Source of the DNA: an uncultured Alphaproteobacteria bacterium
GTDB lineage: Bacteria; Pseudomonadota; Alphaproteobacteria; HIMB59
Length of the DNA stretch: 64,000 nucleotides
Reading direction: 5' to 3'
NCBI GenBank assembly: GCA_902616855.1
Contig: CACMUL010000002.1
Location: 62,001-126,000, forward strand
Below are positions 1-64,000 of the stretch, piece after piece. The translations under genes and the position numbers were made by a program. Position 1 is the stretch's first letter. Each line of letters starts with the position of its first letter. A model generated the notes under the pieces. The model was given only the letters and a program-made list of their open reading frames with translations. It was not told where the DNA came from and made no database searches.

Positions 1-1291
1 CAACAATTTTTCTTACTAGAGAACTATTACTTGCGCCACCAGTTAATCTAAGAAGTTCGAGCTCAGCTCCAAACTCCGAATAACAATCTTTGCACGCATA
101 AGCTAATGACTCATACAAAGCCCTTACTAAGTCATAAACTTTTGTAGTTGTATTAAGACCTAAAAATTGCGCTCTAGCCTTAACATTTACAAATGGCCCT
201 CTTTCTCCATTAGGGGAAATAAATGGATGATAAAATATTTTTGCAGGATCAGCTAAAGATGCATTTTTTTCAAATAACTCAAGAATATTTTTTTTTTCAA
301 GATCACTTCCATTAATATCTTTAAAAAAAGAATTAAAAATTTCTATCAGCCAATCGGTGTTTAATGATGCAACCATATTTGACACCATTTTTGCGTTTGC
401 AGGAGAGCCTGCTAAAGAACAAGTGTATCCAAGTTGTTTCTTGAAATTAGGTTTCTTATTTTCAAAATCTGTAAAAATATGAATTCCAGCTGTACCTAGA
501 ATTGTACAACCTATTTTTTTTTTCTTATCAACGAAACCACTTCCTATACCTGAGCATACAACATCTACAGGTGCCAGCACTATTGGCAATCCTTCATTTA
601 AAGATATTATTTTTGCTGATTGACTAGAAAGTTTTCCAACATAATCGGTGCTATCAACAGGTTCAGGTAATTTTTCTTTCATTTGCTTAAAATTGAAAAT
701 TTCAAATACTTCATTCTTGTATTTTCTTTCAATTGGTGACCCCCATGTCATAAAAGACTCACTAATATCTGTAACTAGTTCACCAGTAAGCTTATAAAAT
801 ATCCAATCTTTACATCTGATAACTTTGTCAATTTTTTTAAATCTCTCAGGTTCGTTTTTAAAGATATGAAACATTTGACCACTTTGCATGGAGGGATTCA
901 GGCCCGTATGAGTGATTTCAGTAATTTTAGGGCCTATTTCAGAGTTTCTCCAGTTATCAATAATATCACCCGATCTACCATCTAGCCAAAGTGCTGCGTC
1001 TCCGACAGGAGCGCCTTCTTTATCTATTGGCCAGGATCCATCACCTTGACCAGTTATACAGATAGCTTCTAATTTTTCAGACAAACGATCAATCTTGTTA
1101 TTCAACAATTTAAATGCTTCAATGACTTTATTCCAAGTTTCTTCAAGATTTTGCTCTGCCTTACCACCTTCTCTATAATAAACCTTATTTTCGACTGATG
1201 CGGAGTCGATGTACTTTCCATATTTATCAAAAGCTACAAATTTAATTAATGATGTGCCCGCGTCTAATCCTACAATTATTTCTTTGGACAT
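1..1291 (-). CDS. FGGY-family carbohydrate kinase, polyol/ketose type (partial)
   Basis: The gene starts at an ATG at 1291 and runs off the window, so about 430 residues of an expected ~500 are visible; the C-terminus is missing and the ORF track omits it. The N-terminus shows the FGGY nucleotide-binding motif GLDAGTS (residues 8-14), and ITGQGDGSW near residue 79 followed by LWLDGRS near 101, a pattern I associate with erythritol/xylulose-type kinases rather than glycerol kinases. Later blocks (ILGTAGIHIF, LTGGASNS) fit the actin-like ATPase fold. It would phosphorylate an imported polyol or ketose in the cytoplasm. Its ATG overlaps the stop of the upstream ABC ATPase (TAATG), so it is the last visible gene of the transporter operon and probably acts on the transported substrate. 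The exact substrate cannot be told from sequence. Confidence 0.85.
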   Translation of the reverse strand, partial: MSKEIIVGLDAGTSLIKFVAFDKYGKYIDSASVENKVYYREGGKAEQNLEETWNKVIEAFKLLNNKIDRLSEKLEAICITGQGDGSWPIDKEGAPVGDAALWLDGRSGDIIDNWRNSEIGPKITEITHTGLNPSMQSGQMFHIFKNEPERFKKIDKVIRCKDWIFYKLTGELVTDISESFMTWGSPIERKYKNEVFEIFNFKQMKEKLPEPVDSTDYVGKLSSQSAKIISLNEGLPIVLAPVDVVCSGIGSGFVDKKKKIGCTILGTAGIHIFTDFENKKPNFKKQLGYTCSLAGSPANAKMVSNMVASLNTDWLIEIFNSFFKDINGSDLEKKNILELFEKNASLADPAKIFYHPFISPNGERGPFVNVKARAQFLGLNTTTKVYDLVRALYESLAYACKDCYSEFGAELELLRLTGGASNSSLVRKIV

Positions 1292-2424
1292 TATAATCCG
1301 TTAAGAATTACTTCCTCAGTTTCAAGATTAAAAATATTTATGGACTCTAGAGGAAAATTTAATTTTACATCAGAGCTTGGTTCAAAATTCCTGTCTGCAA
1401 CTCCAATGATAGAAGAGCCATTAATTTCAATACCAATATGGACTTGGTCACCTAACCAATGATATGAGGAACTGCTTGCCTTACCATCAAAGTTAGAATC
1501 TTTTTGATTGAAGAAAATTTTATGAGGTCTAATGCCTAATGTAATTAATTGATCGTTTGCTAATTTGTTTAAATTTTCTTTTTGTATACTTTCATTACTA
1601 AAATTAATTGAGAATGTTTTTTCATTTTTTTCATTTAATATTTCAAATTTTAATGTGTTATTAGATTTATTAATTTTTGCTCTTAAAATATTCATTGGTG
1701 GTTCTCCAATAAAAGAAGCTACAAATACATTTGATGGTTTTGCACTTATTTCATATGGTGATGCTAATTGTTTTAAATCGCCATTTTCCATGACTGCAAT
1801 TTTATCAGCTAAAGCAACAGCTTCGGTTTGATCATGTGTAACAAAAATAACTGTCTTGTTATTATGTTGAATATAGTCTTTTACTCTAGCTCTTAGAACA
1901 GCTCTTAGTTGTGGCTCAAGTTGAGACATTGGCTCATCTAGTAATAATGCGTCAGAGTCTCTGACAAGTGCCCTAGCTAGACTGACTCTTTGTTGTTGAC
2001 CTCCAGAGATAGATGGCGGATATCTTTCCAAAATATCAGTGATTTCAAGCAATTCTGCTACTTCCATTACTTTTGAGTCAACTTTATCTTTTGATATCTT
2101 TTCTCTCATTAAGCTAAAAGCGATATTATCCTTAACAGTTAATGGGGGGTAAAGAGCATATCCCTCAAATGCCATAGCCACATTTCTATCAGCAGGTTTT
2201 AAGTCATTTACAATTCTTTCACCTATTTTGATCTGACCAGAAGTTGCAGTTTCAAATCCAGCTATCATTCTTAATGTTGTTGTTTTTCCACAGCCTGATG
2301 ATCCAAGTAGAGCTAGAATTTCTCCATCCTCTAATAATAAATTAAAGTCATTTACGGCTTTGACATCTTTTCCAATTTTTGAAACAAAAATTTTATTTAA
2401 ATTTTCTAATGTTACTTTTGCCAA
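1291..2424 (-). CDS. Sugar/polyol ABC importer ATP-binding protein (MalK/UgpC-like), ATPase 1
   Basis: A 377-residue nucleotide-binding subunit of a CUT1-type importer. It has Walker A GSSGCGKTT (about residue 42), signature ISGGQQQR (about 140), Walker B ALLLDEP (about 160) and switch histidine in FVTHDQ (about 195), then a C-terminal MalK-like OB domain. Two deviations are visible: the Q-loop reads AFEGYALYP, with Glu where Gln is usual, and the D-loop reads SQLEP where SNLDA is usual. It directly follows a second, different ATPase (2425-3513) with no spacer, so the two probably form a heterodimer on the membrane under the permeases. It overlaps the FGGY kinase by one base. Confidence 0.9.
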   Translation of the reverse strand: MAKVTLENLNKIFVSKIGKDVKAVNDFNLLLEDGEILALLGSSGCGKTTTLRMIAGFETATSGQIKIGERIVNDLKPADRNVAMAFEGYALYPPLTVKDNIAFSLMREKISKDKVDSKVMEVAELLEITDILERYPPSISGGQQQRVSLARALVRDSDALLLDEPMSQLEPQLRAVLRARVKDYIQHNNKTVIFVTHDQTEAVALADKIAVMENGDLKQLASPYEISAKPSNVFVASFIGEPPMNILRAKINKSNNTLKFEILNEKNEKTFSINFSNESIQKENLNKLANDQLITLGIRPHKIFFNQKDSNFDGKASSSSYHWLGDQVHIGIEINGSSIIGVADRNFEPSSDVKLNFPLESINIFNLETEEVILNGL

Positions 2425-3513
2425 CTACTCTAAATTCCTTTTTGTTTCTATGTCAAAAAAATGTGATTTTTCCTCTATAAAAGAAATATACATTTTTTTG
2501 TTTTCATCAATTAAATGTGACTCCTCTTCTGTCGTTGAACATAAAAGCTCCAAGCCATTTTTCAATCTGACTAAAAATACTATCCTCAAATTTAAAGGGG
2601 TCTTTGTTCTGAACTCCACTTCTATAGAATTTTCTGAGTGATCGTTCGATAAGACTATATCTTCTGGACGTATGCCAACAATACATTTGCCATCTTGGAT
2701 TTTAGTATTTTTCTTTAAATTAAAAATTTCACCATTTACATCGACTTCGACGAAACCATCTTGCTTTTTAATAGTAGCATCAAAATTGTTAATTGTAGGG
2801 TCTCCAAAAAGCTTTGCGGTAGTTAATGAAGAAGGGTTTTGATATATATTTTTTGGAGAGTCAATATCATTAAATTTACCGTCATATAAAACTGCTATTC
2901 TATCCCCCAAAGCCATAGCTTCTCTGAAGTCTTGAGTAATGTAAATTACAGTCGTATTAAATTCTTTTAAAACCTTAGGTAGTTCAAGTCTCATTTCAAA
3001 TCTAATTTTAGCATCAACATTCCTTAGCGGATCGTCTAACAAAACTACAGATGGCTTATCCACCAAACTTCTTGCAAGTGATGTTCTCTGTTTTTGACCA
3101 TTAGATAATTCTTTTGGAAATTGATTAAGGACATGCCCTATTTTTAAAAGATTGGCGATTTCATTGACTTTTTCATGAATTTCATTTTCTGGCATATTTT
3201 TGTTTTTTGCCCTTAGTGGACTAGCAATATTTTCGAATGCCTTCATATGGGGGTATAAAGCAAAATTTTGAAATGCCATGGATACATCTCTTTCTTCAGG
3301 GTGAAGTTCATTAATGATTTGATTATCCATTTTTATTTCACCACTGTCTGACATCATAATTCCAGATAAAAGTCTCAATAAGACAGTTTTGCCTGATCCA
3401 GACGGGCCAAAAACTACAAAAAATTCTCCTTTTTCAATCTTGGCATTTAAATTAGAAATTATTTTATCATCTTTAAAACTTTTGGATAAATTATCTAAAT
3501 CTAAATAAGACAT
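2425..3513 (-). CDS. Sugar/polyol ABC importer ATP-binding protein, ATPase 2 with altered catalytic residues
   Basis: A 362-residue CUT1-type ATPase. Walker A is GPSGSGKT (about residue 36) and the Q-loop AFQNFALYP is normal. The signature is LSNGQKQR instead of LSGGQ; Walker B reads VVLLDDP, so the catalytic Glu is Asp; and the switch-histidine position reads YITQDF, so His is Gln. These changes suggest low own hydrolysis and a role as the degenerate half of a heterodimer with the ATPase encoded just downstream. A MalK-like C-terminal domain is present. It follows the MalG-like permease by 2 nt in the same operon. That the changes alter activity is inference. Confidence 0.9.
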   Translation of the reverse strand: MSYLDLDNLSKSFKDDKIISNLNAKIEKGEFFVVFGPSGSGKTVLLRLLSGIMMSDSGEIKMDNQIINELHPEERDVSMAFQNFALYPHMKAFENIASPLRAKNKNMPENEIHEKVNEIANLLKIGHVLNQFPKELSNGQKQRTSLARSLVDKPSVVLLDDPLRNVDAKIRFEMRLELPKVLKEFNTTVIYITQDFREAMALGDRIAVLYDGKFNDIDSPKNIYQNPSSLTTAKLFGDPTINNFDATIKKQDGFVEVDVNGEIFNLKKNTKIQDGKCIVGIRPEDIVLSNDHSENSIEVEFRTKTPLNLRIVFLVRLKNGLELLCSTTEEESHLIDENKKMYISFIEEKSHFFDIETKRNLE

Positions 3514-3515
3514 CC

Positions 3516-4370
3516 TTATCCTTTAATGGCGCCTAGACTTAATCCTTGTACAAGATATTTTTGAATAAATAATGCTAAAATTAAAGTCGGTAAAACTGAA
3601 ACAACAATACCACACGCAATTAAACCATAAGGTATCGCGCTGGCAGTAATAAATGCTAACGCACCAACAGTGACCGGTTGAATCTGACTTGAGCCAAGTA
3701 TAAGCGCAAATACAAAATTATTCCAAGCATATATGAAACATAATAAGGATGCGGCTGCTATTCCAGGTTTAGCTAATGGTATTGAAATTTTCCAAAAAGA
3801 TTGAAACCAAGAGTGACCGTCTAATCTATAAGCATATTCTATATCTGGGCTTATGTCCTCAAAGTAACCTCTAACTATCCATAATAAAAGAGGGAGTGTT
3901 ATTAATTGATATACCCATATTAAAGCAAAGTAGCTGTCGTATAATCCTATTTCTGAAAAATATAGATTTAGTGGAAGAATAATTAGTAACGCTGGAGCAA
4001 ATCTAAAACTTAGAAGTGTGAAAGCTATGTCCTCGCCTCCCTTAAACTTATATCTAGCAAAAGCATATGCAGCCGGAACCCCTAGAAGTAATGTTACTGA
4101 AACCGAACCAACTGAGAGTATTGCACTATTAATTAAATTTTGTTTGAAATAAACATACATTGTGGCAAACCCCTCAATTGCAATTTCTCCCTCCCATAGA
4201 CCTATATAATTTTTAAAAGTGGGTTCATAAAATAAAACTGGCACTTTTCTTAAAATTTCATCATTAGTCATAAAAGACATGTTAAAAATCCAGGCTATTG
4301 GGAATAAAAAAAACATAATTATAGCCACGTAAGCAAAAAATTTAAGAATGCTCCATACATTAATACTCAT
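3516..4370 (-). CDS. ABC importer permease, MalG-like
   Basis: A 284-residue integral membrane permease of the binding-protein-dependent sugar family, with about six hydrophobic segments and the C-terminal ending typical of MalG-like subunits (VQGLSLGAIKG). The cytoplasmic coupling loop that docks on the ATPase is visible as YRLDGHSWFQSFWKISIPL near residue 180, a somewhat degenerate EAA motif. Its start overlaps the stop of the preceding MalF-like permease by 4 nt, which implies translational coupling and 1:1 stoichiometry. Together with the two ATPases and the upstream binding protein it makes a complete CUT1 importer. Substrate not determined by sequence. Confidence 0.92.
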   Translation of the reverse strand: MSINVWSILKFFAYVAIIMFFLFPIAWIFNMSFMTNDEILRKVPVLFYEPTFKNYIGLWEGEIAIEGFATMYVYFKQNLINSAILSVGSVSVTLLLGVPAAYAFARYKFKGGEDIAFTLLSFRFAPALLIILPLNLYFSEIGLYDSYFALIWVYQLITLPLLLWIVRGYFEDISPDIEYAYRLDGHSWFQSFWKISIPLAKPGIAAASLLCFIYAWNNFVFALILGSSQIQPVTVGALAFITASAIPYGLIACGIVVSVLPTLILALFIQKYLVQGLSLGAIKG

Positions 4371-5257
4371 TGAAGCAGCTCCCCTTTAGTTTTAATTTTT
4401 AGCTTATGCCATTGTTGTACAAAAACATGACATAAGAAATAACAAATTGCCCATAAAACAACCATCATCGCAGCAGCTTTTCCAATATTAGTGTATTGGA
4501 AAGTTTGAAGGTATGCCGAAACTTGAAAAACCATACTACTCTCACCTGGCCCACCTTGAGAAAGAGCATAAATAATGTCAAATTGTTGTATGCTCTCTAA
4601 TAATCTAAATAGTGAGGCAGTAAGGATAAAGGGGAACAACATCGGAAGGGTAATCCTGAAAAATTTATAATACTCGGGTACACCGTCTAGTTCGGCAGCT
4701 TCAAAAGGTTGCCTTGGAAGTGATCTTAAACCCGCTAAAAGTAAAATCATTATAAATGGTGTAAACACCCATACATCTACCATGATCAAAGTAAATAAAA
4801 CTGTATCTGGGTGACTAGCCCAGGTGAAATCCTCTAATCCCAAAAACGATAAAATATAATTAACAACACCAAAATTAGGATTAATTAAAAGTCTCCAAAT
4901 TAAAGAGGCAAGAGCTGGTGCTATCATTAGTGGTAGAACTAATAAAACACCCAAAACATTATTAAGCCAAGTACGTTTAGCTAAAAGTAAAGCTATTCCA
5001 AGTCCAAGTAAAAGTTCAATAATTATTGTAAAAAATGTATAGGTGAGTGAGACTCTTATTGTGTTCCAAAAAGAAGGATCCGTAAATATATTTACATAAT
5101 TATCAAACCAAATAAAACCCTTCATGTGAGGCATTTTCAAATTGTATCTTTGAAGCGAATAGTAAACTGCGGTAAAAAAAGGAATTAATATACCAACACA
5201 TACAAGCAAAGCAGGTAACGTAAGTACATATGGAAAAAGTTTACGGTTAATTTTCAT
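4367..5257 (-). CDS. ABC importer permease, MalF-like
   Basis: An integral membrane permease of the CUT1 family with a clean EAA loop (EAAELDGVPEYYKFFRI near residue 195). The ORF track extends it to a GTG at 5272, but that codon lies inside a stable hairpin (5269-5296), and an ATG at 5257 gives a normal MKINRKLFPYV N-terminus of about 296 residues; I prefer 5257. It lies between the solute-binding protein and the MalG-like permease and overlaps the latter by 4 nt. It forms half of the membrane channel. The hairpin upstream probably lowers its expression relative to the binding protein. Confidence 0.9.
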   Translation of the reverse strand: MKINRKLFPYVLTLPALLVCVGILIPFFTAVYYSLQRYNLKMPHMKGFIWFDNYVNIFTDPSFWNTIRVSLTYTFFTIIIELLLGLGIALLLAKRTWLNNVLGVLLVLPLMIAPALASLIWRLLINPNFGVVNYILSFLGLEDFTWASHPDTVLFTLIMVDVWVFTPFIMILLLAGLRSLPRQPFEAAELDGVPEYYKFFRITLPMLFPFILTASLFRLLESIQQFDIIYALSQGGPGESSMVFQVSAYLQTFQYTNIGKAAAMMVVLWAICYFLCHVFVQQWHKLKIKTKGELLQ

Positions 5258-5268
5258 CTTAAAGATCC

Positions 5269-5296
5269 ACACCGCTTTATCGAGATAAAACGGTGT
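5269..5296 (-). promoter_or_regulatory. Intercistronic hairpin between binding protein and permease
   Basis: ACACCG (5269-5274) pairs with CGGTGT (5291-5296), one C/A mismatch follows, then TTTAT pairs with ATAAA around a CGAG loop. It lies just after the stop of the binding-protein gene and just before the permease. Such hairpins in maltose-type operons protect the binding-protein mRNA or partly terminate transcription so that the binding protein is made in excess. No U-tract follows on the minus strand, so a processing or stabilising role is more likely than full termination. Confidence 0.6.
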
Positions 5297-5312
5297 AGAA
5301 ACAAGGAGGTTG

Positions 5313-6767
5313 TTAAGCTAGACCAACATCTTTCATCATTCTGTCAATCTTAGATGCTAATTTATCAAGTGTTTCATCAACATTTGATCCTGTTTGCATC
5401 TCTTGAAGTGCTGCAGCCCATTCTGTTGTTGTTTCAAAGAATAAAGGCTGAGCTGTGAAGTGGATTTTTGATCCATCTATTGAGCTGTTATATTGCTCCA
5501 TGTAACCAGGAGATGTTCCACGAATTTTATCGTCAAAATCACCTGAGGCCCAAACAGACTCTCTCACAGGGTTCACTTGGTTATGTTTAACACCACCAGC
5601 CATTGCATTTTCTGGTCCATTACACCATTGCATCCAGTACCAAGCAGCATCCTTCTTTTTAGAGAAGTTGCTCATAGCTAGAGACCAGATCCAAACGTTA
5701 GGTGTTGGAGCACTTGCACTTGGATTAGGTGTGAAACCATGGAAACCAAAGTTTCCAGCTTCTTTATTTTCTGGATTTCCGTTGAAGAAGTAGCCTAAAA
5801 TATCAGCATCGAAAATCATAGCTGAAGCTCCAGCTCCAATATCATTTCCTACTTCATACCATGTGTAACCAGACCAGTTTGCAGGTCCAGATGATGATAT
5901 CATTTTTACCCATTGTTTATGGAAGTCTTTAGACGCTTGAGAGTTCATAGCAGCTTTTAATTTTCCACCATTATTCTCAAAATCTACAAGTCCATAGTTA
6001 GCATATGCTGACATAAACCCTGGGTGGATTGTTGCCCAACTTCTACTTCCTCTGGTTCCGATACCATAAGACCATTCATTTGATCCAGCATTTTTTGTGA
6101 AATATTCTGCTTGATCTGTCATTTCAACAAGATCTCCTGGAGGCTTCATGCCCGCCTTTTCAAAATATCTCATGTTATAAGTAACACTGTTTAACTCAAA
6201 ACCCCAAGGCATACACCACTGTTTGGATCCTGCTGCACCTGGTACATCACCAGCCACACCACTCCAAGAGCAAGCATCTCTTAAATTACCTACTACATCA
6301 TTCCAGTTGTAACTTGGATTTGTTTTATTTGAGTCCTGAATAAAGTCATTTAAATCTGCACACCATCCTGCAGGACCATAAGTCCAAGTCATGTAAGCAC
6401 CTGTCATAAATGCATCGTACTCTGATGACTTAGATGATAAAGCAGCCGTTACTTTGTCAAAATAAACATCTTCTGCGAAAATGTCATATTCAACATTCAT
6501 GCCTGTTAGGGCTTTGAAGTTGTCAAGTTCCGCAATCATGGAATCCATGTATGGATGTTTATTCATTAAAAGTTTGATTGTAGTGCCACTGTGTTTCTTC
6601 CAATCAAAGTCTTGGGCAGCTAGGGCACTTGTTACTTGCATTCCCATTAACTTGGTTAATGCAGCAAATCCAATACCATATTTTCCAGCTTTGATTAGGA
6701 GATCACGTCTAGACATTTTTCCCTTAAGGAAAGTGTCAATAGCACTCTTCATCTTCGAATGAGACAT
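5313..6767 (-). CDS. ABC importer extracellular solute-binding protein with Tat-like signal
   Basis: A 484-residue periplasmic binding protein of the sugar/glycerol-phosphate cluster (SBP_bac_1 type). The N-terminal ~50 residues carry a twin-arginine-like motif SRRDLLIKAGK (about 19-29), a hydrophobic stretch and an ALAAQ cleavage region, so export probably goes through Tat. The mature part has an aromatic-rich domain typical of carbohydrate/polyol binding proteins (WTYGPAGW, CMPWGFELN). A near-consensus Shine-Dalgarno AGGAGG lies 8 nt before the ATG, the strongest in this operon, which fits high expression. It is the first gene of the transporter operon and is transcribed away from the glycerophosphate genes. 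Substrate may be glycerol, glycerophosphate or a C4-C5 polyol; sequence alone does not decide. Confidence 0.9.
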   Translation of the reverse strand: MSHSKMKSAIDTFLKGKMSRRDLLIKAGKYGIGFAALTKLMGMQVTSALAAQDFDWKKHSGTTIKLLMNKHPYMDSMIAELDNFKALTGMNVEYDIFAEDVYFDKVTAALSSKSSEYDAFMTGAYMTWTYGPAGWCADLNDFIQDSNKTNPSYNWNDVVGNLRDACSWSGVAGDVPGAAGSKQWCMPWGFELNSVTYNMRYFEKAGMKPPGDLVEMTDQAEYFTKNAGSNEWSYGIGTRGSRSWATIHPGFMSAYANYGLVDFENNGGKLKAAMNSQASKDFHKQWVKMISSSGPANWSGYTWYEVGNDIGAGASAMIFDADILGYFFNGNPENKEAGNFGFHGFTPNPSASAPTPNVWIWSLAMSNFSKKKDAAWYWMQWCNGPENAMAGGVKHNQVNPVRESVWASGDFDDKIRGTSPGYMEQYNSSIDGSKIHFTAQPLFFETTTEWAAALQEMQTGSNVDETLDKLASKIDRMMKDVGLA

Positions 6768-6878
6768 ATCTTATTCCTCCTATTATTTATAAGATTAGCA
6801 TTAAACATATTAAAGACAACGTGATTTATGTTATTTTAATAAAGATGTTTAATAAAAAGATCACAATTTTCAGTGTTA
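6768..6878. promoter_or_regulatory. Divergent promoter region of the polyol island
   Basis: This is the only spacer between the transporter operon (minus) and the glycerophosphate operon (plus), so both promoters must lie in it. It is almost pure AT with AGGAGG for the minus-strand gene at 6776-6781. I see a TTTAAT...TATAAA pair with 17 nt spacing reading toward the transporter, and a weak GTGAT...ATCAC dyad with wide spacing. The LysR regulator encoded at 11265 is the natural candidate to bind here. None of the individual boxes is certain. Confidence 0.4.
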
Positions 6879-8183
6879 ATGAGTAAGTATTTAGGAGTTA
6901 TCAACAATCTTCTTTCAGGAAGTTATATCAGCCCTTTTTCCAAAAAAAGTGTATCTCTCCCTATTGATGAGATAGTCATAGAGAGATCTATTGAAAATAT
7001 AAAATTTAAATTTACCAAAAACTTATTAAATAAAAAAAACTTAGTGATATCTGGAGAAAACTCGTTCAAAGCTATTGGCGAAAAAGTATTAAAATCTTTA
7101 AGGAATAACAATTTAGACTTTGACATTAACATATTAAAAAAATATGAGTCTAGCCAAACATTTGCCACTAATTTATCTCTATCTTCAAAAGAATATGAAA
7201 ATATTATTGTAATCGGATCTGGATCATTAATTGATTTATGTAAATTTGTTTCTTTTAAAAATAACCAAAACTTAATCGTGTTTTGTAGCTCCCTTACTGC
7301 TGCAGCAACTACAAGTACTGTTTCTCTAACTAATGATGGTGTTAAAGAAACAATAAAATCTAAAATTGCTCAATCAATTATAATTGACTTAGACAATCTT
7401 AGAATGGCGCCATTACGTCTTTTAAGAAGTGCATTGGGTGACGTTCTTTGCCGTAGCACTTGTCAAATTGATTGGCTTACCTCTCATTTATTTTTAAGCA
7501 CGGAGTATGACGAAACACCATTCGCACTGCAATATGAAGATGAGAGATTGCTTTTGGATAATTCATATAAAATTTTAGAAGGCGACTATGATACACTTGC
7601 GGCACTATCTAGAATGACTTTACTGAATGGCATTGCGGCTATCATAATTGGTTCAACTCATGCTGGAAGTATGGGAGAACATTTAATTAGTCATTATATA
7701 GATATGTTTATGGGTGAAAAACATCCTGGAACACTTCATGGAGAGCAAGTTGCTGTAACAACACTTTTATTATCAAAAATTCAAAATCAGATTATTAATT
7801 TTTCAGATACGTTGGTATTTAAAAAATTAAATATAACTGATAATAATTTCCGAGAATTATTTGGAGATAAAATTTTTAATCAAATGTATGAGCAATTTAA
7901 AAAAAAATATTTTGATGGTGAGAAATTAGATAATCTAAATAATTTGCTAGAAAAAAAGTGGCCAGAACAAAAAGCAATTCTTAAAAAACACCTTTTACCA
8001 ACAGAAAGCATTGAAAAAGCTTTGAAAAATTGTGGTGCGCCTACAAACAATGTTGAGTTAAGAATACCAAATAATTTTTACAATCTTGCAATAAAGAATT
8101 CTTTTCTTTTAAGAGATAGGTTTTCATATTTAGATGTTGCTCATTATACAAATACCTTAAGTAACTACTTTATAAAAGACTGA
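6879..8183 (+). CDS. sn-glycerol-1-phosphate dehydrogenase-like protein (AraM/EgsA family)
   Basis: An about 434-residue member of the iron-alcohol dehydrogenase / dehydroquinate synthase fold. The dinucleotide motif GSGSLIDLCKF sits near residue 107, and metal ligands are visible as ALGDVLC..DW (about 187), SMGEHLISH (about 257) and LHGEQV (about 277), the pattern of AraM-type glycerol-1-phosphate dehydrogenases. These interconvert dihydroxyacetone phosphate and sn-glycerol-1-phosphate. The track starts at a GTG (6873); an ATG two codons later (6879) is more likely, and no clear Shine-Dalgarno decides. It heads an operon with glpD and glpK, so here it may run in the catabolic direction (G1P to DHAP). 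That direction is inference; a different polyol phosphate is possible. Confidence 0.75.
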   Translation: MSKYLGVINNLLSGSYISPFSKKSVSLPIDEIVIERSIENIKFKFTKNLLNKKNLVISGENSFKAIGEKVLKSLRNNNLDFDINILKKYESSQTFATNLSLSSKEYENIIVIGSGSLIDLCKFVSFKNNQNLIVFCSSLTAAATTSTVSLTNDGVKETIKSKIAQSIIIDLDNLRMAPLRLLRSALGDVLCRSTCQIDWLTSHLFLSTEYDETPFALQYEDERLLLDNSYKILEGDYDTLAALSRMTLLNGIAAIIIGSTHAGSMGEHLISHYIDMFMGEKHPGTLHGEQVAVTTLLLSKIQNQIINFSDTLVFKKLNITDNNFRELFGDKIFNQMYEQFKKKYFDGEKLDNLNNLLEKKWPEQKAILKKHLLPTESIEKALKNCGAPTNNVELRIPNNFYNLAIKNSFLLRDRFSYLDVAHYTNTLSNYFIKD

Positions 8184-8291
8184 AATATTGATCGATTTGT
8201 CAATAAATTTTTCAACTATTTTGATTAAAATGAACAAAAAAAAATAAAAAAATTTAAAAGATTATTTTTTTTCCTTTAAGGTTAAGACGCT

Positions 8292-9722
8292 TTGCAAGAT
8301 TTATTAATTATTGGTGGTGGAATTAATGGAGTAGGAATCGCAAGAGATGCGTCCGGAAGGGGTTTAAAAGTTACATTAATTGAAAAAGGAGATTTGGCTT
8401 CAAAAACTTCATCTTGGTCCACAAAATTAATACATGGTGGAATAAGATACCTAGAAAATTACGAATTTAGATTAGTACGAGAGTCTTTAAAAGAGCGTGA
8501 GGTGATTAGAAAAATAGCACCCCATATTACCAAACCGATAAGATTTGTTTTACCCCATGTGCCAAGTTTACGCCCTACATGGTTGATACGTTTAGGACTA
8601 ATACTATACGATTGGATGGGAGGTTTTATATCCTTTCCAAAATCAAAGGTGGTAAACTTAGGTACTGATTATAATGAAAACCCTATTAAATCTAATTTCA
8701 TAACTGGCTATGAATACTCAGACTTATTTGTTGATGATGCTAGGTTGGTTCTCTTAAATGCTCAAGATGCCATAAGCAGAGGTGCTAAAATTTGCACTAA
8801 TTCAAAAGTCCAAAAAGTTGTTAGAAAAAAAAATTATTGGGAAGTTTTTTTAAGTAATGGCGAGGTGTTGCAATCAAAAGTTATTATAAATGCTTCAGGT
8901 CCCTATGTTTTAGATGTGCTAAAAAATATTATTGGAATTGAATCTAAAAAGAAAATACGCCATGTGCAAGGGAGTCATATTATAACCGAGAAGCTATATG
9001 TTGGTGAACAGGCTTATATACTACAGTTAAGTGATAAACGAATAATATTTTTAATACCCTATTTGGATAAATTTACATTAATTGGAACAACAGATCATGA
9101 AGTTAAAACTTACGACAATCCTGAGATAACTGATATTGAAAAAAATTATCTTATTAAATCAGTTAATAAATTTATTAAAAAAGAAATTACTGAAGATGAT
9201 ATTATTTGGACTTATTCAGGTGTTAGGCCCTTGGTTGAAGACTTAAACGAAAATGCTTCTAAGATTACAAGAGACTATACATTTGAGATAGATGATAACG
9301 GTGCTCCGATACTTACAATTTTTGGTGGGAAACTTACTACTTACAGAAAATTATCAGAACATGCGTTAAAGAAAATTTCAAAATATATTAAAATTACTAA
9401 TAAATCTTGGACTGGAAATGAGATTTTACCCGGCGCAAAAGAGATTATAGATAAAAATTTTTTAATTCCTGAAAAACTCTTAAAAAGGTTGAAAAAAACA
9501 TATGGAGATAAAATAATTAATTTAAACCAATATTATCAGAGTTTTATGGATGGTGGAGAACATATTTTTGAGGATCTTTATGAGTTCGAAATTAAATATC
9601 TCGTTCAAGAGGAAATGGCTAAAACTCCAGAAGATATACTCTTTAGGAGGACTAAATTAGGGATAAAATTTCCAGAGGAAAAATTAGCAATTTTAAAAAA
9701 TATTTTAAAAAAATATATATAG
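8292..9722 (+). CDS. glpD: Aerobic glycerol-3-phosphate dehydrogenase
   Basis: A 476-residue FAD flavoprotein. The N-terminus has the Rossmann motif IIGGGINGVGIARDASGRG (residues 6-24), then TSSWSTKLIHGGIRYLE near 40 and PHVPSLRPTWLIR near 90, all closely matching GlpD. It oxidises sn-glycerol-3-phosphate to dihydroxyacetone phosphate and passes electrons to quinone at the inner membrane. The start is a TTG, placed by an AAGG about 9 nt upstream and by the FAD motif, which must lie near the N-terminus. It is followed 27 nt later by glpK. EryB (erythritol-phosphate dehydrogenase) is in the same family and cannot be fully excluded given the erythritol-like kinase on the other arm, but GlpK next door favours GlpD. 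Confidence 0.88.
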   Translation: MQDLLIIGGGINGVGIARDASGRGLKVTLIEKGDLASKTSSWSTKLIHGGIRYLENYEFRLVRESLKEREVIRKIAPHITKPIRFVLPHVPSLRPTWLIRLGLILYDWMGGFISFPKSKVVNLGTDYNENPIKSNFITGYEYSDLFVDDARLVLLNAQDAISRGAKICTNSKVQKVVRKKNYWEVFLSNGEVLQSKVIINASGPYVLDVLKNIIGIESKKKIRHVQGSHIITEKLYVGEQAYILQLSDKRIIFLIPYLDKFTLIGTTDHEVKTYDNPEITDIEKNYLIKSVNKFIKKEITEDDIIWTYSGVRPLVEDLNENASKITRDYTFEIDDNGAPILTIFGGKLTTYRKLSEHALKKISKYIKITNKSWTGNEILPGAKEIIDKNFLIPEKLLKRLKKTYGDKIINLNQYYQSFMDGGEHIFEDLYEFEIKYLVQEEMAKTPEDILFRRTKLGIKFPEEKLAILKNILKKYI

Positions 9723-9749
9723 TATCTTTATGTATAGTACTTCAATTAA

Positions 9750-11240
9750 ATGAGTAAATACATTCTTTCAATTGATCAGGGGACTACCTCGACTAGGTCT
9801 ATAGTTTTCAATAATAAATTTGAAATAGTTTCCTTTGATCAGATAGAGTTAAAACAGTATTTTCCTAAAGATGGCTGCGTTGAACATGACCCTAAAGAGA
9901 TTTATGAAACAATCTTAAAAACATCTAAAAATGCTATAAAAAAATCCAACATCAAACTAACAGATATATCTGCAATTGGTATAACAAATCAGAGAGAGAC
10001 GACAGTGCTTTGGGACAAAGAGACAGGAGAACCTGTTTACAAAGCAATAGTATGGCAAGATCGAAGAACAGTAAATTACTGTAAAGAATTACAAAAAAAA
10101 GGTTATACAAAAAAAATTCAAAAAATTACTGGATTAGTGATTGACTCATATTTTTCAGCAACCAAAATAAAATGGATTATTGACAATATAGAATCCTCAA
10201 AAAAACTTTTAAAAGAAAATAGGCTTTTATTTGGGACAATTGATACTTGGATTCTTTGGAAGTTAACTGAAGGCAGGTCACACTATACTGAGGCTACTAA
10301 TGCATCTAGAACAATGCTGTATGATATAACTAAAAATTCATGGTCTAAAAGCTTATTAAAAATATTTAATATACCGGCATCGATTTTACCCGTGGTTAAA
10401 GATAGCGTAGATGAGTTTGGCTACACTAAGATTTTTGGCTCAAAAATTAAAATTGGAGGGATTGCTGGAGATCAACAAGCAGCAACTATAGGACAGGCAT
10501 GCTTTGAGCCAGGCTCTATAAAGTCAACATATGGTACTGGCTGTTTTATGATTATGAATATAGGAAAAAATATAAAGATATCTAAGAATAATTTGTTAAC
10601 AACAATTGCCTACCGTATCGAAGGAAAAACTACATACGCTCTTGAGGGTTCAATTTTTATTGCGGGTGCAGCGATACAATGGCTTCGAGATTCATTAAAA
10701 GTGATTAGTAGTGCAGAAGAAACCGAGGATTTATATAAAAGTAATGACAAATCTCAACAAATTTACTTTGTGCCTGCATTTGTAGGTTTAGGTGCGCCTT
10801 ATTGGGACGGCGAGGCTAGGGGAGCAATTTTTGGAATGACAAGAAATACTGGTGTTTCAGAACTTGTAAAATCAGCAATAGATAGTGTTGCTTATCAAAC
10901 AAAAGACTTGATTATTTCTATGGAAAAAGACAGTGGAATAAAAATCAATAAAATCAAGGTTGATGGTGGAATGGTAAAAAATGAACAGTTTCTTCAATTT
11001 CTCTCAAATATCTTATTATCAGAGTGTGATCGTCCTAAGATTACAGAAACCACTTCATTAGGAGCAGCGTATTTAGCTGGACTATCTAGTGGGATGCTTG
11101 GAAGCACGAAAGAAATTTCCAAAAAATGGCAAAGTCAAAAATTATTCAAACCAAAGTTACACAAAAAAGAAGTAAAATATCTTTACCAAGGTTGGTTAAA
11201 GGCAGTTAATAAAATAATTGTAAAAAAGAATAGAAAATAA
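9750..11240 (+). CDS. glpK: Glycerol kinase
   Basis: A 496-residue FGGY kinase with the glycerol kinase signatures SIDQGTTSTRSI (residue 7), GITNQRETT (about 84) and WQDRRT (about 104); further blocks are GTIDTWILWKL, GIAGDQQAA and KVDGGMVKN. Length matches the family. It phosphorylates glycerol to sn-glycerol-3-phosphate in the cytoplasm, feeding GlpD just upstream. It sits in the plus-strand operon between glpD and the LysR gene. No glycerol facilitator gene is present in the window, which hints that glycerol or a glycerol derivative enters through the divergent ABC importer or by diffusion. Confidence 0.95.
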   Translation: MSKYILSIDQGTTSTRSIVFNNKFEIVSFDQIELKQYFPKDGCVEHDPKEIYETILKTSKNAIKKSNIKLTDISAIGITNQRETTVLWDKETGEPVYKAIVWQDRRTVNYCKELQKKGYTKKIQKITGLVIDSYFSATKIKWIIDNIESSKKLLKENRLLFGTIDTWILWKLTEGRSHYTEATNASRTMLYDITKNSWSKSLLKIFNIPASILPVVKDSVDEFGYTKIFGSKIKIGGIAGDQQAATIGQACFEPGSIKSTYGTGCFMIMNIGKNIKISKNNLLTTIAYRIEGKTTYALEGSIFIAGAAIQWLRDSLKVISSAEETEDLYKSNDKSQQIYFVPAFVGLGAPYWDGEARGAIFGMTRNTGVSELVKSAIDSVAYQTKDLIISMEKDSGIKINKIKVDGGMVKNEQFLQFLSNILLSECDRPKITETTSLGAAYLAGLSSGMLGSTKEISKKWQSQKLFKPKLHKKEVKYLYQGWLKAVNKIIVKKNRK

Positions 11241-11264
11241 AAAAAATTTTGATATTTATGTTGT

Positions 11265-12155
11265 ATGCGCATAAATATTGAGATTGGTGATATAGAAGCA
11301 TTTATAGAATTAACCGAAACCAATTCATTTGCCAAAGCTGCAAATAATTTGAATTTGTCTCAACCTGCTCTTTCAAGAAGAATTCAAAAATTAGAACATG
11401 AATTAGGCACTACTTTATTTGATAGAACTACAAGAAAAGTTCAATTGTCATATTCTGGTAGAAACTTCTATGACCGTGCCAGAGGAATTATAGAAGCTGT
11501 AAAAACAGCAACAAAAACCCTTAACGAAAAATACAGTTTCCCCTCAATTATTAAAATTGGAGTAGTTCACTCAGCTCTAAGAAATATATTATTTTCGTCT
11601 TTAAAAAAATTCAAAGAAATTGAACCAAGATGCAAGGTTCAAATTATTGAAAGGTCGTCCAATAATGTCGTTGATAGTGTTTTAGGGGGCGAGTGTGATT
11701 TTGGTATTAATTTTACTGGCAAACAAGAACCTGGAATAAATTTTGAGAATTTATTTGTAGAAGATTACGTGGTTGTCTTTCCTAAAGGAGATAAATTAGA
11801 AAAAAAGAGAAAAATAAAAATATCTGAAATAAAAGGTAGAAACTTTATTTCAATTTGGAAGGGCTCTGGAAGTAGAATTTACATTGAAAATGCGCTTGCC
11901 CTGCAAGATGAAGATATAGATTGGGCCTACGAAGTGAGACATATACCAACAGCGTTGAATATGGTTGAACAAGGACTTGGCATAACTTTAGCCCCTAAGT
12001 TGGCTATTTCTAAAGATTATTCTTCTTTATCTTACAGACCTTTAATTGATCCATCTGTGACAAGAACAATAGGTTTGATAAAAAGATCTGGTAGAGATCT
12101 TAGTTATGACTCGCAAAAGTTATATGATCTTTTAAAAGAAAGATTTAAAAGATAA
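11265..12155 (+). CDS. LysR-type transcriptional regulator
   Basis: A 296-residue LysR protein. The N-terminal winged helix-turn-helix is clear (FAKAANNLNLSQPALSRRIQKLE, residues 22-44), followed by the linker helix and a two-lobed effector domain (about 90-296). It starts 24 nt after glpK, so it probably belongs to the same operon and controls the divergent transporter/glycerophosphate promoters or itself. Its effector is unknown; by context a polyol phosphate is likely. It could instead control acnA, which begins 53 nt downstream. Confidence 0.9.
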   Translation: MRINIEIGDIEAFIELTETNSFAKAANNLNLSQPALSRRIQKLEHELGTTLFDRTTRKVQLSYSGRNFYDRARGIIEAVKTATKTLNEKYSFPSIIKIGVVHSALRNILFSSLKKFKEIEPRCKVQIIERSSNNVVDSVLGGECDFGINFTGKQEPGINFENLFVEDYVVVFPKGDKLEKKRKIKISEIKGRNFISIWKGSGSRIYIENALALQDEDIDWAYEVRHIPTALNMVEQGLGITLAPKLAISKDYSSLSYRPLIDPSVTRTIGLIKRSGRDLSYDSQKLYDLLKERFKR

Positions 12156-12193
12156 TTAATTAGCATAATGCATAAATAAATTTACTAATTAAT
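12155..12193. repeat. Inverted repeat between LysR gene and acnA
   Basis: ATTAATTAG (12155-12163) and CTAATTAAT (12185-12193) form a perfect 9-bp inverted repeat with a 21-nt spacer. It covers the end of the regulator gene and the acnA upstream region. Being pure AT it is a weak hairpin with no U-tract, so a binding site or chance are as likely as a terminator. Confidence 0.3.
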
Positions 12194-12208
12194 GTTAATA
12201 ATAAAACT

Positions 12209-14842
12209 ATGTTGTCAGTAGATAGTTTTAATACACTAGATCAATTCTCAAATAATGGGAAACAATACAATTTCTATAATTTATCAAAGTTAGAAGATAG
12301 TTTTCCCAAAATAAAAAATCTACCTAAGTCCAAAAAAATACTTATTGAAAACTTGTTGAGATTAGAAGATGGAAAAGACGTTAATAAAGATCTTATTGAA
12401 AATGTATTAGAAAATCCTGAAAAAAAACACGAAATATTTTTTCTTCCATCAAGAGTATTAATGCAAGACTTCACTGGTGTTCCTGCGGTTGCAGATTTAG
12501 CAGCTATGCGAGATGCTGTTTCAAAAAATGGAGGAGATCCATCAAAAGTTAATCCTATGTCGCAAGTTGATTTAGTTATAGATCATTCTGTAATGGTTGA
12601 TTATTTTGCAAGTCCAAATGCTTTCCAAAAAAATGTAGATATGGAATTTGGAAGAAATGCTGAGAGGTATGAATTTCTGAAATGGGGACAACAAGCTTTT
12701 GAAAATTTTAGAGTTATTCCTCCCGGCACGGGAATATGTCATCAAGTTAATTTAGAATATTTGGCACAAGTGGTGTGGAGCAAAAAAATTAATGAAAATT
12801 ATTTCTTATACCCTGACACTTTAGTTGGAACTGATAGCCATACAACAATGGTAAATGCTCTAGGAGTTCTAGGTTGGGGAGTAGGAGGGATTGAAGCTGA
12901 AGCTGCTATGCTTGGTCAATCTGTTTCTATGCTGCTTCCTGAGGTTATTGGTTTTGAAGTATTAGGAAAAATGAAAGAAGGTGTTACAGCAACAGATTTA
13001 GTTTTAACAATTGTTCAAATGCTACGAGAAAAAGGAGTTGTTGGAAAATTTGTAGAATTTTATGGTGATGGCTTAAAAAATTTATCACTCGCTGACAGAG
13101 CAACTATTGCCAATATGGCTCCAGAATATGGAGCAACTTGTGGTTTTTTTGCAGTTGATGAAGAGACTATCAAGTACTTGAAGTTGACATCTAGAGACTC
13201 CGGTCTGATAAATACTGTTGAAAAATATAATAGAATTCAAGGTTTGTGGGCCGATGACACATGTAATTATAATGATACCGTTCATTTACAATTAGAAAAT
13301 GTTCAAGCATCATTAGCAGGGCCAAAAAGACCCCAAGATAGAATTAATTTAGAAAAAGTGAATTTAAACTTTATAGAATTTTCAAAAAACAAACCCGTTG
13401 AAAGAGAAATTAAAAATCACAATTATAAAATGCAAGATGGTAACGTTGTAATAGCTGCTATAACTTCATGTACTAATACCTCTAATCCAGATGTTTTAGT
13501 TGCGGCAGGCTTAGTCGCAAAAAAGGCTTGTGAATTAGGTTTACAAGCAAAACCTTGGGTTAAGACTTCTTTAGCACCTGGTTCAAAAGTTGTTACTGAT
13601 TATTTGGATAAATCGGGTTTGAATAAATATTTAGACCAACTTGGTTTTCATCTAGTTGGTTATGGATGCACTACGTGTATAGGAAACTCAGGGCCACTTG
13701 ATAAAGATATTGCCGAGTGTATCTCAAAAAATGATTTAACAGTTGCTTCAGTACTTTCAGGTAATAGAAATTTTGAAGGCAGAGTTAATCCACACGTAAA
13801 AGCTAATTATCTTGCCTCACCACCTTTAGTTGTAGCATATGCTTTAGCAGGGTCTGTACTTATTAATTTAACAAGTGATCCCATTGGTATTGACACAAAT
13901 GGTAATGAAGTATTTTTAAAAGACATTTGGCCAAGCAATAGCGAAATCCGAAATGCTGTTGAAAAAAATGTATCGCCTGAAATGTTTAAAAAACAATACT
14001 CTAATGCTTTATATGGGCCAAAAGAATGGCAAAAAATTAATACTTCTACGGGAGACCTGTATAATTGGAATTCTTCATCAACTTACGTACAGAAACCTCC
14101 GTTTTTTGATAATCAATCAAATGATGATAAAGAGATTAAGCCAATTGAGAATGCAAGACCTTTATTACTTCTAGGCAATAGTGTTACTACAGATCACATT
14201 TCACCTGCAGGGGCTATTAAAGTTGATAGTCCTGCTGGCAACTACTTCATGGAACGGCAAATACGTCAAAATGATTTTAATTCATATGGTGCTAGAAGGG
14301 GCAATCATGAAGTAATGGTAAGGGGTACTTTTGCCAATATAAGAATTAAAAACCAACTGCTATCAAACGTTGAGGGCGGATACTCAATTTTAGAACCTGA
14401 TAAGAAAAAAATGAGTGTTTATGATGTTGCTATGGAGTATGCAAAAAGGTCTGAAAATGTTGTAGTTTTTGCAGGAGAAGAATACGGAACTGGATCATCG
14501 CGTGATTGGGCTGCAAAAGGTACGAAGTTATTAGGCATTAAGGCAGTTATTGCTGAAAGTTTTGAAAGAATACACCGATCAAATTTGGTTGGAATGGGAG
14601 TTCTGCCTGTACAACTTAAAAGTCACACAATAAATGATTTAAATATTCAATCGTCTGATTTAATAAATATAAAACTTACTGAAGACCTGAAGCCTTTACA
14701 AGAATTAGAAGTCATTATTCAAAGCAATGTGAGAAATATAAAAATAGATTGTATTTTAAGAATTGATACTATCAATGAGCTACAATATTATAAAGCAGAC
14801 GGCATATTAAATTTTGTTTTAAAAAATATTCTAAAAAATTAA
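12209..14842 (+). CDS. acnA: Aconitate hydratase A
   Basis: An 877-residue aconitase of the AcnA/IRP1 type. The three cluster cysteines are visible in TSCTNTSNP (about residue 414) and [10 protein letters not shown] (about 480), and a GTDSHTTM block near 210 and the C-terminal swivel domain ([27 protein letters not shown]) are present. It isomerises citrate to isocitrate through a [4Fe-4S] cluster. It stands alone on the plus strand and its stop overlaps that of sucB on the other strand by 4 nt, so the two transcripts collide with no terminator between them. Its promoter must lie in the 53 nt after the LysR gene. Confidence 0.96.
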
Positions 14843-15924
14843 ATAATTTTTGGATTTTCTAACAGTTCTTTTATTCTAACTAAAAAAGTTACTGCTTGCT
14901 TACCATCTATTAATCTGTGGTCATAACTTAATGCAATATACATCATTGGTTTTATAACAATCTTCTTTTTTACGGCGATAGGTCTATCAATTATTGAATG
15001 CATACCTAATATAGCACTTTGAGGTGGGTTGATAATTGGGGTGCTCATCATAGAACCATATATTCCTCCATTTGTAATTGAGAATGTCCCTCCTGATAAA
15101 TCGCTCATGGAAAGTTTATTTGAATTTGCTTTCTCAGATAATTCAATAATATACTTTTCAATTTCTGCATTTGATAAATCTCCAGCATTTCTAATTATTG
15201 GAACAACAAGCCCCTTTTCAGATCCAATTGCAATACCTATATCAAAGTAGTTTTTATAAATTATTTTATCTTCGTGAATTTCTGAATTAATCTCTGGTAT
15301 TTCTTTTAAAACTTCTGTGCAGGCTTTAACAAAAAAAGACATAATGCCAAGTTTCACACCATGTTTTTTTTGAAAACTTGTTTGTTCTTTTTTTCTAAGA
15401 GACATAATTGCTGACATATCGACTTCGTTAAATGTTGTGAGAATGGCAGCTGTATTTTGAGCTTCTTTTAACCTTCTGGCAATTGTTTGTCTTAATTTTG
15501 ACATTGGGATAGTTTTTTCATCTAACGTAGAGTCATCTTTGTCGAAGTTTGGGAGATCAACTACCTTAGCTGGAGTTTTTGTTTGATTTTCGCTAACTTT
15601 AGAGACATTAGATGGGTCAATTGTTTGTTTTTCTTCATTTATTTCTTCGATTTGACTTGTCTCTGGTTTGGGCTTTTGCTCAGTAGTCGTATTTTCTGAT
15701 ATTTCAGCAATAGATTGACCAACATTCACAGTAGATCCCTCTGGGGTTATTATCTTTGTTAATTTTCCAGAGGTTTGAGCAGGAATTTCAATTGTTATTT
15801 TCTCTGTTTCAATTTCAGCTAAATTATCGCCAGACTCAAAGCTATCTCCCTCTTTGATCAACCAAGATGTAAGCGTGCCTTCAATAATCGACTCTCCAAG
15901 CTCAGGTACTGTTATGTTTTTCAT
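14839..15924 (-). CDS. sucB: Dihydrolipoyllysine succinyltransferase (2-oxoglutarate dehydrogenase E2)
   Basis: A 361-residue E2 subunit. The lipoyl domain (residues 1-75) has its lipoylation lysine in [10 protein letters not shown] (K42). The catalytic acyltransferase domain runs from about 137 to the end with the active site YDHRLIDG (H336, D340). Between them is only a low-complexity acidic linker of about 60 residues; I cannot find the ~35-residue peripheral-subunit-binding domain that normally anchors E1/E3, which explains the short length. It transfers succinyl groups to CoA in the 2-oxoglutarate dehydrogenase complex. It shares one base with sucA. No lpd gene follows; acnA converges instead. 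Confidence 0.94.
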
Positions 15925-18773
15925 TACTCTTTCGGTAAGTTTTTAAATTTCATAAAACTGACACCACTTCTTTCTTTTATAACACGTTTTAGTGATGATT
16001 TAAGAGCTAATTCTTTTATTAGTTGCTGATTAGTACTATGTCTTTTTGATATGCCTGTAGCAGGAGCTGCTGCAGGGCGTCTTCCAACATAATGAACTTT
16101 TTTGGTTAAATTATTTTTTACTAAAACATGTCTAATACGACTTTTAACAAAACTCCATGCTCCCATATTTTTTGGCTCCTCTTGAACCCATAAAATCTCA
16201 CTTTCTTTATGTTTTAATATAACATCTCCTATGGCATCAAATGGAAATGGATAAATTTGCTCAATACGAACTATTTTTACATCTTTAATATTATTCTTTG
16301 TTCTAAAATCATCTAATTCATAAAATATTTTTCCAGAGCAGAAAATTATCCTTTTTGGGTTTTTGATTTCATCTTCAATAAGGCGATGAAAAGATGAGCG
16401 TCCAGTAAATTCACTAATAGATGATACATTATTTGGGTGGCGCAGTGTGGATTTAGGGGTAAATACTATTAGTGGTTTTCTAAAATTTCTATGTATTTGC
16501 CTTCTCAAAGCATGAAAGTAGCTCGCAGGGGTGGTGCAGTTTACAATCTGAACGTTATCTTCTGCTGCCATTTGAAGAAATCTTTCTATTCTTGCACTGG
16601 AGTGTTCAGGACCCATGCCCTCATGACCATGAGGTAATAACATGACTAATCCACTCATTTGCATCCATTTTCTCTCACTTGAAGCAATAAACTGGTCAAT
16701 AATAATTTGGGCACCGTTGGCAAAATCTCCAAATTGGGCCTCCCATAAAACCAAAGTATTCGGGTCTGCTAATGAGTACCCATATTCAAAACCTAGTACA
16801 CCTAATTCAGAGAGAAAACTATCAATTACTTCAAACTGTTTTTGATTTTTAGCAATGTGATTGAGTGGAATATATCTCTCTTCTGATTTTTGATCATAAA
16901 AAACTGAGTGTCTCTGACTGAAAGTTCCCCTTCCAGAATCTTGACCTGCAAGTCTCACTCTATATCCTTCCTTTAACAATGCTCCAAATGCTAAAGCCTC
17001 AGCAAAAGACCAGTCAATATTCTTACCTGATTTTATTGAAGTTAATCGAGATTTATTAAATTTTTCTAATTTCGGATGAAGATTAAATCCTTTAGGTATT
17101 TGTGAAATTTTTGTGCCAATTTCCTTTAAAGATTTTTCTGACTCAGCTGTTCTACCTCTTCTAAGTGGATCTTTTGGTGCAAGACTTAATCCACTCCATT
17201 GTCCACCCATCCAAGATTTTGTTTTTAATTTATAGTTTTTTGCTTTTTCAAATTTCTTCTCGAGATCAGACCATATTCTGTCTTTGATGAAGTCTACCTG
17301 TTTTGTATTTACTACTTCTTGGCTTATAAGTTTATCTGCATAAATACTGGCAACTGTTTTTTTCTTTTTTATAGTTTGATACATCAATGGTTGAGTGAAA
17401 GAGGGTTCATCACCCTCGTTATGTCCATGTTTTCTGTAACAAAACATATCAACAAGTGTATCTTTTTTGAATGTGTTTCTAAATTCTGTTGCAGCTCTTG
17501 AGGCTAAAACAACAGCCTCTGGGTCATCTCCATTTACATGAAATATTGGGGATTGAACAATTTTTCCTATCTCTGAAGAGTAAGGCGCAGATCGGCTATA
17601 TTGAGGACTAGTTGTAAATCCAATTTGATTATTAATAATAAAGTGAATTAGTCCGCCAATTCTGTAGCCGTTTAATTGTGACATAGTAAAGGTTTCAGCA
17701 ACAATACCTTGTCCAGCAATTGCTGCGTCTCCATGAATTAGTAGACCTGAAACTTTCGTATTATTTTTGTCTTGAATGATTGTTTGTTTAGCTCTTATTT
17801 TGCCGGCTACAACTGGATTTACCGCTTCTAAGTGAGAGGGATTAGCTGCCATACTCACATGAATAATCTTACCTCCAAAACTTCTATCAGAGCTTGCACC
17901 TAAATGATATTTAACATCACCAGAGCCCTGATCACTGAGGGCATTCTCGCCTCCATGGATAAATTCTCCAAAAATTTGAACATGAGGTTTTTTTACTATG
18001 TTAGCTAGTATATTTAGTCTTCCTCTGTGGGCGCATGCAAAGGAAAAATCTTCTACACCATATTCTGAGGATCTTTTTAAAATCTGTTCAAGCGCTGGTA
18101 TTGTAGACTCAGCTCCTTCAAGTCCAAATCTTTTGGTACCTCTGTACTTTGTATCTAGAAACTTTTCAAAATATTCTGCTGTAATTAATCTCTCCAAGAT
18201 TGTCCTTTTACCCTTAGGGGTTAATTGCATATCTTTTTTTTCCTCTATTCTATCCTTTAGCCATTTGTATTCTTCGGCGGACTGAATATGTTTGTATTCA
18301 ATTGCCAAGGTGCCAGAATAGATACTCTGAAGTTTTTCGAAAACTTCACGTACAGTAGCTTTCTGAAATCCTAAATAGCCAAATAAAAAAATTTTTCGAT
18401 CATAATCTTTTTTTTGAAAACCGTAATACTCGGGATCTAAACCTGATGGATTATTCTTTGCCATTAAACCTAAAGGGTCAAGATCAGCTATAAGGTGCCC
18501 TATCTCTCTGTAAGCTCTTATCATCATTACAAGTCGAAGAGAGTCAGTAATTGCCTGATCAAGGGAAATCTGATTAAAATCAATGTCTCTTGAGGTCTCT
18601 GACCAATTTATTTTTTGATAGTCAGCTAGAATAGAGATTTCCTCAGGAGCGAGAGCTTTAAAGAATTCATGCCAGCTCTTATCAACAAGACTTGGGTCTT
18701 TTATATAATCTCTATATATCGCTATTACTTGAGAGGCATTATTAGTTGTGAGAAATGAATTATAAGATCTCAT
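15924..18773 (-). CDS. sucA: 2-oxoglutarate dehydrogenase E1
   Basis: A 949-residue thiamine-diphosphate E1 subunit, close to the usual length. It shows the N-terminal segment ([18 protein letters not shown]), the SucA active-site region [15 protein letters not shown] (about 245), [12 protein letters not shown] (about 345) and [13 protein letters not shown] (about 379), and the C-terminal [14 protein letters not shown] and [15 protein letters not shown] blocks. It decarboxylates 2-oxoglutarate and passes the succinyl group to SucB, encoded just downstream. It follows mdh by 51 nt, so it is probably part of the sdhCDAB-mdh-sucAB transcript. Confidence 0.96.
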
Positions 18774-18824
18774 TAATAGGTTTATGTATACGCCTATCTA
18801 ATAAAGATGTCATTTGATTTTTGA

Positions 18825-19769
18825 TCATAAAAGCTTATCAACAGCAGATACTAAACCCTGCACAGATTTGACAGATTTTTTTAACATTAATTTCTCTTTG
18901 GCTGTAAGTTTTACCTCAATAATTTTTTCAATTCCTTTATTTCCAATAATTGTAGGCACTCCCATATACATATTTTTAAGGCCATATTGGCCATTGATAT
19001 AAGCAGCACAAGGTAAAAGTTTTTTTTGATTTAATAAAAAAGCCTCTGCCATCTGAATTGCCGAACTAGCAGGTGCGTAGAAAGCTGATCCATTTTTTAA
19101 TAACTTCACGATTTCACCACCGCCCATTCTTGTTCGATCGACTATTTTTTCAATTTTTGAATAAGGGAATTTTTTAAGCTTTATAAAATCGATTAAAGGG
19201 ACACCTCCTATTGTTGTGTAATTAATTAGAGGCACCATGTCATCTCCATGGCCTCCTAATACAAATGTTTCAACATCATTCACGGATACCTTCAAAGCAT
19301 CTGATAAGAAATATTTCATTCGGGAGGAGTCCAATACTCCTGCCATGCCCACACACATGTTTTTGGGTAGTTTGGAGTATTTCTGGAGAACGTACACCAT
19401 CGCATCTAGTGGGTTTGTAATACAAATAACAAATGCTTTAGGAGCATATTTTTTTATATCTAGTGCAATTTTTTTTATTATTTTTCCATTGATCTCAAGT
19501 AAATCATCTCTACTCATTCCAGGTTTACGGGGTAAGCCAGCAGTTATGATGATAACGTCAGATCCCTTCATTTTTGAAAAATCATTGGTACCTTCTATTG
19601 ACCCTGTGAAACCCTCGACAGCTGATGATTGACTAAGGTCTAAAGCTTTTCCTTGAGGCATCCCAGAAACAACATCAATAAGTGTTATGTTACCGAGTTT
19701 TTTTAAAGCTAATAAATGTGCAAGTGTACCTCCAATATTTCCAGCACCAATTAATGATATTTTATTCAC
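18825..19769 (-). CDS. mdh: Malate dehydrogenase
   Basis: A 314-residue NAD-dependent malate dehydrogenase of the LDH-like type. It has [10 protein letters not shown] (residues 8-17), Asp32 that selects NAD, substrate arginines R81/R87 ([12 protein letters not shown]) and R150, and the catalytic histidine H174 (GGHGDDMV). The start is a GTG overlapping the sdhB stop (GTGA), so translation is coupled to sdhB. In many alphaproteobacteria mdh is followed by sucCD; here sucA follows directly. Confidence 0.95.
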
Positions 19770-20569
19770 TTATTATCCATTTTGGATATTTCATGTTTTA
19801 TTTCAGCTATCGCTTTAGCTGGATTTAATCCTTTCGGACAAGAGTTCGTGCAATTCATAATCGAATGACATCTGTATAGTTTAAAACTATCATCTAATTC
19901 ATTCAACCTTTCTTTTTTTTCTTCATCTCTACTATCTTGTATCCAGCGATTTGCTTGAAGCAATACAGCTGGTCCTAAATATTTATCCTCGTTCCACCAA
20001 TAACTAGGACAAGAAGTGCTACATGAGAAACACATAACACATTCCCATTTACCATCTAACTTATCTCTGTCTTCGACTGACTGTAAGTTTTCACGTTTAT
20101 TATTTGGCGACTTTTTATTTAACCATGGTTTTATAGATTTAAATTGTTCAAATGCTTTTTTTAAATCAACCACTAGATCTTTTAAAACCGTCATATGGGG
20201 AAGAGGATAAATATTTATTTCGTCCGAACACTCTTCTATATGTTTTTGACATGCAAGTGTATTTACTCCATCTATGTTCATTGCACATGATCCACATACA
20301 CCTTCTCTACAAGATTTTCTAAAAGTTAAACTTGGATCAACTTCAGCTTTAATTTTATTTAATATATCTAGAACCATTGTTCCTGCTTTAGCTACATCAA
20401 TTTCAAATCGATCAATTTGAGGAGGGGTATTTTCATCACCGGACCACCTATAAACATTTATAATTCGGATATCATGATTTTGTTGAGATTGCTCGTCAAT
20501 GAGATCGACATTGGAATAAGATTTTCCTTTAACTGGAACTGAGTTTTTTGGAAGAGTAAGTTGTACCAT
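19766..20569 (-). CDS. sdhB: Succinate dehydrogenase iron-sulfur subunit
   Basis: A 267-residue complex II subunit. The plant-type [2Fe-2S] site is [12 protein letters not shown] plus a later Cys (about 88-108). The [4Fe-4S] and [3Fe-4S] ligands lie in [12 protein letters not shown] (about 177) and [17 protein letters not shown] (about 234). It carries electrons from SdhA flavin to quinone. It begins one base after the sdhA stop and overlaps mdh by 4 nt. The usual alphaproteobacterial length is about 260, so it is complete. Confidence 0.96.
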
Positions 20570-22348
20570 CTAATAAACCCTTACTTGTGGTTGGATAACA
20601 GAGATTTGATTACTCAGTGTGGTCATTCTCACTGGTCTATGAGTGACTTTATAATCAGTGACATCACCCCAAAAAAGAGTGTGTTTTAACCAATTTTCAT
20701 CATCTCTGTCTGGAAAGTCCTCTCTAGCGTGAGCACCTCTACTTTCAGTTCTTTGCTCAGCAGAAACACCAACACTTCCAGCAACTTGCATTAAATTATG
20801 TAGTTCTAAAGCTTCAACTAAATCTGTATTAAAAACATCTGACTGATCTTTGACTTTAATATATTTTAAATCTTGTGACATTGAGGCTAATTCATCATTG
20901 CCTAATTTCAAAGTTTCACTTTCTCTGTAAACGCCAAATCTTTTTTGAACAGTCTTTTGCATCCTCTCTCTTAGCTCACCGACTGAAACATCACCTTTAT
21001 TACTTTTAATGGATTCTAATCTCTCTATGATAGAATTTGTTTGCGACAGAGATGGGGTTCTCAATGACTCTTTGGTATCAATAACTTGGCCAGCCTGAAT
21101 TGCTGCGCCCCTTCCAAAAACTACGAGCTCAGCTAAAGCATTTGTTCCAAGTCGATTAGCTCCATGAACTGAAGCGCATGCAGCTTCTCCGATAGCCATT
21201 AGTCCCTCACAGACTTCTTCTGTATTAGAATCATTTGGTTTCAAAACCTCTGCTTTAAAGTTTGTAGGAATACCACCCATACAATAATGGACAGTTGGAA
21301 TTACTGGGATTGGCTCTTTTGAAATATCTCTTCCACAAAAGGCTTTAACTGACTCAGAAATACCAGGTAATCTTTTTGCAAGCATATCAGCATCAAGATG
21401 TTCCAAATGGAGATTTATATAATCTTTGTTAGGTCCGCATCCTCTACCTGCGCTTATCTCTTTACTTATGAATCTTGATATAACATCTCTAGCAGCAAGA
21501 TCTTTTGCATTCGGGGCATACTCTAACATAAACCTTGTGCCTTCGTTGTTCTTAAGAATACCTCCTTCACCTCTAGCTGCTTCTGAAATTAAAACACCTA
21601 CACCATAGATTCCTGTTGGATGGAATTGAATAAACTCCATATCAGATAGAGGAAGACCGGCTCTCAGCGCTATGCCTGCTCCATCACCAGTGCAAATATG
21701 GGCACTTGTTGAGGATTGAAAAATTCTTCCATAACCCCCAGTTGCGAGAATTGTCATTTTTGCAATAAAACGATGCAATGATCCGTCCTCGATACTGATT
21801 GCTAAAAGACCACAAATTGTATCATTGTCATCTTTTAATAAGTCTATAGCGAAATATTCGTTATAAAAATCAACGTTATTTTTGAGGCTTTGTTGATACA
21901 GAGTATGGAGTAATGCATGGCCGGTCCTGTCAGCTGCAGCGCAAGCTCGGCTTGCTGGCTCTCCTTTACCATTTTTTGTCATATGGCCACCAAAAGGTCT
22001 TTGATAAATCTTACCATCATCTGTTCTTGAAAATGGCATACCATAATGTTCAAGCTCAACAATTGAGTCGACTGCATTTGAACATAAATATTCAATGCTG
22101 TCTTGATCACCCAGCCAGTCTGAGCCTTTTACAGTGTCAAACATATGCCACTGCCAGCTATCCTCACCCATATTAGCTAAGGCAGCTCCAATTCCACCTT
22201 GGGCCGCAACAGTATGACTTCTTGTAGGGTAAACTTTTGAGACACATGCAGTTTTAAGGCCTTGTTCAGAGCACCCTAAAGCCGCTCTCAAGCCCGCTCC
22301 ACCAGCACCTAAAACAACTACATCTAATTTATGATCTGTATAATTCAT
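20570..22348 (-). CDS. sdhA: Succinate dehydrogenase flavoprotein subunit
   Basis: A 592-residue flavoprotein. The ORF track begins at a TTG (22393) inside sdhD; the ATG at 22348 follows the sdhD stop by one base and gives the normal start [19 protein letters not shown]. The FAD-linking histidine is in [12 protein letters not shown] (H45), with further conserved blocks [11 protein letters not shown] and the active-site segment VHYCMGGI. It oxidises succinate to fumarate on the cytoplasmic face of the inner membrane. It is third in sdhCDAB. Confidence 0.96.
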
Positions 22349-22349
22349 A

Positions 22350-22661
22350 TTAAATAAATAACACCGGTAAAAAGAAGAGAAAGGAAATACCAATAATTCC
22401 GTCTGTTATTAAAGAATAAAGTTTCATTTTATTTAATTGAAAATAATCCTCATAAACTTTGCCCAGTTGAATTCTAATATGAAGCATTGATATGATAAAA
22501 AAAATTAATAATAAAATCTTATTAGTGTAAGTAGATAATGAGATATTGAGAGAATTTGCATCAGAGTAAGAACTTAAAAAAAATAAAATAAACCAATAAC
22601 TAATAGGAATTAACGCTAGATATAAAATTCTTTCTATTTTCCATTTTTGAGAAGCTTTCAT
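22350..22661 (-). CDS. sdhD: Succinate dehydrogenase membrane anchor subunit D
   Basis: A small three-helix membrane protein. The track start (22676) is a TTG inside sdhC; the ATG at 22661 overlaps the sdhC stop as TAATG and gives a 103-residue protein, which I prefer. The heme-ligand histidine is in [15 protein letters not shown], a typical SdhD motif. With SdhC it binds heme b and ubiquinone and anchors SdhAB to the inner membrane. Sequence is divergent, as usual for this subunit, so position in the operon supports the call. Confidence 0.88.
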
Positions 22662-23026
22662 TAAAATATCATCCAAGTAAAAATCAAAGTCATTATAATA
22701 TTCGCTACTAGAATAAGATATGTCACTAAGTAGACATTTTTAAGATCCATTCCAATTGAAAATGACCATAAGAAATATTTAAAACCGTTTAACAAATGAT
22801 GATTAAAGATAAAAAACCAAAAGACAAATATTAGCTTTATAGGTAGCAAGTTTATCAACAATGTTAATACTTGATTAAGTTGAGGGAGAAAATTTAAGCT
22901 TCCTAACCAAATTGCAAAAAAAGGTAAAGAAAATGCAAATGCAATTACTCCTATCCTGCTGGAGATAGAAAATACCATTGTCAAAAAAGGCCTATATATT
23001 TGCAAATGGGGTGATATCGGAGCCAT
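22661..23026 (-). CDS. sdhC: Succinate dehydrogenase cytochrome b subunit
   Basis: A 121-residue membrane protein with three predicted helices. The N-terminus ISPHLQIYRPFLTMVFSISSRIG is the SdhC signature, including the Ser/Arg quinone-site region, and HHLLNGFKYFLW holds the heme b histidine. It is first in the sdhCDAB-mdh-sucAB run on the minus strand, so the operon promoter should lie in 23027-23322. It overlaps sdhD by one base. Confidence 0.9.
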   Translation of the reverse strand: MAPISPHLQIYRPFLTMVFSISSRIGVIAFAFSLPFFAIWLGSLNFLPQLNQVLTLLINLLPIKLIFVFWFFIFNHHLLNGFKYFLWSFSIGMDLKNVYLVTYLILVANIIMTLIFTWMIF

Positions 23027-23187
23027 AGAAAGGCAATATATTTAAAAATGTCTTATAGTAAAAAACTATTATTTTATTAATTCATGCGTTACATGAATAA
23101 ATAAGGCTGTGGAAAAAATGTTAATCAAATTGCCCATTCATTAAAATAAAGGTTCTGAAAAAGCCCTATATTCAATTAAAATTCAAT

Positions 23188-23273
23188 TAGGTCGTGAACA
23201 TTTTTGTTTAAATGTGCCGAATCTCACCCCGCATGAGAAAGCTTTATTCATATAAAGTTGGCACCACGACCTA
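23188..23273. ncRNA. Candidate structured RNA (multibranch fold), unassigned
   Basis: In the 296-bp gap between sdhC and the TRAP genes a compact fold can be drawn: a closing 9-bp stem TAGGTCGTG/CACGACCTA (23188-23196 with 23265-23273), an inner hairpin ACATTT/AAATGT (23198-23215), an optional GTGCC/GGCAC helix (23214-23218 with 23260-23264) and hairpins TCTCA/TGAGA (7-nt loop) and CTTTAT/ATAAAG (4-nt loop). The segment is GC-richer than its surroundings. It could be a 5' leader element of the TRAP genes (plus) or of sdhC (minus); helices exist on both strands. I do not recognise a riboswitch class and it is not a tRNA. Confidence 0.45.
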
Positions 23274-23322
23274 TCAATATACTCTCTTTAATATGTTTAT
23301 TGTCTATATATAATCTGCTGCT

Positions 23323-23850
23323 ATGTCTGCTTTGGCACAATTATCCAAATTTATTGATCGATTTAATACAATCATAGGATATCTATGTGCTTTTTTTGTT
23401 TTCTCTATGGTCATAGTTGTATTCACTGTTGTCGTCTTAAGATATGGGTTCAATATTGGATTTATATGGATGCAAGAAGTTTATGTTTGGCTTCATAGTT
23501 TTGTTTTTATGTTGGGTGCTGGTTTTACTTATTTAGCTAATGAACATGTCAGAATAGATGTCTTTTACCGAGAGGCATCAAAAAAATATAAAGCCACTGT
23601 TGATCTATTTGGAAATATTTTTTTACTTTTACCTTTTTTATATATTATTTGGAATTACAGCTATCCCTTTGTATATAGATCTTTTTTAATGGGGGAGGTT
23701 TCTAGAGAAGCGGGCGGTATGCCTGCTTTATATATTTTAAAAAGTGCAATACTATGGTTTTGTTTAGTTTTATTTCTTCAATTAGTCTCTAATGTAATTA
23801 AATCAATACTAACACTTTCAAACTATCATTTGTCTGATAATAAATCATGA
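23323..23850 (+). CDS. TRAP transporter small permease (DctQ-like)
   Basis: A 175-residue membrane protein with four hydrophobic segments and the DctQ-family features: a first helix VFSMVIVVFTVVVLRYGF, then the conserved WMQEVYVWLHSFVFMLGAGF block around residue 47. It is the small integral subunit of a tripartite periplasmic transporter driven by a sodium or proton gradient. Its stop overlaps the start of the large permease by 4 nt. The matching binding protein is encoded on the other strand at 25273-26400. Confidence 0.9.
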   Translation: MSALAQLSKFIDRFNTIIGYLCAFFVFSMVIVVFTVVVLRYGFNIGFIWMQEVYVWLHSFVFMLGAGFTYLANEHVRIDVFYREASKKYKATVDLFGNIFLLLPFLYIIWNYSYPFVYRSFLMGEVSREAGGMPALYILKSAILWFCLVLFLQLVSNVIKSILTLSNYHLSDNKS

Positions 23851-25223
23851 TTAGTCCTGAAATTTTAGCAATTGTAATGTTTGTAACAACATTGGGGTTA
23901 TTACTTTTCGGTTTTCCCGTTGCTTTTACACTCGCTGGAACAGCTCTTCTGTTTGGATTTTTAGGAGATGCTCTGGAAATATTTAATTTCAGAATGCTAG
24001 GATTTTTTCCTCAACGCATTTTTGGAACAATGATTAATGAGCCCCTTGTGGCTGTGCCCCTATTCATTTTTATGGGAATAATGTTAGAAAAAACAAAAAT
24101 TGCAGCCGGACTATTACATTCAATTGGTGAACTTTTTGGGACCACAAAAGGAGGTCTTGGAATAGGTGTTGTAATAGTGGGTATGTTGTTAGCTGCATCA
24201 ACAGGCATTGTTGGTGCAACAGTTGTTACAATGGGAATGTTATCTTTACCCTCAATGATGAAAGCTGGCTATGATCAAAAAATAGCCACAGGCACAATTT
24301 GTGCCGCTGGTACATTAGGACAAATAATACCCCCCTCAATTGTTTTGGTTTTACTTGCAACAATTTTACAGGGCGCAAATGAAGAAGCAGCGATGTTAGT
24401 TGGTAATTTAGCTCCAGATCCGGTTACAGCAATTGATTTATTTGCTGGTGCTATTCTACCTGGATTGATGTTAGTAGTCTTATTTATAATTTTTATTTTC
24501 ATATACGCTAGAATAAACCCATTAAGTTGTCCACCTGTTGAAACTACCAAGTCAAGAACTGAGATATACATTGAAGCTGCTAAATCAGTTGTGCCTCCCA
24601 TAACTCTTATTGTGCTAGTTTTAGGCTCAATTTTATTTGGAATAGCTACCCCCACAGAGTCTGCATCAGTAGGGGCTGTTGGAGCTGCGATAATTGCACT
24701 GTTAAAGGGTGAATTAAATTTCAAGAACATTAAAGAGACAGCTTTAGGAACTGTAAAACTTAGTTCATTTGTATTTGTAATTTTAATTGGTGCCTCAATG
24801 TTTTCTCTTGTGTTTCGTGGTTTTGGTGGTGATGAAATGATAGAGCATTTTCTTGGAACTCTACCTGGTGGGCTTTACGCAGCACTAATTTTAGTAATGA
24901 TAGTAATTTTTCTATTAGGTTTTTTCCTAGACTATATCGAAATAATTTTTGTCATCGTTCCATTAGTTGGTCCAATATTAATTGCAAACGGAGCAGACCC
25001 CTTATGGTTAGGTATTCTTATTTCACTGAATTTACAGACTAGTTTTTTAACACCTCCTTTTGGATTTTCTTTATTTTTTTTAAGAGGAGTGGCCCCAAGT
25101 AGTATTAAAACTAGAAACATGTACAGAGGCGTAATTCCCTTCATAGGAATTCAGGTATTAGCTATATTAATTGTTGGTTTTTATCCTGAAATAGCAACCT
25201 GGTTGCCAAATAAAATGTTCTGA
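23847..25223 (+). CDS. TRAP transporter large permease (DctM-like)
   Basis: A 458-residue permease with about 12 hydrophobic segments. DctM family motifs are visible: GFPVAFTLAG near residue 22, PLFIFMGIMLE near 72, ATGTICAAGTLGQIIPPSI near 150, and a C-terminal LQTSFLTPPFGFSLFFLRGV. It is the transport subunit of the TRAP system. The large acidic-aromatic subtype resembles the mannitol/chloroaromatic and alpha-keto-acid group rather than sialic-acid TRAPs, but substrate cannot be fixed. It ends just before a strong bidirectional terminator. Confidence 0.92.
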   Translation: MISPEILAIVMFVTTLGLLLFGFPVAFTLAGTALLFGFLGDALEIFNFRMLGFFPQRIFGTMINEPLVAVPLFIFMGIMLEKTKIAAGLLHSIGELFGTTKGGLGIGVVIVGMLLAASTGIVGATVVTMGMLSLPSMMKAGYDQKIATGTICAAGTLGQIIPPSIVLVLLATILQGANEEAAMLVGNLAPDPVTAIDLFAGAILPGLMLVVLFIIFIFIYARINPLSCPPVETTKSRTEIYIEAAKSVVPPITLIVLVLGSILFGIATPTESASVGAVGAAIIALLKGELNFKNIKETALGTVKLSSFVFVILIGASMFSLVFRGFGGDEMIEHFLGTLPGGLYAALILVMIVIFLLGFFLDYIEIIFVIVPLVGPILIANGADPLWLGILISLNLQTSFLTPPFGFSLFFLRGVAPSSIKTRNMYRGVIPFIGIQVLAILIVGFYPEIATWLPNKMF

Positions 25224-25230
25224 TATATAG

Positions 25231-25263
25231 ATCATCCCCGAATAGGTATCGGGGATGATTTTA
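25231..25263. terminator. Bidirectional rho-independent terminator
   Basis: A perfect 11-bp stem ATCATCCCCGA/TCGGGGATGAT (25231-25241 with 25249-25259), loop ATAGGTA, followed by TTTTAATTTT on the plus strand. It sits in the 49-nt gap between the converging dctM-like gene and the TRAP binding-protein gene and can serve both. Confidence 0.88.
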
Positions 25264-25272
25264 ATTTTATAT

Positions 25273-26400
25273 TTATGCTGATGGATAAGTAAATGGGAGA
25301 CTTCTTACTCTCATGTACTCTTTTTCAGATGTATTTGTCCATCTCAGAATTGATGATCTAAATTCAACAATATGTGAGAAAAGAGCCTGAGAAATAGGGT
25401 CTTCCGCTGCTATTGAGCTACAAACCTCTCCTGCTCTTTGACCCAATGCATTCATAACTGGATCTGGTAATTGTCTCATTTGAACACCATGCTCATTAAT
25501 AAGTTTTTGATACGAACTATCGTTTGCAGCTTGGAACATAGATAGAACTTCCATGTTAACTGCCTTAGTTGCGATTGTGACTAGCTCTTTAGTTGCGTCA
25601 TCAAGTTTTTCCCACTCAAACATATCTATTGAACAATCTAAGATAGTTGCTGGCTCATGCCATCCTGGGTTATAGTAATACTTAGCTGCTTGGTGTAATC
25701 CTTTACCTAAGTCAGCAGCAGGACCAATCCATTCTGTTGCATCAATCGCACCTGAGGCAAGTGATGGAAGCACATCCGCTCCAGCCAAAAGAACTGTATT
25801 AGCGCCAAAAGATTTTAATACCTCTCCACCAAGACCAGGCATTCTGATTTTTAGACCTTCAAAGTCTGCAAGTGAATTAATTTCTTTATTAAACCAACCA
25901 CCCATCTGGTTTCCAGTATTACCCATTGGAAGAAATTTTACACCGATAGCATTATAAGCTTTGTCTGCTGCTTCAATTCCTCCACCATAGTAACACCATG
26001 CATTTTGTTCTTGAGCCGTTAAACCAAAAGGTAAAGCTGCAGAAAAAGATGGAGCCATACTAATGTTTGTCCAATAATAACCTGCACCATAAGCCATTTG
26101 AGCGGCTCCAGATCTTACTGCGTCCAATGACTCAAGTGCTGGTACTAATTCGCCACCATGATAAACAGTAATTTTTAGTTTATCAGAAGCATTGTTAACG
26201 TAACTTGCAAATCTATCTATTGCTTGACCAAGACCTCCTGCTTTACCAAAAGCAGAACATGCAATCCATTCCATGTGTCCACCTGATATTGCTGGTGCTG
26301 GAAATGAAGAAACTGCTGCGGCGCCCAGTGCTGCAGCACCTGCACCTTTAAGGAAATTTCTTCTTTTCATGGTCTTATTATTAGTCCTCTTTTTTGCCAT
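25273..26400 (-). CDS. TRAP transporter substrate-binding protein (DctP/TakP-like), Tat signal
   Basis: A 375-residue periplasmic binding protein. The N-terminus has a textbook twin-arginine motif KRRNFLKGAG (residues 12-21), then an alanine-rich stretch ending PAPAISGG. The mature part has the conserved RMPGLGGEVLKSFGA near residue 182 with the substrate-carboxylate arginine, and SGAIDATEWIGP (about 211), which resembles TakP/lactate-type keto- or hydroxy-acid receptors. It faces the permease genes across the terminator, transcribed on the opposite strand at the end of the acetoacetate gene run. A 2-oxo or hydroxy acid substrate is a reasonable inference. Confidence 0.9.
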   Translation of the reverse strand: MAKKRTNNKTMKRRNFLKGAGAAALGAAAVSSFPAPAISGGHMEWIACSAFGKAGGLGQAIDRFASYVNNASDKLKITVYHGGELVPALESLDAVRSGAAQMAYGAGYYWTNISMAPSFSAALPFGLTAQEQNAWCYYGGGIEAADKAYNAIGVKFLPMGNTGNQMGGWFNKEINSLADFEGLKIRMPGLGGEVLKSFGANTVLLAGADVLPSLASGAIDATEWIGPAADLGKGLHQAAKYYYNPGWHEPATILDCSIDMFEWEKLDDATKELVTIATKAVNMEVLSMFQAANDSSYQKLINEHGVQMRQLPDPVMNALGQRAGEVCSSIAAEDPISQALFSHIVEFRSSILRWTNTSEKEYMRVRSLPFTYPSA

Positions 26401-26432
26401 AAATATTCCCCTCCTATATTAGAAATAATTAA

Positions 26433-27323
26433 TTATTTTTTATTTGCTATCATTATACCAACAATCACAGATAAAATTCCAGCGTAATGATAACTCTGTA
26501 ATGTTTCTTGGAAGACTAAATATGCAAGAATTCCACCAAAAATAGGCATTAAATGGAGAAAAGGGCCTGATTTATTTGGGCCAATCAAAGCTACACCAGT
26601 ATTCCAGCAAATATATGACAAGATGCTAGGAAAAGTTCCGGTATAGCCAATTACTAATAAGGTTTTGTGGTCAAATACTATGAAATTGTTTTGAATTATA
26701 ACGTCATATAAATAAACAGGTAAGAGTAAGATTACTGTAAATACAAATGATAAATATAAAAAACTAAATCCTGAAACACCTGTTTCATTTTTTTTTAGAA
26801 ATATTGAATACAATGCCCAAGATATAACAGCAAGTAGAATGAATAAATCTCCAGAGTAAAATTTTGAATCAAATATATTTTGATAGTTACCTTTTGTTAT
26901 AACATAGCTAACACCAATAAGAGATAAAATGACACCTAACATTTGAAACAAGTTTGTTTGGTTTTTATAAATCAATTTGTTTAAAAGGATTATCAACATG
27001 GGGGTTGTCGAAATAACTAATAAAGAATTAATAACAGTTGTCGCTGTTAGACCAATATAAGTTAATGTGTTAAAAAGTGTTGGACCAGTTAAAATGATCA
27101 AAAAAACCATTCCTGGTTGTTTTTTTAAAAGGGTAAAGTCAACTAAAGCATTTTTTAAACAAAAGGGGGTTAAAATAATTAAAGCTATTACCCACCTATA
27201 AAAAGATAACGATAAGGGTGATACTAAATCCTCAACTGAAGATAATCTTCCTACTATAAAATTGCCTGACCAAAATAAGGAGGCAAAACATAAAAAGATC
27301 GCTGCTTTAAGAGAAACACTCAC
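26433..27323 (-). CDS. EamA/DMT-family transporter
   Basis: A 296-residue membrane protein made of two EamA repeats of five helices each (about 1-140 and 150-296). FASLFWSGNFIVGRLSS at the start and SWALYSIFLKK near residue 170 are the repeat hallmarks. Members export amino acids or other metabolites or salvage carboxylates; none can be assigned. It lies between the thiolase (10 nt upstream) and the TRAP binding-protein gene (32 nt downstream), so it is likely in the same transcript. Confidence 0.88.
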   Translation of the reverse strand: MSVSLKAAIFLCFASLFWSGNFIVGRLSSVEDLVSPLSLSFYRWVIALIILTPFCLKNALVDFTLLKKQPGMVFLIILTGPTLFNTLTYIGLTATTVINSLLVISTTPMLIILLNKLIYKNQTNLFQMLGVILSLIGVSYVITKGNYQNIFDSKFYSGDLFILLAVISWALYSIFLKKNETGVSGFSFLYLSFVFTVILLLPVYLYDVIIQNNFIVFDHKTLLVIGYTGTFPSILSYICWNTGVALIGPNKSGPFLHLMPIFGGILAYLVFQETLQSYHYAGILSVIVGIMIANKK

Positions 27324-27332
27324 TTAGATTTT

Positions 27333-28484
27333 TTATTTTAAATTTTCAATAGCAATTGCTAGACCTTGACCACCGCCAATACACATACTTGCAACACCAA
27401 ACTTTTGTTTTGTTCTTCTAAGTTGATGAGACAAAGTTGTAATAATTCTTGCACCTGAACAGCCAATGGGGTGTCCTAATGCAATAGCACCCCCAGCAAT
27501 ATTTAATTTACTTGGATCAATCTTTAAAGATCTTTGGACAGCAACTGAAGTTGCAGCAAACGCCTCATTGACCTCAACCAAATTAAAATAGTTAATATTT
27601 ACACTCATTTTCTTCATTAATTTCTGTATAGCTGTAATTGGCGTAACACCCATATAATCGGGATTACCAGCTGAGGACGCCCAAGATAGTACTTTTGCTA
27701 TTGGTTTAATTTTGTTAGAAGTTACATATTTTTCAGAAGCTAAAGCTAAAAAACTAGCACCATCATTTAATGAAGAAGCATTTCCAGCAGTAACTGTTCC
27801 AGATTTTTTAAAAACAGCTTTTAATTGGCTTAATTTTGGCAAAGTCGTGTCTTTTCGAACTTCATCTTTAAGGGGTGTTTTTGTCAATTCGTTTTTGAAG
27901 TAATTGTTTTTAATAGCCTTATAAGTTTTTAGATAAGACTGATAAGCAAATTGATCTTGGTCTTGTCTTGTAACATTATATTTTCTTGAAACGTTTTCAG
28001 CTGTTATGCCCATATGTTCTTTTGAAAATGCATCTGTTAGGCCATCGTTAACTAAAGTGTCTATAAAGATATTGTTTCCTAATTTTTTTTCTCCAGTTCT
28101 ACTCAGATACGCATGGCGTGCCCTTGACATACTTTCTTGACCACCAACAATTAATAAATTTGACTCTCTGGAATAAATTTTAGATGAACCATCTATTGTA
28201 GCTCTCATACCACTTCCACAAACTTGATTTACTACATAAGCAAAGGATGTCTGTTGCATTCCGGAACCTAGTGCAACTTGCCTTGCTGTATTCATTCCTA
28301 GTCCACTTGTTAATACTTGTCCTAAAATTAATCCTTCAACTTCTTTTGTATTGATTGTTTTGTTTCTATCAAATAATTCTTTGAGACAAGAGGTTCCTAA
28401 TTCTACTGATTCAGTTTTTTTGTAATTACCTAAATAAGCTCCTATTGGTGTTCTAACTGCATCGATTATAAAAACATCACTCAT
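27333..28484 (-). CDS. Acetyl-CoA acetyltransferase (thiolase)
   Basis: A 383-residue thiolase. Active-site cysteine is in NQVCGSGMRA (about residue 88), the NEAFAAT block near 308, the histidine in GGAIALGHPIGCSGAR (about 340), and the second cysteine in SMCIGGGQGLA (about 371). It splits acetoacetyl-CoA with CoA into two acetyl-CoA or runs the reverse. Its start overlaps the acetoacetyl-CoA synthetase stop by 8 nt, so the pair converts acetoacetate to acetyl-CoA. PhaA-like synthesis is possible, but no phaB or phaC is seen here. Confidence 0.93.
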   Translation of the reverse strand: MSDVFIIDAVRTPIGAYLGNYKKTESVELGTSCLKELFDRNKTINTKEVEGLILGQVLTSGLGMNTARQVALGSGMQQTSFAYVVNQVCGSGMRATIDGSSKIYSRESNLLIVGGQESMSRARHAYLSRTGEKKLGNNIFIDTLVNDGLTDAFSKEHMGITAENVSRKYNVTRQDQDQFAYQSYLKTYKAIKNNYFKNELTKTPLKDEVRKDTTLPKLSQLKAVFKKSGTVTAGNASSLNDGASFLALASEKYVTSNKIKPIAKVLSWASSAGNPDYMGVTPITAIQKLMKKMSVNINYFNLVEVNEAFAATSVAVQRSLKIDPSKLNIAGGAIALGHPIGCSGARIITTLSHQLRRTKQKFGVASMCIGGGQGLAIAIENLK

Positions 28485-30393
28485 TAATATTTATCTTTCT
28501 GTATTCAATTACTGACTCAGGATTTGCCAACGATCCCAAGTTCTGCACTTTATCATTATTGATAATTTTTTTGACAAGTATTTCAGAGTTTTTACCACTT
28601 TTTGTTCTTGGAATATCTTTGACAATAAATATTTTCCAAGGAACATGCCTTGGACTAAGCGATGTCTTGAGGTGTTTTTTCAATATTGTATTAAAATCAA
28701 CATTAATTTTTGTGTTTAACAATTTCAAAAAAAGGACAATTTTTTCATCATTTTTAGTCAAATAACCTGTTGCCAAACAGTCCTCGATCCAATGAAATTT
28801 TTGTAAGCAACTATATATTTCACCTGTTCCTATTCTGACACCACCTGGATTTAAAGTAGCATCTGATCTTCCAAAGATTAGATAACCTCCATTTTTGGTT
28901 TTTTTCACATAATCTCCATGAGACCATATGTTTCGAAATTTTTTAAAATATGCGGATTTATACTTATCATGCAATCTGTCATTCCAAAAGTAGATAGGCT
29001 TAGAGGGGAAAGGGGTCTTGCAAACTAGCTCTCCTGTCTTTTTGGTTGGCTTGCCGTGATCATTGAAAACATCAATATCCATGCCCAAGCCCGGTCCTTG
29101 AATTTCACCTGAATAGACAGGTAAAGTTGGTATTCCTAACATAAAACACGAAACTATGTCTGTACCGCCACTCACTGAGTGTATAAAAGATTTTGAATTT
29201 AAACTTTTATTAATAAAATTAAAAGTGTCTGGGCTTAAAGGAGAGCCAGTTGATATAAAACAATTAATTTTTTTTAAAATATCTTTTTTATTTGATTTAT
29301 AATTATTCTGGATAGTTTCATAAACTTTTGCTCCCGCACCTAGCATTGTTGAATTAGTATCTTTTGTAATATTTATAACTCGATTTATATTTGGATAAAA
29401 TGGGGAGCCATCATAAAGAACGATTGAGGAACCTAGTAGTAAGTTTGAAACTGTCCAGTTCCACATCATCCACCCGCAAGTAGTTAAGAAAAGCATCTTA
29501 TCTTCAGATTTAACATTTGTGTGTAATGCTAGTTCTTTTAAATGTTGAAGGAGTGAGCCTCCGTGGCCGTGCGTAATACACTTGGGGAGCCCTGTCGTTC
29601 CACTAGAAAATAAAACATATAGGGGATGATTAAAGCTCAATGATATATTTTTATTAAGTTTTGAATATTTTTTTTGATTGTAAATTTTTTTTAATTCAGA
29701 AGTGTTATTTTTTGAAGGATAGCTAGTTTTTAAAATTAGTGGATTATTTAAATTTGCTTTTAATGTTCTTAAGTTTTTTGAATATTGAAATTTCTTGCCG
29801 TTATAAAAATAATAGTCAGCAACAATTAAAAGCTTAGGCTTAAGCTGGGAAAATCTGTCAATCACTGCTTGTGTTCCAAAGTCAGCAGAGCAAGAAGACC
29901 AAACTGCACCAATTTTTGCTGCAGAAAGGAAGCTTATTACTGTATCAGGTATATTTGGCAAATATCCAACAATTACGTCACCTTTTTTAATGCCTTTATC
30001 TCTAAAAAAATTGCTTAATGCATTAATTCTTTTATTTAAATCACTATAAATAATTTTTTCGCTGAATTTGTTTTCTCCAATAAATTCAATGGCCAAATCT
30101 GATGAATTATTTTTTGAAATTAAATCGTAATAATTAAGATTACTGTTATCAAAAAAAATTGAATTCCAAAAAGATTTTTTTTTGTAAGCTTTAAAAAATC
30201 TTTTCCTCTCAAGGTCGATATTAAAATACTCAACTATAGACTCCCAAAACTCACCAGGGTTCTTATTAGTCCATGACCAAAGCTTGTTATAATTTAAAAA
30301 TTTTTTAGAGAGTTTTTGCTCTAAATAGGTCTGAAATTTATAAAGGTTTGTAGATTTAATAAATTTTCTACTTGGCTCAAATAACTTATCCAT
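28477..30393 (-). CDS. Acetoacetyl-CoA synthetase (acetoacetate-CoA ligase)
   Basis: A 638-residue adenylate-forming enzyme. It has the N-terminal AACS/ACS cap (GEFWESIVEYF near 46), the P-loop-like YVLFSSGTTGLPKCITH (about 256), CGWMMWNW (about 304) and the C-terminal acylation lysine in IPRTKSGKNSE (about 604). The overall pattern is acetoacetyl-CoA synthetase rather than acetyl-CoA synthetase. It activates acetoacetate with ATP and CoA in the cytoplasm. It overlaps the thioesterase upstream and the thiolase downstream by 8 nt each. Confidence 0.92.
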   Translation of the reverse strand: MDKLFEPSRKFIKSTNLYKFQTYLEQKLSKKFLNYNKLWSWTNKNPGEFWESIVEYFNIDLERKRFFKAYKKKSFWNSIFFDNSNLNYYDLISKNNSSDLAIEFIGENKFSEKIIYSDLNKRINALSNFFRDKGIKKGDVIVGYLPNIPDTVISFLSAAKIGAVWSSCSADFGTQAVIDRFSQLKPKLLIVADYYFYNGKKFQYSKNLRTLKANLNNPLILKTSYPSKNNTSELKKIYNQKKYSKLNKNISLSFNHPLYVLFSSGTTGLPKCITHGHGGSLLQHLKELALHTNVKSEDKMLFLTTCGWMMWNWTVSNLLLGSSIVLYDGSPFYPNINRVINITKDTNSTMLGAGAKVYETIQNNYKSNKKDILKKINCFISTGSPLSPDTFNFINKSLNSKSFIHSVSGGTDIVSCFMLGIPTLPVYSGEIQGPGLGMDIDVFNDHGKPTKKTGELVCKTPFPSKPIYFWNDRLHDKYKSAYFKKFRNIWSHGDYVKKTKNGGYLIFGRSDATLNPGGVRIGTGEIYSCLQKFHWIEDCLATGYLTKNDEKIVLFLKLLNTKINVDFNTILKKHLKTSLSPRHVPWKIFIVKDIPRTKSGKNSEILVKKIINNDKVQNLGSLANPESVIEYRKININE

Positions 30394-30784
30394 CTTTATT
30401 TTTCATTAATCTTTGAAGGTCATCTGGTATTTTACTTGGAGCTCCTTGAGAATTGACGCAAACCATCAAAATCTTTGATTTAAAAATAATATTATTTTGT
30501 TTGTAAATATTTTGTTCGAGCTCAAATGATGCATTTTTAAGAGACAAAATATTGCTTCTAACAGTTAATTGATCCTCTAGTTTGCATGACTCAATATAAT
30601 CACATTCAATCTTTTTTACTAAAAAAAGTCGATCGTGATCTTTCAATAAAGAATTCAGTGTGAATCCCAATTCATTGATGATTTCAGTACGGGCTCTTTC
30701 AATAAATTTTAAATAATTTGCGTAATATACAACTCCACCAGAGTCTGTGTCTTCATAATATATTTTGAAGTTGTATTGGAACAT
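30386..30784 (-). CDS. YbgC-type acyl-CoA thioesterase (hotdog fold)
   Basis: A 132-residue hotdog thioesterase. The catalytic pattern YYEDTDSGGVVYYANYLKF (residues 9-27) matches 4-hydroxybenzoyl-CoA thioesterase/YbgC proteins, with the active aspartate in EDTDSG. YbgC usually sits in the tol-pal cluster; here it is first in an acetoacetate activation run, so it may hydrolyse acetoacetyl-CoA or a related short acyl-CoA. Its ATG overlaps the stop of a 26-codon micro-ORF (TAATG). Confidence 0.9.
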   Translation of the reverse strand: MFQYNFKIYYEDTDSGGVVYYANYLKFIERARTEIINELGFTLNSLLKDHDRLFLVKKIECDYIESCKLEDQLTVRSNILSLKNASFELEQNIYKQNNIIFKSKILMVCVNSQGAPSKIPDDLQRLMKNKDG

Positions 30785-30864
30785 TAAGTAGTCAGACCTA
30801 AATACAATATATAAGTTATAATAATTATAACTATTCCAAATATTAAATATCTATATTCATTCAT
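30784..30864 (-). CDS. 26-residue membrane micro-ORF coupled to the YbgC-type gene
   Basis: Too short for the ORF track. ATG at 30864 opens a 26-codon frame, MNEYRYLIFGIVIIIITYIL..., with a charged start followed by one uninterrupted hydrophobic helix of about 19 residues. Its TAA overlaps the ATG of the thioesterase gene (TAATG), and an AGGT lies about 9 nt before it. It looks like a one-pass membrane microprotein or a leader peptide. The AT bias here makes hydrophobic Ile/Tyr codons likely by chance, so confidence is limited; the coupling is the main support. Confidence 0.45.
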   Translation of the reverse strand: MNEYRYLIFGIVIIIITYILYLGLTT

Positions 30865-30891
30865 TAAATTAAATACCTATTATAGAAATAC

Positions 30892-31107
30892 TTAGGATAT
30901 TTTTTCTCTCTTAAAATAATAAATCATTTTGTGTTTTGAAGGGATATCAGATTTATCTTTAATTACATTGACCAACTCCCAACCTTCTTTTCCACCTTTG
31001 TTAAGCCAGTCATTTTCCGACTTTAATTCTTCATCATCTAAATATTGGGTATAAATTCTATACTCCCACTTTGAATGTTCTTTTTTATCGAAAGTTGGGT
31101 TAATCAT
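30892..31107 (-). CDS. Small DUF4177-like protein
   Basis: A short soluble protein with the pattern WEYRIYTQYL...WLNKGGKEGWELVNVI...MIYYFKRE, which matches the DUF4177 layout (beta-rich, GKEGWELV core). The track starts at a TTG (31164) deep inside the preceding gene; the ATG at 31107 follows that gene's stop by 11 nt and gives 71 residues, which I prefer (31146 ATG is also possible). Function unknown. It pairs with a small membrane protein upstream, so a membrane-associated partner role is possible. Confidence 0.6.
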   Translation of the reverse strand: MINPTFDKKEHSKWEYRIYTQYLDDEELKSENDWLNKGGKEGWELVNVIKDKSDIPSKHKMIYYFKREKIS

Positions 31108-31118
31108 TTCTTTATAAC

Positions 31119-31355
31119 TTACGCATTTAAATTGTAGAAAAACCATACTGCAGATAAACACCAAAGTGTTAAAAAAATCTTACCTAGTTTATCTGCCTTT
31201 TTAAAATGTGATTTCATTTCATTAAGCTGAGCTAGATTTTGCCCATCTTGTTTTTGAGAGTCCTTTAATTTTTTTTGGTAAAAGAATTTGTATATATTTA
31301 TTGCACAAGTCCATCCTGTTAGTATGTAAAAAATAGAGCTAGATAAAGTTGTCAT
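31119..31355 (-). CDS. Small two-helix membrane protein, unknown
   Basis: A 78-residue protein not recognised as any named family. It has two hydrophobic segments, residues 4-24 (FYILTGWTCAINIYKFF region) and 58-76 (IFLTLWCLSAVWFFYNL), joined by a polar, lysine- and glutamine-rich loop of about 30 residues. It is followed 11 nt later by the DUF4177-like gene, so they are probably one operon. No function can be given. Confidence 0.55.
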   Translation of the reverse strand: MTTLSSSIFYILTGWTCAINIYKFFYQKKLKDSQKQDGQNLAQLNEMKSHFKKADKLGKIFLTLWCLSAVWFFYNLNA

Positions 31356-31396
31356 CTTTCTAATATAAACCTACTCCATGGTTCTTGCTAGTTTTA

Positions 31397-32329
31397 TCAA
31401 TCTTGATATTGGATAAAAGTAGGTTTTATAACCTGGTTATCTTTGTCCCCCAAAGAGTCACATGAGTATCCTAAGTCAGATAACATTTCAGAGAAAATTT
31501 TGTTTGTGCATTTTTTTGCTCTAGCAATTCCATCATACCAAGCTGTGATTTTACCGTTAAAATCTTTAGGAGCATTATTTTGATATATACCATATCGAAA
31601 AGAGGGTCCGTAAGATTTTCCATTGTAAGAATAAATATTAGTTATAAAGCCCTCTTCAGCATATTTTAAATCTCCATTGATATAAAGTTTTAGAAATCCA
31701 TCATTGCCCCAACTTGCATGAATAATTACATCATGCCATTGGTTAAATAAAATATTTTCTGGAATTACCGTTGCAGTCTCATCAGTCTCTACAACAGTTT
31801 TTTTTGTACAGTGCGTTCTATTAATGGCTAACCCTTTAAATTTTTTTTTATATTGAAATATAAAAACATTTTCTGAACCATTTTCTCTACAGTGAGGAAA
31901 AACTTTATTTTCATATGATAATTTCATTTGTCCAAATTGAATTAAATGATTGTCAATTTCTTTATGAGAAGTTGACGAATAAGTAAGCTCAGAATTGTCT
32001 ATAAAAAATGACCATGCATACCAATTTTCTCCTCTCTCTTTTGTATTTATAAAAGTCTCAGTTCTTCCAAAAGAACCCTTAAATTTTCCCCTTTCACAAT
32101 CAAAGTCTTTACAATCAAGTGCTCTAAACTCAAATTTGTGTGATGATTCACCAAGTCTTGAAAATTCAGTGTCGACGCTTTGACTCCAATCTTTACCAGC
32201 ATCTAATCCATGTTTTTCAATAGTTGGCCAACCAATACCCTTGTAACTTCCAACTTGTTCTCCATTTTTAAATGTTAAGCCCAAACAGAAACTGGGGATT
32301 AATAACAATAGAGCTAAGAGAGTTTTCAT
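31397..32329 (-). CDS. Secreted polysaccharide lyase-like protein (jelly-roll fold)
   Basis: A 310-residue protein with a Sec signal peptide (MKTLLALLLLIPSFCLG). The mature part matches the polysaccharide-lyase/heparin-lyase-like beta-jelly-roll family: ENWYAWSFFI near 100, HLIQFGQMK near 127, QWHDVIIHASW near 196, FLKLYINGD near 212 and GPSFRYGIYQ near 238. Such proteins cut acidic polysaccharides by beta-elimination outside the cell. Cysteines (CKDFDCERG, C-terminal CTNK and SCDS) may form disulfides. No other polysaccharide-utilisation gene is adjacent, so the substrate is unknown. Alternative: a lyase-like glucan-binding protein. Confidence 0.7.
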   Translation of the reverse strand: MKTLLALLLLIPSFCLGLTFKNGEQVGSYKGIGWPTIEKHGLDAGKDWSQSVDTEFSRLGESSHKFEFRALDCKDFDCERGKFKGSFGRTETFINTKERGENWYAWSFFIDNSELTYSSTSHKEIDNHLIQFGQMKLSYENKVFPHCRENGSENVFIFQYKKKFKGLAINRTHCTKKTVVETDETATVIPENILFNQWHDVIIHASWGNDGFLKLYINGDLKYAEEGFITNIYSYNGKSYGPSFRYGIYQNNAPKDFNGKITAWYDGIARAKKCTNKIFSEMLSDLGYSCDSLGDKDNQVIKPTFIQYQD

Positions 32330-32384
32330 AACCCTAAAATATCAAATTTGTCATTTAAATTAAGACCTAATAGAATCCTTTTCA

Positions 32385-32411
32385 GTCCGCATTGGCGGAT
32401 AAGTGGCGGAC
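32385..32411. repeat. GC-rich alternative hairpin upstream of tRNA-Arg
   Basis: GTCCGC (32385-32390) can pair either with the near copy GCGGA (32395-32399) or with the far GCGGAC (32406-32411); the two halves are repeated as GGCGGA twice. It lies 53 nt before the tRNA and is GC-rich in a very AT-rich stretch. No U-tract follows. Could be a remnant structure or a transcript-processing signal. Confidence 0.35.
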
Positions 32412-32464
32412 AAATTATTTATTTAAGATAGAAAGATGATAGGTTTGTTAATAATAGGACATTC

Positions 32465-32539
32465 GGTTCCGTGGTGTAACGGATAGCACAAATGACTTCG
32501 GATCATTTAGTCAGGGTTCGAATCCTTGCGGAACCGCCA
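32465..32539 (+). tRNA. tRNA-Arg (anticodon TCG)
   Basis: A full cloverleaf: acceptor GGTTCCG/CGGAACC, D arm, anticodon stem AATGA/TCATT with loop CTTCGGA giving anticodon TCG (codon CGA), T arm CAGGGTTCGAATCCTTG, discriminator G and encoded CCA. It reads the CGA family arginine codon. It stands alone on the plus strand between minus-strand genes. Confidence 0.97.
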
Positions 32540-32546
32540 ATCTAAT

Positions 32547-33425
32547 TTATAAAAAACTCCCTAAACCTTGAAGCTTATTAATGAAATCTCTAATTTGCTC
32601 GTTAATTTTTTGATTATCAATTTCTATTTGATCATTTTCATCAAAATCTAAGTCAAATAAACCCTCTCTGTCTTGAAGTATTTCTTCTAGTGTAAGATCT
32701 GCACTGTTGTCAAAATCAAAATTATTTAAAACAACTTTAGTGAGCAAAGGGGTGATAGCGTAACTAGAAATTATTCCAAACATTCCTGCCTCATCAAATT
32801 CTTGCCCATTTATTGTGCTAAAAAAAACTAAAAGTTTAGAAGCTCTATTAATCTCAGCATTTGAAAGTGCTTTATTACCAGAGACATCTAAAAAACTAAA
32901 AACATCTTCAAAGCACTCTCCCTTATTCTTGGAGAAATTTGAACAGGATAAAGATGCTTTTGAATTCATATATGATAGTACCTCTCCAAATACTAAGATT
33001 AGACTAGCTGGGGTGTTATCGCACTTTGCGTATGTAAAAGTATTATTCGTATTATTTAAAAAATCATAGGACTCATCGGGATTATCTTGCTCTTCAAATA
33101 CAACCTCTAAAATATCGTCATTCAGTTTCATAAAAACATTTTTAAATTCAAATATTTCACCGTTTAGATAAATCCAATCTTTATATGTCTTTGAGTCAGA
33201 AAACTGAAGATAGAAATACGCATAATCGTCTATTTCGTCCTGGCTTTCATAAAGATTGAAGTAGCCACTTTGAGTAATAATAAAAACATCTTCTTCTTTG
33301 GAACAGTCATTACTCCATGTTCCATGAAATTTTTCTGGTATCAAATCTGCGGCGAATAAAAAGAATGGACTTAATAAAGAAACTAAAAAAAAGCTAAAAA
33401 AATTTTTCACGATATAAAATATCAT
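32547..33425 (-). CDS. Secreted EF-hand-like protein, unknown
   Basis: A 292-residue protein with an N-terminal hydrophobic signal (residues 1-25, FFLVSLLSPFFLFAA). The C-terminal half carries calcium-loop-like patterns: DVSGNKALSNAE near 176, DFDNSADLTLEE near 239 (a near-perfect 12-residue EF loop) and DLDFDENDQIEID near 258. The N-terminal half is acidic and aromatic with no family recognised. A calcium-binding periplasmic or outer-surface protein is likely. It is about 120 nt... of one orientation with the PAP2/GT genes upstream but separated by a 32-nt gap. Confidence 0.6.
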   Translation of the reverse strand: MIFYIVKNFFSFFLVSLLSPFFLFAADLIPEKFHGTWSNDCSKEEDVFIITQSGYFNLYESQDEIDDYAYFYLQFSDSKTYKDWIYLNGEIFEFKNVFMKLNDDILEVVFEEQDNPDESYDFLNNTNNTFTYAKCDNTPASLILVFGEVLSYMNSKASLSCSNFSKNKGECFEDVFSFLDVSGNKALSNAEINRASKLLVFFSTINGQEFDEAGMFGIISSYAITPLLTKVVLNNFDFDNSADLTLEEILQDREGLFDLDFDENDQIEIDNQKINEQIRDFINKLQGLGSFL

Positions 33426-33457
33426 AAAAATCTATATATATAAAATTATATGTATTT

Positions 33458-34894
33458 TTAATTAGAATTTTTCTTAGTCAGCCAAGAAGGTTTTTTTAAT
33501 TGATTTAAATTAAGATCCTCTGGAAAATTTTTAAAGATATCATTGAGACCCTTAATTATTACATATGTGATTATAAAACTCATAATCGTATCACTCAAAA
33601 AATGATCACCCTCCATAATTCTTAATAACGAGATTAAAAGAATTGAAGCATATGCAAATGTGTTCCATGAAGTTTTATTGAAAATTATTAGTAAAGCCAA
33701 AGATAACGTAAAAAAAGAAACGTCACCTGAAACGAAACTACAATTGGTACTGCAATAATCAACATTTAACCATGGAATGGTAAATGGCTCTTCTCCTCCA
33801 AATTGAATGGTGTCATTAGGCCTTACACGACCCCACAAATTTTTAAAAATAGAGTTTACAACAATACCTGTTCCGATAATAAGACAAGAAAATAAGTAAA
33901 CCCATTCTCTAACAGCAACATTTAAAATTTTTTCTTTATAATAAATTTGTTTGAAAACAGCAGCTATGGGGACAAAGAAAACTAATAAAGCCATAAGTGG
34001 TAGCAACATCTTACGAACAAAATAGATAAACCAGTCAGACTCTGAAGCAATAAATTTACCGTCCTGTCCAAAAAATAGGCCACTAACAGTTATGTCTAAT
34101 GAGGGAAATATGAAAAATACTATAGAGAGTAGGAGGGTTATGGTTAGGGTTTTAAAGTAAAAATTAAAATTCAAGTAAAGAGAAAAAATGTTTGTATAAA
34201 AATTGGAAATATTACTTGAAATTATTTCAACGTTATTGTTTGGGATTAATTTGTCATTCTCTGATGTAAATAACTTTTTTTTATCTGCTAGTTTTTTTGA
34301 AATAAATATTGTTGAAAGATATGCAACAAGCGTGCCACCAAAGATATCACTAATAAAGTGGGCACCGACTATGACTCTCGTGGATGCAATAATAATTGCA
34401 ATGGTTATCAATGCATTTTTAATTTTCGGAAAGAGAAATATCATACAAAAGATAAAAGCAAAAATAGTTGCAGTATGACCTGATGGGAATGAATGCCATT
34501 TGGAGTCAAATTGTATTATATCTAACGATTTTAATTCAAAACCATTATATAAGACTGGCCGTGGTCTTCCAAAGATATGTTTTAATATTTGTGTAACTAT
34601 GCCACTTAATAAGATATTTAAAAAAATAAATAGACTAATGTCACTTACAGTTTCCATAATCTGATTTTTACTTTTTATAATTTTTGTTAAGCCCCAGATT
34701 AAAATAGTAGGTACAAAAAAATATAAAGAGTCACCAAAGTGAGTGAGTGTTCCAAAAAGAGACTTTGTTTGATGATTAATACTGTCAAAAAAAGAAGCTA
34801 CTGAATAATCAAATAATAAGAAAAAAAAAGCTCCAATTAACAGATAAATACTTATTCTTTTTTCTTGCGAGTTTAACTGATTGAAGAAAGTCAT
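33458..34894 (-). CDS. Tandem PAP2-family membrane phosphatase
   Basis: A 478-residue membrane protein with two PAP2 modules. Module 1 (about 1-215) has all three motifs: KHIFGRPRP, FPSGHT and STRVIVGAHFISD. Module 2 (about 235-470) has KNLWGRVRP, FVSGDVS and LLRIMEGDHFLSD; its second motif has Asp where the catalytic His usually is. PAP2 enzymes remove phosphate from lipid phosphates such as undecaprenyl pyrophosphate or lipid A. Its start overlaps the preceding membrane protein gene by 4 nt, so the two probably act on the same envelope lipid. The two-module arrangement is unusual. Confidence 0.82.
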   Translation of the reverse strand: MTFFNQLNSQEKRISIYLLIGAFFFLLFDYSVASFFDSINHQTKSLFGTLTHFGDSLYFFVPTILIWGLTKIIKSKNQIMETVSDISLFIFLNILLSGIVTQILKHIFGRPRPVLYNGFELKSLDIIQFDSKWHSFPSGHTATIFAFIFCMIFLFPKIKNALITIAIIIASTRVIVGAHFISDIFGGTLVAYLSTIFISKKLADKKKLFTSENDKLIPNNNVEIISSNISNFYTNIFSLYLNFNFYFKTLTITLLLSIVFFIFPSLDITVSGLFFGQDGKFIASESDWFIYFVRKMLLPLMALLVFFVPIAAVFKQIYYKEKILNVAVREWVYLFSCLIIGTGIVVNSIFKNLWGRVRPNDTIQFGGEEPFTIPWLNVDYCSTNCSFVSGDVSFFTLSLALLIIFNKTSWNTFAYASILLISLLRIMEGDHFLSDTIMSFIITYVIIKGLNDIFKNFPEDLNLNQLKKPSWLTKKNSN

Positions 34895-36381
34895 AATTTA
34901 TTAAAGTTGATATTTATGAATGATTTTGTTGTCATATCGAGTATGGTTTTATTTATTGAGTCACTATCTTCTATTGGCATTGTATCAAGGGAACTAAATT
35001 TGAATTCTATTTGGCAATCTGAAAAATAGTCTGGTTTCACTTTGTCACTAAAAAACAACATTAAATCTAGTGGATAATTTTCTTCCAATATAAATTCGGA
35101 TTTTTTTATATCACAATTTAAATCATTTTTTAAAGTATCATAGATAACGAGACTCAATGTTTTATTCTTATATTGTGAATAAAAAAAGACTGAAGTAAAA
35201 AATACAACTAAAATCAAAGAAAATGAGATAGTTTTATATACTGTAGTTAAGGATTTTTCTTGGAGAGAAAAAACTGGATTAATTAATGATACTAAAATTA
35301 TCATTAAATAAAAAATATAATTTATCTGAGGTATCTCTGAAGTGCCGTGATAAAGGGAGGTATCAAAATAAATTATGCCTGCTGGTATAAAAAAAAGGGT
35401 AACTAAAACTATTTTCGACCATTTTAATTCAACAAATTCTAGTGTTCTAAAAATATAAATAGACATTATTGGTAATAAAAAGACTAAAATCGATATATTT
35501 AATTTATTAGAAAAAATAAACATAAACCAACAAAGAATTATTGAAAAAAGGAATATAATCAATTCCTTATTCCAGTTAATTCTTTTTATGCCATTATAAA
35601 AAATAGAAATAATTAGCAAACTTAATAAAGGTAGTAAAAAAATAACACTCTTTGAAAGTTTCTTTAATAAAATATTTGGATCGAAATTAAGTATGGAATA
35701 GTAATCCGTTTTATTAATACCCTGAATAATCAGAATAACTAAAAAAGATATATAAATAAAACTTAGATAAGAAATTAAGTTAAGACGTTTTTTTTTCTCT
35801 AGCTTTAAATTAAATAATTTTATGAATATCAAAAATGTTATTAATATAACAAAATAGAAATTATTGAGAATTAATGCAATTAAACTAAATAATATAAAAA
35901 AAAATACATTATAAAAATTTTCATCATCGAAAATTTTTAATAAATAATAGAATATTAATAAAGTCACCAAGCCTGAAATAAGGGAGCCATCAATGGTTAT
36001 CATTGAAATTAAAATTGTGCCACTTAACATCACTGCTGTAAGAGGCATTAAATAATTGAGGTCATAAAATTTTAATTTAATAATTTTATATGAGACAAAA
36101 ATTAATAATCCTAAGTATATAAAATTCGGTAGTCTAAATAGAAAGTAATTGTTAAAACCAAAAAAATTCGTGAGCTTTGATGTGATATTTAAAAATATCA
36201 AATGTGGATTGAAAAACTCTGAAAAATTTGAAACTAATTCATTATCTTTAATTGTGATAAGAATTTTTATGTCTTCAATAGAAATATATGGTGCGCCTAA
36301 AGTTATTGCACCGAGTAATCCAATCCAAATAATTGTGAAAAAAACAGTCGGAATATTATCTAGGAATCTAAAGATGCTCAT
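34891..36381 (-). CDS. Polytopic membrane protein, GT-C glycosyltransferase-like
   Basis: A 496-residue protein with about 11-12 hydrophobic segments and a C-terminal soluble domain of ~85 residues that includes a Cys pair region (NCDIKK, DCQIEF). The layout (short loop after the first helix with acidic residues, SIEDIK, then RLPNFIYLG near residue 80) resembles ArnT/PMT-like GT-C glycosyltransferases that use polyprenyl-phosphate sugars. No catalytic motif is conclusive. Coupling to a PAP2 phosphatase supports an envelope-lipid glycosylation role, which stays inferred. Confidence 0.55.
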   Translation of the reverse strand: MSIFRFLDNIPTVFFTIIWIGLLGAITLGAPYISIEDIKILITIKDNELVSNFSEFFNPHLIFLNITSKLTNFFGFNNYFLFRLPNFIYLGLLIFVSYKIIKLKFYDLNYLMPLTAVMLSGTILISMITIDGSLISGLVTLLIFYYLLKIFDDENFYNVFFFILFSLIALILNNFYFVILITFLIFIKLFNLKLEKKKRLNLISYLSFIYISFLVILIIQGINKTDYYSILNFDPNILLKKLSKSVIFLLPLLSLLIISIFYNGIKRINWNKELIIFLFSIILCWFMFIFSNKLNISILVFLLPIMSIYIFRTLEFVELKWSKIVLVTLFFIPAGIIYFDTSLYHGTSEIPQINYIFYLMIILVSLINPVFSLQEKSLTTVYKTISFSLILVVFFTSVFFYSQYKNKTLSLVIYDTLKNDLNCDIKKSEFILEENYPLDLMLFFSDKVKPDYFSDCQIEFKFSSLDTMPIEDSDSINKTILDMTTKSFININFNKL

Positions 36382-36489
36382 TTTCTGATTTAACTAAGTT
36401 TAGTAGCATATAGATCTAATTTATTCTATATATTGTGGTTATTTCTATTTTCTTGATGTTATTTTTACCCGTAATTATAATCAAAAATA

Positions 36490-36588
36490 AGAGATTAATC
36501 TCTTTTTACAGCCTTATAGAAGCGGCTTTTTTCTTAGTGGGCCACTTCTTTCTTAAAGGGTTAGGACAAATTGTTCTAACCCTTTTTT
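36490..36588 (+). terminator. Array of three terminator-like hairpins
   Basis: Three hairpins with U-tracts follow each other on the plus strand: AGAGATTAATCTCT plus TTTTT (36490-36507), AGCCTT/AAG-GGCT plus TTTTTT (36510-36532) and the strong AAGGGTTAGGACA/TGTTCTAACCCTT plus TTTTTT (about 36555-36588). No plus-strand gene lies just upstream (the neighbour is on the minus strand), so the transcript they end is unknown: it may be a small RNA starting in 36400-36490. The aminotransferase unit starts right after. Confidence 0.6.
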
Positions 36589-36614
36589 GATTTCTATATT
36601 ATCCTTTTTTAAAG

Positions 36615-36740
36615 ATGTTGAAGTTAATTTTCATGATACTCTTCTTTTTTATTGGATATTTTCTTGCTGATACAGAATTAGTGGATATTCCATTTAGAAA
36701 TATTCCAATTTTAGAAAGTTTATATGAGGTTGTAGATTAA
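36615..36740 (+). CDS. 41-residue membrane micro-ORF before the aminotransferase
   Basis: Too short for the ORF track. ATG at 36615 opens MLKLIFMILFFFIGYFLADTEL..., one hydrophobic helix of about 16 residues followed by a polar, acidic tail; it stops with TAA at 36738-36740 and the aminotransferase ATG begins on the next base. This back-to-back arrangement implies coupled translation, so it is either a real one-pass microprotein or a leader peptide. It has no recognised family. AT-rich noise is possible, though the polar C-terminus is less expected by chance. Confidence 0.5.
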   Translation: MLKLIFMILFFFIGYFLADTELVDIPFRNIPILESLYEVVD

Positions 36741-38090
36741 ATGATTAATACAGATAAAGTTTTACATGGTTTTACCGATCTTAAAAATTTAAATGTACTT
36801 GGTCCTATTGTTTTAAACCAAGCGAAAGGAATATATGTTTACGATCAAGATGGAAAAAAATATTTAGATGCCAATTCAGGATTATGGAATTCTGTGGTTG
36901 GTTTCGATCATCCCAGAATGGTTGAAACAGCAAAAAAACAATATGAAAAATTTTCTGGTTACCACGCCTTTTTTGGAAGAATATCTGAACCAGCTGTAGA
37001 ACTTGCAGATAAATTAATTGAAATATCTCCTTTCACGGATGGTAAAGTTTTTTTTACAAACTCAGGATCTGAAGCTAATGACACTACTGTAAAATTATTA
37101 TGGTTTATTAATAAAAGAAAAGGGCATCCCAATCGAAGGAAAATAATTACTCGAATAAATTCATATCATGGTGTAACGGCTGTTTCTGCTTCGATGACAG
37201 GAAAACCATACAATAGTGAATTTGGATTACCCTTAGATGGTTTTTTACATTCAGCTTGTCCTCATTATTGGAAATATGGCTTAGAAAAAGAGAGTGAGGA
37301 AATGTTTACCAAAAGAATGGGTGAAGATTTAGAAAATTTAATTTTAAGAGAGGGACCTGATACCATTGCAGGTTTTTTTGCAGAACCTGTTATGGGGGCA
37401 GGTGGTGTGATACCTCCTTCAAAAGGATATTTTGAGATAGTTCAAAAAATTTTAAAAAAATACAATATTCCATTTATTGCTGATGAGGTAATTTGTGGTT
37501 TTGGTAGAACTGGTAACTTATGGGGATCTCAAACATACAATATTGATCCCGATATTATTATTGCCTCTAAATGTATAACATCAGGTTTTTTTCCACTTGG
37601 TGCAGTTATTTTGGGAGAAAAAATGACAAAAGAAATGATGGAGGCTTCTTATGAGGCAGAGGAATTTTTTCATGGCTTCACAGCCGGTGGACACCCTGTA
37701 GGTTGTGCCCTAGCGCTAGAAGCAATTGATATTATAATTAATGAGAAAATGATTGAAAATGTAAGATACCTTGAGCCAATTTTTATGGGTGGTTTAAAGA
37801 ACTTTGAAGATTTAGAGTTTATAGGTGAGTCTCGCGGCATTGGACTTATGGGTGCTTTAGAGATGGTTCAAGATAAAAAAAATAAACTACCCTTCGATGG
37901 TTCGATATCCATTGGCGAGCGTGTTGCTAATAAGTGTATTGAAAATGGTTTGATATGTAGACCTCTTGGACCATCAATTGTGTTATGTCCCCCTTTTATT
38001 ACATCGGAGGAGGAGATGGGTATAATATTTGATACTCTAGAGAAAACTCTTAAAGAAGTATTTAGTGAAGTTAAATCTTTAGGACAATAG
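36741..38090 (+). CDS. Class III aminotransferase (omega-amino acid/diamine type)
   Basis: A 449-residue PLP enzyme. Conserved blocks are FFTNSGSEANDTTVKL (about 104), NSYHGVTAVSASMTG (about 140), FAEPVMGAGGVIPP (about 213), the aspartate in IADEVICGFGRTG (about 245) and the PLP lysine in IIASKCITSGFFP (about 277). The pattern fits omega-amino-acid:pyruvate, putrescine- or taurine-type transaminases. The amine donor cannot be fixed. A 41-residue micro-ORF ends immediately before it. Its 3' end overlaps the converging oxidoreductase by 20 nt. Confidence 0.93.
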   Translation: MINTDKVLHGFTDLKNLNVLGPIVLNQAKGIYVYDQDGKKYLDANSGLWNSVVGFDHPRMVETAKKQYEKFSGYHAFFGRISEPAVELADKLIEISPFTDGKVFFTNSGSEANDTTVKLLWFINKRKGHPNRRKIITRINSYHGVTAVSASMTGKPYNSEFGLPLDGFLHSACPHYWKYGLEKESEEMFTKRMGEDLENLILREGPDTIAGFFAEPVMGAGGVIPPSKGYFEIVQKILKKYNIPFIADEVICGFGRTGNLWGSQTYNIDPDIIIASKCITSGFFPLGAVILGEKMTKEMMEASYEAEEFFHGFTAGGHPVGCALALEAIDIIINEKMIENVRYLEPIFMGGLKNFEDLEFIGESRGIGLMGALEMVQDKKNKLPFDGSISIGERVANKCIENGLICRPLGPSIVLCPPFITSEEEMGIIFDTLEKTLKEVFSEVKSLGQ

Positions 38091-39042
38091 ATCCCGAAGT
38101 CTTTCTATTTTCCATATCTGTGTGAGCGTCAGCAACATTATCAAGATCATATTTTGTAATTTTATCCAATTTAATTTTATCTTTAACAATCATCTCAAAT
38201 AATTTATGGCTTGCAATTTCAAGCCACTCTCTATTAGCGTAAAAATGGAATAGTGTAGGTCGAGTTAAATAAAAAGAACCAAATGCTAGATCTGTCATTT
38301 GAATGTCTTTATATGGTCCAGATGATTGACCAAAGCTAACTAACATCCCATGTTTTTTTAAACATTTAAATGATTGAAACATTGTATCTTTACCAACACT
38401 GTCATAAACCACGTCAAGGCCTTTGTTATTTGTGATTTTTAATACTTCATCTAAAAAATTTTTTTCAGTGTAGTTAATAACCTCGTCAAAGCCTCTTTGT
38501 TTTGCTAACTCACATTTATCTGGATTACCAGCTGTACCTATTAATTTTGCACCAATGTCTTTTATCCATTGGCCTGCGATCAATCCTACGCCTCCAGCCG
38601 CAGCATGAAATAATACCTCATGATAACTTTGTAAGTTATAACTGTCACAAACAAGATACTTTACTGTTAGTCCTTTAAGAATTGATGCAGCTGCTTGATC
38701 GAAAGATATGCTATCTGGGATAGAAACTACGAGATCCTCTGATATCATTCTATGTGTTGCGTATGCATTATTAGGTTGCGCATATGCTACGCGATCCCCT
38801 ATTTTAAACTTTGTAACATTAGGGCCTATAGCTTCAACCTCGCCTGCACCTTCGGAGCCTAAAACAAGATCTTTGTCAACAGGCCAAGGATATAATCCTG
38901 CTCTAAAATAAATATCGATGAAATTTACTCCAATTGCTCTATTTTTAATCAAAATTTCATTCGATTTAAGTTCAGTGAGTTCAATACTTTTTCTTTGAAG
39001 AACGCTTGTATCACCGGGCTTATTTGCAATAATTGAATACAT
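38071..39042 (-). CDS. Quinone oxidoreductase (zinc-independent medium-chain dehydrogenase)
   Basis: A 323-residue member of the NADPH:quinone reductase family (Qor type). It starts with MYSIIANKPGDTSVLQ, has the substrate-domain block RAIGVNFIDIYFRAGLYP (about 52) and the nucleotide motif HAAAGGVGLIAGQW (about 146); the zinc-ligand residues of alcohol dehydrogenases are absent. It reduces quinones or enones with NADPH. Standalone gene on the minus strand, separated from hsp20 by a divergent region that holds the hsp20 promoter. Confidence 0.9.
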   Translation of the reverse strand: MYSIIANKPGDTSVLQRKSIELTELKSNEILIKNRAIGVNFIDIYFRAGLYPWPVDKDLVLGSEGAGEVEAIGPNVTKFKIGDRVAYAQPNNAYATHRMISEDLVVSIPDSISFDQAAASILKGLTVKYLVCDSYNLQSYHEVLFHAAAGGVGLIAGQWIKDIGAKLIGTAGNPDKCELAKQRGFDEVINYTEKNFLDEVLKITNNKGLDVVYDSVGKDTMFQSFKCLKKHGMLVSFGQSSGPYKDIQMTDLAFGSFYLTRPTLFHFYANREWLEIASHKLFEMIVKDKIKLDKITKYDLDNVADAHTDMENRKTSGSIVLKI

Positions 39043-39091
39043 TAAAGGAGCCTATCATCTAAAAAAATGATCCAACAGTCAATTTGAAAGT

Positions 39092-39119
39092 CTTGAAATT
39101 CAAAATTGAAATCCCAAAT
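39092..39119 (+). promoter_or_regulatory. Sigma-32 (RpoH) heat-shock promoter of hsp20
   Basis: CTTGAAA at 39092-39098 and CCCAAAT at 39113-39119, 14 nt apart, closely match the heat-shock consensus CTTGAAA...CCCCATNT with one mismatch region in the -10. The predicted start would be near 39126, leaving a leader of about 83 nt before the hsp20 ATG. Confidence 0.72.
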
Positions 39120-39128
39120 TAAAAGTAA

Positions 39129-39204
39129 GAGAAATTGCCATTTGGAATTTCTTTATTAACGCAGGTTTGAAAACTGCAATTTACAATTAACGCTTAAGGA
39201 GGTT
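39129..39204 (+). promoter_or_regulatory. Candidate RNA thermometer in the hsp20 leader
   Basis: The leader can form a hairpin AGAAATT-gccatttgg-AATTTCT (39130-39152) and a hairpin GCAGGTTTGAAAACTGC (39161-39177). The Shine-Dalgarno region TAAGGAGGTT (39195-39204) can instead pair along its full 10 bases, including three G-U wobbles, with AATTTCTTTA (39146-39155), closing over the second hairpin. Wobble-rich sequestering of the Shine-Dalgarno in a small-heat-shock leader is how ROSE-type thermometers work. Not recognised as a canonical ROSE motif. Confidence 0.5.
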
Positions 39205-39208
39205 AATT

Positions 39209-39658
39209 ATGACTACATTTGACTTATCTCCTCTATGGAGATCATCAGTTGGTTTCGATGAGTTTGATAAACTTTTTGATACCGTCTTTTCTACGAACAA
39301 TAAAGGTGCTTCTTATCCACCTTATAATATCGTCAAACATGATAAAAATATTTACCAAATTACCATGGCTATCGCCGGTTTTGGTGAGGACCAAATAGAT
39401 ATATCCCAAGAGGGTAATCTTTTGACTGTTAAAGGTGAAATGGGTGATGATAAAACTATGAATAAATCAGAATATCTTTATCGAGGAATTGCCAACAGAA
39501 ATTTTGAGAGAAAGTTTGAGTTAGCTGATACTGTAAAAGTTATAGAGGCTGATTTAAATAATGGTCTGTTAAGTATAAATCTTGAAAGAGAAATACCTGA
39601 ACACCAAAAACCTAGAAAAATAAAAGTTAATACGAATTCTAAACTTTTATCAGCTTAA
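39209..39658 (+). CDS. Small heat-shock protein (Hsp20/IbpA family)
   Basis: A 149-residue alpha-crystallin-domain chaperone (core about 38-135). It starts MTTFDLSPLWRSSVGFDEFD, typical of alphaproteobacterial IbpA-like proteins, with NIVKHDKNIYQITMAIAGF near 41 and the conserved GLLSINLEREIPE near 116. It holds unfolding proteins for refolding by DnaK/ClpB. It has a strong SD (AAGGAGG, 7 nt before ATG), a sigma-32 promoter and a folded leader, so heat control at two levels is likely. A bidirectional terminator follows. Confidence 0.95.
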   Translation: MTTFDLSPLWRSSVGFDEFDKLFDTVFSTNNKGASYPPYNIVKHDKNIYQITMAIAGFGEDQIDISQEGNLLTVKGEMGDDKTMNKSEYLYRGIANRNFERKFELADTVKVIEADLNNGLLSINLEREIPEHQKPRKIKVNTNSKLLSA

Positions 39659-39667
39659 ATAAAAAAA

Positions 39668-39695
39668 TAGGGCTGCTTTTTTATAAGCAGCCCTA
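39668..39695. terminator. Bidirectional terminator between hsp20 and sodB
   Basis: TAGGGCTGCTT (39668-39678) pairs perfectly with AAGCAGCCCTA (39685-39695). On the minus strand a TATTTTTTT tract follows (sodB end); on the plus strand the tail is weaker (AATATTTAATCT). It ends both converging genes. Confidence 0.88.
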
Positions 39696-39699
39696 ATAT

Positions 39700-40293
39700 T
39701 TAATCTAATTGAGAAGCAACAAATTCCCAGTTGACTAAACTATCTAAAAAAGCTTTTAAATAATCAGGTCGTTTGTTTCTATAATCTATATAATAAGAGT
39801 GTTCCCATACGTCACATCCCAGTATTGGCTTCATTCCATCAACTAGAGGATTAGAAGCATTAGGTGACTTTGTGACCACTAATTTACCATTATCGATGGC
39901 AAGCCAAGCCCATCCAGAACCAAATTGGGTTGTTCCTGCCTGAATAAAAGCTTCTTTGAATTGATCAATCCCTCCTAGGTCTGATGTAATTCTACTCTCC
40001 AATTCGGACGGCATAGAGCCTCCCCCATTGGGTTTCATACATTGCCAAAATAAAATATGGTTCCAATGTTGACCTGCATTATTAAAAATTCCTGCCATCG
40101 ATGAGTCTTTACTTGATTTTACAACTATTTCCTCAAGAGAAGAGTCTTTCATATCAGTGTCTTTAACAAGATTATTTAAATTTGTTACATATGTTTGATG
40201 ATGTTTGCCATGATGGAAATCAAGAGTTTCTGATGACATATATGGAGCTAAAGCATCATTTGCATAGGGTAAGCTTGGTAATTCAAAAGTCAT
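39700..40293 (-). CDS. sodB: Superoxide dismutase (Fe type)
   Basis: A 197-residue Fe/Mn superoxide dismutase. Metal ligands are visible as the His in FHHGKHHQTY (about 27), the His in GQHWNHILFWQCM (about 77), and Asp/His in GCDVWEHSYYIDYRN (about 157 and 161). FNNAGQHWNH with Gln before the metal His, and GSGWAWLAID, favour the Fe-type (SodB) reading. No signal peptide, so cytoplasmic. It ends at the bidirectional terminator shared with hsp20. Confidence 0.94.
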   Translation of the reverse strand: MTFELPSLPYANDALAPYMSSETLDFHHGKHHQTYVTNLNNLVKDTDMKDSSLEEIVVKSSKDSSMAGIFNNAGQHWNHILFWQCMKPNGGGSMPSELESRITSDLGGIDQFKEAFIQAGTTQFGSGWAWLAIDNGKLVVTKSPNASNPLVDGMKPILGCDVWEHSYYIDYRNKRPDYLKAFLDSLVNWEFVASQLD

Positions 40294-40382
40294 ATTTATT
40301 TCCTTTAATTAAAATTCTTAATGCGTATTTTTTATATTATTGTGGAAACAATGACAACCTTTGAAGAAATAGATACAAAAAT

Positions 40383-41183
40383 ATGAGGAATATAGTTAGT
40401 ATTCAGTCTACTGTCTTAAATGATAAAGTAGGAAATCATGCCGCTCGATCAATCTTAAGTGACAAAGGTTATAACATTTATGAGATACCGACTGTAATTT
40501 TAACATCTCATAAAGCTGTAAAGGGCACACTTCAAATCAGTAACAACAGTTTAAATCCATGGGTAATTTTTAATAAAGTCAGGAAAACATATAAATTTAG
40601 CTTAAATGATTTAACAATTATTGGCTACACACCCAACTCAAAGATTTCAAAATCGATTGGTAAAATTATTAATGTGCAAAATAGAATTGTTTTAGACCCT
40701 GTAATGGGAGATATAGGAATAGGTCTATATGTAGAAAAAGACGTTGCAAATTTTTTTAAAAAAGTAATAACAAAAGTTAAATATATATCAGCAAATTTTT
40801 TTGAGTGGTCATACTTAAATAATAAAGATGTAAAGAACTATAGTATTAGCGAGATCATAACTGACCTCAAAACGTTTACGAGGAAGTTTAATAGTCAAGT
40901 ATTAATACGAAGCATTCCAAAAAATAAAAAAATATTAAATATTATTTGTAATAAAAGAGAAATTTTTGTCATAGAAACACCTTACATCAATTTCAAAGAA
41001 AGATTTCATGGAGCTGGCGACCAATCTACAGCTTTATATGCTCACTATATCTATAAAAAAAATACAACAAGAGAAATACTAGAAAATGTTACGAATGATA
41101 TTTATGATATTTTGCTAAAAAATAAAACACGTTCTAAAAAAAGAAAAAAAAGATTTAAAGCTAAGAGCTTAAATAATCTTTGA
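40383..41183 (+). CDS. pdxY: Pyridoxal kinase
   Basis: A 266-residue ribokinase-fold kinase. IQSTVLNDKVGNHAA (7-21) is the substrate loop, LDPVMGDIGIG (about 107) and the anion-hole motif HGAGDQSTALYAHY (about 215) fit PdxK/PdxY. It makes pyridoxal 5'-phosphate from vitamin B6 vitamers. The C-terminus is a basic tail (KTRSKKRKKRFKAK) not typical for the family. Its 3' end overlaps the converging asd gene by 23 nt. Salvage of B6 fits an organism that may lack de novo synthesis; not shown here. Confidence 0.88.
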   Translation: MRNIVSIQSTVLNDKVGNHAARSILSDKGYNIYEIPTVILTSHKAVKGTLQISNNSLNPWVIFNKVRKTYKFSLNDLTIIGYTPNSKISKSIGKIINVQNRIVLDPVMGDIGIGLYVEKDVANFFKKVITKVKYISANFFEWSYLNNKDVKNYSISEIITDLKTFTRKFNSQVLIRSIPKNKKILNIICNKREIFVIETPYINFKERFHGAGDQSTALYAHYIYKKNTTREILENVTNDIYDILLKNKTRSKKRKKRFKAKSLNNL

Positions 41184-42192
41184 TCAAAATTTCTGCTATT
41201 TGTACAGTGTTTAAAGCAGCTCCCTTTCTTAAATTGTCAGACACGCACCAGAAATTAAGACCATTTGGAATAGTGGGGTCTCTTCTAATTCTGCTAACGT
41301 AGACAGGGTCTAAACCTGCAGATTCAATCGGAGTTACGTACCCCTCATCAGCACGGTAATCAATCATTTTTAGACCAGGGGATTTCTTAAAAATTTCTCT
41401 TATTTGGTCCTCTTCATAAGGCTTTTCAAACTCGATGTTTACAGCTAGTGAATGAGATATAAATACTGGTACTCGAACACAAGTTGCGGTTAATTCTATG
41501 TTTTGATCAAGAATTTTTTTTGTTTCATTGTACATTTTCCACTCTTCTTTGGTTTGACCGTCCTCTAAGAAAACATCTATATGCGGGATAACATTAAAAG
41601 CAATTTGTTTAGTAAATTTTTCCTTCACTACTGCTTCATTTGCATAGATTGATTTAGTTTGATTAAATAATTCATCTGCAGCTTCTTTACCTGCACCAGA
41701 TACTGATTGATAAGTTGAAACAACAATTCTTTTAACTTTGAAATGGTCATGCAAAGGTTTAACCGCAACTAGCATTCCCATAGTTGAACAATTAGGATTA
41801 GAAATGATATTTTTTTTTCTAAAATCTTTTAGCGCCTCAGGATTAACCTCAGCGACTACTAATGGGACATCTGGATCTGTTCGAAAATGGGAGGTATTGT
41901 CAATTACTATACACCCTTGCTTGGCTGCTTTAGGAGCAAACTCACTTGAAACTTTCGCACCAGGTGAAAAAATAGCTATGTCAGTATCAGAAAAATCATA
42001 TTCAGCTAAATCTGCTACTACAACAGACTTGTTTTCTCCGTAATCAATTGTACTTCCTTTAGAACGAGAAGAAGCTAAAGCGATTAAATCAGAATATTGA
42101 ATTTCTTTTTCATCAATAATATCTAAAACCTCTCTACCGACATTTCCAGTTGCTCCGACAACAGCAATTTTAGGTTTTTTAGAAGAAGCCAA
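41161..42192 (-). CDS. asd: Aspartate-semialdehyde dehydrogenase
   Basis: A 343-residue enzyme with the nucleotide motif AVVGATGNVGREVLD (10-24), catalytic cysteine in SNPNCSTMGM (about 133) and the histidine region VFISHSLAVN (about 247). It reduces aspartyl phosphate to the semialdehyde for Lys, Met and Thr synthesis and for diaminopimelate. It is last in the rpsP-...-leuCDB-asd run and follows leuB by 1 nt, a common alphaproteobacterial order. Confidence 0.96.
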   Translation of the reverse strand: MASSKKPKIAVVGATGNVGREVLDIIDEKEIQYSDLIALASSRSKGSTIDYGENKSVVVADLAEYDFSDTDIAIFSPGAKVSSEFAPKAAKQGCIVIDNTSHFRTDPDVPLVVAEVNPEALKDFRKKNIISNPNCSTMGMLVAVKPLHDHFKVKRIVVSTYQSVSGAGKEAADELFNQTKSIYANEAVVKEKFTKQIAFNVIPHIDVFLEDGQTKEEWKMYNETKKILDQNIELTATCVRVPVFISHSLAVNIEFEKPYEEDQIREIFKKSPGLKMIDYRADEGYVTPIESAGLDPVYVSRIRRDPTIPNGLNFWCVSDNLRKGAALNTVQIAEILIKDYLSS

Positions 42193-42193
42193 C

Positions 42194-43276
42194 TTAAATT
42201 CTCTCGATTATTAAATCGCCCATTTTAGAACAGGAGACAAGAGTTTGGTCTTCATTTGTGTAAATATCTCCAGTTCTATAACCCTCAGAAAGAATTTTTT
42301 GGACAGCACTTTCTACTTTGTTAGATAACTCTGGTTTATTGAGATTATATTTTAACATCATAGACAAACTTAAAATGGTAGCAATTGGATTTGCTTTATC
42401 TTGACCTGCAATATCAGGAGCGCTTCCATGAACAGGCTCAAAAAGTCCATGTCTTTTACCATTTTTTTCTTCCCCCAATGATGCCGATGGTAACATTCCA
42501 AGCGAACCAGTCAGCATAGCAGCACAATCACTCAGCAAATCTCCAAAAAGATTATCTGTAACTATTACATCAAATTGTTTTGGGTTTCTAACAAGTTGCA
42601 TAGCACAATTATCTGCTAACATATTTTCTAGTGTAATATCTGAAAAATCTTTATGAGTTTCTTTCACAATCTCTCTCCAGAGTACACCTGTTTCCATAAC
42701 GTTAGCTTTCTCAACAGATGTTACTTTATTATTTCTTTTTTTGGCTAAATCAAAAGCAACTCTAGCAATCCTATCGATTTCGTAATCGTGATAAATTTGT
42801 GTGTCAATCGCTTTCTTACCATTTGGCGTGTTTTCTATTCCTCGAGGTTGACCAAAATATACACCACCAGTCAATTCTCTTACAATCATAATATCTAAAT
42901 TGTTTACCACTTCATTTTTTAATGTTGAAGCAGAAACAAGAGCATCAAAAACTAAAGCAGGTCTCAGATTTGCAAAAAGTTCTAATTCTTTCCTCAACCC
43001 TAAAAGTCCAGCTTCTGGTCTTTTTGATCTTTCTACGTCATCCCACTTTGATCCACCAACTGCTCCCAATAATACAGCATCTGAATTTTTTGCTTTCTCT
43101 AAAACAGAGTTAGTCAAAGGTTCGCCATTAACATCATATGAAGCGCCTCCAACTAAATCTTTTTCATAACTTGCATTAAGACCTTGCTCATTTAATTTTT
43201 CAATTACTCTTATGGCTTGATCTGCAACTTCCACACCAATGCCATCTCCTGGCAAAACTAAAATTTTAGAACTCAT
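42194..43276 (-). CDS. leuB: 3-isopropylmalate dehydrogenase
   Basis: A 360-residue beta-decarboxylating dehydrogenase. It begins SSKILVLPGDGIGVEV and has the LeuB loop LRPALVFDALVSAS near 102, VRELTGGVYFGQPRG near 131, NLFGDLLSDCAAMLTGSLG near 242 and EPVHGSAPDIAGQDKANP near 276. It oxidises and decarboxylates 3-isopropylmalate in leucine synthesis. Directly abuts leuD. Confidence 0.96.
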   Translation of the reverse strand: MSSKILVLPGDGIGVEVADQAIRVIEKLNEQGLNASYEKDLVGGASYDVNGEPLTNSVLEKAKNSDAVLLGAVGGSKWDDVERSKRPEAGLLGLRKELELFANLRPALVFDALVSASTLKNEVVNNLDIMIVRELTGGVYFGQPRGIENTPNGKKAIDTQIYHDYEIDRIARVAFDLAKKRNNKVTSVEKANVMETGVLWREIVKETHKDFSDITLENMLADNCAMQLVRNPKQFDVIVTDNLFGDLLSDCAAMLTGSLGMLPSASLGEEKNGKRHGLFEPVHGSAPDIAGQDKANPIATILSLSMMLKYNLNKPELSNKVESAVQKILSEGYRTGDIYTNEDQTLVSCSKMGDLIIERI

Positions 43277-43885
43277 TTAATTATTTTTAAATAACCAAGG
43301 TTTTTTATTTTTTTTATCCTCTTCGTAAGCATTAATTTTGTCTTTGTAACCAAGGGTAATGCCAATATCGTCTAATCCCTGCAAAAGTCTTTCTTTTCTG
43401 AATTCTTCAATTTCAAATTTGATTAAATGGTTTCCGGCTTTGATGACTTGCTCCGGAAGGTCAATAGTGAACTCAATTTGGTTTTTAGCTGCTGTCATTA
43501 ACTGATCAAGGTTTTCAGGGTTGACAACAATCGGTAAAATTCCATTTTGAAAGCAATTATTATAGAAAATATCAGCAAAACTTGTTGAAATTACGCTTCT
43601 TATTCCAAAATCTTTAAGAGACCAAGGGGCGTGCTCTCTACTTGAACCACAACCAAAATTGTCACCGGCAACCAAAATTTTTGACTGATCATAAGGAGAT
43701 GTATTCAAAACAAAATCTTTGATGAGGTTTCCATCGTTATCATATCTCATCTCATAAAACAAACTTACACCAAGACCAGTCCTTTTAATTGTTTTGAGAA
43801 ATTGCTTTGGGATGATCATATCAGTATCGATATTAACAATTGGCAAAGGAGCTGCGATACCTTTTAAAGAATGAAACTTATCCAT
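43277..43885 (-). CDS. leuD: 3-isopropylmalate dehydratase small subunit
   Basis: A 202-residue swivel-domain subunit. [23 protein letters not shown] (18-40) and the substrate loop [20 protein letters not shown] (about 74-93) are diagnostic. With LeuC it isomerises 2-isopropylmalate to 3-isopropylmalate. It lies between leuC and leuB with 1-2 nt spacing, so all three are one unit. Confidence 0.96.
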
Positions 43886-43886
43886 T

Positions 43887-45296
43887 TTATGTAAAATCTC
43901 TTATGTCTGAAATGTTTCCCGTAATAGCAGATGCTGCAGCAAGCTCAGGACTCATTAAATGAGTTCTACCACCTCGGCCTTGTCTACCTTCAAAATTTCT
44001 ATTAGAAGTTGATGCGCACCTTTCACCAGGTTTTAATTGATCAGGATTCATACCAAGGCACATTGAACATCCAGCCTCTCTCCATTCAAAACCAGCATCT
44101 TTTAAAATTTTATCAATTCCTTCTTCTTCAGCTTGTTTTTTAACTAAGCCTGATCCTGGTACTATCATTGCCTGAACGTGTGAAGCAATCTTTTTGTCCT
44201 TAACAATAGATGCAACTTTTCTTAAATCCTCAATTCGACCATTTGTACAAGAGCCAATAAATATTTTATCTAACTTTATGTCTGTGATTTTTGTTCCAGG
44301 CTTAAGGCCCATATACTCAAGTGATCTCTCTATACTTTTCTTTTTATTTTCTGTTTTAGCACTTCTCGGATTTGGTACTGTGCCTTTCACTGACACAACA
44401 TCCTCAGGGCTAGTTCCCCATGTCACCATTGGGTCAATTTCTGAACTATCTATAACTATTTCATGATCGTAATTTGCATCATTATCTGAGGGAAGGGATG
44501 ACCAGTATTCTACTGCTTGATCCCAGTGTTCAGTTCCAGGAGCGTAAGGTCTGCCTTTTATATAATTAAAAGTTGTTTGATCTGGGCTAATTAAACCGGC
44601 GCGAGCTCCAGCTTCAATGCTCATATTACAAATAGTCATTCTGCCTTCCATTGAAAGGCCCATAATAGATGAACCAGAATACTCAATTACATGACCAGTT
44701 CCTCCAGCTGTTCCAATTTTTCCAATTATGTACAAGATTAAATCTTTAGAATTTACACCAAAAGGAAGTTCACCATTGACCGAAATTCTCATATTTTTTG
44801 CTGGATTTTGAACAATTGTTTGCGTAGCCAGAACATGCTCAACTTCACTTGTTCCGATACCAAAAGCGAGAGCTCCGAAAGCTCCATGGGTAGAGGTGTG
44901 ACTGTCTCCACAGACAATTGTCATGCCCGGTTGGGTAATTCCCTGCTCAGGACCAATGATATGAACAATACCTTGTCTTTGGTCCATTAAATCAAAATAT
45001 TGAATTCCATGCTCTTTAGTGTTTTTTGCTAGAGTTTCGACCTGAATTTTACTTTGTGGGTCCTCAATATTTTGTCTATTTATAGTAGGAACATTATGGT
45101 CTGCGACAGCTATCGTAGCCTCTGGTCGATGAACAGGACGATTGGAAATTTTTAATCCTTCGAATGCTTGAGGGCTAGTTACTTCATGAACTAAATGACG
45201 ATCAATATATAAAAGATTAGTCCCATCTTCTCTTTGACCGACAAGATGCTCAGACCAGATTTTATCAAAAAGTGTTTTTGGGCCTTGGTTGCTCAA
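43887..45296 (-). CDS. leuC: 3-isopropylmalate dehydratase large subunit
   Basis: A 469-residue aconitase-like subunit. Cluster cysteines lie in [13 protein letters not shown] (about 346) and [12 protein letters not shown] (about 405-416); [27 protein letters not shown] (about 128) is the typical LeuC block. Needs a [4Fe-4S] cluster. It follows rplS by 10 nt. Confidence 0.96.
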
Positions 45297-45306
45297 GATA
45301 ATACTT

Positions 45307-45978
45307 TTAGCTTTTAGTTTCTGCCTCTTCTATTTTTTTCTCTACAGGCTTTTCCTCTTTTGGCTCATCTTCAACTTTGGGTTCTTCTTGTGGTGATGAT
45401 TCCTCTGATTTAGTTTCTTTAATTTCTTCTTTAGAGTTGTCTTCAGACTTAGGGGCTTCTTGAGATGAAGTTTCCTCTGTTTTGGTCTCTTTAGCTTCTT
45501 CCTTTGGTGTTTCGTCAGTTACAGGTGTATCTGATTTATTTTCTTCAGTACTAACCTCTGAAATTTCTTCAGCATCTTCGATTGTGGATACAAATTGGTT
45601 ATCATCATATGATCTACCGTCAGTTCTTTCAGCAATTCTTGCTTTTTTACCAGACAAACCTCTTAAATAATATAATTTAGCTCTTCTTACATCCCCAACT
45701 TTTACACGTTCGATTGAGTCGATAACATTACTATATAGTGGAAAAACCCTTTCAACGCCTTCACCACTAGAAATTTTTCTAACAGTAAATGAAGAGTTAA
45801 GACCGTTATTTTTTTTACCAATACAGACACCTTGAAATGCTTGCACTCTCTCTTTATTTCCCTCTTTGATCTTTACGTTAACTTTGACAGTGTCACCTGG
45901 CGCGAAGTCTGAAACCTTAGAACTTTTTAAAATCTGTTGAATTTGTGATTGTTCGTAATTTTTAATAATTTCATTCAT
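45307..45978 (-). CDS. rplS: 50S ribosomal protein L19 with long acidic tail
   Basis: Residues 1-120 are a normal L19 ([42 protein letters not shown]). About 100 further residues form an acidic Glu/Lys/Ser/Pro tail containing two tandem 24-residue units ([11 protein letters not shown]... and [11 protein letters not shown]..., 16 of 24 identical). The track starts at 45990; I prefer the ATG at 45978, which gives the normal MNEIIKNYE start and has GGAG 6 nt upstream inside the longer frame. L19 sits at the 30S/50S interface. It is between trmD and leuC. The tail's role is unknown. Confidence 0.93.
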
Positions 45979-46028
45979 TGTGTGCTCCATCCAATATTAA
46001 TATGTGGGTGGTATCAGAGCGGCATATT

Positions 46029-46754
46029 CTACTCATTTTTGTTTTTTTTTAAATAGTTTTTAAATAAATCTGGTCTATTTTTTTCAGTATTTTCCAAAGA
46101 ATTTTGGTGTTTCCAAAGATCTATATCAGCATGTTTACCACTCACGAGTATGGAAGGTACTTCTATTTCTGAATGATCAGGGGCTATCCATGGGTTTGGT
46201 CTAGTGAATTGATCATGTTCAACTAGTCCATTTTGAAATGACTCAATAGTGTGGGTATCATTATTTCCAAGAACATCAGGTTGAAGTCTCATCAACGCCT
46301 CAATAAATAATAATGATGCTATCTCTCCTCCGTTTAATATGACATCGCTCACAGAAATCTCTTGAAATTTATAATAATCAATTACTCTTTGGTCAATGCC
46401 CTCATATCTACCATTTAGTAAGATAAAATCTTGATTGAAATTATAATTAGTTAATTTTTTTTGAGTGAGTTTTTTACCTTTGGCAGAAAAACATATTTTA
46501 ATACAGCTATCTAATTCATTTTTATTAAAGTTTGCTTCGATAGATTTTGAAATTATATCAGGTCTTAATACCATACCGGCGCCACCACTAAATGGTTTAT
46601 CATCAACAGAGTTCGCAGATAAATCACTGTAATCTCTTATATTAATCGTATTGATTTCGAAATGATTTTTTGACAGAGCTTTGCCTAACAAGCCATGTTG
46701 TAAAATTCCAGGAAAAACCTCCGGAAATATAGTAAGGATATTAAATTTTAACAT
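46029..46754 (-). CDS. trmD: tRNA (guanine-N1-)-methyltransferase
   Basis: A 241-residue SPOUT methyltransferase. It starts LKFNILTIFPEVFPG, has the trefoil-knot AdoMet loop LLNGRYEGIDQRVID (about 112) and VSDVILNGGEIASL (about 132), and DKPFSGGAGMVLRPD near 53. It makes m1G37 in tRNAs reading CNN/GNN codons to prevent frameshifts. It shares one base with rimM and is 50 nt before rplS, the standard order. Confidence 0.96.
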   Translation of the reverse strand: MLKFNILTIFPEVFPGILQHGLLGKALSKNHFEINTINIRDYSDLSANSVDDKPFSGGAGMVLRPDIISKSIEANFNKNELDSCIKICFSAKGKKLTQKKLTNYNFNQDFILLNGRYEGIDQRVIDYYKFQEISVSDVILNGGEIASLLFIEALMRLQPDVLGNNDTHTIESFQNGLVEHDQFTRPNPWIAPDHSEIEVPSILVSGKHADIDLWKHQNSLENTEKNRPDLFKNYLKKNKNE

Positions 46755-47251
46755 TAATTTTTAATTATTATTTTTTTTTTTTTAATATTTACAAATGGAA
46801 AGTTTTGTTCAGTAAATCTGAAAAATTCCTTTTTTTTACTTTTAATAAAATATATTTCCAATAAATCCCCTGCACCAAAATTTACAACTGAAGCAACTTC
46901 TCCAACTCTCTGGTCTTTATTATCAAATACCTCAAGTCCCTCTAGATCGTGGAAATAATATTCATTTCCTTTTACTGGTGATAGTTGTTCCTTTTTTAAA
47001 AAAATTTTTTTATTAACAAACTTTTCAATGTCTGTTCTATTATTTATTTCATCGATTGTTATAAGTGGGCTTTTTTTATCAAAAGATATTAGTTTTAAGT
47101 TAACAGTTTTTTCATTATCTAAATAAAATTTTTTAAATTGATTTACATCACGATCATCATTTAAATAACTGTGAAACCTTAGCAGACCCTTAGTTCCTTT
47201 AGGTCTGCCAATTACACCAACTTGTATGAACTGCTTCTCAAAGGGAGTCAC
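46754..47251 (-). CDS. rimM: 16S rRNA processing protein RimM
   Basis: A 165-residue protein. The N-terminal RimM domain opens with VGVIGRPKGTKGLLRFHSY (about 12-30); the C-terminal PRC-barrel has YYFHDLEGLEVFDNK (about 97) and VNFGAGDLLEIY (about 122). It helps mature the 30S head and binds S19. Ends in a lysine-isoleucine run (KKKKIIIKN), odd but within AT bias. It lies between rpsP and trmD. Confidence 0.94.
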   Translation of the reverse strand: MTPFEKQFIQVGVIGRPKGTKGLLRFHSYLNDDRDVNQFKKFYLDNEKTVNLKLISFDKKSPLITIDEINNRTDIEKFVNKKIFLKKEQLSPVKGNEYYFHDLEGLEVFDNKDQRVGEVASVVNFGAGDLLEIYFIKSKKKEFFRFTEQNFPFVNIKKKKIIIKN

Positions 47252-47257
47252 AAGTAA

Positions 47258-47851
47258 TTACTCTTTAGTTTCGGGTTTATCCTCTGAAACCTCAGTTGAA
47301 CCCTCTTCCTCTTTAGGCTCTTCTTTTGCAAGAGCTTCTTCTTTCTTTTCCTCCAGCTCAGAAGTATCTTCTGTCTTTACCTCTTCAGCTGGTTTTTCAG
47401 CTGCTGCTTCTTCAACAGGCGGTTGCTCCTCTGTGGTAGTTACCTCCTCAGTGGGTTTTTCATCCTCTGCTTGAGCTGCTTCTTCAGTAGCTTTTGCATC
47501 TTCTGCAGCTTTTGATGCTGCTTCTTCTTTTGCTTTAACTCTTTCTTGAGCCTTTGCCTTTGGTAAATGCTTTTTTGTTTTCTCAGTTATTTTTGGAGCT
47601 TCCATCATTCCTAATTCAGAGAGAATTTTTTGAACTCTTTCTGTTGGCAAGGCTCCAACCTTAAGCCAATGTTCAGTTCTTTCTTTGCTAAGCATTACTC
47701 TTTCCTTGTGATCCTTGGGAACCATTGGATTGAAGTTGCCTATTTTTTCAATGAAGTTACCGTCTCTTGGTGCTCTCTCATCTGCAACCACAATTCTATA
47801 GAAAGGTCTTTTTTTTGAACCTCCTCTTGCTAGTCTTATTTTTGTCGCCAT
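47258..47851 (-). CDS. rpsP: 30S ribosomal protein S16 with long acidic tail
   Basis: Residues 1-83 are a standard S16 ([43 protein letters not shown]). Residues ~84-197 form an Ala/Lys stretch followed by a Glu/Thr/Pro-rich acidic tail, more than doubling the usual ~80-residue length. Alphaproteobacterial S16 often has an extension, but this is long. It is downstream of ffh by 19 nt and upstream of rimM by 6 nt. Confidence 0.94.
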
Positions 47852-47869
47852 GATTTCTCCCTTCTGTAT

Positions 47870-49222
47870 TTATTCAATCGTTGGCATTTGGTTTCCGCCT
47901 AATAAACTTTTTATTTTATTTGCAAAACCTGGTTTTTGAGCTTGTTTCATAAGTTTTTTAGTTTGCTCAAATTGTTTTAAAAGCCTGTTGACCTCGTGTA
48001 CCTGTCTACCAGACCCTGTTGCTATTCTTCTTTTTCTTGAAGCTTTTAGTAAATCAGGATCAACTCTTTCTTCTCTTGTCATTGAGCAAATAATTGCAAT
48101 TTGATGATCAATAACTTTTTCATCAAAATCTCCACTCTCCATCATATTTTTAATTTTGCTGACACCTGGCATGTGTGACATTAGTCCAGACATTCCTCCC
48201 ATTTTTTTCATTTGAGTAAACTGTTTTAAAAGATCATTCATATTGAATTTCCCACTCATCATCTGAGATTGGAGATTTTCCATTTCTTTTTGATCAAAAT
48301 CTTTTTGTGCTTTTTCAACTAATGAAACAACATCTCCCATACCAAGAATTCTAGAAGCTATTCTCTCTGGGTGAAAAACTTCAAAATCTTCAATATTTTC
48401 TCCTGATCCAAAGAAACGAATTGGCAAACCTGTTTGATATTTTGCTGAAAGTGCAACTCCTCCTCTTGGGTCTGCGTCTAATCTTGTTAATATAAATCCA
48501 GTAAGTGGTGCTGTGGAGTTAAAAGACTCTACAACGCTTAGGGCTTGTTGACCCATCATTGAGTCTAAAACAAGTAAATTCTCTTGTGGTTTTGCCAGAT
48601 CATGAATTGTTTTCAGTTCTAAAAGTAACTCCTCATCTGTACTAATTCGACCTGAGGTATCTATAATTAAAACATCCGATAAAAGTTTTTTACTTTGTTC
48701 AAGAGCATTATTGACAATATCTTTTATATTTTCATTTATTGGCTCAATAAACTGAATATTATTTTTTTGAGATAAAATACGAAGTTGGTCTATAGCGGCT
48801 GGTCTTCTTAAATCTGTTGACACAAGTGCTACAGATTTATTAAGAGAATTTTGACAGTAATGGGCAAGTTTTGCAATTGATGTTGTTTTACCTGCACCCT
48901 GCAGACCACACATTAAAAAAGTTGAGGGTTTATTTTTAAAGTTTAACTCGCTACTTTGAACACCAAGTATTTCTGTTAGTTCATCACTTACTATTTTAAT
49001 TATTTGTTGTCCCGGCTGGACGTTTTCAATTACTTTTTGGCCAAGTGCTTTTTCTTGGATTTTTTTAATAAGATCTTTAGATACTTTAAGAGAGACATCT
49101 GCCTCTAACAGAGCAACTCTAACCTCTCGCAGGGTTGTCTCTAAATCTTTTTCAGTGATAGCGCCTTTATTTGAGAGACCTTGAAAAATTCCAGTTATCT
49201 TATTTGTTATATTTTCTAACAT
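47870..49222 (-). CDS. ffh: Signal recognition particle protein Ffh
   Basis: A 450-residue SRP54 protein. NG domain: CGLQGAGKTTSIAKLA (about 108-123), DTSGRISTDEEL (about 187), TRLDADPRGG (about 247); the M domain (about 300-430) has the methionine-rich GKFNMNDLLKQFTQMKKMGGMS and SRKRRIATGSGRQVHEVN. It binds signal sequences and 4.5S RNA and hands ribosomes to FtsY, whose gene lies nearby on the other strand (51332). Confidence 0.96.
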   Translation of the reverse strand: MLENITNKITGIFQGLSNKGAITEKDLETTLREVRVALLEADVSLKVSKDLIKKIQEKALGQKVIENVQPGQQIIKIVSDELTEILGVQSSELNFKNKPSTFLMCGLQGAGKTTSIAKLAHYCQNSLNKSVALVSTDLRRPAAIDQLRILSQKNNIQFIEPINENIKDIVNNALEQSKKLLSDVLIIDTSGRISTDEELLLELKTIHDLAKPQENLLVLDSMMGQQALSVVESFNSTAPLTGFILTRLDADPRGGVALSAKYQTGLPIRFFGSGENIEDFEVFHPERIASRILGMGDVVSLVEKAQKDFDQKEMENLQSQMMSGKFNMNDLLKQFTQMKKMGGMSGLMSHMPGVSKIKNMMESGDFDEKVIDHQIAIICSMTREERVDPDLLKASRKRRIATGSGRQVHEVNRLLKQFEQTKKLMKQAQKPGFANKIKSLLGGNQMPTIE

Positions 49223-49313
49223 TTAAAAAATAAAAAAAATCGGCGAATGATACTCATCGGCCGACTAATTTTTCCTTTATTTAGTGAGGAATTTATATCA
49301 CTATAGCTGGTCT

Positions 49314-50126
49314 ATGAAAATACCTTTTATGAAAGCTCAAGGAGCAGGAAATGACTTTATTATTGTGGATAAAAACGTTGATTTCATTAGAAAGTCAAAA
49401 AAGGTTATTAAAAGACTTTGCGACAGGCGTTTTGGGGTAGGTTGCGATCAATTAATTCTATTAAAAAAAAATAGTTCATATTATCAAGTTACATTTTATA
49501 ACTCAGATGGCTCACTTGGGAAAAATTGTGGGAATGGGTTGCGATGTGCCTACAAATATTTAGTTGAAGTAAAAAAAGTTAAAAAGGCAGTCATTAAAAC
49601 TCATAAATTTTTACATTTTGGTAAGAAAACTCAAAAGGAATACAAAATCAATGTTGGGGAAGTAACTTTAGATTGGAAAAAAATTCCTTTATCAAAAAAA
49701 ATTGACTCTCAAAGTATTCAAATTAAAGGAATAAAGATACCTGGGTTAATAAAAATAATGGGGGCAAATATTGGAAACCCTCATTGCGTAGTGTTAGTAA
49801 AGAATTTAAAGCTAATTAAATTAAATATATTAGGGTCTTTACTTGTAAAAAATAAATTATTTCCTGATCAAGCTAATATTACTTTTGTAGAGGTATTAAA
49901 AAAATCAAAAGTAAAAGTATTATTTTGGGAGCGAGGTGGCGGACATACACTAGCATGTGGTTCAGGAACTTGTGCTACTGCTTTTGTTTTAAATCATAAT
50001 GGCTTTGTGTCCTCTAAAATCGAAGTAGTTACTGAACGATCAGTATTAAAAACAGAAATCAAGGACAAGATGGTTTTCCTTCAAGGCCCTGCAGAGTTAG
50101 TTTATCAATCATCGATTAATATTTAA
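49314..50126 (+). CDS. dapF: Diaminopimelate epimerase
   Basis: A 270-residue enzyme. I start it at ATG 49314 (MKIPFMKAQGAGNDFIIVD), the family start; the track's GTG (49284) adds 10 residues without support. Catalytic cysteines are in NGLRCAYKY (about 75) and ACGSGTCATAF (about 216). It makes meso-diaminopimelate for lysine and peptidoglycan. First of dapF-mtaB-ftsY-yciB, divergent from ffh. Confidence 0.94.
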   Translation: MKIPFMKAQGAGNDFIIVDKNVDFIRKSKKVIKRLCDRRFGVGCDQLILLKKNSSYYQVTFYNSDGSLGKNCGNGLRCAYKYLVEVKKVKKAVIKTHKFLHFGKKTQKEYKINVGEVTLDWKKIPLSKKIDSQSIQIKGIKIPGLIKIMGANIGNPHCVVLVKNLKLIKLNILGSLLVKNKLFPDQANITFVEVLKKSKVKVLFWERGGGHTLACGSGTCATAFVLNHNGFVSSKIEVVTERSVLKTEIKDKMVFLQGPAELVYQSSINI

Positions 50127-51332
50127 ATGTCTAAAGTTGTTAATTTTGGATGTCGACTAAATAACTTTGAAGGAAAAAAAATTGAGGAATTATTAGCAAA
50201 TAATAATGAAAATATGGTTGTTATAAACTCTTGTGCTGTCACAAATGAGACTGAGAGGCAGGTAAGACAAACTATTAGAAAAATTAAAAAAGAATATCCC
50301 GATAAAAAAATTGTAATGACAGGTTGTGCTGCACAAATATCTCCAGATAAGTATTCTTCAATGACTGAGGTCGACAAAGTTATTGATAATATAAGTAAAC
50401 TGAAATCAGAAACTTGGACATCTTATCTTGATGAAGAACTCGAAGTAGATTTTAAAGAAGACATATTTGACTCTCCTCAAGATATCCGCCCATCTTTAGA
50501 TAATAAAAACCTTAACATCAGAGAAAGCCTCGTAATTCAGCAAGGATGCAATCATAGGTGCACATTTTGTATTATTCCTTTTGGTAGAGGTAATAATAGG
50601 AGTTTTGATCCTTTTTACTTAATTGATGAGGTGGAAAGAGTTGTAGAAAATGGTGTTAAAGAAATTGTTTTAACAGGTGTTGATATATCAGATTATGGGA
50701 GCGATTTTGATCACAAATATAACATGAGTAATTTAATTTTAGATATTTTAGATAAAACTAAATTACAACGTCTTCGACTCTCCTCAATAGACTGTGTTGA
50801 AGTTGATGAAAATTTTAATGAAGTGCTAAAGGATCAAAGAGTAATGCCGCATCTTCACCTTAGTATACAGTCTGGTGATGACATGATACTTAAGAGAATG
50901 AAAAGAAGACATAATTCGAAAGATGTATTTCAATTTATTGATCATTGTAAAAAAATTAGAAAAGATATTTCATTTGGTGCAGATATTATTGCAGGATTTC
51001 CTACAGAAACGGATACGATGTTTGAAAATACATACAAACTATTAAGAGAAAATGAAATTTCTCACCTCCATATATTTCCTTTTTCTCCAAAAAACAATAC
51101 TCCTGCTTCAAGGATGCCTCAGGTTTCTAAATTAATTATTAAAAAGAGAGCAAAAATTTTAAGAGATCTTGGTGAATTAATTTTTAAAAAAGTAAAATCC
51201 AAACTTACCCTACCAAGGGAGATCCTTATTGAAGAGTTAAATTCAGGATTAGCTATTGGATATGATCAAAATTATATCAAACATAAAGTGCCTTTAGTAG
51301 GAGTGCCTATTGGAGAAGTTATCAGGGTTTAA
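50127..51332 (+). CDS. mtaB: tRNA-t6A37 methylthiotransferase
   Basis: A 401-residue radical SAM protein. UPF0004 domain cysteines: FGCRLN (8-13), NSCAVTNE (about 35) and TGCAAQ (about 70); radical SAM cluster CNHRCTFCIIPFGRG (about 140); C-terminal TRAM-like region is short. It is MtaB rather than MiaB by the RESLVIQQGCNHRC context and the length. It adds a methylthio group to t6A37. Directly abuts dapF, and its stop overlaps ftsY (TAATG). Confidence 0.9.
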   Translation: MSKVVNFGCRLNNFEGKKIEELLANNNENMVVINSCAVTNETERQVRQTIRKIKKEYPDKKIVMTGCAAQISPDKYSSMTEVDKVIDNISKLKSETWTSYLDEELEVDFKEDIFDSPQDIRPSLDNKNLNIRESLVIQQGCNHRCTFCIIPFGRGNNRSFDPFYLIDEVERVVENGVKEIVLTGVDISDYGSDFDHKYNMSNLILDILDKTKLQRLRLSSIDCVEVDENFNEVLKDQRVMPHLHLSIQSGDDMILKRMKRRHNSKDVFQFIDHCKKIRKDISFGADIIAGFPTETDTMFENTYKLLRENEISHLHIFPFSPKNNTPASRMPQVSKLIIKKRAKILRDLGELIFKKVKSKLTLPREILIEELNSGLAIGYDQNYIKHKVPLVGVPIGEVIRV

Positions 51333-52150
51333 TGTTTTTTTTAAAAAAAATCTTTCAAAAGAATTTAAACATAGATGAGATAGAGGATCTTTTGTTTGAT
51401 AATGGTGTAGAACCAAAGTTTGCTGATTTAATTATTTCAAAAATAAAAGAGAATAAATCACAAGAAGAGGATATTAAAAAAGTTATTAAAGATGAACTGC
51501 TTAAAAAATTCAAAGAAAAAAAATTTGGTGGTTTTTCTGCTCAAAATAAAAGCTTATATATTATTGCTGGAAATAACGGCTCGGGAAAAACAACATTCAT
51601 AGGTAAATTTATAAATCTAATTCAAAAAAATGGCTTAAAACCTGCTGTAATTGCAGCAGATACATTTAGAGCTGCCGCAATCGATCAACTTGAACATTTC
51701 ACAAATCAATTTGAAGTGCCCATTCATAAGGGTAATAATATGGAAGATCCATCTGCTGTTATTTTTCAAGGTATTGATAATCTGAATGAGAGTGATGTTA
51801 TTATTGTTGATACATCTGGGAGACAGCATAACAACAAAAACTTAATGGCTGAGCTAAAAAAAATCTCAAATATAGTTTCAAAAAAATCTGATCAATTTAA
51901 TTTAATAAGGGCTTTTTTGACGTTAGATGCTAACACTGGGCTTGCATCAAAACATATAATAGAAGGTTTTCAAGAATATATCACTTTAGATGGTATTATT
52001 TTAAATAAGGTAGATTCTAATGCTAAGTATGGAGCTCTTCTAACAATAATAAATGATTTTGATATTCCTGTAGTATTTGAAGGATATGGCGAAGGCATGA
52101 ATGACTTAAGAGAGTTTCAATTTGAAGGATATTTAGATAGACTATTATAA
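51332..52150 (+). CDS. ftsY: SRP receptor FtsY (minimal NG form)
   Basis: A 272-residue SRP GTPase with only the N and G domains. P-loop AGNNGSGKTTFIGKF (about 74-88), ADTFRAAAIDQL (about 105), DTSGRQHNNKNL (about 158) and NKVDSNAKYGALL (about 218) identify FtsY. The usual acidic N-terminal A domain is absent; a short hydrophobic/basic start (MFFLKKIFQKN) may serve for membrane contact. It is the SRP receptor paired with ffh. Confidence 0.92.
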   Translation: MFFLKKIFQKNLNIDEIEDLLFDNGVEPKFADLIISKIKENKSQEEDIKKVIKDELLKKFKEKKFGGFSAQNKSLYIIAGNNGSGKTTFIGKFINLIQKNGLKPAVIAADTFRAAAIDQLEHFTNQFEVPIHKGNNMEDPSAVIFQGIDNLNESDVIIVDTSGRQHNNKNLMAELKKISNIVSKKSDQFNLIRAFLTLDANTGLASKHIIEGFQEYITLDGIILNKVDSNAKYGALLTIINDFDIPVVFEGYGEGMNDLREFQFEGYLDRLL

Positions 52151-52151
52151 C

Positions 52152-52688
52152 ATGAAACAACTCTTTGAATTTTTTCCCTTAATTGTTTTTTTCGCAGTCT
52201 ATTATAAATCAGATAAAGATCTCTATTTAAGTATTGCTGCTGTAATAGTTGCAACATTTATTTCCCTTATAGCCATCTATTTCAAAGAAAGAAAAATTTC
52301 AACAATGATGTTAGTAAGTACAATTATCTTAGTTGTTTTTGGTGGTTTAAGTATTTTTCTAAAAAATGAGATATTTTTTAAAATGAAACCAACAATTATA
52401 AATGCTCTTTTTGCTGCAGTTTTGATTGGAAGTACGTTAATAAATAAACCTGTTTTAAAGTTATTATTAAACTCATCATTAAAATTGACTGATGAGGGTT
52501 GGGGATTAATGAATAAAATGTGGTCAAGCTTTTTTATTCTTTTAGCTGTTTTAAATGAAATAGTTTGGCGGACTCAAACAACTGATGTTTGGGTAAATTT
52601 TAAAGTATTTGGTATAATGGGAATTACTATTGTGTTTACAATAATTCAAATTCCATTGCTAAAAAAACATTTTATTAATCAGCCATAA
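52152..52688 (+). CDS. yciB: Septation protein A family inner-membrane protein (YciB/IspZ)
   Basis: A 178-residue protein with five predicted helices, including LFEFFPLIVFFAVYY at the start and LTDEGWGLMNKMWSSFFILLAVLNEIVWR near 113, the diagnostic septation-protein-A block. Thought to support cell division or envelope homeostasis. One nt after ftsY, so last in the dapF run; 3' end overlaps pgk by 14 nt. Confidence 0.9.
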   Translation: MKQLFEFFPLIVFFAVYYKSDKDLYLSIAAVIVATFISLIAIYFKERKISTMMLVSTIILVVFGGLSIFLKNEIFFKMKPTIINALFAAVLIGSTLINKPVLKLLLNSSLKLTDEGWGLMNKMWSSFFILLAVLNEIVWRTQTTDVWVNFKVFGIMGITIVFTIIQIPLLKKHFINQP

Positions 52689-53841
52689 GGGCTTGAATTC
52701 CAGGAAGATCTTTATTCTCGAGCGCCTCAAGAAAAGCACCGCCAGCTGTTGAAACAAAATGAAAATTTTCAAATTTTTCCTCAGCCATGTTGATTGCTAA
52801 AATTGTGTCTCCACCACCTATGACAACATCTGCTTGAGATTTTGCAAGGAGATGTGCTAAATTTACTGATCCCTTTGAAAATTTATTATCTTCGATCATT
52901 CCCATTGGTCCATTCCACAAAACGATTTCACTGTTTTCTATCAGCTTTTCTAAAGCTGCATGTGATGAAACTGATATGTCTAGGATTTTAAAATCAGAGC
53001 TTGTTGAAAGTTCATCTACTAATTTATTTTCATTTGAGTCAAGTAATACATCTGATGGGAGGTGAATTTTACAATCTGTTGATTTTGCTGAATTGTATAT
53101 CTTTTCAATCAAATTTTCTGTTCCCTGCTCAATTAAAGAATTGCTAACATTTATATTATTGTATTTAAAAAAGTTATTAGCCATTGCCCCTCCGATAAAA
53201 ATATCTGAGCAAGAGGATGTTAAAGATAAAAGTGTTTTAATTTTAGTTGAAATTTTTGAACCACCAATAATTGCTAATTTTTTCTTTGACGATTTTTTTA
53301 TACTATCTATTGCCGAAATTTCTCTTTCAAAATTAAATCCAGGTGCAGATAAAATATTTTTAACCATTTGGTTAACTGATGAGTGAAATCGGTGAGAGGC
53401 GGAAAAAGCCTCATTTACATATAAATCTAATTTATCTGTAATAGACTTACTAAAATATAAATCATTTTTTGTTTCTCCCTCAAAAAATCTTATATTCTCT
53501 AAAAGGCTTATAGTTGGTTTATCAAAATCTAATTCATTAAGACCACTATCTAAAAAACTATCATAACTTATAAAATTTAATTTTAACTCCAATATATCCT
53601 CAAACTGATCAATTAATTTTGAGAAAGAGTACTTCTCATCAAAATTTTCTTTTGGTCTTCCAAAATGTGAAACAAGCAAAATATTGCACTGTCTGTTCAT
53701 AATAAAATCGATCGTCTCTTTAGATCTTTCTAATCTTGTTTTGTCTGTAATTCTAAAATTTTTATCAATAGGGACATTGAAATCGACTCTAACGCCTACA
53801 TTTCGGATTTTTTCAAAGTTCACATTTTTAAGAGATTTCAT
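52675..53841 (-). CDS. pgk: Phosphoglycerate kinase
   Basis: A 388-residue enzyme. VGVRVDFNVPIDKN (15-28), LLVSHFGRPKENFDEKYS (54-71) and the C-terminal VVIGGGDTI...FVSTAGGAFLEAL (about 340-372) are the family motifs. It makes ATP from 1,3-bisphosphoglycerate. Single gene, not next to gap or fba. Converges on yciB. Confidence 0.95.
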   Translation of the reverse strand: MKSLKNVNFEKIRNVGVRVDFNVPIDKNFRITDKTRLERSKETIDFIMNRQCNILLVSHFGRPKENFDEKYSFSKLIDQFEDILELKLNFISYDSFLDSGLNELDFDKPTISLLENIRFFEGETKNDLYFSKSITDKLDLYVNEAFSASHRFHSSVNQMVKNILSAPGFNFEREISAIDSIKKSSKKKLAIIGGSKISTKIKTLLSLTSSCSDIFIGGAMANNFFKYNNINVSNSLIEQGTENLIEKIYNSAKSTDCKIHLPSDVLLDSNENKLVDELSTSSDFKILDISVSSHAALEKLIENSEIVLWNGPMGMIEDNKFSKGSVNLAHLLAKSQADVVIGGGDTILAINMAEEKFENFHFVSTAGGAFLEALENKDLPGIQALMAD

Positions 53842-53880
53842 ATTTACTCACAATTTTTTAATCATTTTAGGCTAGATTAC

Positions 53881-53897
53881 TACTACTATATGTAGTA
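53881..53897. promoter_or_regulatory. Inverted repeat in the gcrA promoter
   Basis: TACTACTATATGTAGTA, a 6-bp dyad (TACTAC/GTAGTA) with a 5-nt centre, lies 46 nt before the gcrA ATG, next to a TATAAA. It could be an operator of gcrA or of pgk on the other side. Confidence 0.4.
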
Positions 53898-53942
53898 TAA
53901 AACTACCCATATTAGGAACTAAATAGAGTAGGTACATTAAAA

Positions 53943-54413
53943 ATGTCTTGGAATAACCAAAAAGTAGAAGATCTTAAAAAACTTTGGAATGAAGGAGTTG
54001 CTACAAGCCAGATTGGCGTGCAGCTTGGATTTACTAAGAATGCCGTTATTGGTAAGGCTTTTAGACTGGGCCTTGAGAGACGTCAGAACTCCAGAAAAAA
54101 ATCAACTCAAAATCAACAATATTCTTCTGTAACAATTTACAGAGAAACTAGTAATTCAGCTTCACAAAATACTGTGAGAAAAGAACCCACTCGAAGAAGA
54201 GAGAAGTTTAGTTTCAAAAAAAGTATCGTTGGTACTGGAAACTTTAAATCATGTCAATGGCCAATTGGAGACCCACTAAAGGAAGGGTTTCACTATTGTG
54301 GTGGTCAAAATATTCCAACAAAACCATATTGCATCGAGCACTATAAAAAAGCTTATAATGTGGATGAAAAATATTTAGAAAGACTTTTAGATTTTTTACA
54401 CGAAAAAAACTAA
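53943..54413 (+). CDS. gcrA: Cell-cycle regulator GcrA
   Basis: A 156-residue protein. N-terminal helix-turn-helix MSWNNQKVEDLKKLWNEGVATSQIG...FTKNAVIGKAFRLGL (1-42) matches GcrA; a basic linker follows, then the C-terminal CQWPIGDP...FHYCGG...YCIEHYKKAY region (about 99-140) that contacts sigma-70. In Caulobacter it activates cell-cycle promoters at CcrM-methylated GANTC sites. A strong alphaproteobacterial marker. Stop overlaps the converging secreted esterase by 4 nt. Confidence 0.95.
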   Translation: MSWNNQKVEDLKKLWNEGVATSQIGVQLGFTKNAVIGKAFRLGLERRQNSRKKSTQNQQYSSVTIYRETSNSASQNTVRKEPTRRREKFSFKKSIVGTGNFKSCQWPIGDPLKEGFHYCGGQNIPTKPYCIEHYKKAYNVDEKYLERLLDFLHEKN

Positions 54414-55372
54414 TTATTTATATAAATAGTTTCACCAGAGCCGTTTATCCAATTCCAAATCAATTGCTGCAATGTTAAACCGTCAAAATCTTTAAAATAT
54501 AGATCTGTAGCGGTCATCACATGTCCCCACTCTATGTTACCTTTTAATTTTTTCTCCTCAGCATTAATTGAAAAACCAGCATTATAAAAAGTTGCGTCTT
54601 CATTTATAGATTGTCTCACTTTATCTAAATTGCCTTTCATGTAAGGATCGCCTATGTTCCAAATAAAAAAAATATTATTTAAATTATTTCTTTTGAATAA
54701 TGATCTCGAAGGAAAACAATTTGCCCAATGAGAATTTTTACAATGCTCCACTCTATCATTGTATAAGAATTTTACAATTTTCGGCCATGGTCCATCATTC
54801 CATCCCAGGCGAACATTTAAAGACTCTGAGTCTAACCAGAAACTATCAGCAATTATATATGGATTTTCATATCTTTTGATTAAATCAACGTTTAAACCTA
54901 AAGCTAAGGATCCAGCACTATAGCCTGCAAAAATTAATTTATCTGCTTTTTTAAACTTTTCATCATACTGGTTAAAAATGTCTTCAATAATATAACGACC
55001 GTGGAAATAAACCTTTTTTCCATCAATATTGTTTACGTGCGTGCCTTGATGTATGTCGTTGCTGCAATAAGGAATGTAAATGACGTTATAATTGTTGTTA
55101 ATAAAGTCCTCTACCATAAAAGATTTACCTCTTTCATTTGAAACTGCAGGAGATTTCAATCCGTCATTTCTTGATCTATATTGGTCTTCGTTTGCAGCTA
55201 CACCCCCTCCTTGAATATACATTAACCAATTATTTGTATTACCCTCAAAAAAGGTAAATGTTGCTTGTTCACCGTTGGAGCATAAAGCTTTTGGGTCTTT
55301 TGTTTTTATTAGCTGGGCATTTGAGAAAGATGCGAAAAGTAAAAGATTTAATAATAAAAAAATTTTAACCAT
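54410..55372 (-). CDS. Secreted pectinacetylesterase/Notum-like hydrolase
   Basis: A 320-residue protein with a Sec signal (FLLLNLLLFASFSNA). LMYIQGGGVAANEDQY (about 50), YIPYCSNDIHQGTH (about 99), FAGYSAGSLALGL (about 147, nucleophile Ser in GxSxG) and a C-terminal WGHVMTATD histidine (about 283) match the pectinacetylesterase (CE13) family. It would deacetylate polysaccharides outside the cytoplasm; acetylated substrate unknown. With the lyase at 31397 it is the second polysaccharide-active secreted protein here. Confidence 0.75.
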   Translation of the reverse strand: MVKIFLLLNLLLFASFSNAQLIKTKDPKALCSNGEQATFTFFEGNTNNWLMYIQGGGVAANEDQYRSRNDGLKSPAVSNERGKSFMVEDFINNNYNVIYIPYCSNDIHQGTHVNNIDGKKVYFHGRYIIEDIFNQYDEKFKKADKLIFAGYSAGSLALGLNVDLIKRYENPYIIADSFWLDSESLNVRLGWNDGPWPKIVKFLYNDRVEHCKNSHWANCFPSRSLFKRNNLNNIFFIWNIGDPYMKGNLDKVRQSINEDATFYNAGFSINAEEKKLKGNIEWGHVMTATDLYFKDFDGLTLQQLIWNWINGSGETIYINN

Positions 55373-55412
55373 AAGTAATTTATAAAAATTTTTTTTGATA
55401 TGTCAAAGTTAT

Positions 55413-55489
55413 TGGCGCGCTTGGCAGGAATCGAACCTGCGACCCCCAGATTAGGAATCTGGTGCTCTATCCTACTGAGCTACAAGCGC
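55413..55489 (-). tRNA. tRNA-Arg (anticodon CCT)
   Basis: Read on the minus strand: acceptor GCGCTTG/CAAGCGC, D arm GCTCAGTAGGATAGAGC, anticodon stem CCAGA/TCTGG with loop TTCCTAA giving CCT (codon AGG), T arm GCAGGTTCGATTCCTGC, discriminator G and encoded CCA. Confidence 0.97.
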
Positions 55490-55533
55490 CTTTGTTTGTA
55501 TACTTCATAATAATAATTCATAAAATATAAACT

Positions 55534-56022
55534 ATGAAAAAAAAAGCTGATGAATACCTATATAATGAAGCACTAAAATACTTGGGTAAATATCCAGCAA
55601 CTAAAAAAAAAATTTCTGAAATTCTAGAAAAAAGACTCAAAAATAAAAAAACTTATCAGAAAGTCATTTTCCCAGAAAATATCTCTAAACAAGAACTTAT
55701 TGATAATATCTTACAAAAATTAGATGATTTAAAGATCATAGATGAAAAGCAATTTATTGAAACTGTATTTCATTATTATGAACAATCACTGTTTTCCATA
55801 AAAAAAATTAAAAATAAGCTTTATCAAAAAGGTTTTGAACAAAGCTTAATTGAGGAATATATCTCTAAAAAGGTATCTGAAAATCCAGATTTAGAGCTAG
55901 ATATTTTAAAACGATTTATTTTAAAAAAGAAACTATCGAAGTTAGAAACTAGTGAACTTAAAAAAAAGCTCTATCAGCAAAGCTTTTCAGAAAATTCAAT
56001 ATATAAGGTAATTAGAGATTAA
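55534..56022 (+). CDS. recX: Regulatory protein RecX
   Basis: A 162-residue all-helical protein. The three-helix RecX repeats are visible: YNEALKYLGKYPATKKKISEILEKRL (10-35), DDLKIIDEKQFIETVFHYYEQ (about 64) and IKNKLYQKGFEQSLIEEYIS (about 95). It modulates RecA filaments. No recA is in the window. It follows the tRNA and precedes rpmF on the opposite strand. Confidence 0.82.
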   Translation: MKKKADEYLYNEALKYLGKYPATKKKISEILEKRLKNKKTYQKVIFPENISKQELIDNILQKLDDLKIIDEKQFIETVFHYYEQSLFSIKKIKNKLYQKGFEQSLIEEYISKKVSENPDLELDILKRFILKKKLSKLETSELKKKLYQQSFSENSIYKVIRD

Positions 56023-56286
56023 TTACTTTGAAGCAGCTGGTGCTTCAATAGTTTTAGTTGTTTCGTCAGTATTTACAGGTGCTTGGCCCTCGGCATCTTT
56101 ATCTTTTTTAGTTTTTTTAATAATTATCTGCTTACCTCTGTACATACCAGTACTGAGATCAATATGATGGGGTCTTCTCAATTCACCTGATTTTTTGTCT
56201 TCTGCGAATAGTTGAGTGCCCGCTCTATGATGAGAGCGCCTCATATTCCTTTTTGAAGGTGTGGTTTTTCTTTTTGGAACTGCCAT
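56023..56286 (-). CDS. rpmF: 50S ribosomal protein L32 with C-terminal extension
   Basis: The track extends it to 56349, but the L32 start [20 protein letters not shown] is at ATG 56286, giving 87 residues. The L32 core (1-60) is normal; ~27 extra residues ([16 protein letters not shown]...PAASK) form another charged, disordered tail. It is the third ribosomal protein here with such an extension. Convergent with recX (their stops abut), and divergent from the FYDLN gene. Confidence 0.94.
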
Positions 56287-56350
56287 ATTAGAGCGATAAC
56301 ATAATAAAAATTTGTATAAATTACAATAATAATGTATAAATCTGCCCACA

Positions 56351-56674
56351 ATGCAGGAAGAGCAAATCGATTTAGGTCACAAGAGAACATGCCCATGCGG
56401 CAGCGTCAAATACTATGATTTTTATCAGGACGTAATTAACTGTCCAGAGTGTGGTAAATCTATTGAAGCTGTAAATATAGCAAAACCTAAAAGAGGAAGA
56501 AAAGCGGGAATTAGCGTTGCAACACCTACTAAGACTGCCAAAGAAAACGATGAATTAAAAGATCTAATTGAAGAAACAGAAGATACTGACACTCAATCAG
56601 AAGACACAGATAACTTAGTAGAAGATATCAGTATTGACATTCCAAGTGATAAAAATAACGAAGAAACTAATTAA
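56351..56674 (+). CDS. FYDLN-type zinc protein with acidic tail
   Basis: A 107-residue protein. The start [27 protein letters not shown] (8-35) is the FYDLN-acid family signature with a four-cysteine zinc site (TIGR02300-like), followed by a Lys/Arg patch (KPKRGRKAG) and an acidic disordered tail (about 60-107). The family is typical of alphaproteobacteria and has no known function. Divergent from rpmF. Confidence 0.85.
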
Positions 56675-56675
56675 T

Positions 56676-57380
56676 TTATCTTTTATTTAAAATATCTAAA
56701 ACTTTTGTTGAAGCCTCTTCAAACTTTAAACCTGAAGATATTGCAAACTCTCTAGTATATCTCTCAAAAGCTACCTGAAACATCTGTCGCTCACTATAAG
56801 ATTGCTCTGTTTGATCATCTTTTCTAAACAAATCGCGAACAACTTCTGAAAGAAGTTTAATATCGCCAGAGTTTATCTTTTGATCGTACTCTTGTGCTCG
56901 TCTACTCCACATTGCTTTTTTAATTTTAGGTTTTTGTTTTAAAACAGAAAGTGTTCTAGTCATAGATGGTTTACTAGTAATGTTTCTTAAACCAATCAAT
57001 TTTGCTTTAGCAAATGGGACTCTAATTGTTAACTTGTCTTGAAAAAACTGAATAACATATAGTTGTTCTTCCACTAAATCATATTGGAACTTTTCAATTG
57101 TTAGAATTCTTCCTACACCGTGAGTGGGATAAACAATATTCTCCCCTGCTTTAAATTCTTGCGGGACAATTACCTTCTTAATCTTTGGGACCTTTGGTGT
57201 AGAAATTTTTTTTACAACTTTTTTTAAAGGTTTTTTAGATACTGTTTTCTTAGCAATTTTTTTTACAGATTGTTTTTTTTTTGGTATTGACTTTTTTTTT
57301 AGTATTTTTTTTGCAGTTTTAACTTTTTTAGTCTTTTTTTTTATATTTTTTTTTGATGAAACTTTCTTTTTTAATGGCAT
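56676..57380 (-). CDS. CarD-family transcription regulator with lysine-rich N-tail
   Basis: A 234-residue protein. Residues 1-75 are a histone-like Lys/Ser/Pro tail (KKKVSSKKNIKKKTKK...). The CarD/CdnL domain follows: EFKAGENIVYPTHGVGRILTIE (about 75), VPFAKAKLIGLRNI (about 117), and the C-terminal DNA-contact helices (about 155-234). CarD binds RNA polymerase and stabilises promoter opening. Its start shares one base with the fdxA stop. Confidence 0.9.
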   Translation of the reverse strand: MPLKKKVSSKKNIKKKTKKVKTAKKILKKKSIPKKKQSVKKIAKKTVSKKPLKKVVKKISTPKVPKIKKVIVPQEFKAGENIVYPTHGVGRILTIEKFQYDLVEEQLYVIQFFQDKLTIRVPFAKAKLIGLRNITSKPSMTRTLSVLKQKPKIKKAMWSRRAQEYDQKINSGDIKLLSEVVRDLFRKDDQTEQSYSERQMFQVAFERYTREFAISSGLKFEEASTKVLDILNKR

Positions 57381-57712
57381 TAATCAGCTCCTTTTTCACT
57401 GAAATGATTTTCAAATTTATTTTCAACACCTTCCCACTTTTTTGCATCTGTGGGAGGTTCTTTTTTTGTTGTTATATTAGGCCAAACTTGAGAGTATTTT
57501 TCGTTTACGTCAAGCCACTTTTGACCGTCATCTAAGTCATCTGGAATTATAGCTTCAGCTGGGCATTCTGGTTCACAAACTCCGCAATCGATACATTCAT
57601 CTGGATTAATTACAAGCATATTTTCTCCTTCGTAAAAACAATCAACGGGACAGACCTCGACGCAGTCCATGTACTTACATTTGATGCACTTGTCATTAAC
57701 TAGATAAGTCAT
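57380..57712 (-). CDS. fdxA: Seven-iron ferredoxin
   Basis: A 110-residue ferredoxin. [21 protein letters not shown] (9-29) and [16 protein letters not shown] (about 40-55) give a [3Fe-4S] plus [4Fe-4S] pair, with the FdxA-type C-terminal extension. Electron carrier of unknown partner. One nt overlap with carD and 4 nt with the TerB-like gene, so one transcript. Confidence 0.93.
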
Positions 57713-58146
57713 AGACTGTCTTTTACTCTATTTCGGATTAATATAAAATCTTTATCTTCAAGACCAAGTAAAGTAGATAATTTTCTTGCTGTAGAAACCT
57801 CCATCTTGTCCTCTTTACCATCAACCATTAACACTTGCCAACATATCAAAATTACATCCATCCGTTGTTCATAACTTAAAGATGTTTTTAGTCTAAATGA
57901 GAATTGAGATAAGTCGGAATTAAAGTGTTCTTGATCAGCAAGTTTATTTAATTGCTCTTTATTGCTTTGAGCTGGTATTTTAAAATAAAATTCCACTAAT
58001 TTTGAGGCTAAATTAATTTCCTGATCTGTAATTTCGTGGTCTGCCACAATAATTTCATAGATAATGTTGTATAAGTCTGACTCAAAAGAGTGATCATTAT
58101 TACTTTCTTTTTTTTTGTTAAAAGATTGGAAGAATTTACTTAACAT
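57709..58146 (-). CDS. TerB-domain protein
   Basis: A 145-residue protein. The TerB fold is suggested by [20 protein letters not shown] (about 26) and [30 protein letters not shown] (about 107), with paired acidic metal-site residues. TerB-like domains occur in stress and J-protein contexts. It overlaps the helicase gene by 11 nt. No specific role can be given. Confidence 0.75.
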
Positions 58147-60688
58147 TTATATTTTTCAATTGATCAAAAGGGTTATTAAATAGTTTTTTTTGTGGGGAAT
58201 TTTTTACTTTTTTTGGTGATTTTTTCAACAATTTTTTACTTTTGTTTTGTTTTAATTCCATTGTTTTATTTACTTTAATCTTTCTAGAAATGACTAAATC
58301 ATTTTCAGCTATCTCTTGTATATTGAATGACCTACTTTTTAGAATACTTATCAGTTTATCCTTTTTTATTCCTAAAAGATTAGATAAGTCCATTGGCAAT
58401 GAAAAAGGGCCTCTATTTTCTCTTTTGAAAAGTAATTTTTCAAATTCATTAAAAATATCTAACCTTATTAGTAACTCGTCTTTATAAATAAAGCCTAAAA
58501 AAGAAATAAGATCTTCATTCAACTTGCTTTGAACATTAAGTGTAGCGTTGCCATCTTTTGGAATATATTCATCAATATTCAAATTTTCATTGTAAAATAG
58601 ATTCCAAAGGTAAAACTTTAATTTCATATACTCTGGTCTGATTAATTCAGAGTTAAATATAACGTTCTTACCTAACCTGAAATTTAGAGAATGAATTTCT
58701 TTTCTTTGAGGTTCTTCAATAAGTTTAAATTCATCTAATATATTTAATTGGTATAAATTATAATTGTTTTCAATGATCTTGAAAATAAAACTTCTTTCCT
58801 CTGGTTTTGAGTTAAATTTCTCTAATTGATTTGATAAATCCAATTTAGACAAATAAGTTTCCTCAAACCATTTTTGAATCTTCTCTTCAATTTTTTTAAT
58901 ATGATCTGGGGATACTATTTGATCGTCGATAATGGGCTCTAATATAGGATGGGTGAGATCATTCCCTTTTTTAAATATTGCAACATTTGCATCGCCCCAC
59001 TGAAGAAATAAATTTTGAAAATTTCCATTTTCATCAATTTTTGAATTAATAAATAAACTGTCATTAGGTGCTGAAATAAAAGTATCTACGATAAAAGACA
59101 TATATGGAAAAATCTGTTCTTTAACTAATATTTGGTAATTGCTATTTAAAATATCCTTAAATTTTTCATCAAAAAAAATTTTAAAACCGGTTATAACTCC
59201 TATTTTTTCGTCTTTTATCTTAACATATCTATTATCAGTTAAAGAAATATTTTTTTTACTGATATTTAAATTTTGAATCATCTCACTTTTATTTTTATCA
59301 ACAAATTTTTGCATTAGACTTAAATGTATCTCCTCAGACAGTTTGTTTTCAATGTTTTTAACAGTTTCAACCCAAATAGAGTTACTTATCCAGTGTTTTT
59401 GGTTAGTAATGTATAACCAAGTTCTAGTTTCATTTAAATTATAGATAAGATCGTCTATACTACCGTTATAATTTCGTAAGTAAGAAATTTCTTTTTCTAA
59501 AAATTTATCGCTAAAAGTCCACTTATTTTTAATAAGTTCACTAAATAATTTTGTTAATAATTCAACATGCTTTTCATCTGAAATATTTTGATAATCTGGT
59601 ATCCGACATACATTCCATAGTTGTTTTAAAGTTTCTGGATTATCAAATTTAAAATTTGTATTGTTATCTTTTAGAAATCTTAATAAAAATTTTTGATCAT
59701 CTGCATCTTTTTTTTGAACTAGTCTATGATTGTCAGGTTTTTTTTTTAAAGAGTTAACTAATTCATACTCTGACTTAAATGATAAAAGATGGTTTCTCCA
59801 AAAAATTTTTTTAATGGGTTCAAATTTATGGGCTTGAATATTTTCTATTGACTCCAGATTTGTTAACTTCGCTCCAAGGGTAGTGCCAAAATAACCAGAT
59901 TTTGTATATCGACCTGCCCTTCCAGCAATTTGACCTATTTCCATATCATTTAAAGGTCGTACATATTTTCCATCAAACTTATCAAGACCTGAGAAATAGA
60001 CTTGGCTAATATCTAAATTTAATCCCATTCCGATAGCATCAGTGGCGACAATATAATCTACTTCTCCGTCCTCATACAATTTAACTTGGGAATTTCGTGT
60101 TTTGGGGCTAAGAGCGCCGGCAACAAGTGCTACACCTCCTTTTAAACTTCTTATCTGTTCAGCTATTTCATAAAGTCCGATTAAGTTAAAGGCAATGATT
60201 GCTGATCGGGGTTTTACGTTTTGAATCTTTTTATGACCAATAAAATTTAATTCTGAGAACCTATTTTTAAAAATTATTTTTGCTTCAGGAATTAATTCTC
60301 TAATGATCTCTTCCATGGTAAGAGAGCCAAGGAAAATAGTTTTTTGCTCTCCACGAGAATGAAAAAGTCTTTGAGTAAAAATATGTCCTCTCTCATAATC
60401 TGAAGCTAATTGAATCTCATCTACACAAACAAATTCAAAAAAATCATCAGGCATTGATTCGACAGTGCAAAAAAAATATTTTGCATTTGAAGGAATTATT
60501 TTTTCTTCTCCGGTTATTAATGCAATTTGATTAATTGGATAGAGTTTACATGCTTTATCATAATTTTCTCTTGCTAAAAGCCTTAAAGGGAAACCAAAAA
60601 CACCGTTTTTAAAGGAAAACATTTGTTCAAAAGCATAAAATGTTTTTCCAGTGTTAGTTGGACCTAGAATTACTTCAATTTGATTCAT
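58136..60688 (-). CDS. SUV3-type DExH RNA helicase with lysine-rich C-tail
   Basis: An 850-residue helicase. Walker A LGPTNTGKTFYA (8-19), DExH in CVDEIQLASDYERGH (about 88), and the helicase-C motif VATDAIGMGLNLDI plus IAGRAGRY (about 225-260) fit the SUV3 family. The long middle/C-terminal part is helical, and the end is Lys-rich (KSKKLLKKSPKKVKNSPQKK). SUV3-type enzymes unwind RNA for decay in mitochondria and alphaproteobacteria. First gene of helicase-TerB-fdxA-carD. Confidence 0.88.
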   Translation of the reverse strand: MNQIEVILGPTNTGKTFYAFEQMFSFKNGVFGFPLRLLARENYDKACKLYPINQIALITGEEKIIPSNAKYFFCTVESMPDDFFEFVCVDEIQLASDYERGHIFTQRLFHSRGEQKTIFLGSLTMEEIIRELIPEAKIIFKNRFSELNFIGHKKIQNVKPRSAIIAFNLIGLYEIAEQIRSLKGGVALVAGALSPKTRNSQVKLYEDGEVDYIVATDAIGMGLNLDISQVYFSGLDKFDGKYVRPLNDMEIGQIAGRAGRYTKSGYFGTTLGAKLTNLESIENIQAHKFEPIKKIFWRNHLLSFKSEYELVNSLKKKPDNHRLVQKKDADDQKFLLRFLKDNNTNFKFDNPETLKQLWNVCRIPDYQNISDEKHVELLTKLFSELIKNKWTFSDKFLEKEISYLRNYNGSIDDLIYNLNETRTWLYITNQKHWISNSIWVETVKNIENKLSEEIHLSLMQKFVDKNKSEMIQNLNISKKNISLTDNRYVKIKDEKIGVITGFKIFFDEKFKDILNSNYQILVKEQIFPYMSFIVDTFISAPNDSLFINSKIDENGNFQNLFLQWGDANVAIFKKGNDLTHPILEPIIDDQIVSPDHIKKIEEKIQKWFEETYLSKLDLSNQLEKFNSKPEERSFIFKIIENNYNLYQLNILDEFKLIEEPQRKEIHSLNFRLGKNVIFNSELIRPEYMKLKFYLWNLFYNENLNIDEYIPKDGNATLNVQSKLNEDLISFLGFIYKDELLIRLDIFNEFEKLLFKRENRGPFSLPMDLSNLLGIKKDKLISILKSRSFNIQEIAENDLVISRKIKVNKTMELKQNKSKKLLKKSPKKVKNSPQKKLFNNPFDQLKNINVK

Positions 60689-60786
60689 TCAATGAAATGA
60701 AGTTACCATAAATAAAATGTTGACTTAATTAAATACTTTCTTAAGTTTTTTTTAAGAAAATGAATATCATTAGATATTCGTTTTAT

Positions 60787-60800
60787 ACTTACTAGTAAGT
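60787..60800. promoter_or_regulatory. 14-bp perfect palindrome in the H1-like gene promoter
   Basis: ACTTACTAGTAAGT is self-complementary over all 14 bases and sits 21 nt before the H1-like ATG, next to a TATACTT box. A dimeric repressor site is plausible, since it would block the promoter. A strong SD AAGGAGG follows at 60810. Confidence 0.5.
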
Positions 60801-60821
60801 GTAAAAAGTAAGGAGGCTATA

Positions 60822-61160
60822 ATGGCTAAAAAGAGAAAAGCTGCAAAGAAAAAGGCAGCTCCTAAGAAAAGAAAAGCTGCAAAAAAGGTAGCACCTAAAA
60901 AGAAAAAGGCTGCAAAAAAGAAAGCAGCTCCTAAAAGAAAAGCTGCAAAGAAAAAGGCAGCACCTAAAAAGAAAAAAGCCACTAAGAAAAAAGCTGTAAG
61001 AAGGAAAGCTGCAAAAAAGAAAGCAGCTCCTAAGAAGAAAAGGAAAGCTGCAAAAAAGAAAGCAGCTCCTAAAAAGAGGAAAGCAGCTCCTAAGAAGAGG
61101 AAAGCTGCAAAAAAGAAGGCAGCTCCTAAGAAGAGAAAAGCTTCTAGAAAAAGAAGATAA
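60822..61160 (+). CDS. Histone-H1-like Lys/Ala/Arg-rich protein
   Basis: A 112-residue protein of almost only Lys, Ala, Arg and Pro, built from repeated KAAKKKAAPKK-type units; no folded domain. The DNA carries the matching tandem repeats (AAAGCTGCAAAGAAAAAGGC... variants), so copy number may vary. Similar basic proteins bind DNA or RNA nonspecifically, as in H1-like HctB/AlgP relatives. It has its own promoter palindrome, strong SD and terminator, so it is a single-gene unit just before ccmA. Confidence 0.85.
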   Translation: MAKKRKAAKKKAAPKKRKAAKKVAPKKKKAAKKKAAPKRKAAKKKAAPKKKKATKKKAVRRKAAKKKAAPKKKRKAAKKKAAPKKRKAAPKKRKAAKKKAAPKKRKASRKRR

Positions 61161-61190
61161 TTTTCTAAGTTTTAAATATTTAAAACGTCA

Positions 61191-61219
61191 AAAGCGGGTT
61201 ATAATCACCCGCTTTTTTT
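61191..61219 (+). terminator. Rho-independent terminator after the H1-like gene
   Basis: AAAGCGGGT (61191-61199) pairs with ACCCGCTTT (61207-61215), 7-nt loop, then TTTTT. The ccmA ATG begins just after the U-tract, so ccm translation starts almost inside the terminator region. Confidence 0.9.
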
Positions 61220-61220
61220 T

Positions 61221-61823
61221 ATGATAGAAGTTAACAACTTATCTTTTGCTAGAGGAAATACTCTTATCTACAAAAATGTTAATTTTAAAATACGTCCTGG
61301 TGAATTATTACTCATTCAGGGTGCAAATGGTGTGGGCAAAACAACTCTATTATCAAATATCGCCAATTTTATAGATCCACTAGAAGGGAGTATAACTTAC
61401 AATAACTTAGTCATTGATAATAATATTGCCTCTGAGTCTTTTTTATATATTGGTGAGAATAACTTTGCCCATGACTCTCTGACTTTAAATCAAAATATTG
61501 AATATTGGCTTTCAATACATAATGTAAAATTTAATAACTCTATAAAAAACAAAAGTGTAAATTATTTTTTTCAGAAATTAAATCTTGATAAAAAGTTTTA
61601 TCAGCTTTCATTTGGTCAAAAGAAAAAACTTCAATTGCTGCTACTTATGTTAGTTAATAAACCTGTTTGGATACTTGATGATCCGCTTAGTGGGCTTGAT
61701 GACAGAACAATAATAAATTTAAATACTTTGTTTGAAAAAAAGTTAGAAAATAAGGGAATAATTATCTTAACAAGTCATCAAAATATTACTTTAAATAATT
61801 ATAAAACTCTCAAATTAATATGA
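61221..61823 (+). CDS. ccmA: Heme exporter ATP-binding protein CcmA
   Basis: A 200-residue ATPase. Walker A QGANGVGKTTLLSN (about 34), signature-like SFGQKKKLQL (about 131) and Walker B WILDDPLSGLDD (about 152). The catalytic Glu after Walker B is Asp, and the signature lacks the usual SAGQ. The switch His is kept (TSHQNI). It powers heme handling during cytochrome c maturation with CcmBC. Overlaps ccmB by 4 nt. Confidence 0.92.
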   Translation: MIEVNNLSFARGNTLIYKNVNFKIRPGELLLIQGANGVGKTTLLSNIANFIDPLEGSITYNNLVIDNNIASESFLYIGENNFAHDSLTLNQNIEYWLSIHNVKFNNSIKNKSVNYFFQKLNLDKKFYQLSFGQKKKLQLLLLMLVNKPVWILDDPLSGLDDRTIINLNTLFEKKLENKGIIILTSHQNITLNNYKTLKLI

Positions 61824-62479
61824 TAAAAAATTTTTTCAAATTAATCTCAATTGAATTTCAACTAATGCTTAAAGGAAGTGTCTTTAGTTTTGTGCTATAC
61901 TGCCTTTTAATTATATCATGTGCTATTTTCTCTTTATCATTAAAATATGAGTCAATTGGTATAAATGCTCCTTTATGTTTTCTATACGTGATGATTTTTT
62001 TTATTTCTTTATTTAAAGTTGAAAAAATTTATAGCTTAAATTTTGATGAAGCTAAAGTTCACCAGTACATACTTTCTCCTTTCTCTTTAGAGATAATTGT
62101 ATTCGTTAAAAATATGATGATCTATTTGAATATGATTATTTTTTTCTTTATTTTTTCACCACTAATTTTGATAATTTTAAATATCGATTTATCTTATTTG
62201 TTAAAGATAAATATTCTTTTAGCTCTCTCTCTTTTAAGTATTATTTTTATATCTTCAATGACGGCATCAATTACAATCTCTAAAAATAATAGACTCTCAC
62301 TTACAAGTATTTTAACATTGCCTCTTTTTGTCCCTATTCTTATATTTTCTATGGCAATAACTGATTTAATTGATTTTAATACAGGTAGGATGTATTTATT
62401 TTTTGTAGCTTATTTTTTATTAAATTTGGCCTTTTCACCTTTGCTAACTAGCTTTGCTCTGAAAAAGTTATCAGTCTAA
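61820..62479 (+). CDS. ccmB: Heme exporter permease CcmB
   Basis: A 219-residue membrane protein with six helices. LISIEFQLMLKGSVFSFVLYCLLI (8-31) and INAPLCFLYVMIFFISLF (about 49) are typical CcmB starts, with the conserved acidic SPFSLEIIVFVKNMMIY region (about 85). Forms the membrane part of the CcmABCD complex. Shares one base with ccmC. Confidence 0.9.
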   Translation: MIKNFFKLISIEFQLMLKGSVFSFVLYCLLIISCAIFSLSLKYESIGINAPLCFLYVMIFFISLFKVEKIYSLNFDEAKVHQYILSPFSLEIIVFVKNMMIYLNMIIFFFIFSPLILIILNIDLSYLLKINILLALSLLSIIFISSMTASITISKNNRLSLTSILTLPLFVPILIFSMAITDLIDFNTGRMYLFFVAYFLLNLAFSPLLTSFALKKLSV

Positions 62480-63186
62480 TGTTCGCTATAACTCCAAATA
62501 TACTTTCTAATTTTATGATCTCACTATCTAGATATGTTATTTTATTATCACTTGTATTGATAAGTGTTTCTATTTTTCTGATTATTTTTTTAGAAAATGA
62601 TTATTATCAAGGTATATCATTCAAAATAATGTTTATCCATGTGCCCACTGCTTGGTTATCATTGGCAATTTTTCTAGTCATGGGAATTAGTAGTATCGTT
62701 GGCTTAATATTTAAATCTCCAACAGCATTTACAGTTTCAAGGTCTTTGTCTCCAATAGGGTTGATAATGAGCATTATTGTTTTAGTAACTGGCTCAATAT
62801 GGGGAAATTTGACTTGGGGAGCTTATTGGGTATGGGATGCGAGGTTAACTTCAATGTTAATTTTAGCTTTTATTTACTTAGGTCATATTCTTCTTTTGTA
62901 CTCATTTGAGCACTTTCAAAAAGCAGATTTTGCAGCCTCAATTTTGGCAATAATAGGGCTAGTGAATCTTCCTATTGTTAAATTTTCTGTTGATTGGTGG
63001 ACTACTCTTCATCAGGAAAGTAGTGTTTTAAGAATAGGCGGGCCTAGTATGACTAATGATTATCTAATTACATTACTTGTAAGTTTTTTTGGCATATTTA
63101 CGCTTGCAATATTTTGGTTTTCAAACATTTTTTATATAATTGTTGAAAAAAGGAAGATAGAGAGGTCTAAACTTCTAAATGACTAG
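62479..63186 (+). CDS. ccmC: Heme exporter protein CcmC
   Basis: A 235-residue, six-helix membrane protein. The tryptophan-rich WWD motif reads GNLTWGAYWVWDARLTSMLI (about 110), and heme-ligand histidines are in FIHVPTAWLS (about 53) and WWTTLHQESSV (about 173). It loads heme onto CcmE. Overlaps the small ccmD frame by 8 nt. Confidence 0.95.
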   Translation: MFAITPNILSNFMISLSRYVILLSLVLISVSIFLIIFLENDYYQGISFKIMFIHVPTAWLSLAIFLVMGISSIVGLIFKSPTAFTVSRSLSPIGLIMSIIVLVTGSIWGNLTWGAYWVWDARLTSMLILAFIYLGHILLLYSFEHFQKADFAASILAIIGLVNLPIVKFSVDWWTTLHQESSVLRIGGPSMTNDYLITLLVSFFGIFTLAIFWFSNIFYIIVEKRKIERSKLLND

Positions 63187-63310
63187 TTTAGAATTTGTAT
63201 TAATTTGCTATGGATTTTTTGGTGTCGTTTGTGCTGTGACAACGATTATAATTATGCATCAGAAGAAAAAAGTCTTTAATATGATTAGTGCGCATAATCA
63301 AATTAAATAA
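63179..63310 (+). CDS. ccmD: Heme exporter protein CcmD
   Basis: Too short for the ORF track. ATG at 63179 opens a 43-residue frame MTSLEFVLICYGFFGVVCAVTT... with one helix followed by a basic cytoplasmic stretch (MHQKKKVFN), the normal CcmD layout and place. It overlaps ccmC by 8 nt and the start of ccmE by 23 nt. Releases holo-CcmE from the CcmABC complex. Confidence 0.8.
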   Translation: MTSLEFVLICYGFFGVVCAVTTIIIMHQKKKVFNMISAHNQIK

Positions 63311-63737
63311 TCAGATAAAAAAGCGATTTATTTTTTTATTAATTATATTCGTTTGCTTTTCCGCATCTATATTTTTAATAAGCTATTCCTTAAAAGATCA
63401 AATTGCTTATTTTGTTGAACCGACAGATTTAAAAAGTATGGATGGGATAGAAAATAAGTATTTAAGAGTTGGGGGGCTTGTAAAAAAAGATAGTTTAAAA
63501 TTTTTAGATGGCAATTGGATTTTTGAAGTAATTGATCAAAATCAAAATTCTGTAAATGTTGTATTTTCTAAAACTCTTCCAAACTTAGTAGAGGAAAATA
63601 AAGGTATAATCGTTGAGGGAAAATTTATTGATAACATTTTTATTGCAGAAATAGTTTTGGCCAAACACGATGAAAACTATATGCCCCAAAGCGCTATAGA
63701 AAGGCTTAAAGAAGAAGGAAAATGGAGAGGAAATTAA
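63288..63737 (+). CDS. ccmE: Cytochrome c maturation heme chaperone CcmE
   Basis: A 149-residue protein. A GTG start at 63288 within ccmD is the only good start; then one signal-anchor helix (FIFLLIIFVCFSASIFLI), the OB-fold LRVGGLVKKDSLKF (about 59), and the heme-binding histidine in LAKHDENYMP (H127, Y131). It carries heme covalently to CcmF. Unusual overlap of 23 nt with ccmD. Confidence 0.94.
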   Translation: MRIIKLNNQIKKRFIFLLIIFVCFSASIFLISYSLKDQIAYFVEPTDLKSMDGIENKYLRVGGLVKKDSLKFLDGNWIFEVIDQNQNSVNVVFSKTLPNLVEENKGIIVEGKFIDNIFIAEIVLAKHDENYMPQSAIERLKEEGKWRGN

Positions 63738-64000
63738 TTGATATCTTATTTAGGTAATAGCATTATTTATATTTCGTTATTACTAACAATCTTATTTTAT
63801 ATAAATTTATTAAGAAAAATAATACCCTCAACTACTTTATCGCTAAAATTAATTTATTATATAAACCTTATTCCTTTTGGGCTTTTGGTATACGCATTTT
63901 CAATTTCAGATTTTACTTTATTAAACGTAGTTGAAAATTCTTATGTTGATGATCCTATTTTTTATAAAATGACATCTTCTTGGGGTAGTCATGAGGGATC
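63738..64000 (+). CDS. ccmF: Cytochrome c heme lyase subunit CcmF (partial)
   Basis: Cut by the window end; not in the ORF track. A TTG at 63738 right after the ccmE stop, with GGAGAGG 7 nt before, opens ISYLGNSIIYISLLLTILFY..., then FSISDFTLLNVVENSYVDDP and SSWGSHEGS at the edge, which match the CcmF N-terminus (conserved WGSHEGS). It would join heme from CcmE to apocytochrome c. About 87 residues visible. Confidence 0.92.
   Translation, partial: MISYLGNSIIYISLLLTILFYINLLRKIIPSTTLSLKLIYYINLIPFGLLVYAFSISDFTLLNVVENSYVDDPIFYKMTSSWGSHEG

Follow-up and report, generated by a model that had tools for sequence, protein, structure and literature searches.

A predicted ROSE-like RNA thermometer in the hsp20 leader of a HIMB59-clade marine bacterium

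Described thermometers and the hsp20 locus

The described systems closest to the leader reported here are the ROSE elements, whose motif is defined as U(U/C)GCU (PMC3669281). In rhizobial ROSE (RF00435), the leader of an hsp20 gene folds into several hairpins, the last of which sets the Shine–Dalgarno (SD) sequence against a YGCU strand with a conserved G. The ibpA leader of Escherichia coli K-12 is an experimentally known ROSE element (PMC3669281), assigned to ROSE_2 (RF01832); its upstream bulged-G hairpin carries CC-UGAU-GG, and a second hairpin and a UCGCU strand opposite AGGAG complete the arrangement. A short ROSE-like type is known from Pseudomonas ibpA (PMC3669281; ROSE_3, RF02523). 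E. coli IbpA is also reported to repress itself via its own leader, which requires R93, R97, K98, and an aromatic residue at position 34 (PMC10474464).

The DNA analyzed here (the window) is a 64,000-nt stretch of a 1.13-Mb, 76% complete genome, the relatives of which are single-cell and metagenome genomes labeled HIMB59, Alphaproteobacteria, or Pelagibacteraceae; AEGEAN-169 is the same clade as HIMB59 (PMC10308909). An open reading frame on the plus strand (39209–39658) encodes an IbpA-type small heat-shock protein of 149 amino acids (hsp20). It matched Pfam HSP20 with 65 bits, had NCBIfam IbpA as its top model (153 bits, under the cut-off of 212), and shared 50% identity with E. coli IbpA. 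The gene is flanked by an opposite-strand quinone reductase gene on one side and an iron superoxide dismutase gene on the other. Between the convergent hsp20 and superoxide dismutase genes lies a terminator-like hairpin of 11 pairs (39668–39695), which has its T-run on the minus strand and could be used in both directions.

Upstream of hsp20, CTTGAAA (39092–39098) and CCCAAAT (39113–39119) are separated by a 14-nt spacer on the plus strand and constitute an RpoH (sigma-32)-type promoter. The pattern CTTGA-N15-17-CCCAWAT had a single match in the 1.13-Mb genome, namely this promoter, and the -35/-10 pair was present in 86 of 86 family leaders with a spacing of 14–15 nt. Comparison of the upstream sequences showed that the spacing is identical in E. 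coli ibpA. RpoH itself is encoded in the genome (above the curated cut-off), so that both features used to define an RpoH regulon, a CTTGAAA box placed 13–15 nt from a CCCCAT-like box and the RpoH sigma factor, were found. These results bear out the first-pass annotation, which had assigned a sigma-32 promoter to an Hsp20 gene. Judging from the promoter sequence, RpoH would drive hsp20 transcription under heat stress. Transcription is predicted to start at 39126 on the plus strand, about 7 nt past the -10 box, giving an 83-nt leader.

The hairpin that holds the Shine–Dalgarno sequence

The minimum-energy fold of the predicted transcript consisted of three successive hairpins, the third of which contained the SD sequence (AGGAGG, 39197–39202; invariant in relatives). 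Only 2 of 200 dinucleotide shuffles folded equally well (z = -2.56), and the identical fold was obtained for nearly all of 66 distinct HIMB59 and SAR11 leaders. Hairpin III (39185–39208, plus strand), the proposed thermosensor, lies directly 5' of the AUG and is composed of AAUUAAC (39185–39191), a bulged G39192, CUU (39193–39195), a loop AAG, GAG (39199–39201), and GUUAAUU (39202–39208). Four of the five GGAGG bases were paired, and this local arm was the partner of the SD sequence in both the minimum-energy fold and the ensemble. G39192, which is bulged opposite the SD sequence, was invariant in HIMB59 and SAR11, as is expected of the conserved unpaired G of ROSE elements; this is the geometry of the ROSE thermosensor. 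The counterpart of the U(U/C)GCU motif is ACGCU (39190–39194), in which A39190 pairs with U39203, the SAR11 leaders having a U-A pair at this position.

We compared hairpin III with its SAR11 counterpart, UUUAAUC-G-CUU-AAG-GAG-GAUUAAA. Four of the seven lower pairs differed by A-U/U-A swaps, that is, by two-sided changes, and across HIMB59 and SAR11 pairing was possible in 95% of cells, as against 80% after shuffling and 31–64% when the arms were slid. Inside the HIMB59 family, hairpin III was almost invariant (86 loci), and its covariation therefore rests on one HIMB59/SAR11 split. In one family genome (L064/L117), C39191 is replaced by G, so that the closing C-G pair is lost. MAFFT alignments with gaps inside helices were excluded from the pair counts; in the alignments used, N padding in the loop keeps the arms in register and leaves the paired columns untouched. 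RNAalifold on the first MAFFT alignment detected no covariation, as expected given the gaps inside its helices.

Opening the SD sequence was calculated to cost 7.8 kcal/mol at 25 °C, which ranked fourth among 53 window genes (median, 3.3). The isolated hairpin III and the equivalent E. coli ibpA hairpin were equally stable (both -4.6 kcal/mol at 37 °C). When the longer E. coli ibpA leader was folded, the SD hairpin was not the minimum-energy choice, which shows the limits of such folds. Nearest-neighbor folding at increasing temperatures predicted that the leader weakens gradually, without a switch point. This gradual melting, together with the several window genes whose start regions are equally costly to open, would agree with a local hairpin that arises simply from the AT richness of the leader and the strength of its SD sequence, free of any temperature control. 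We nevertheless regard this explanation as improbable: hairpins I and III covary, the 24 nt before the ATG are almost completely conserved over 86 loci with protein identity down to 69%, and, as described below, ROSE models recover relatives at sub-threshold scores and each genome has one strong copy, at hsp20 only.

The first-pass annotation had described a leader that sequesters the SD sequence behind a heat-shock promoter in a streamlined marine bacterium, and this general description holds, given the promoter conserved in 86 family leaders and the covariation in relatives. It had, however, named a different partner strand. At low temperature, the SD-containing strand TAAGGAGGTT (39195–39204) would pair with AATTTCTTTA (39146–39155; both on the plus strand) in competition with an upstream hairpin, making the leader a non-canonical, fourU-like thermometer. 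All ten bases can indeed pair, with three G-U wobbles, but this complementarity alone is weak evidence because about 4% of the 69-nt stretches of the window hold a ten-pair partner for the SD sequence (about 12% hold a nine-pair partner). Forcing the pairing gave -15.3 kcal/mol at 25 °C versus -26.3 kcal/mol for the supported fold, a cost of about 11 kcal/mol, and partition-function calculations put its ensemble probability near 0 over the range of 5–50 °C. Among 35 distinct family leaders, the probability that the SD sequence pairs with any far-upstream partner was at most 0.022 at 25 °C.

Most close relatives retain 8–10 of the ten pairs because the arm is pyrimidine-rich, but the most diverged family members (G002, G008, and G009) have just 4–6 left, with the SD sequence invariant and no compensating change. 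In these three, the changed arm equivalent to AATTTCTTTA still pairs with the 5' arm of hairpin I through two-sided changes. We accordingly rejected sequestration by AATTTCTTTA, which has hardly any probability left and is concluded to play no appreciable role; this strand is the 3' arm of hairpin I, stable and covarying with its own 5' arm, rather than a competitor for the SD sequence. What folding and covariation in relatives do uphold is sequestration as such, brought about by the local hairpin at 39185–39208, which was overlooked in the first reading and is evident in the minimum-energy fold. The label "non-canonical" also gives way, the architecture being ROSE-like: upstream hairpins come first, and in the 3' hairpin that follows, the SD sequence lies opposite a YGCU strand containing a bulged G. 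In a fourU element, a U-rich strand would be set against AGGA, as in the first-proposed pairing; here, the partner of the SD sequence is AACGCUU, whereas the U-rich strand sits in hairpin I.

The upstream hairpins and possible chaperone self-regulation

Hairpin I (39129–39153, plus strand) has the form GAGAAAUU-[G39137]-CC-AUUU-GG-AAUUUCUU, with a bulged G and a CC/GG pair of dinucleotides beneath the loop. Its sequence was highly variable, whereas the bulged G and the CC/GG were kept in the window family and the sister family. Over these two families, its pairing was preserved in 96.4% of cells (68.4% when shuffled and 34–51% when slid), its covariation value was 0.833 versus 0.278, and two-sided changes were found in 7 of 10 pairs. 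A search of both strands of the 64-kb window for the bulged-G hairpin motif returned a single occurrence, the hsp20 leader. Comparison of selected loci (L106, L109, L110, and L126) showed that the order stem, bulged G, CC, loop of 3–5 nt, GG, stem (39137–39145 in the window) is common to HIMB59, the sister family, three Hyphomicrobiales loci, and E. coli ibpA. Hairpin II (39161–39177, plus strand; GCAG-loop-CUGC) was invariant in 13 diverse family leaders and is present in SAR11 with other sequences.

Since a chaperone of this type represses itself in E. coli, the leader might mainly be a binding site of its own Hsp20, which would keep translation repressed until aggregates draw the protein off. 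In this view, Hsp20 would dock on hairpin I, where the bulged G and the CC/GG are conserved, and the thermometer would be a second layer or vestigial. R97, R101, K102, and Y36 of the window Hsp20 match R93, R97, K98, and Y34 of E. coli IbpA, and equivalents of R93 and R97 were found in all relatives examined. The strong covariation of hairpin I and a design shared with the sister family, Hyphomicrobiales, and E. coli ibpA point in the same direction. Hairpin I could instead stabilize the mRNA or guide folding, as has been suggested for Pseudomonas (PMC3669281), and we consider binding by Hsp20 as the main function of the leader unlikely, although it is compatible with, rather than exclusive of, the ROSE-like explanation. 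As the window Hsp20 has all four of the E. coli IbpA residues, chaperone self-regulation is a plausible second input. More broadly, and only tentatively, hairpin I may be the site of Hsp20/IbpA self-repression in alpha- and gammaproteobacteria alike, in which case ROSE leaders, including those of bacteria that rank among the most abundant in the ocean, would be two-input devices reading temperature through hairpin III and chaperone titration through hairpin I. Hairpin I is thus a specific candidate site for such self-regulation.

Returning to the ROSE-like explanation, which we prefer, hsp20 transcription would be turned on by RpoH under heat stress. At growth temperature, hairpins I and II would form, and hairpin III would pair GGAGG with AACGCUU, leaving one G bulged, so that ribosomes initiate poorly, as in validated ROSE elements. 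On warming, the weak hairpin III, rich in A-U and G-U pairs and interrupted by its bulge, would be expected to loosen while hairpin I stays closed, and its opening would allow more of the chaperone to be translated.

Distribution and relation to known ROSE families

We built a covariance model (R1) restricted to the window's family, using 13 of its leaders. Of 52 family genomes, 45 yielded a single strong R1 match, which in every case ended at the start codon of hsp20; the remaining seven are incomplete, and hsp20 was likewise not found in them. Thus, in all 45 family genomes that have hsp20, the element occupies the position expected of ROSE elements, the 5' untranslated leader of a gene for a small heat-shock protein. 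R1 was also run on 22 SAR11 loci; its hits included the hsp20 leader at every one, with an E value under 0.02 at 12. A class-wide search of 289 genomes gave matches in the window's genus alone, under strict filters that do not bound the true range.

The Rfam models gave a graded picture. Among 4227 families, ROSE (RF00435) was the best for two SAR11 leaders, covering all 94 model positions at sub-threshold scores of 20.4 and 21.0 bits (E = 0.26 and 0.2). In five genomes of the sister family, ROSE_3 (RF02523) matched just before hsp20 at E values of 2–5e-4 per genome, likewise sub-threshold, and these leaders have a two-hairpin UUGCU form. No match in these relatives reached the gathering score, the window leader itself was matched by no Rfam ROSE model, and searches of its own genome and of relatives with RF00435 and RF02523 gave no match at the hsp20 leader of the window's family. 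The motif changes with lineage, being UCGCU in SAR11, UUGCU in the sister family, and ACGCU in the window, where CGCU is kept and an A stands in place of the first U, compensated by a U on the opposite side.

The window element shares with rhizobial ROSE its place in an hsp20 leader, its several hairpins, and a last hairpin that pairs the SD sequence with a YGCU strand bearing a conserved G; it differs in being unmatched by the RF00435 model, in having ACGCU for U(U/C)GCU, and in being very A-U rich. The E. coli ibpA leader resembles it down to the upstream bulged-G hairpin, but is longer and scores 100 bits with ROSE_2, whereas the window leader went unrecognized by Rfam. Compared with the short Pseudomonas type and ROSE_3, the window element has three hairpins and its leader is unmatched. 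This number lies within the two to four hairpins of ROSE elements, the 3' one of which sequesters the SD sequence, as it does here. Because its ACGCU departs from the literal U(U/C)GCU, we do not count the element as a plain member but classify it as a variant, specific to its lineage, of the ROSE-like thermometers of the HIMB59 and SAR11 clades.

Together, the local SD pairing, the covariation of hairpins I and III, the restriction of R1 copies to hsp20, and the sub-threshold ROSE matches in relatives argue that the 83-nt leader is very probably a ROSE-like RNA thermometer, its temperature response being a prediction. The equal stability of the E. coli ibpA hairpin, the high cost of opening the SD sequence, and the conserved RpoH promoter with rpoH in the genome add to this support. 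Against it we count the unmatched window leader, the A in the motif, the single HIMB59/SAR11 split, the broken pair in L064/L117, and the gradual predicted melting. ROSE-type control would thereby reach streamlined marine bacteria that have few regulators (HIMB59/AEGEAN-169 and SAR11), and R1 provides a comparative model that detects leaders missed by Rfam. A switch set for seawater, not for 42 °C, would offer a natural case for testing the tuning of thermometer RNAs. A 2019 survey of the SAR11 strain HIMB5 genome lists a "possible RNA thermometer", the gene being unnamed in its text (PMC6429828). This may be the SAR11 counterpart of the hsp20 leader element, for which Rfam 15 has no dedicated match; if so, the SAR11 part of our results was partly anticipated there.

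The Hsp20 proteins themselves show an uneven kinship. Those of the window family share about 62% identity with SAR11, 50% with E. coli IbpA, and 42% with the sister family of their own order, which stands apart on a long branch of the Hsp20 tree (L063, L111, L071–L101, and L127–L146). This pattern suggests replacement by a paralogue or transfer of the gene plus its leader. Moritella hsp20 leaders (L102, L104, and L105) contain, just before hsp20, AUAUUGCUCAAUGGAGAAUAU, which is a ROSE-like hairpin of the UUGCU type, preceded by an upstream hairpin of another kind. A HIMB59-type hsp20, with a leader almost the same as that of L108, was also found on a contig filed under a gammaproteobacterial metagenome-assembled genome (L065, JAURFX010000079.1), which was probably mis-binned.
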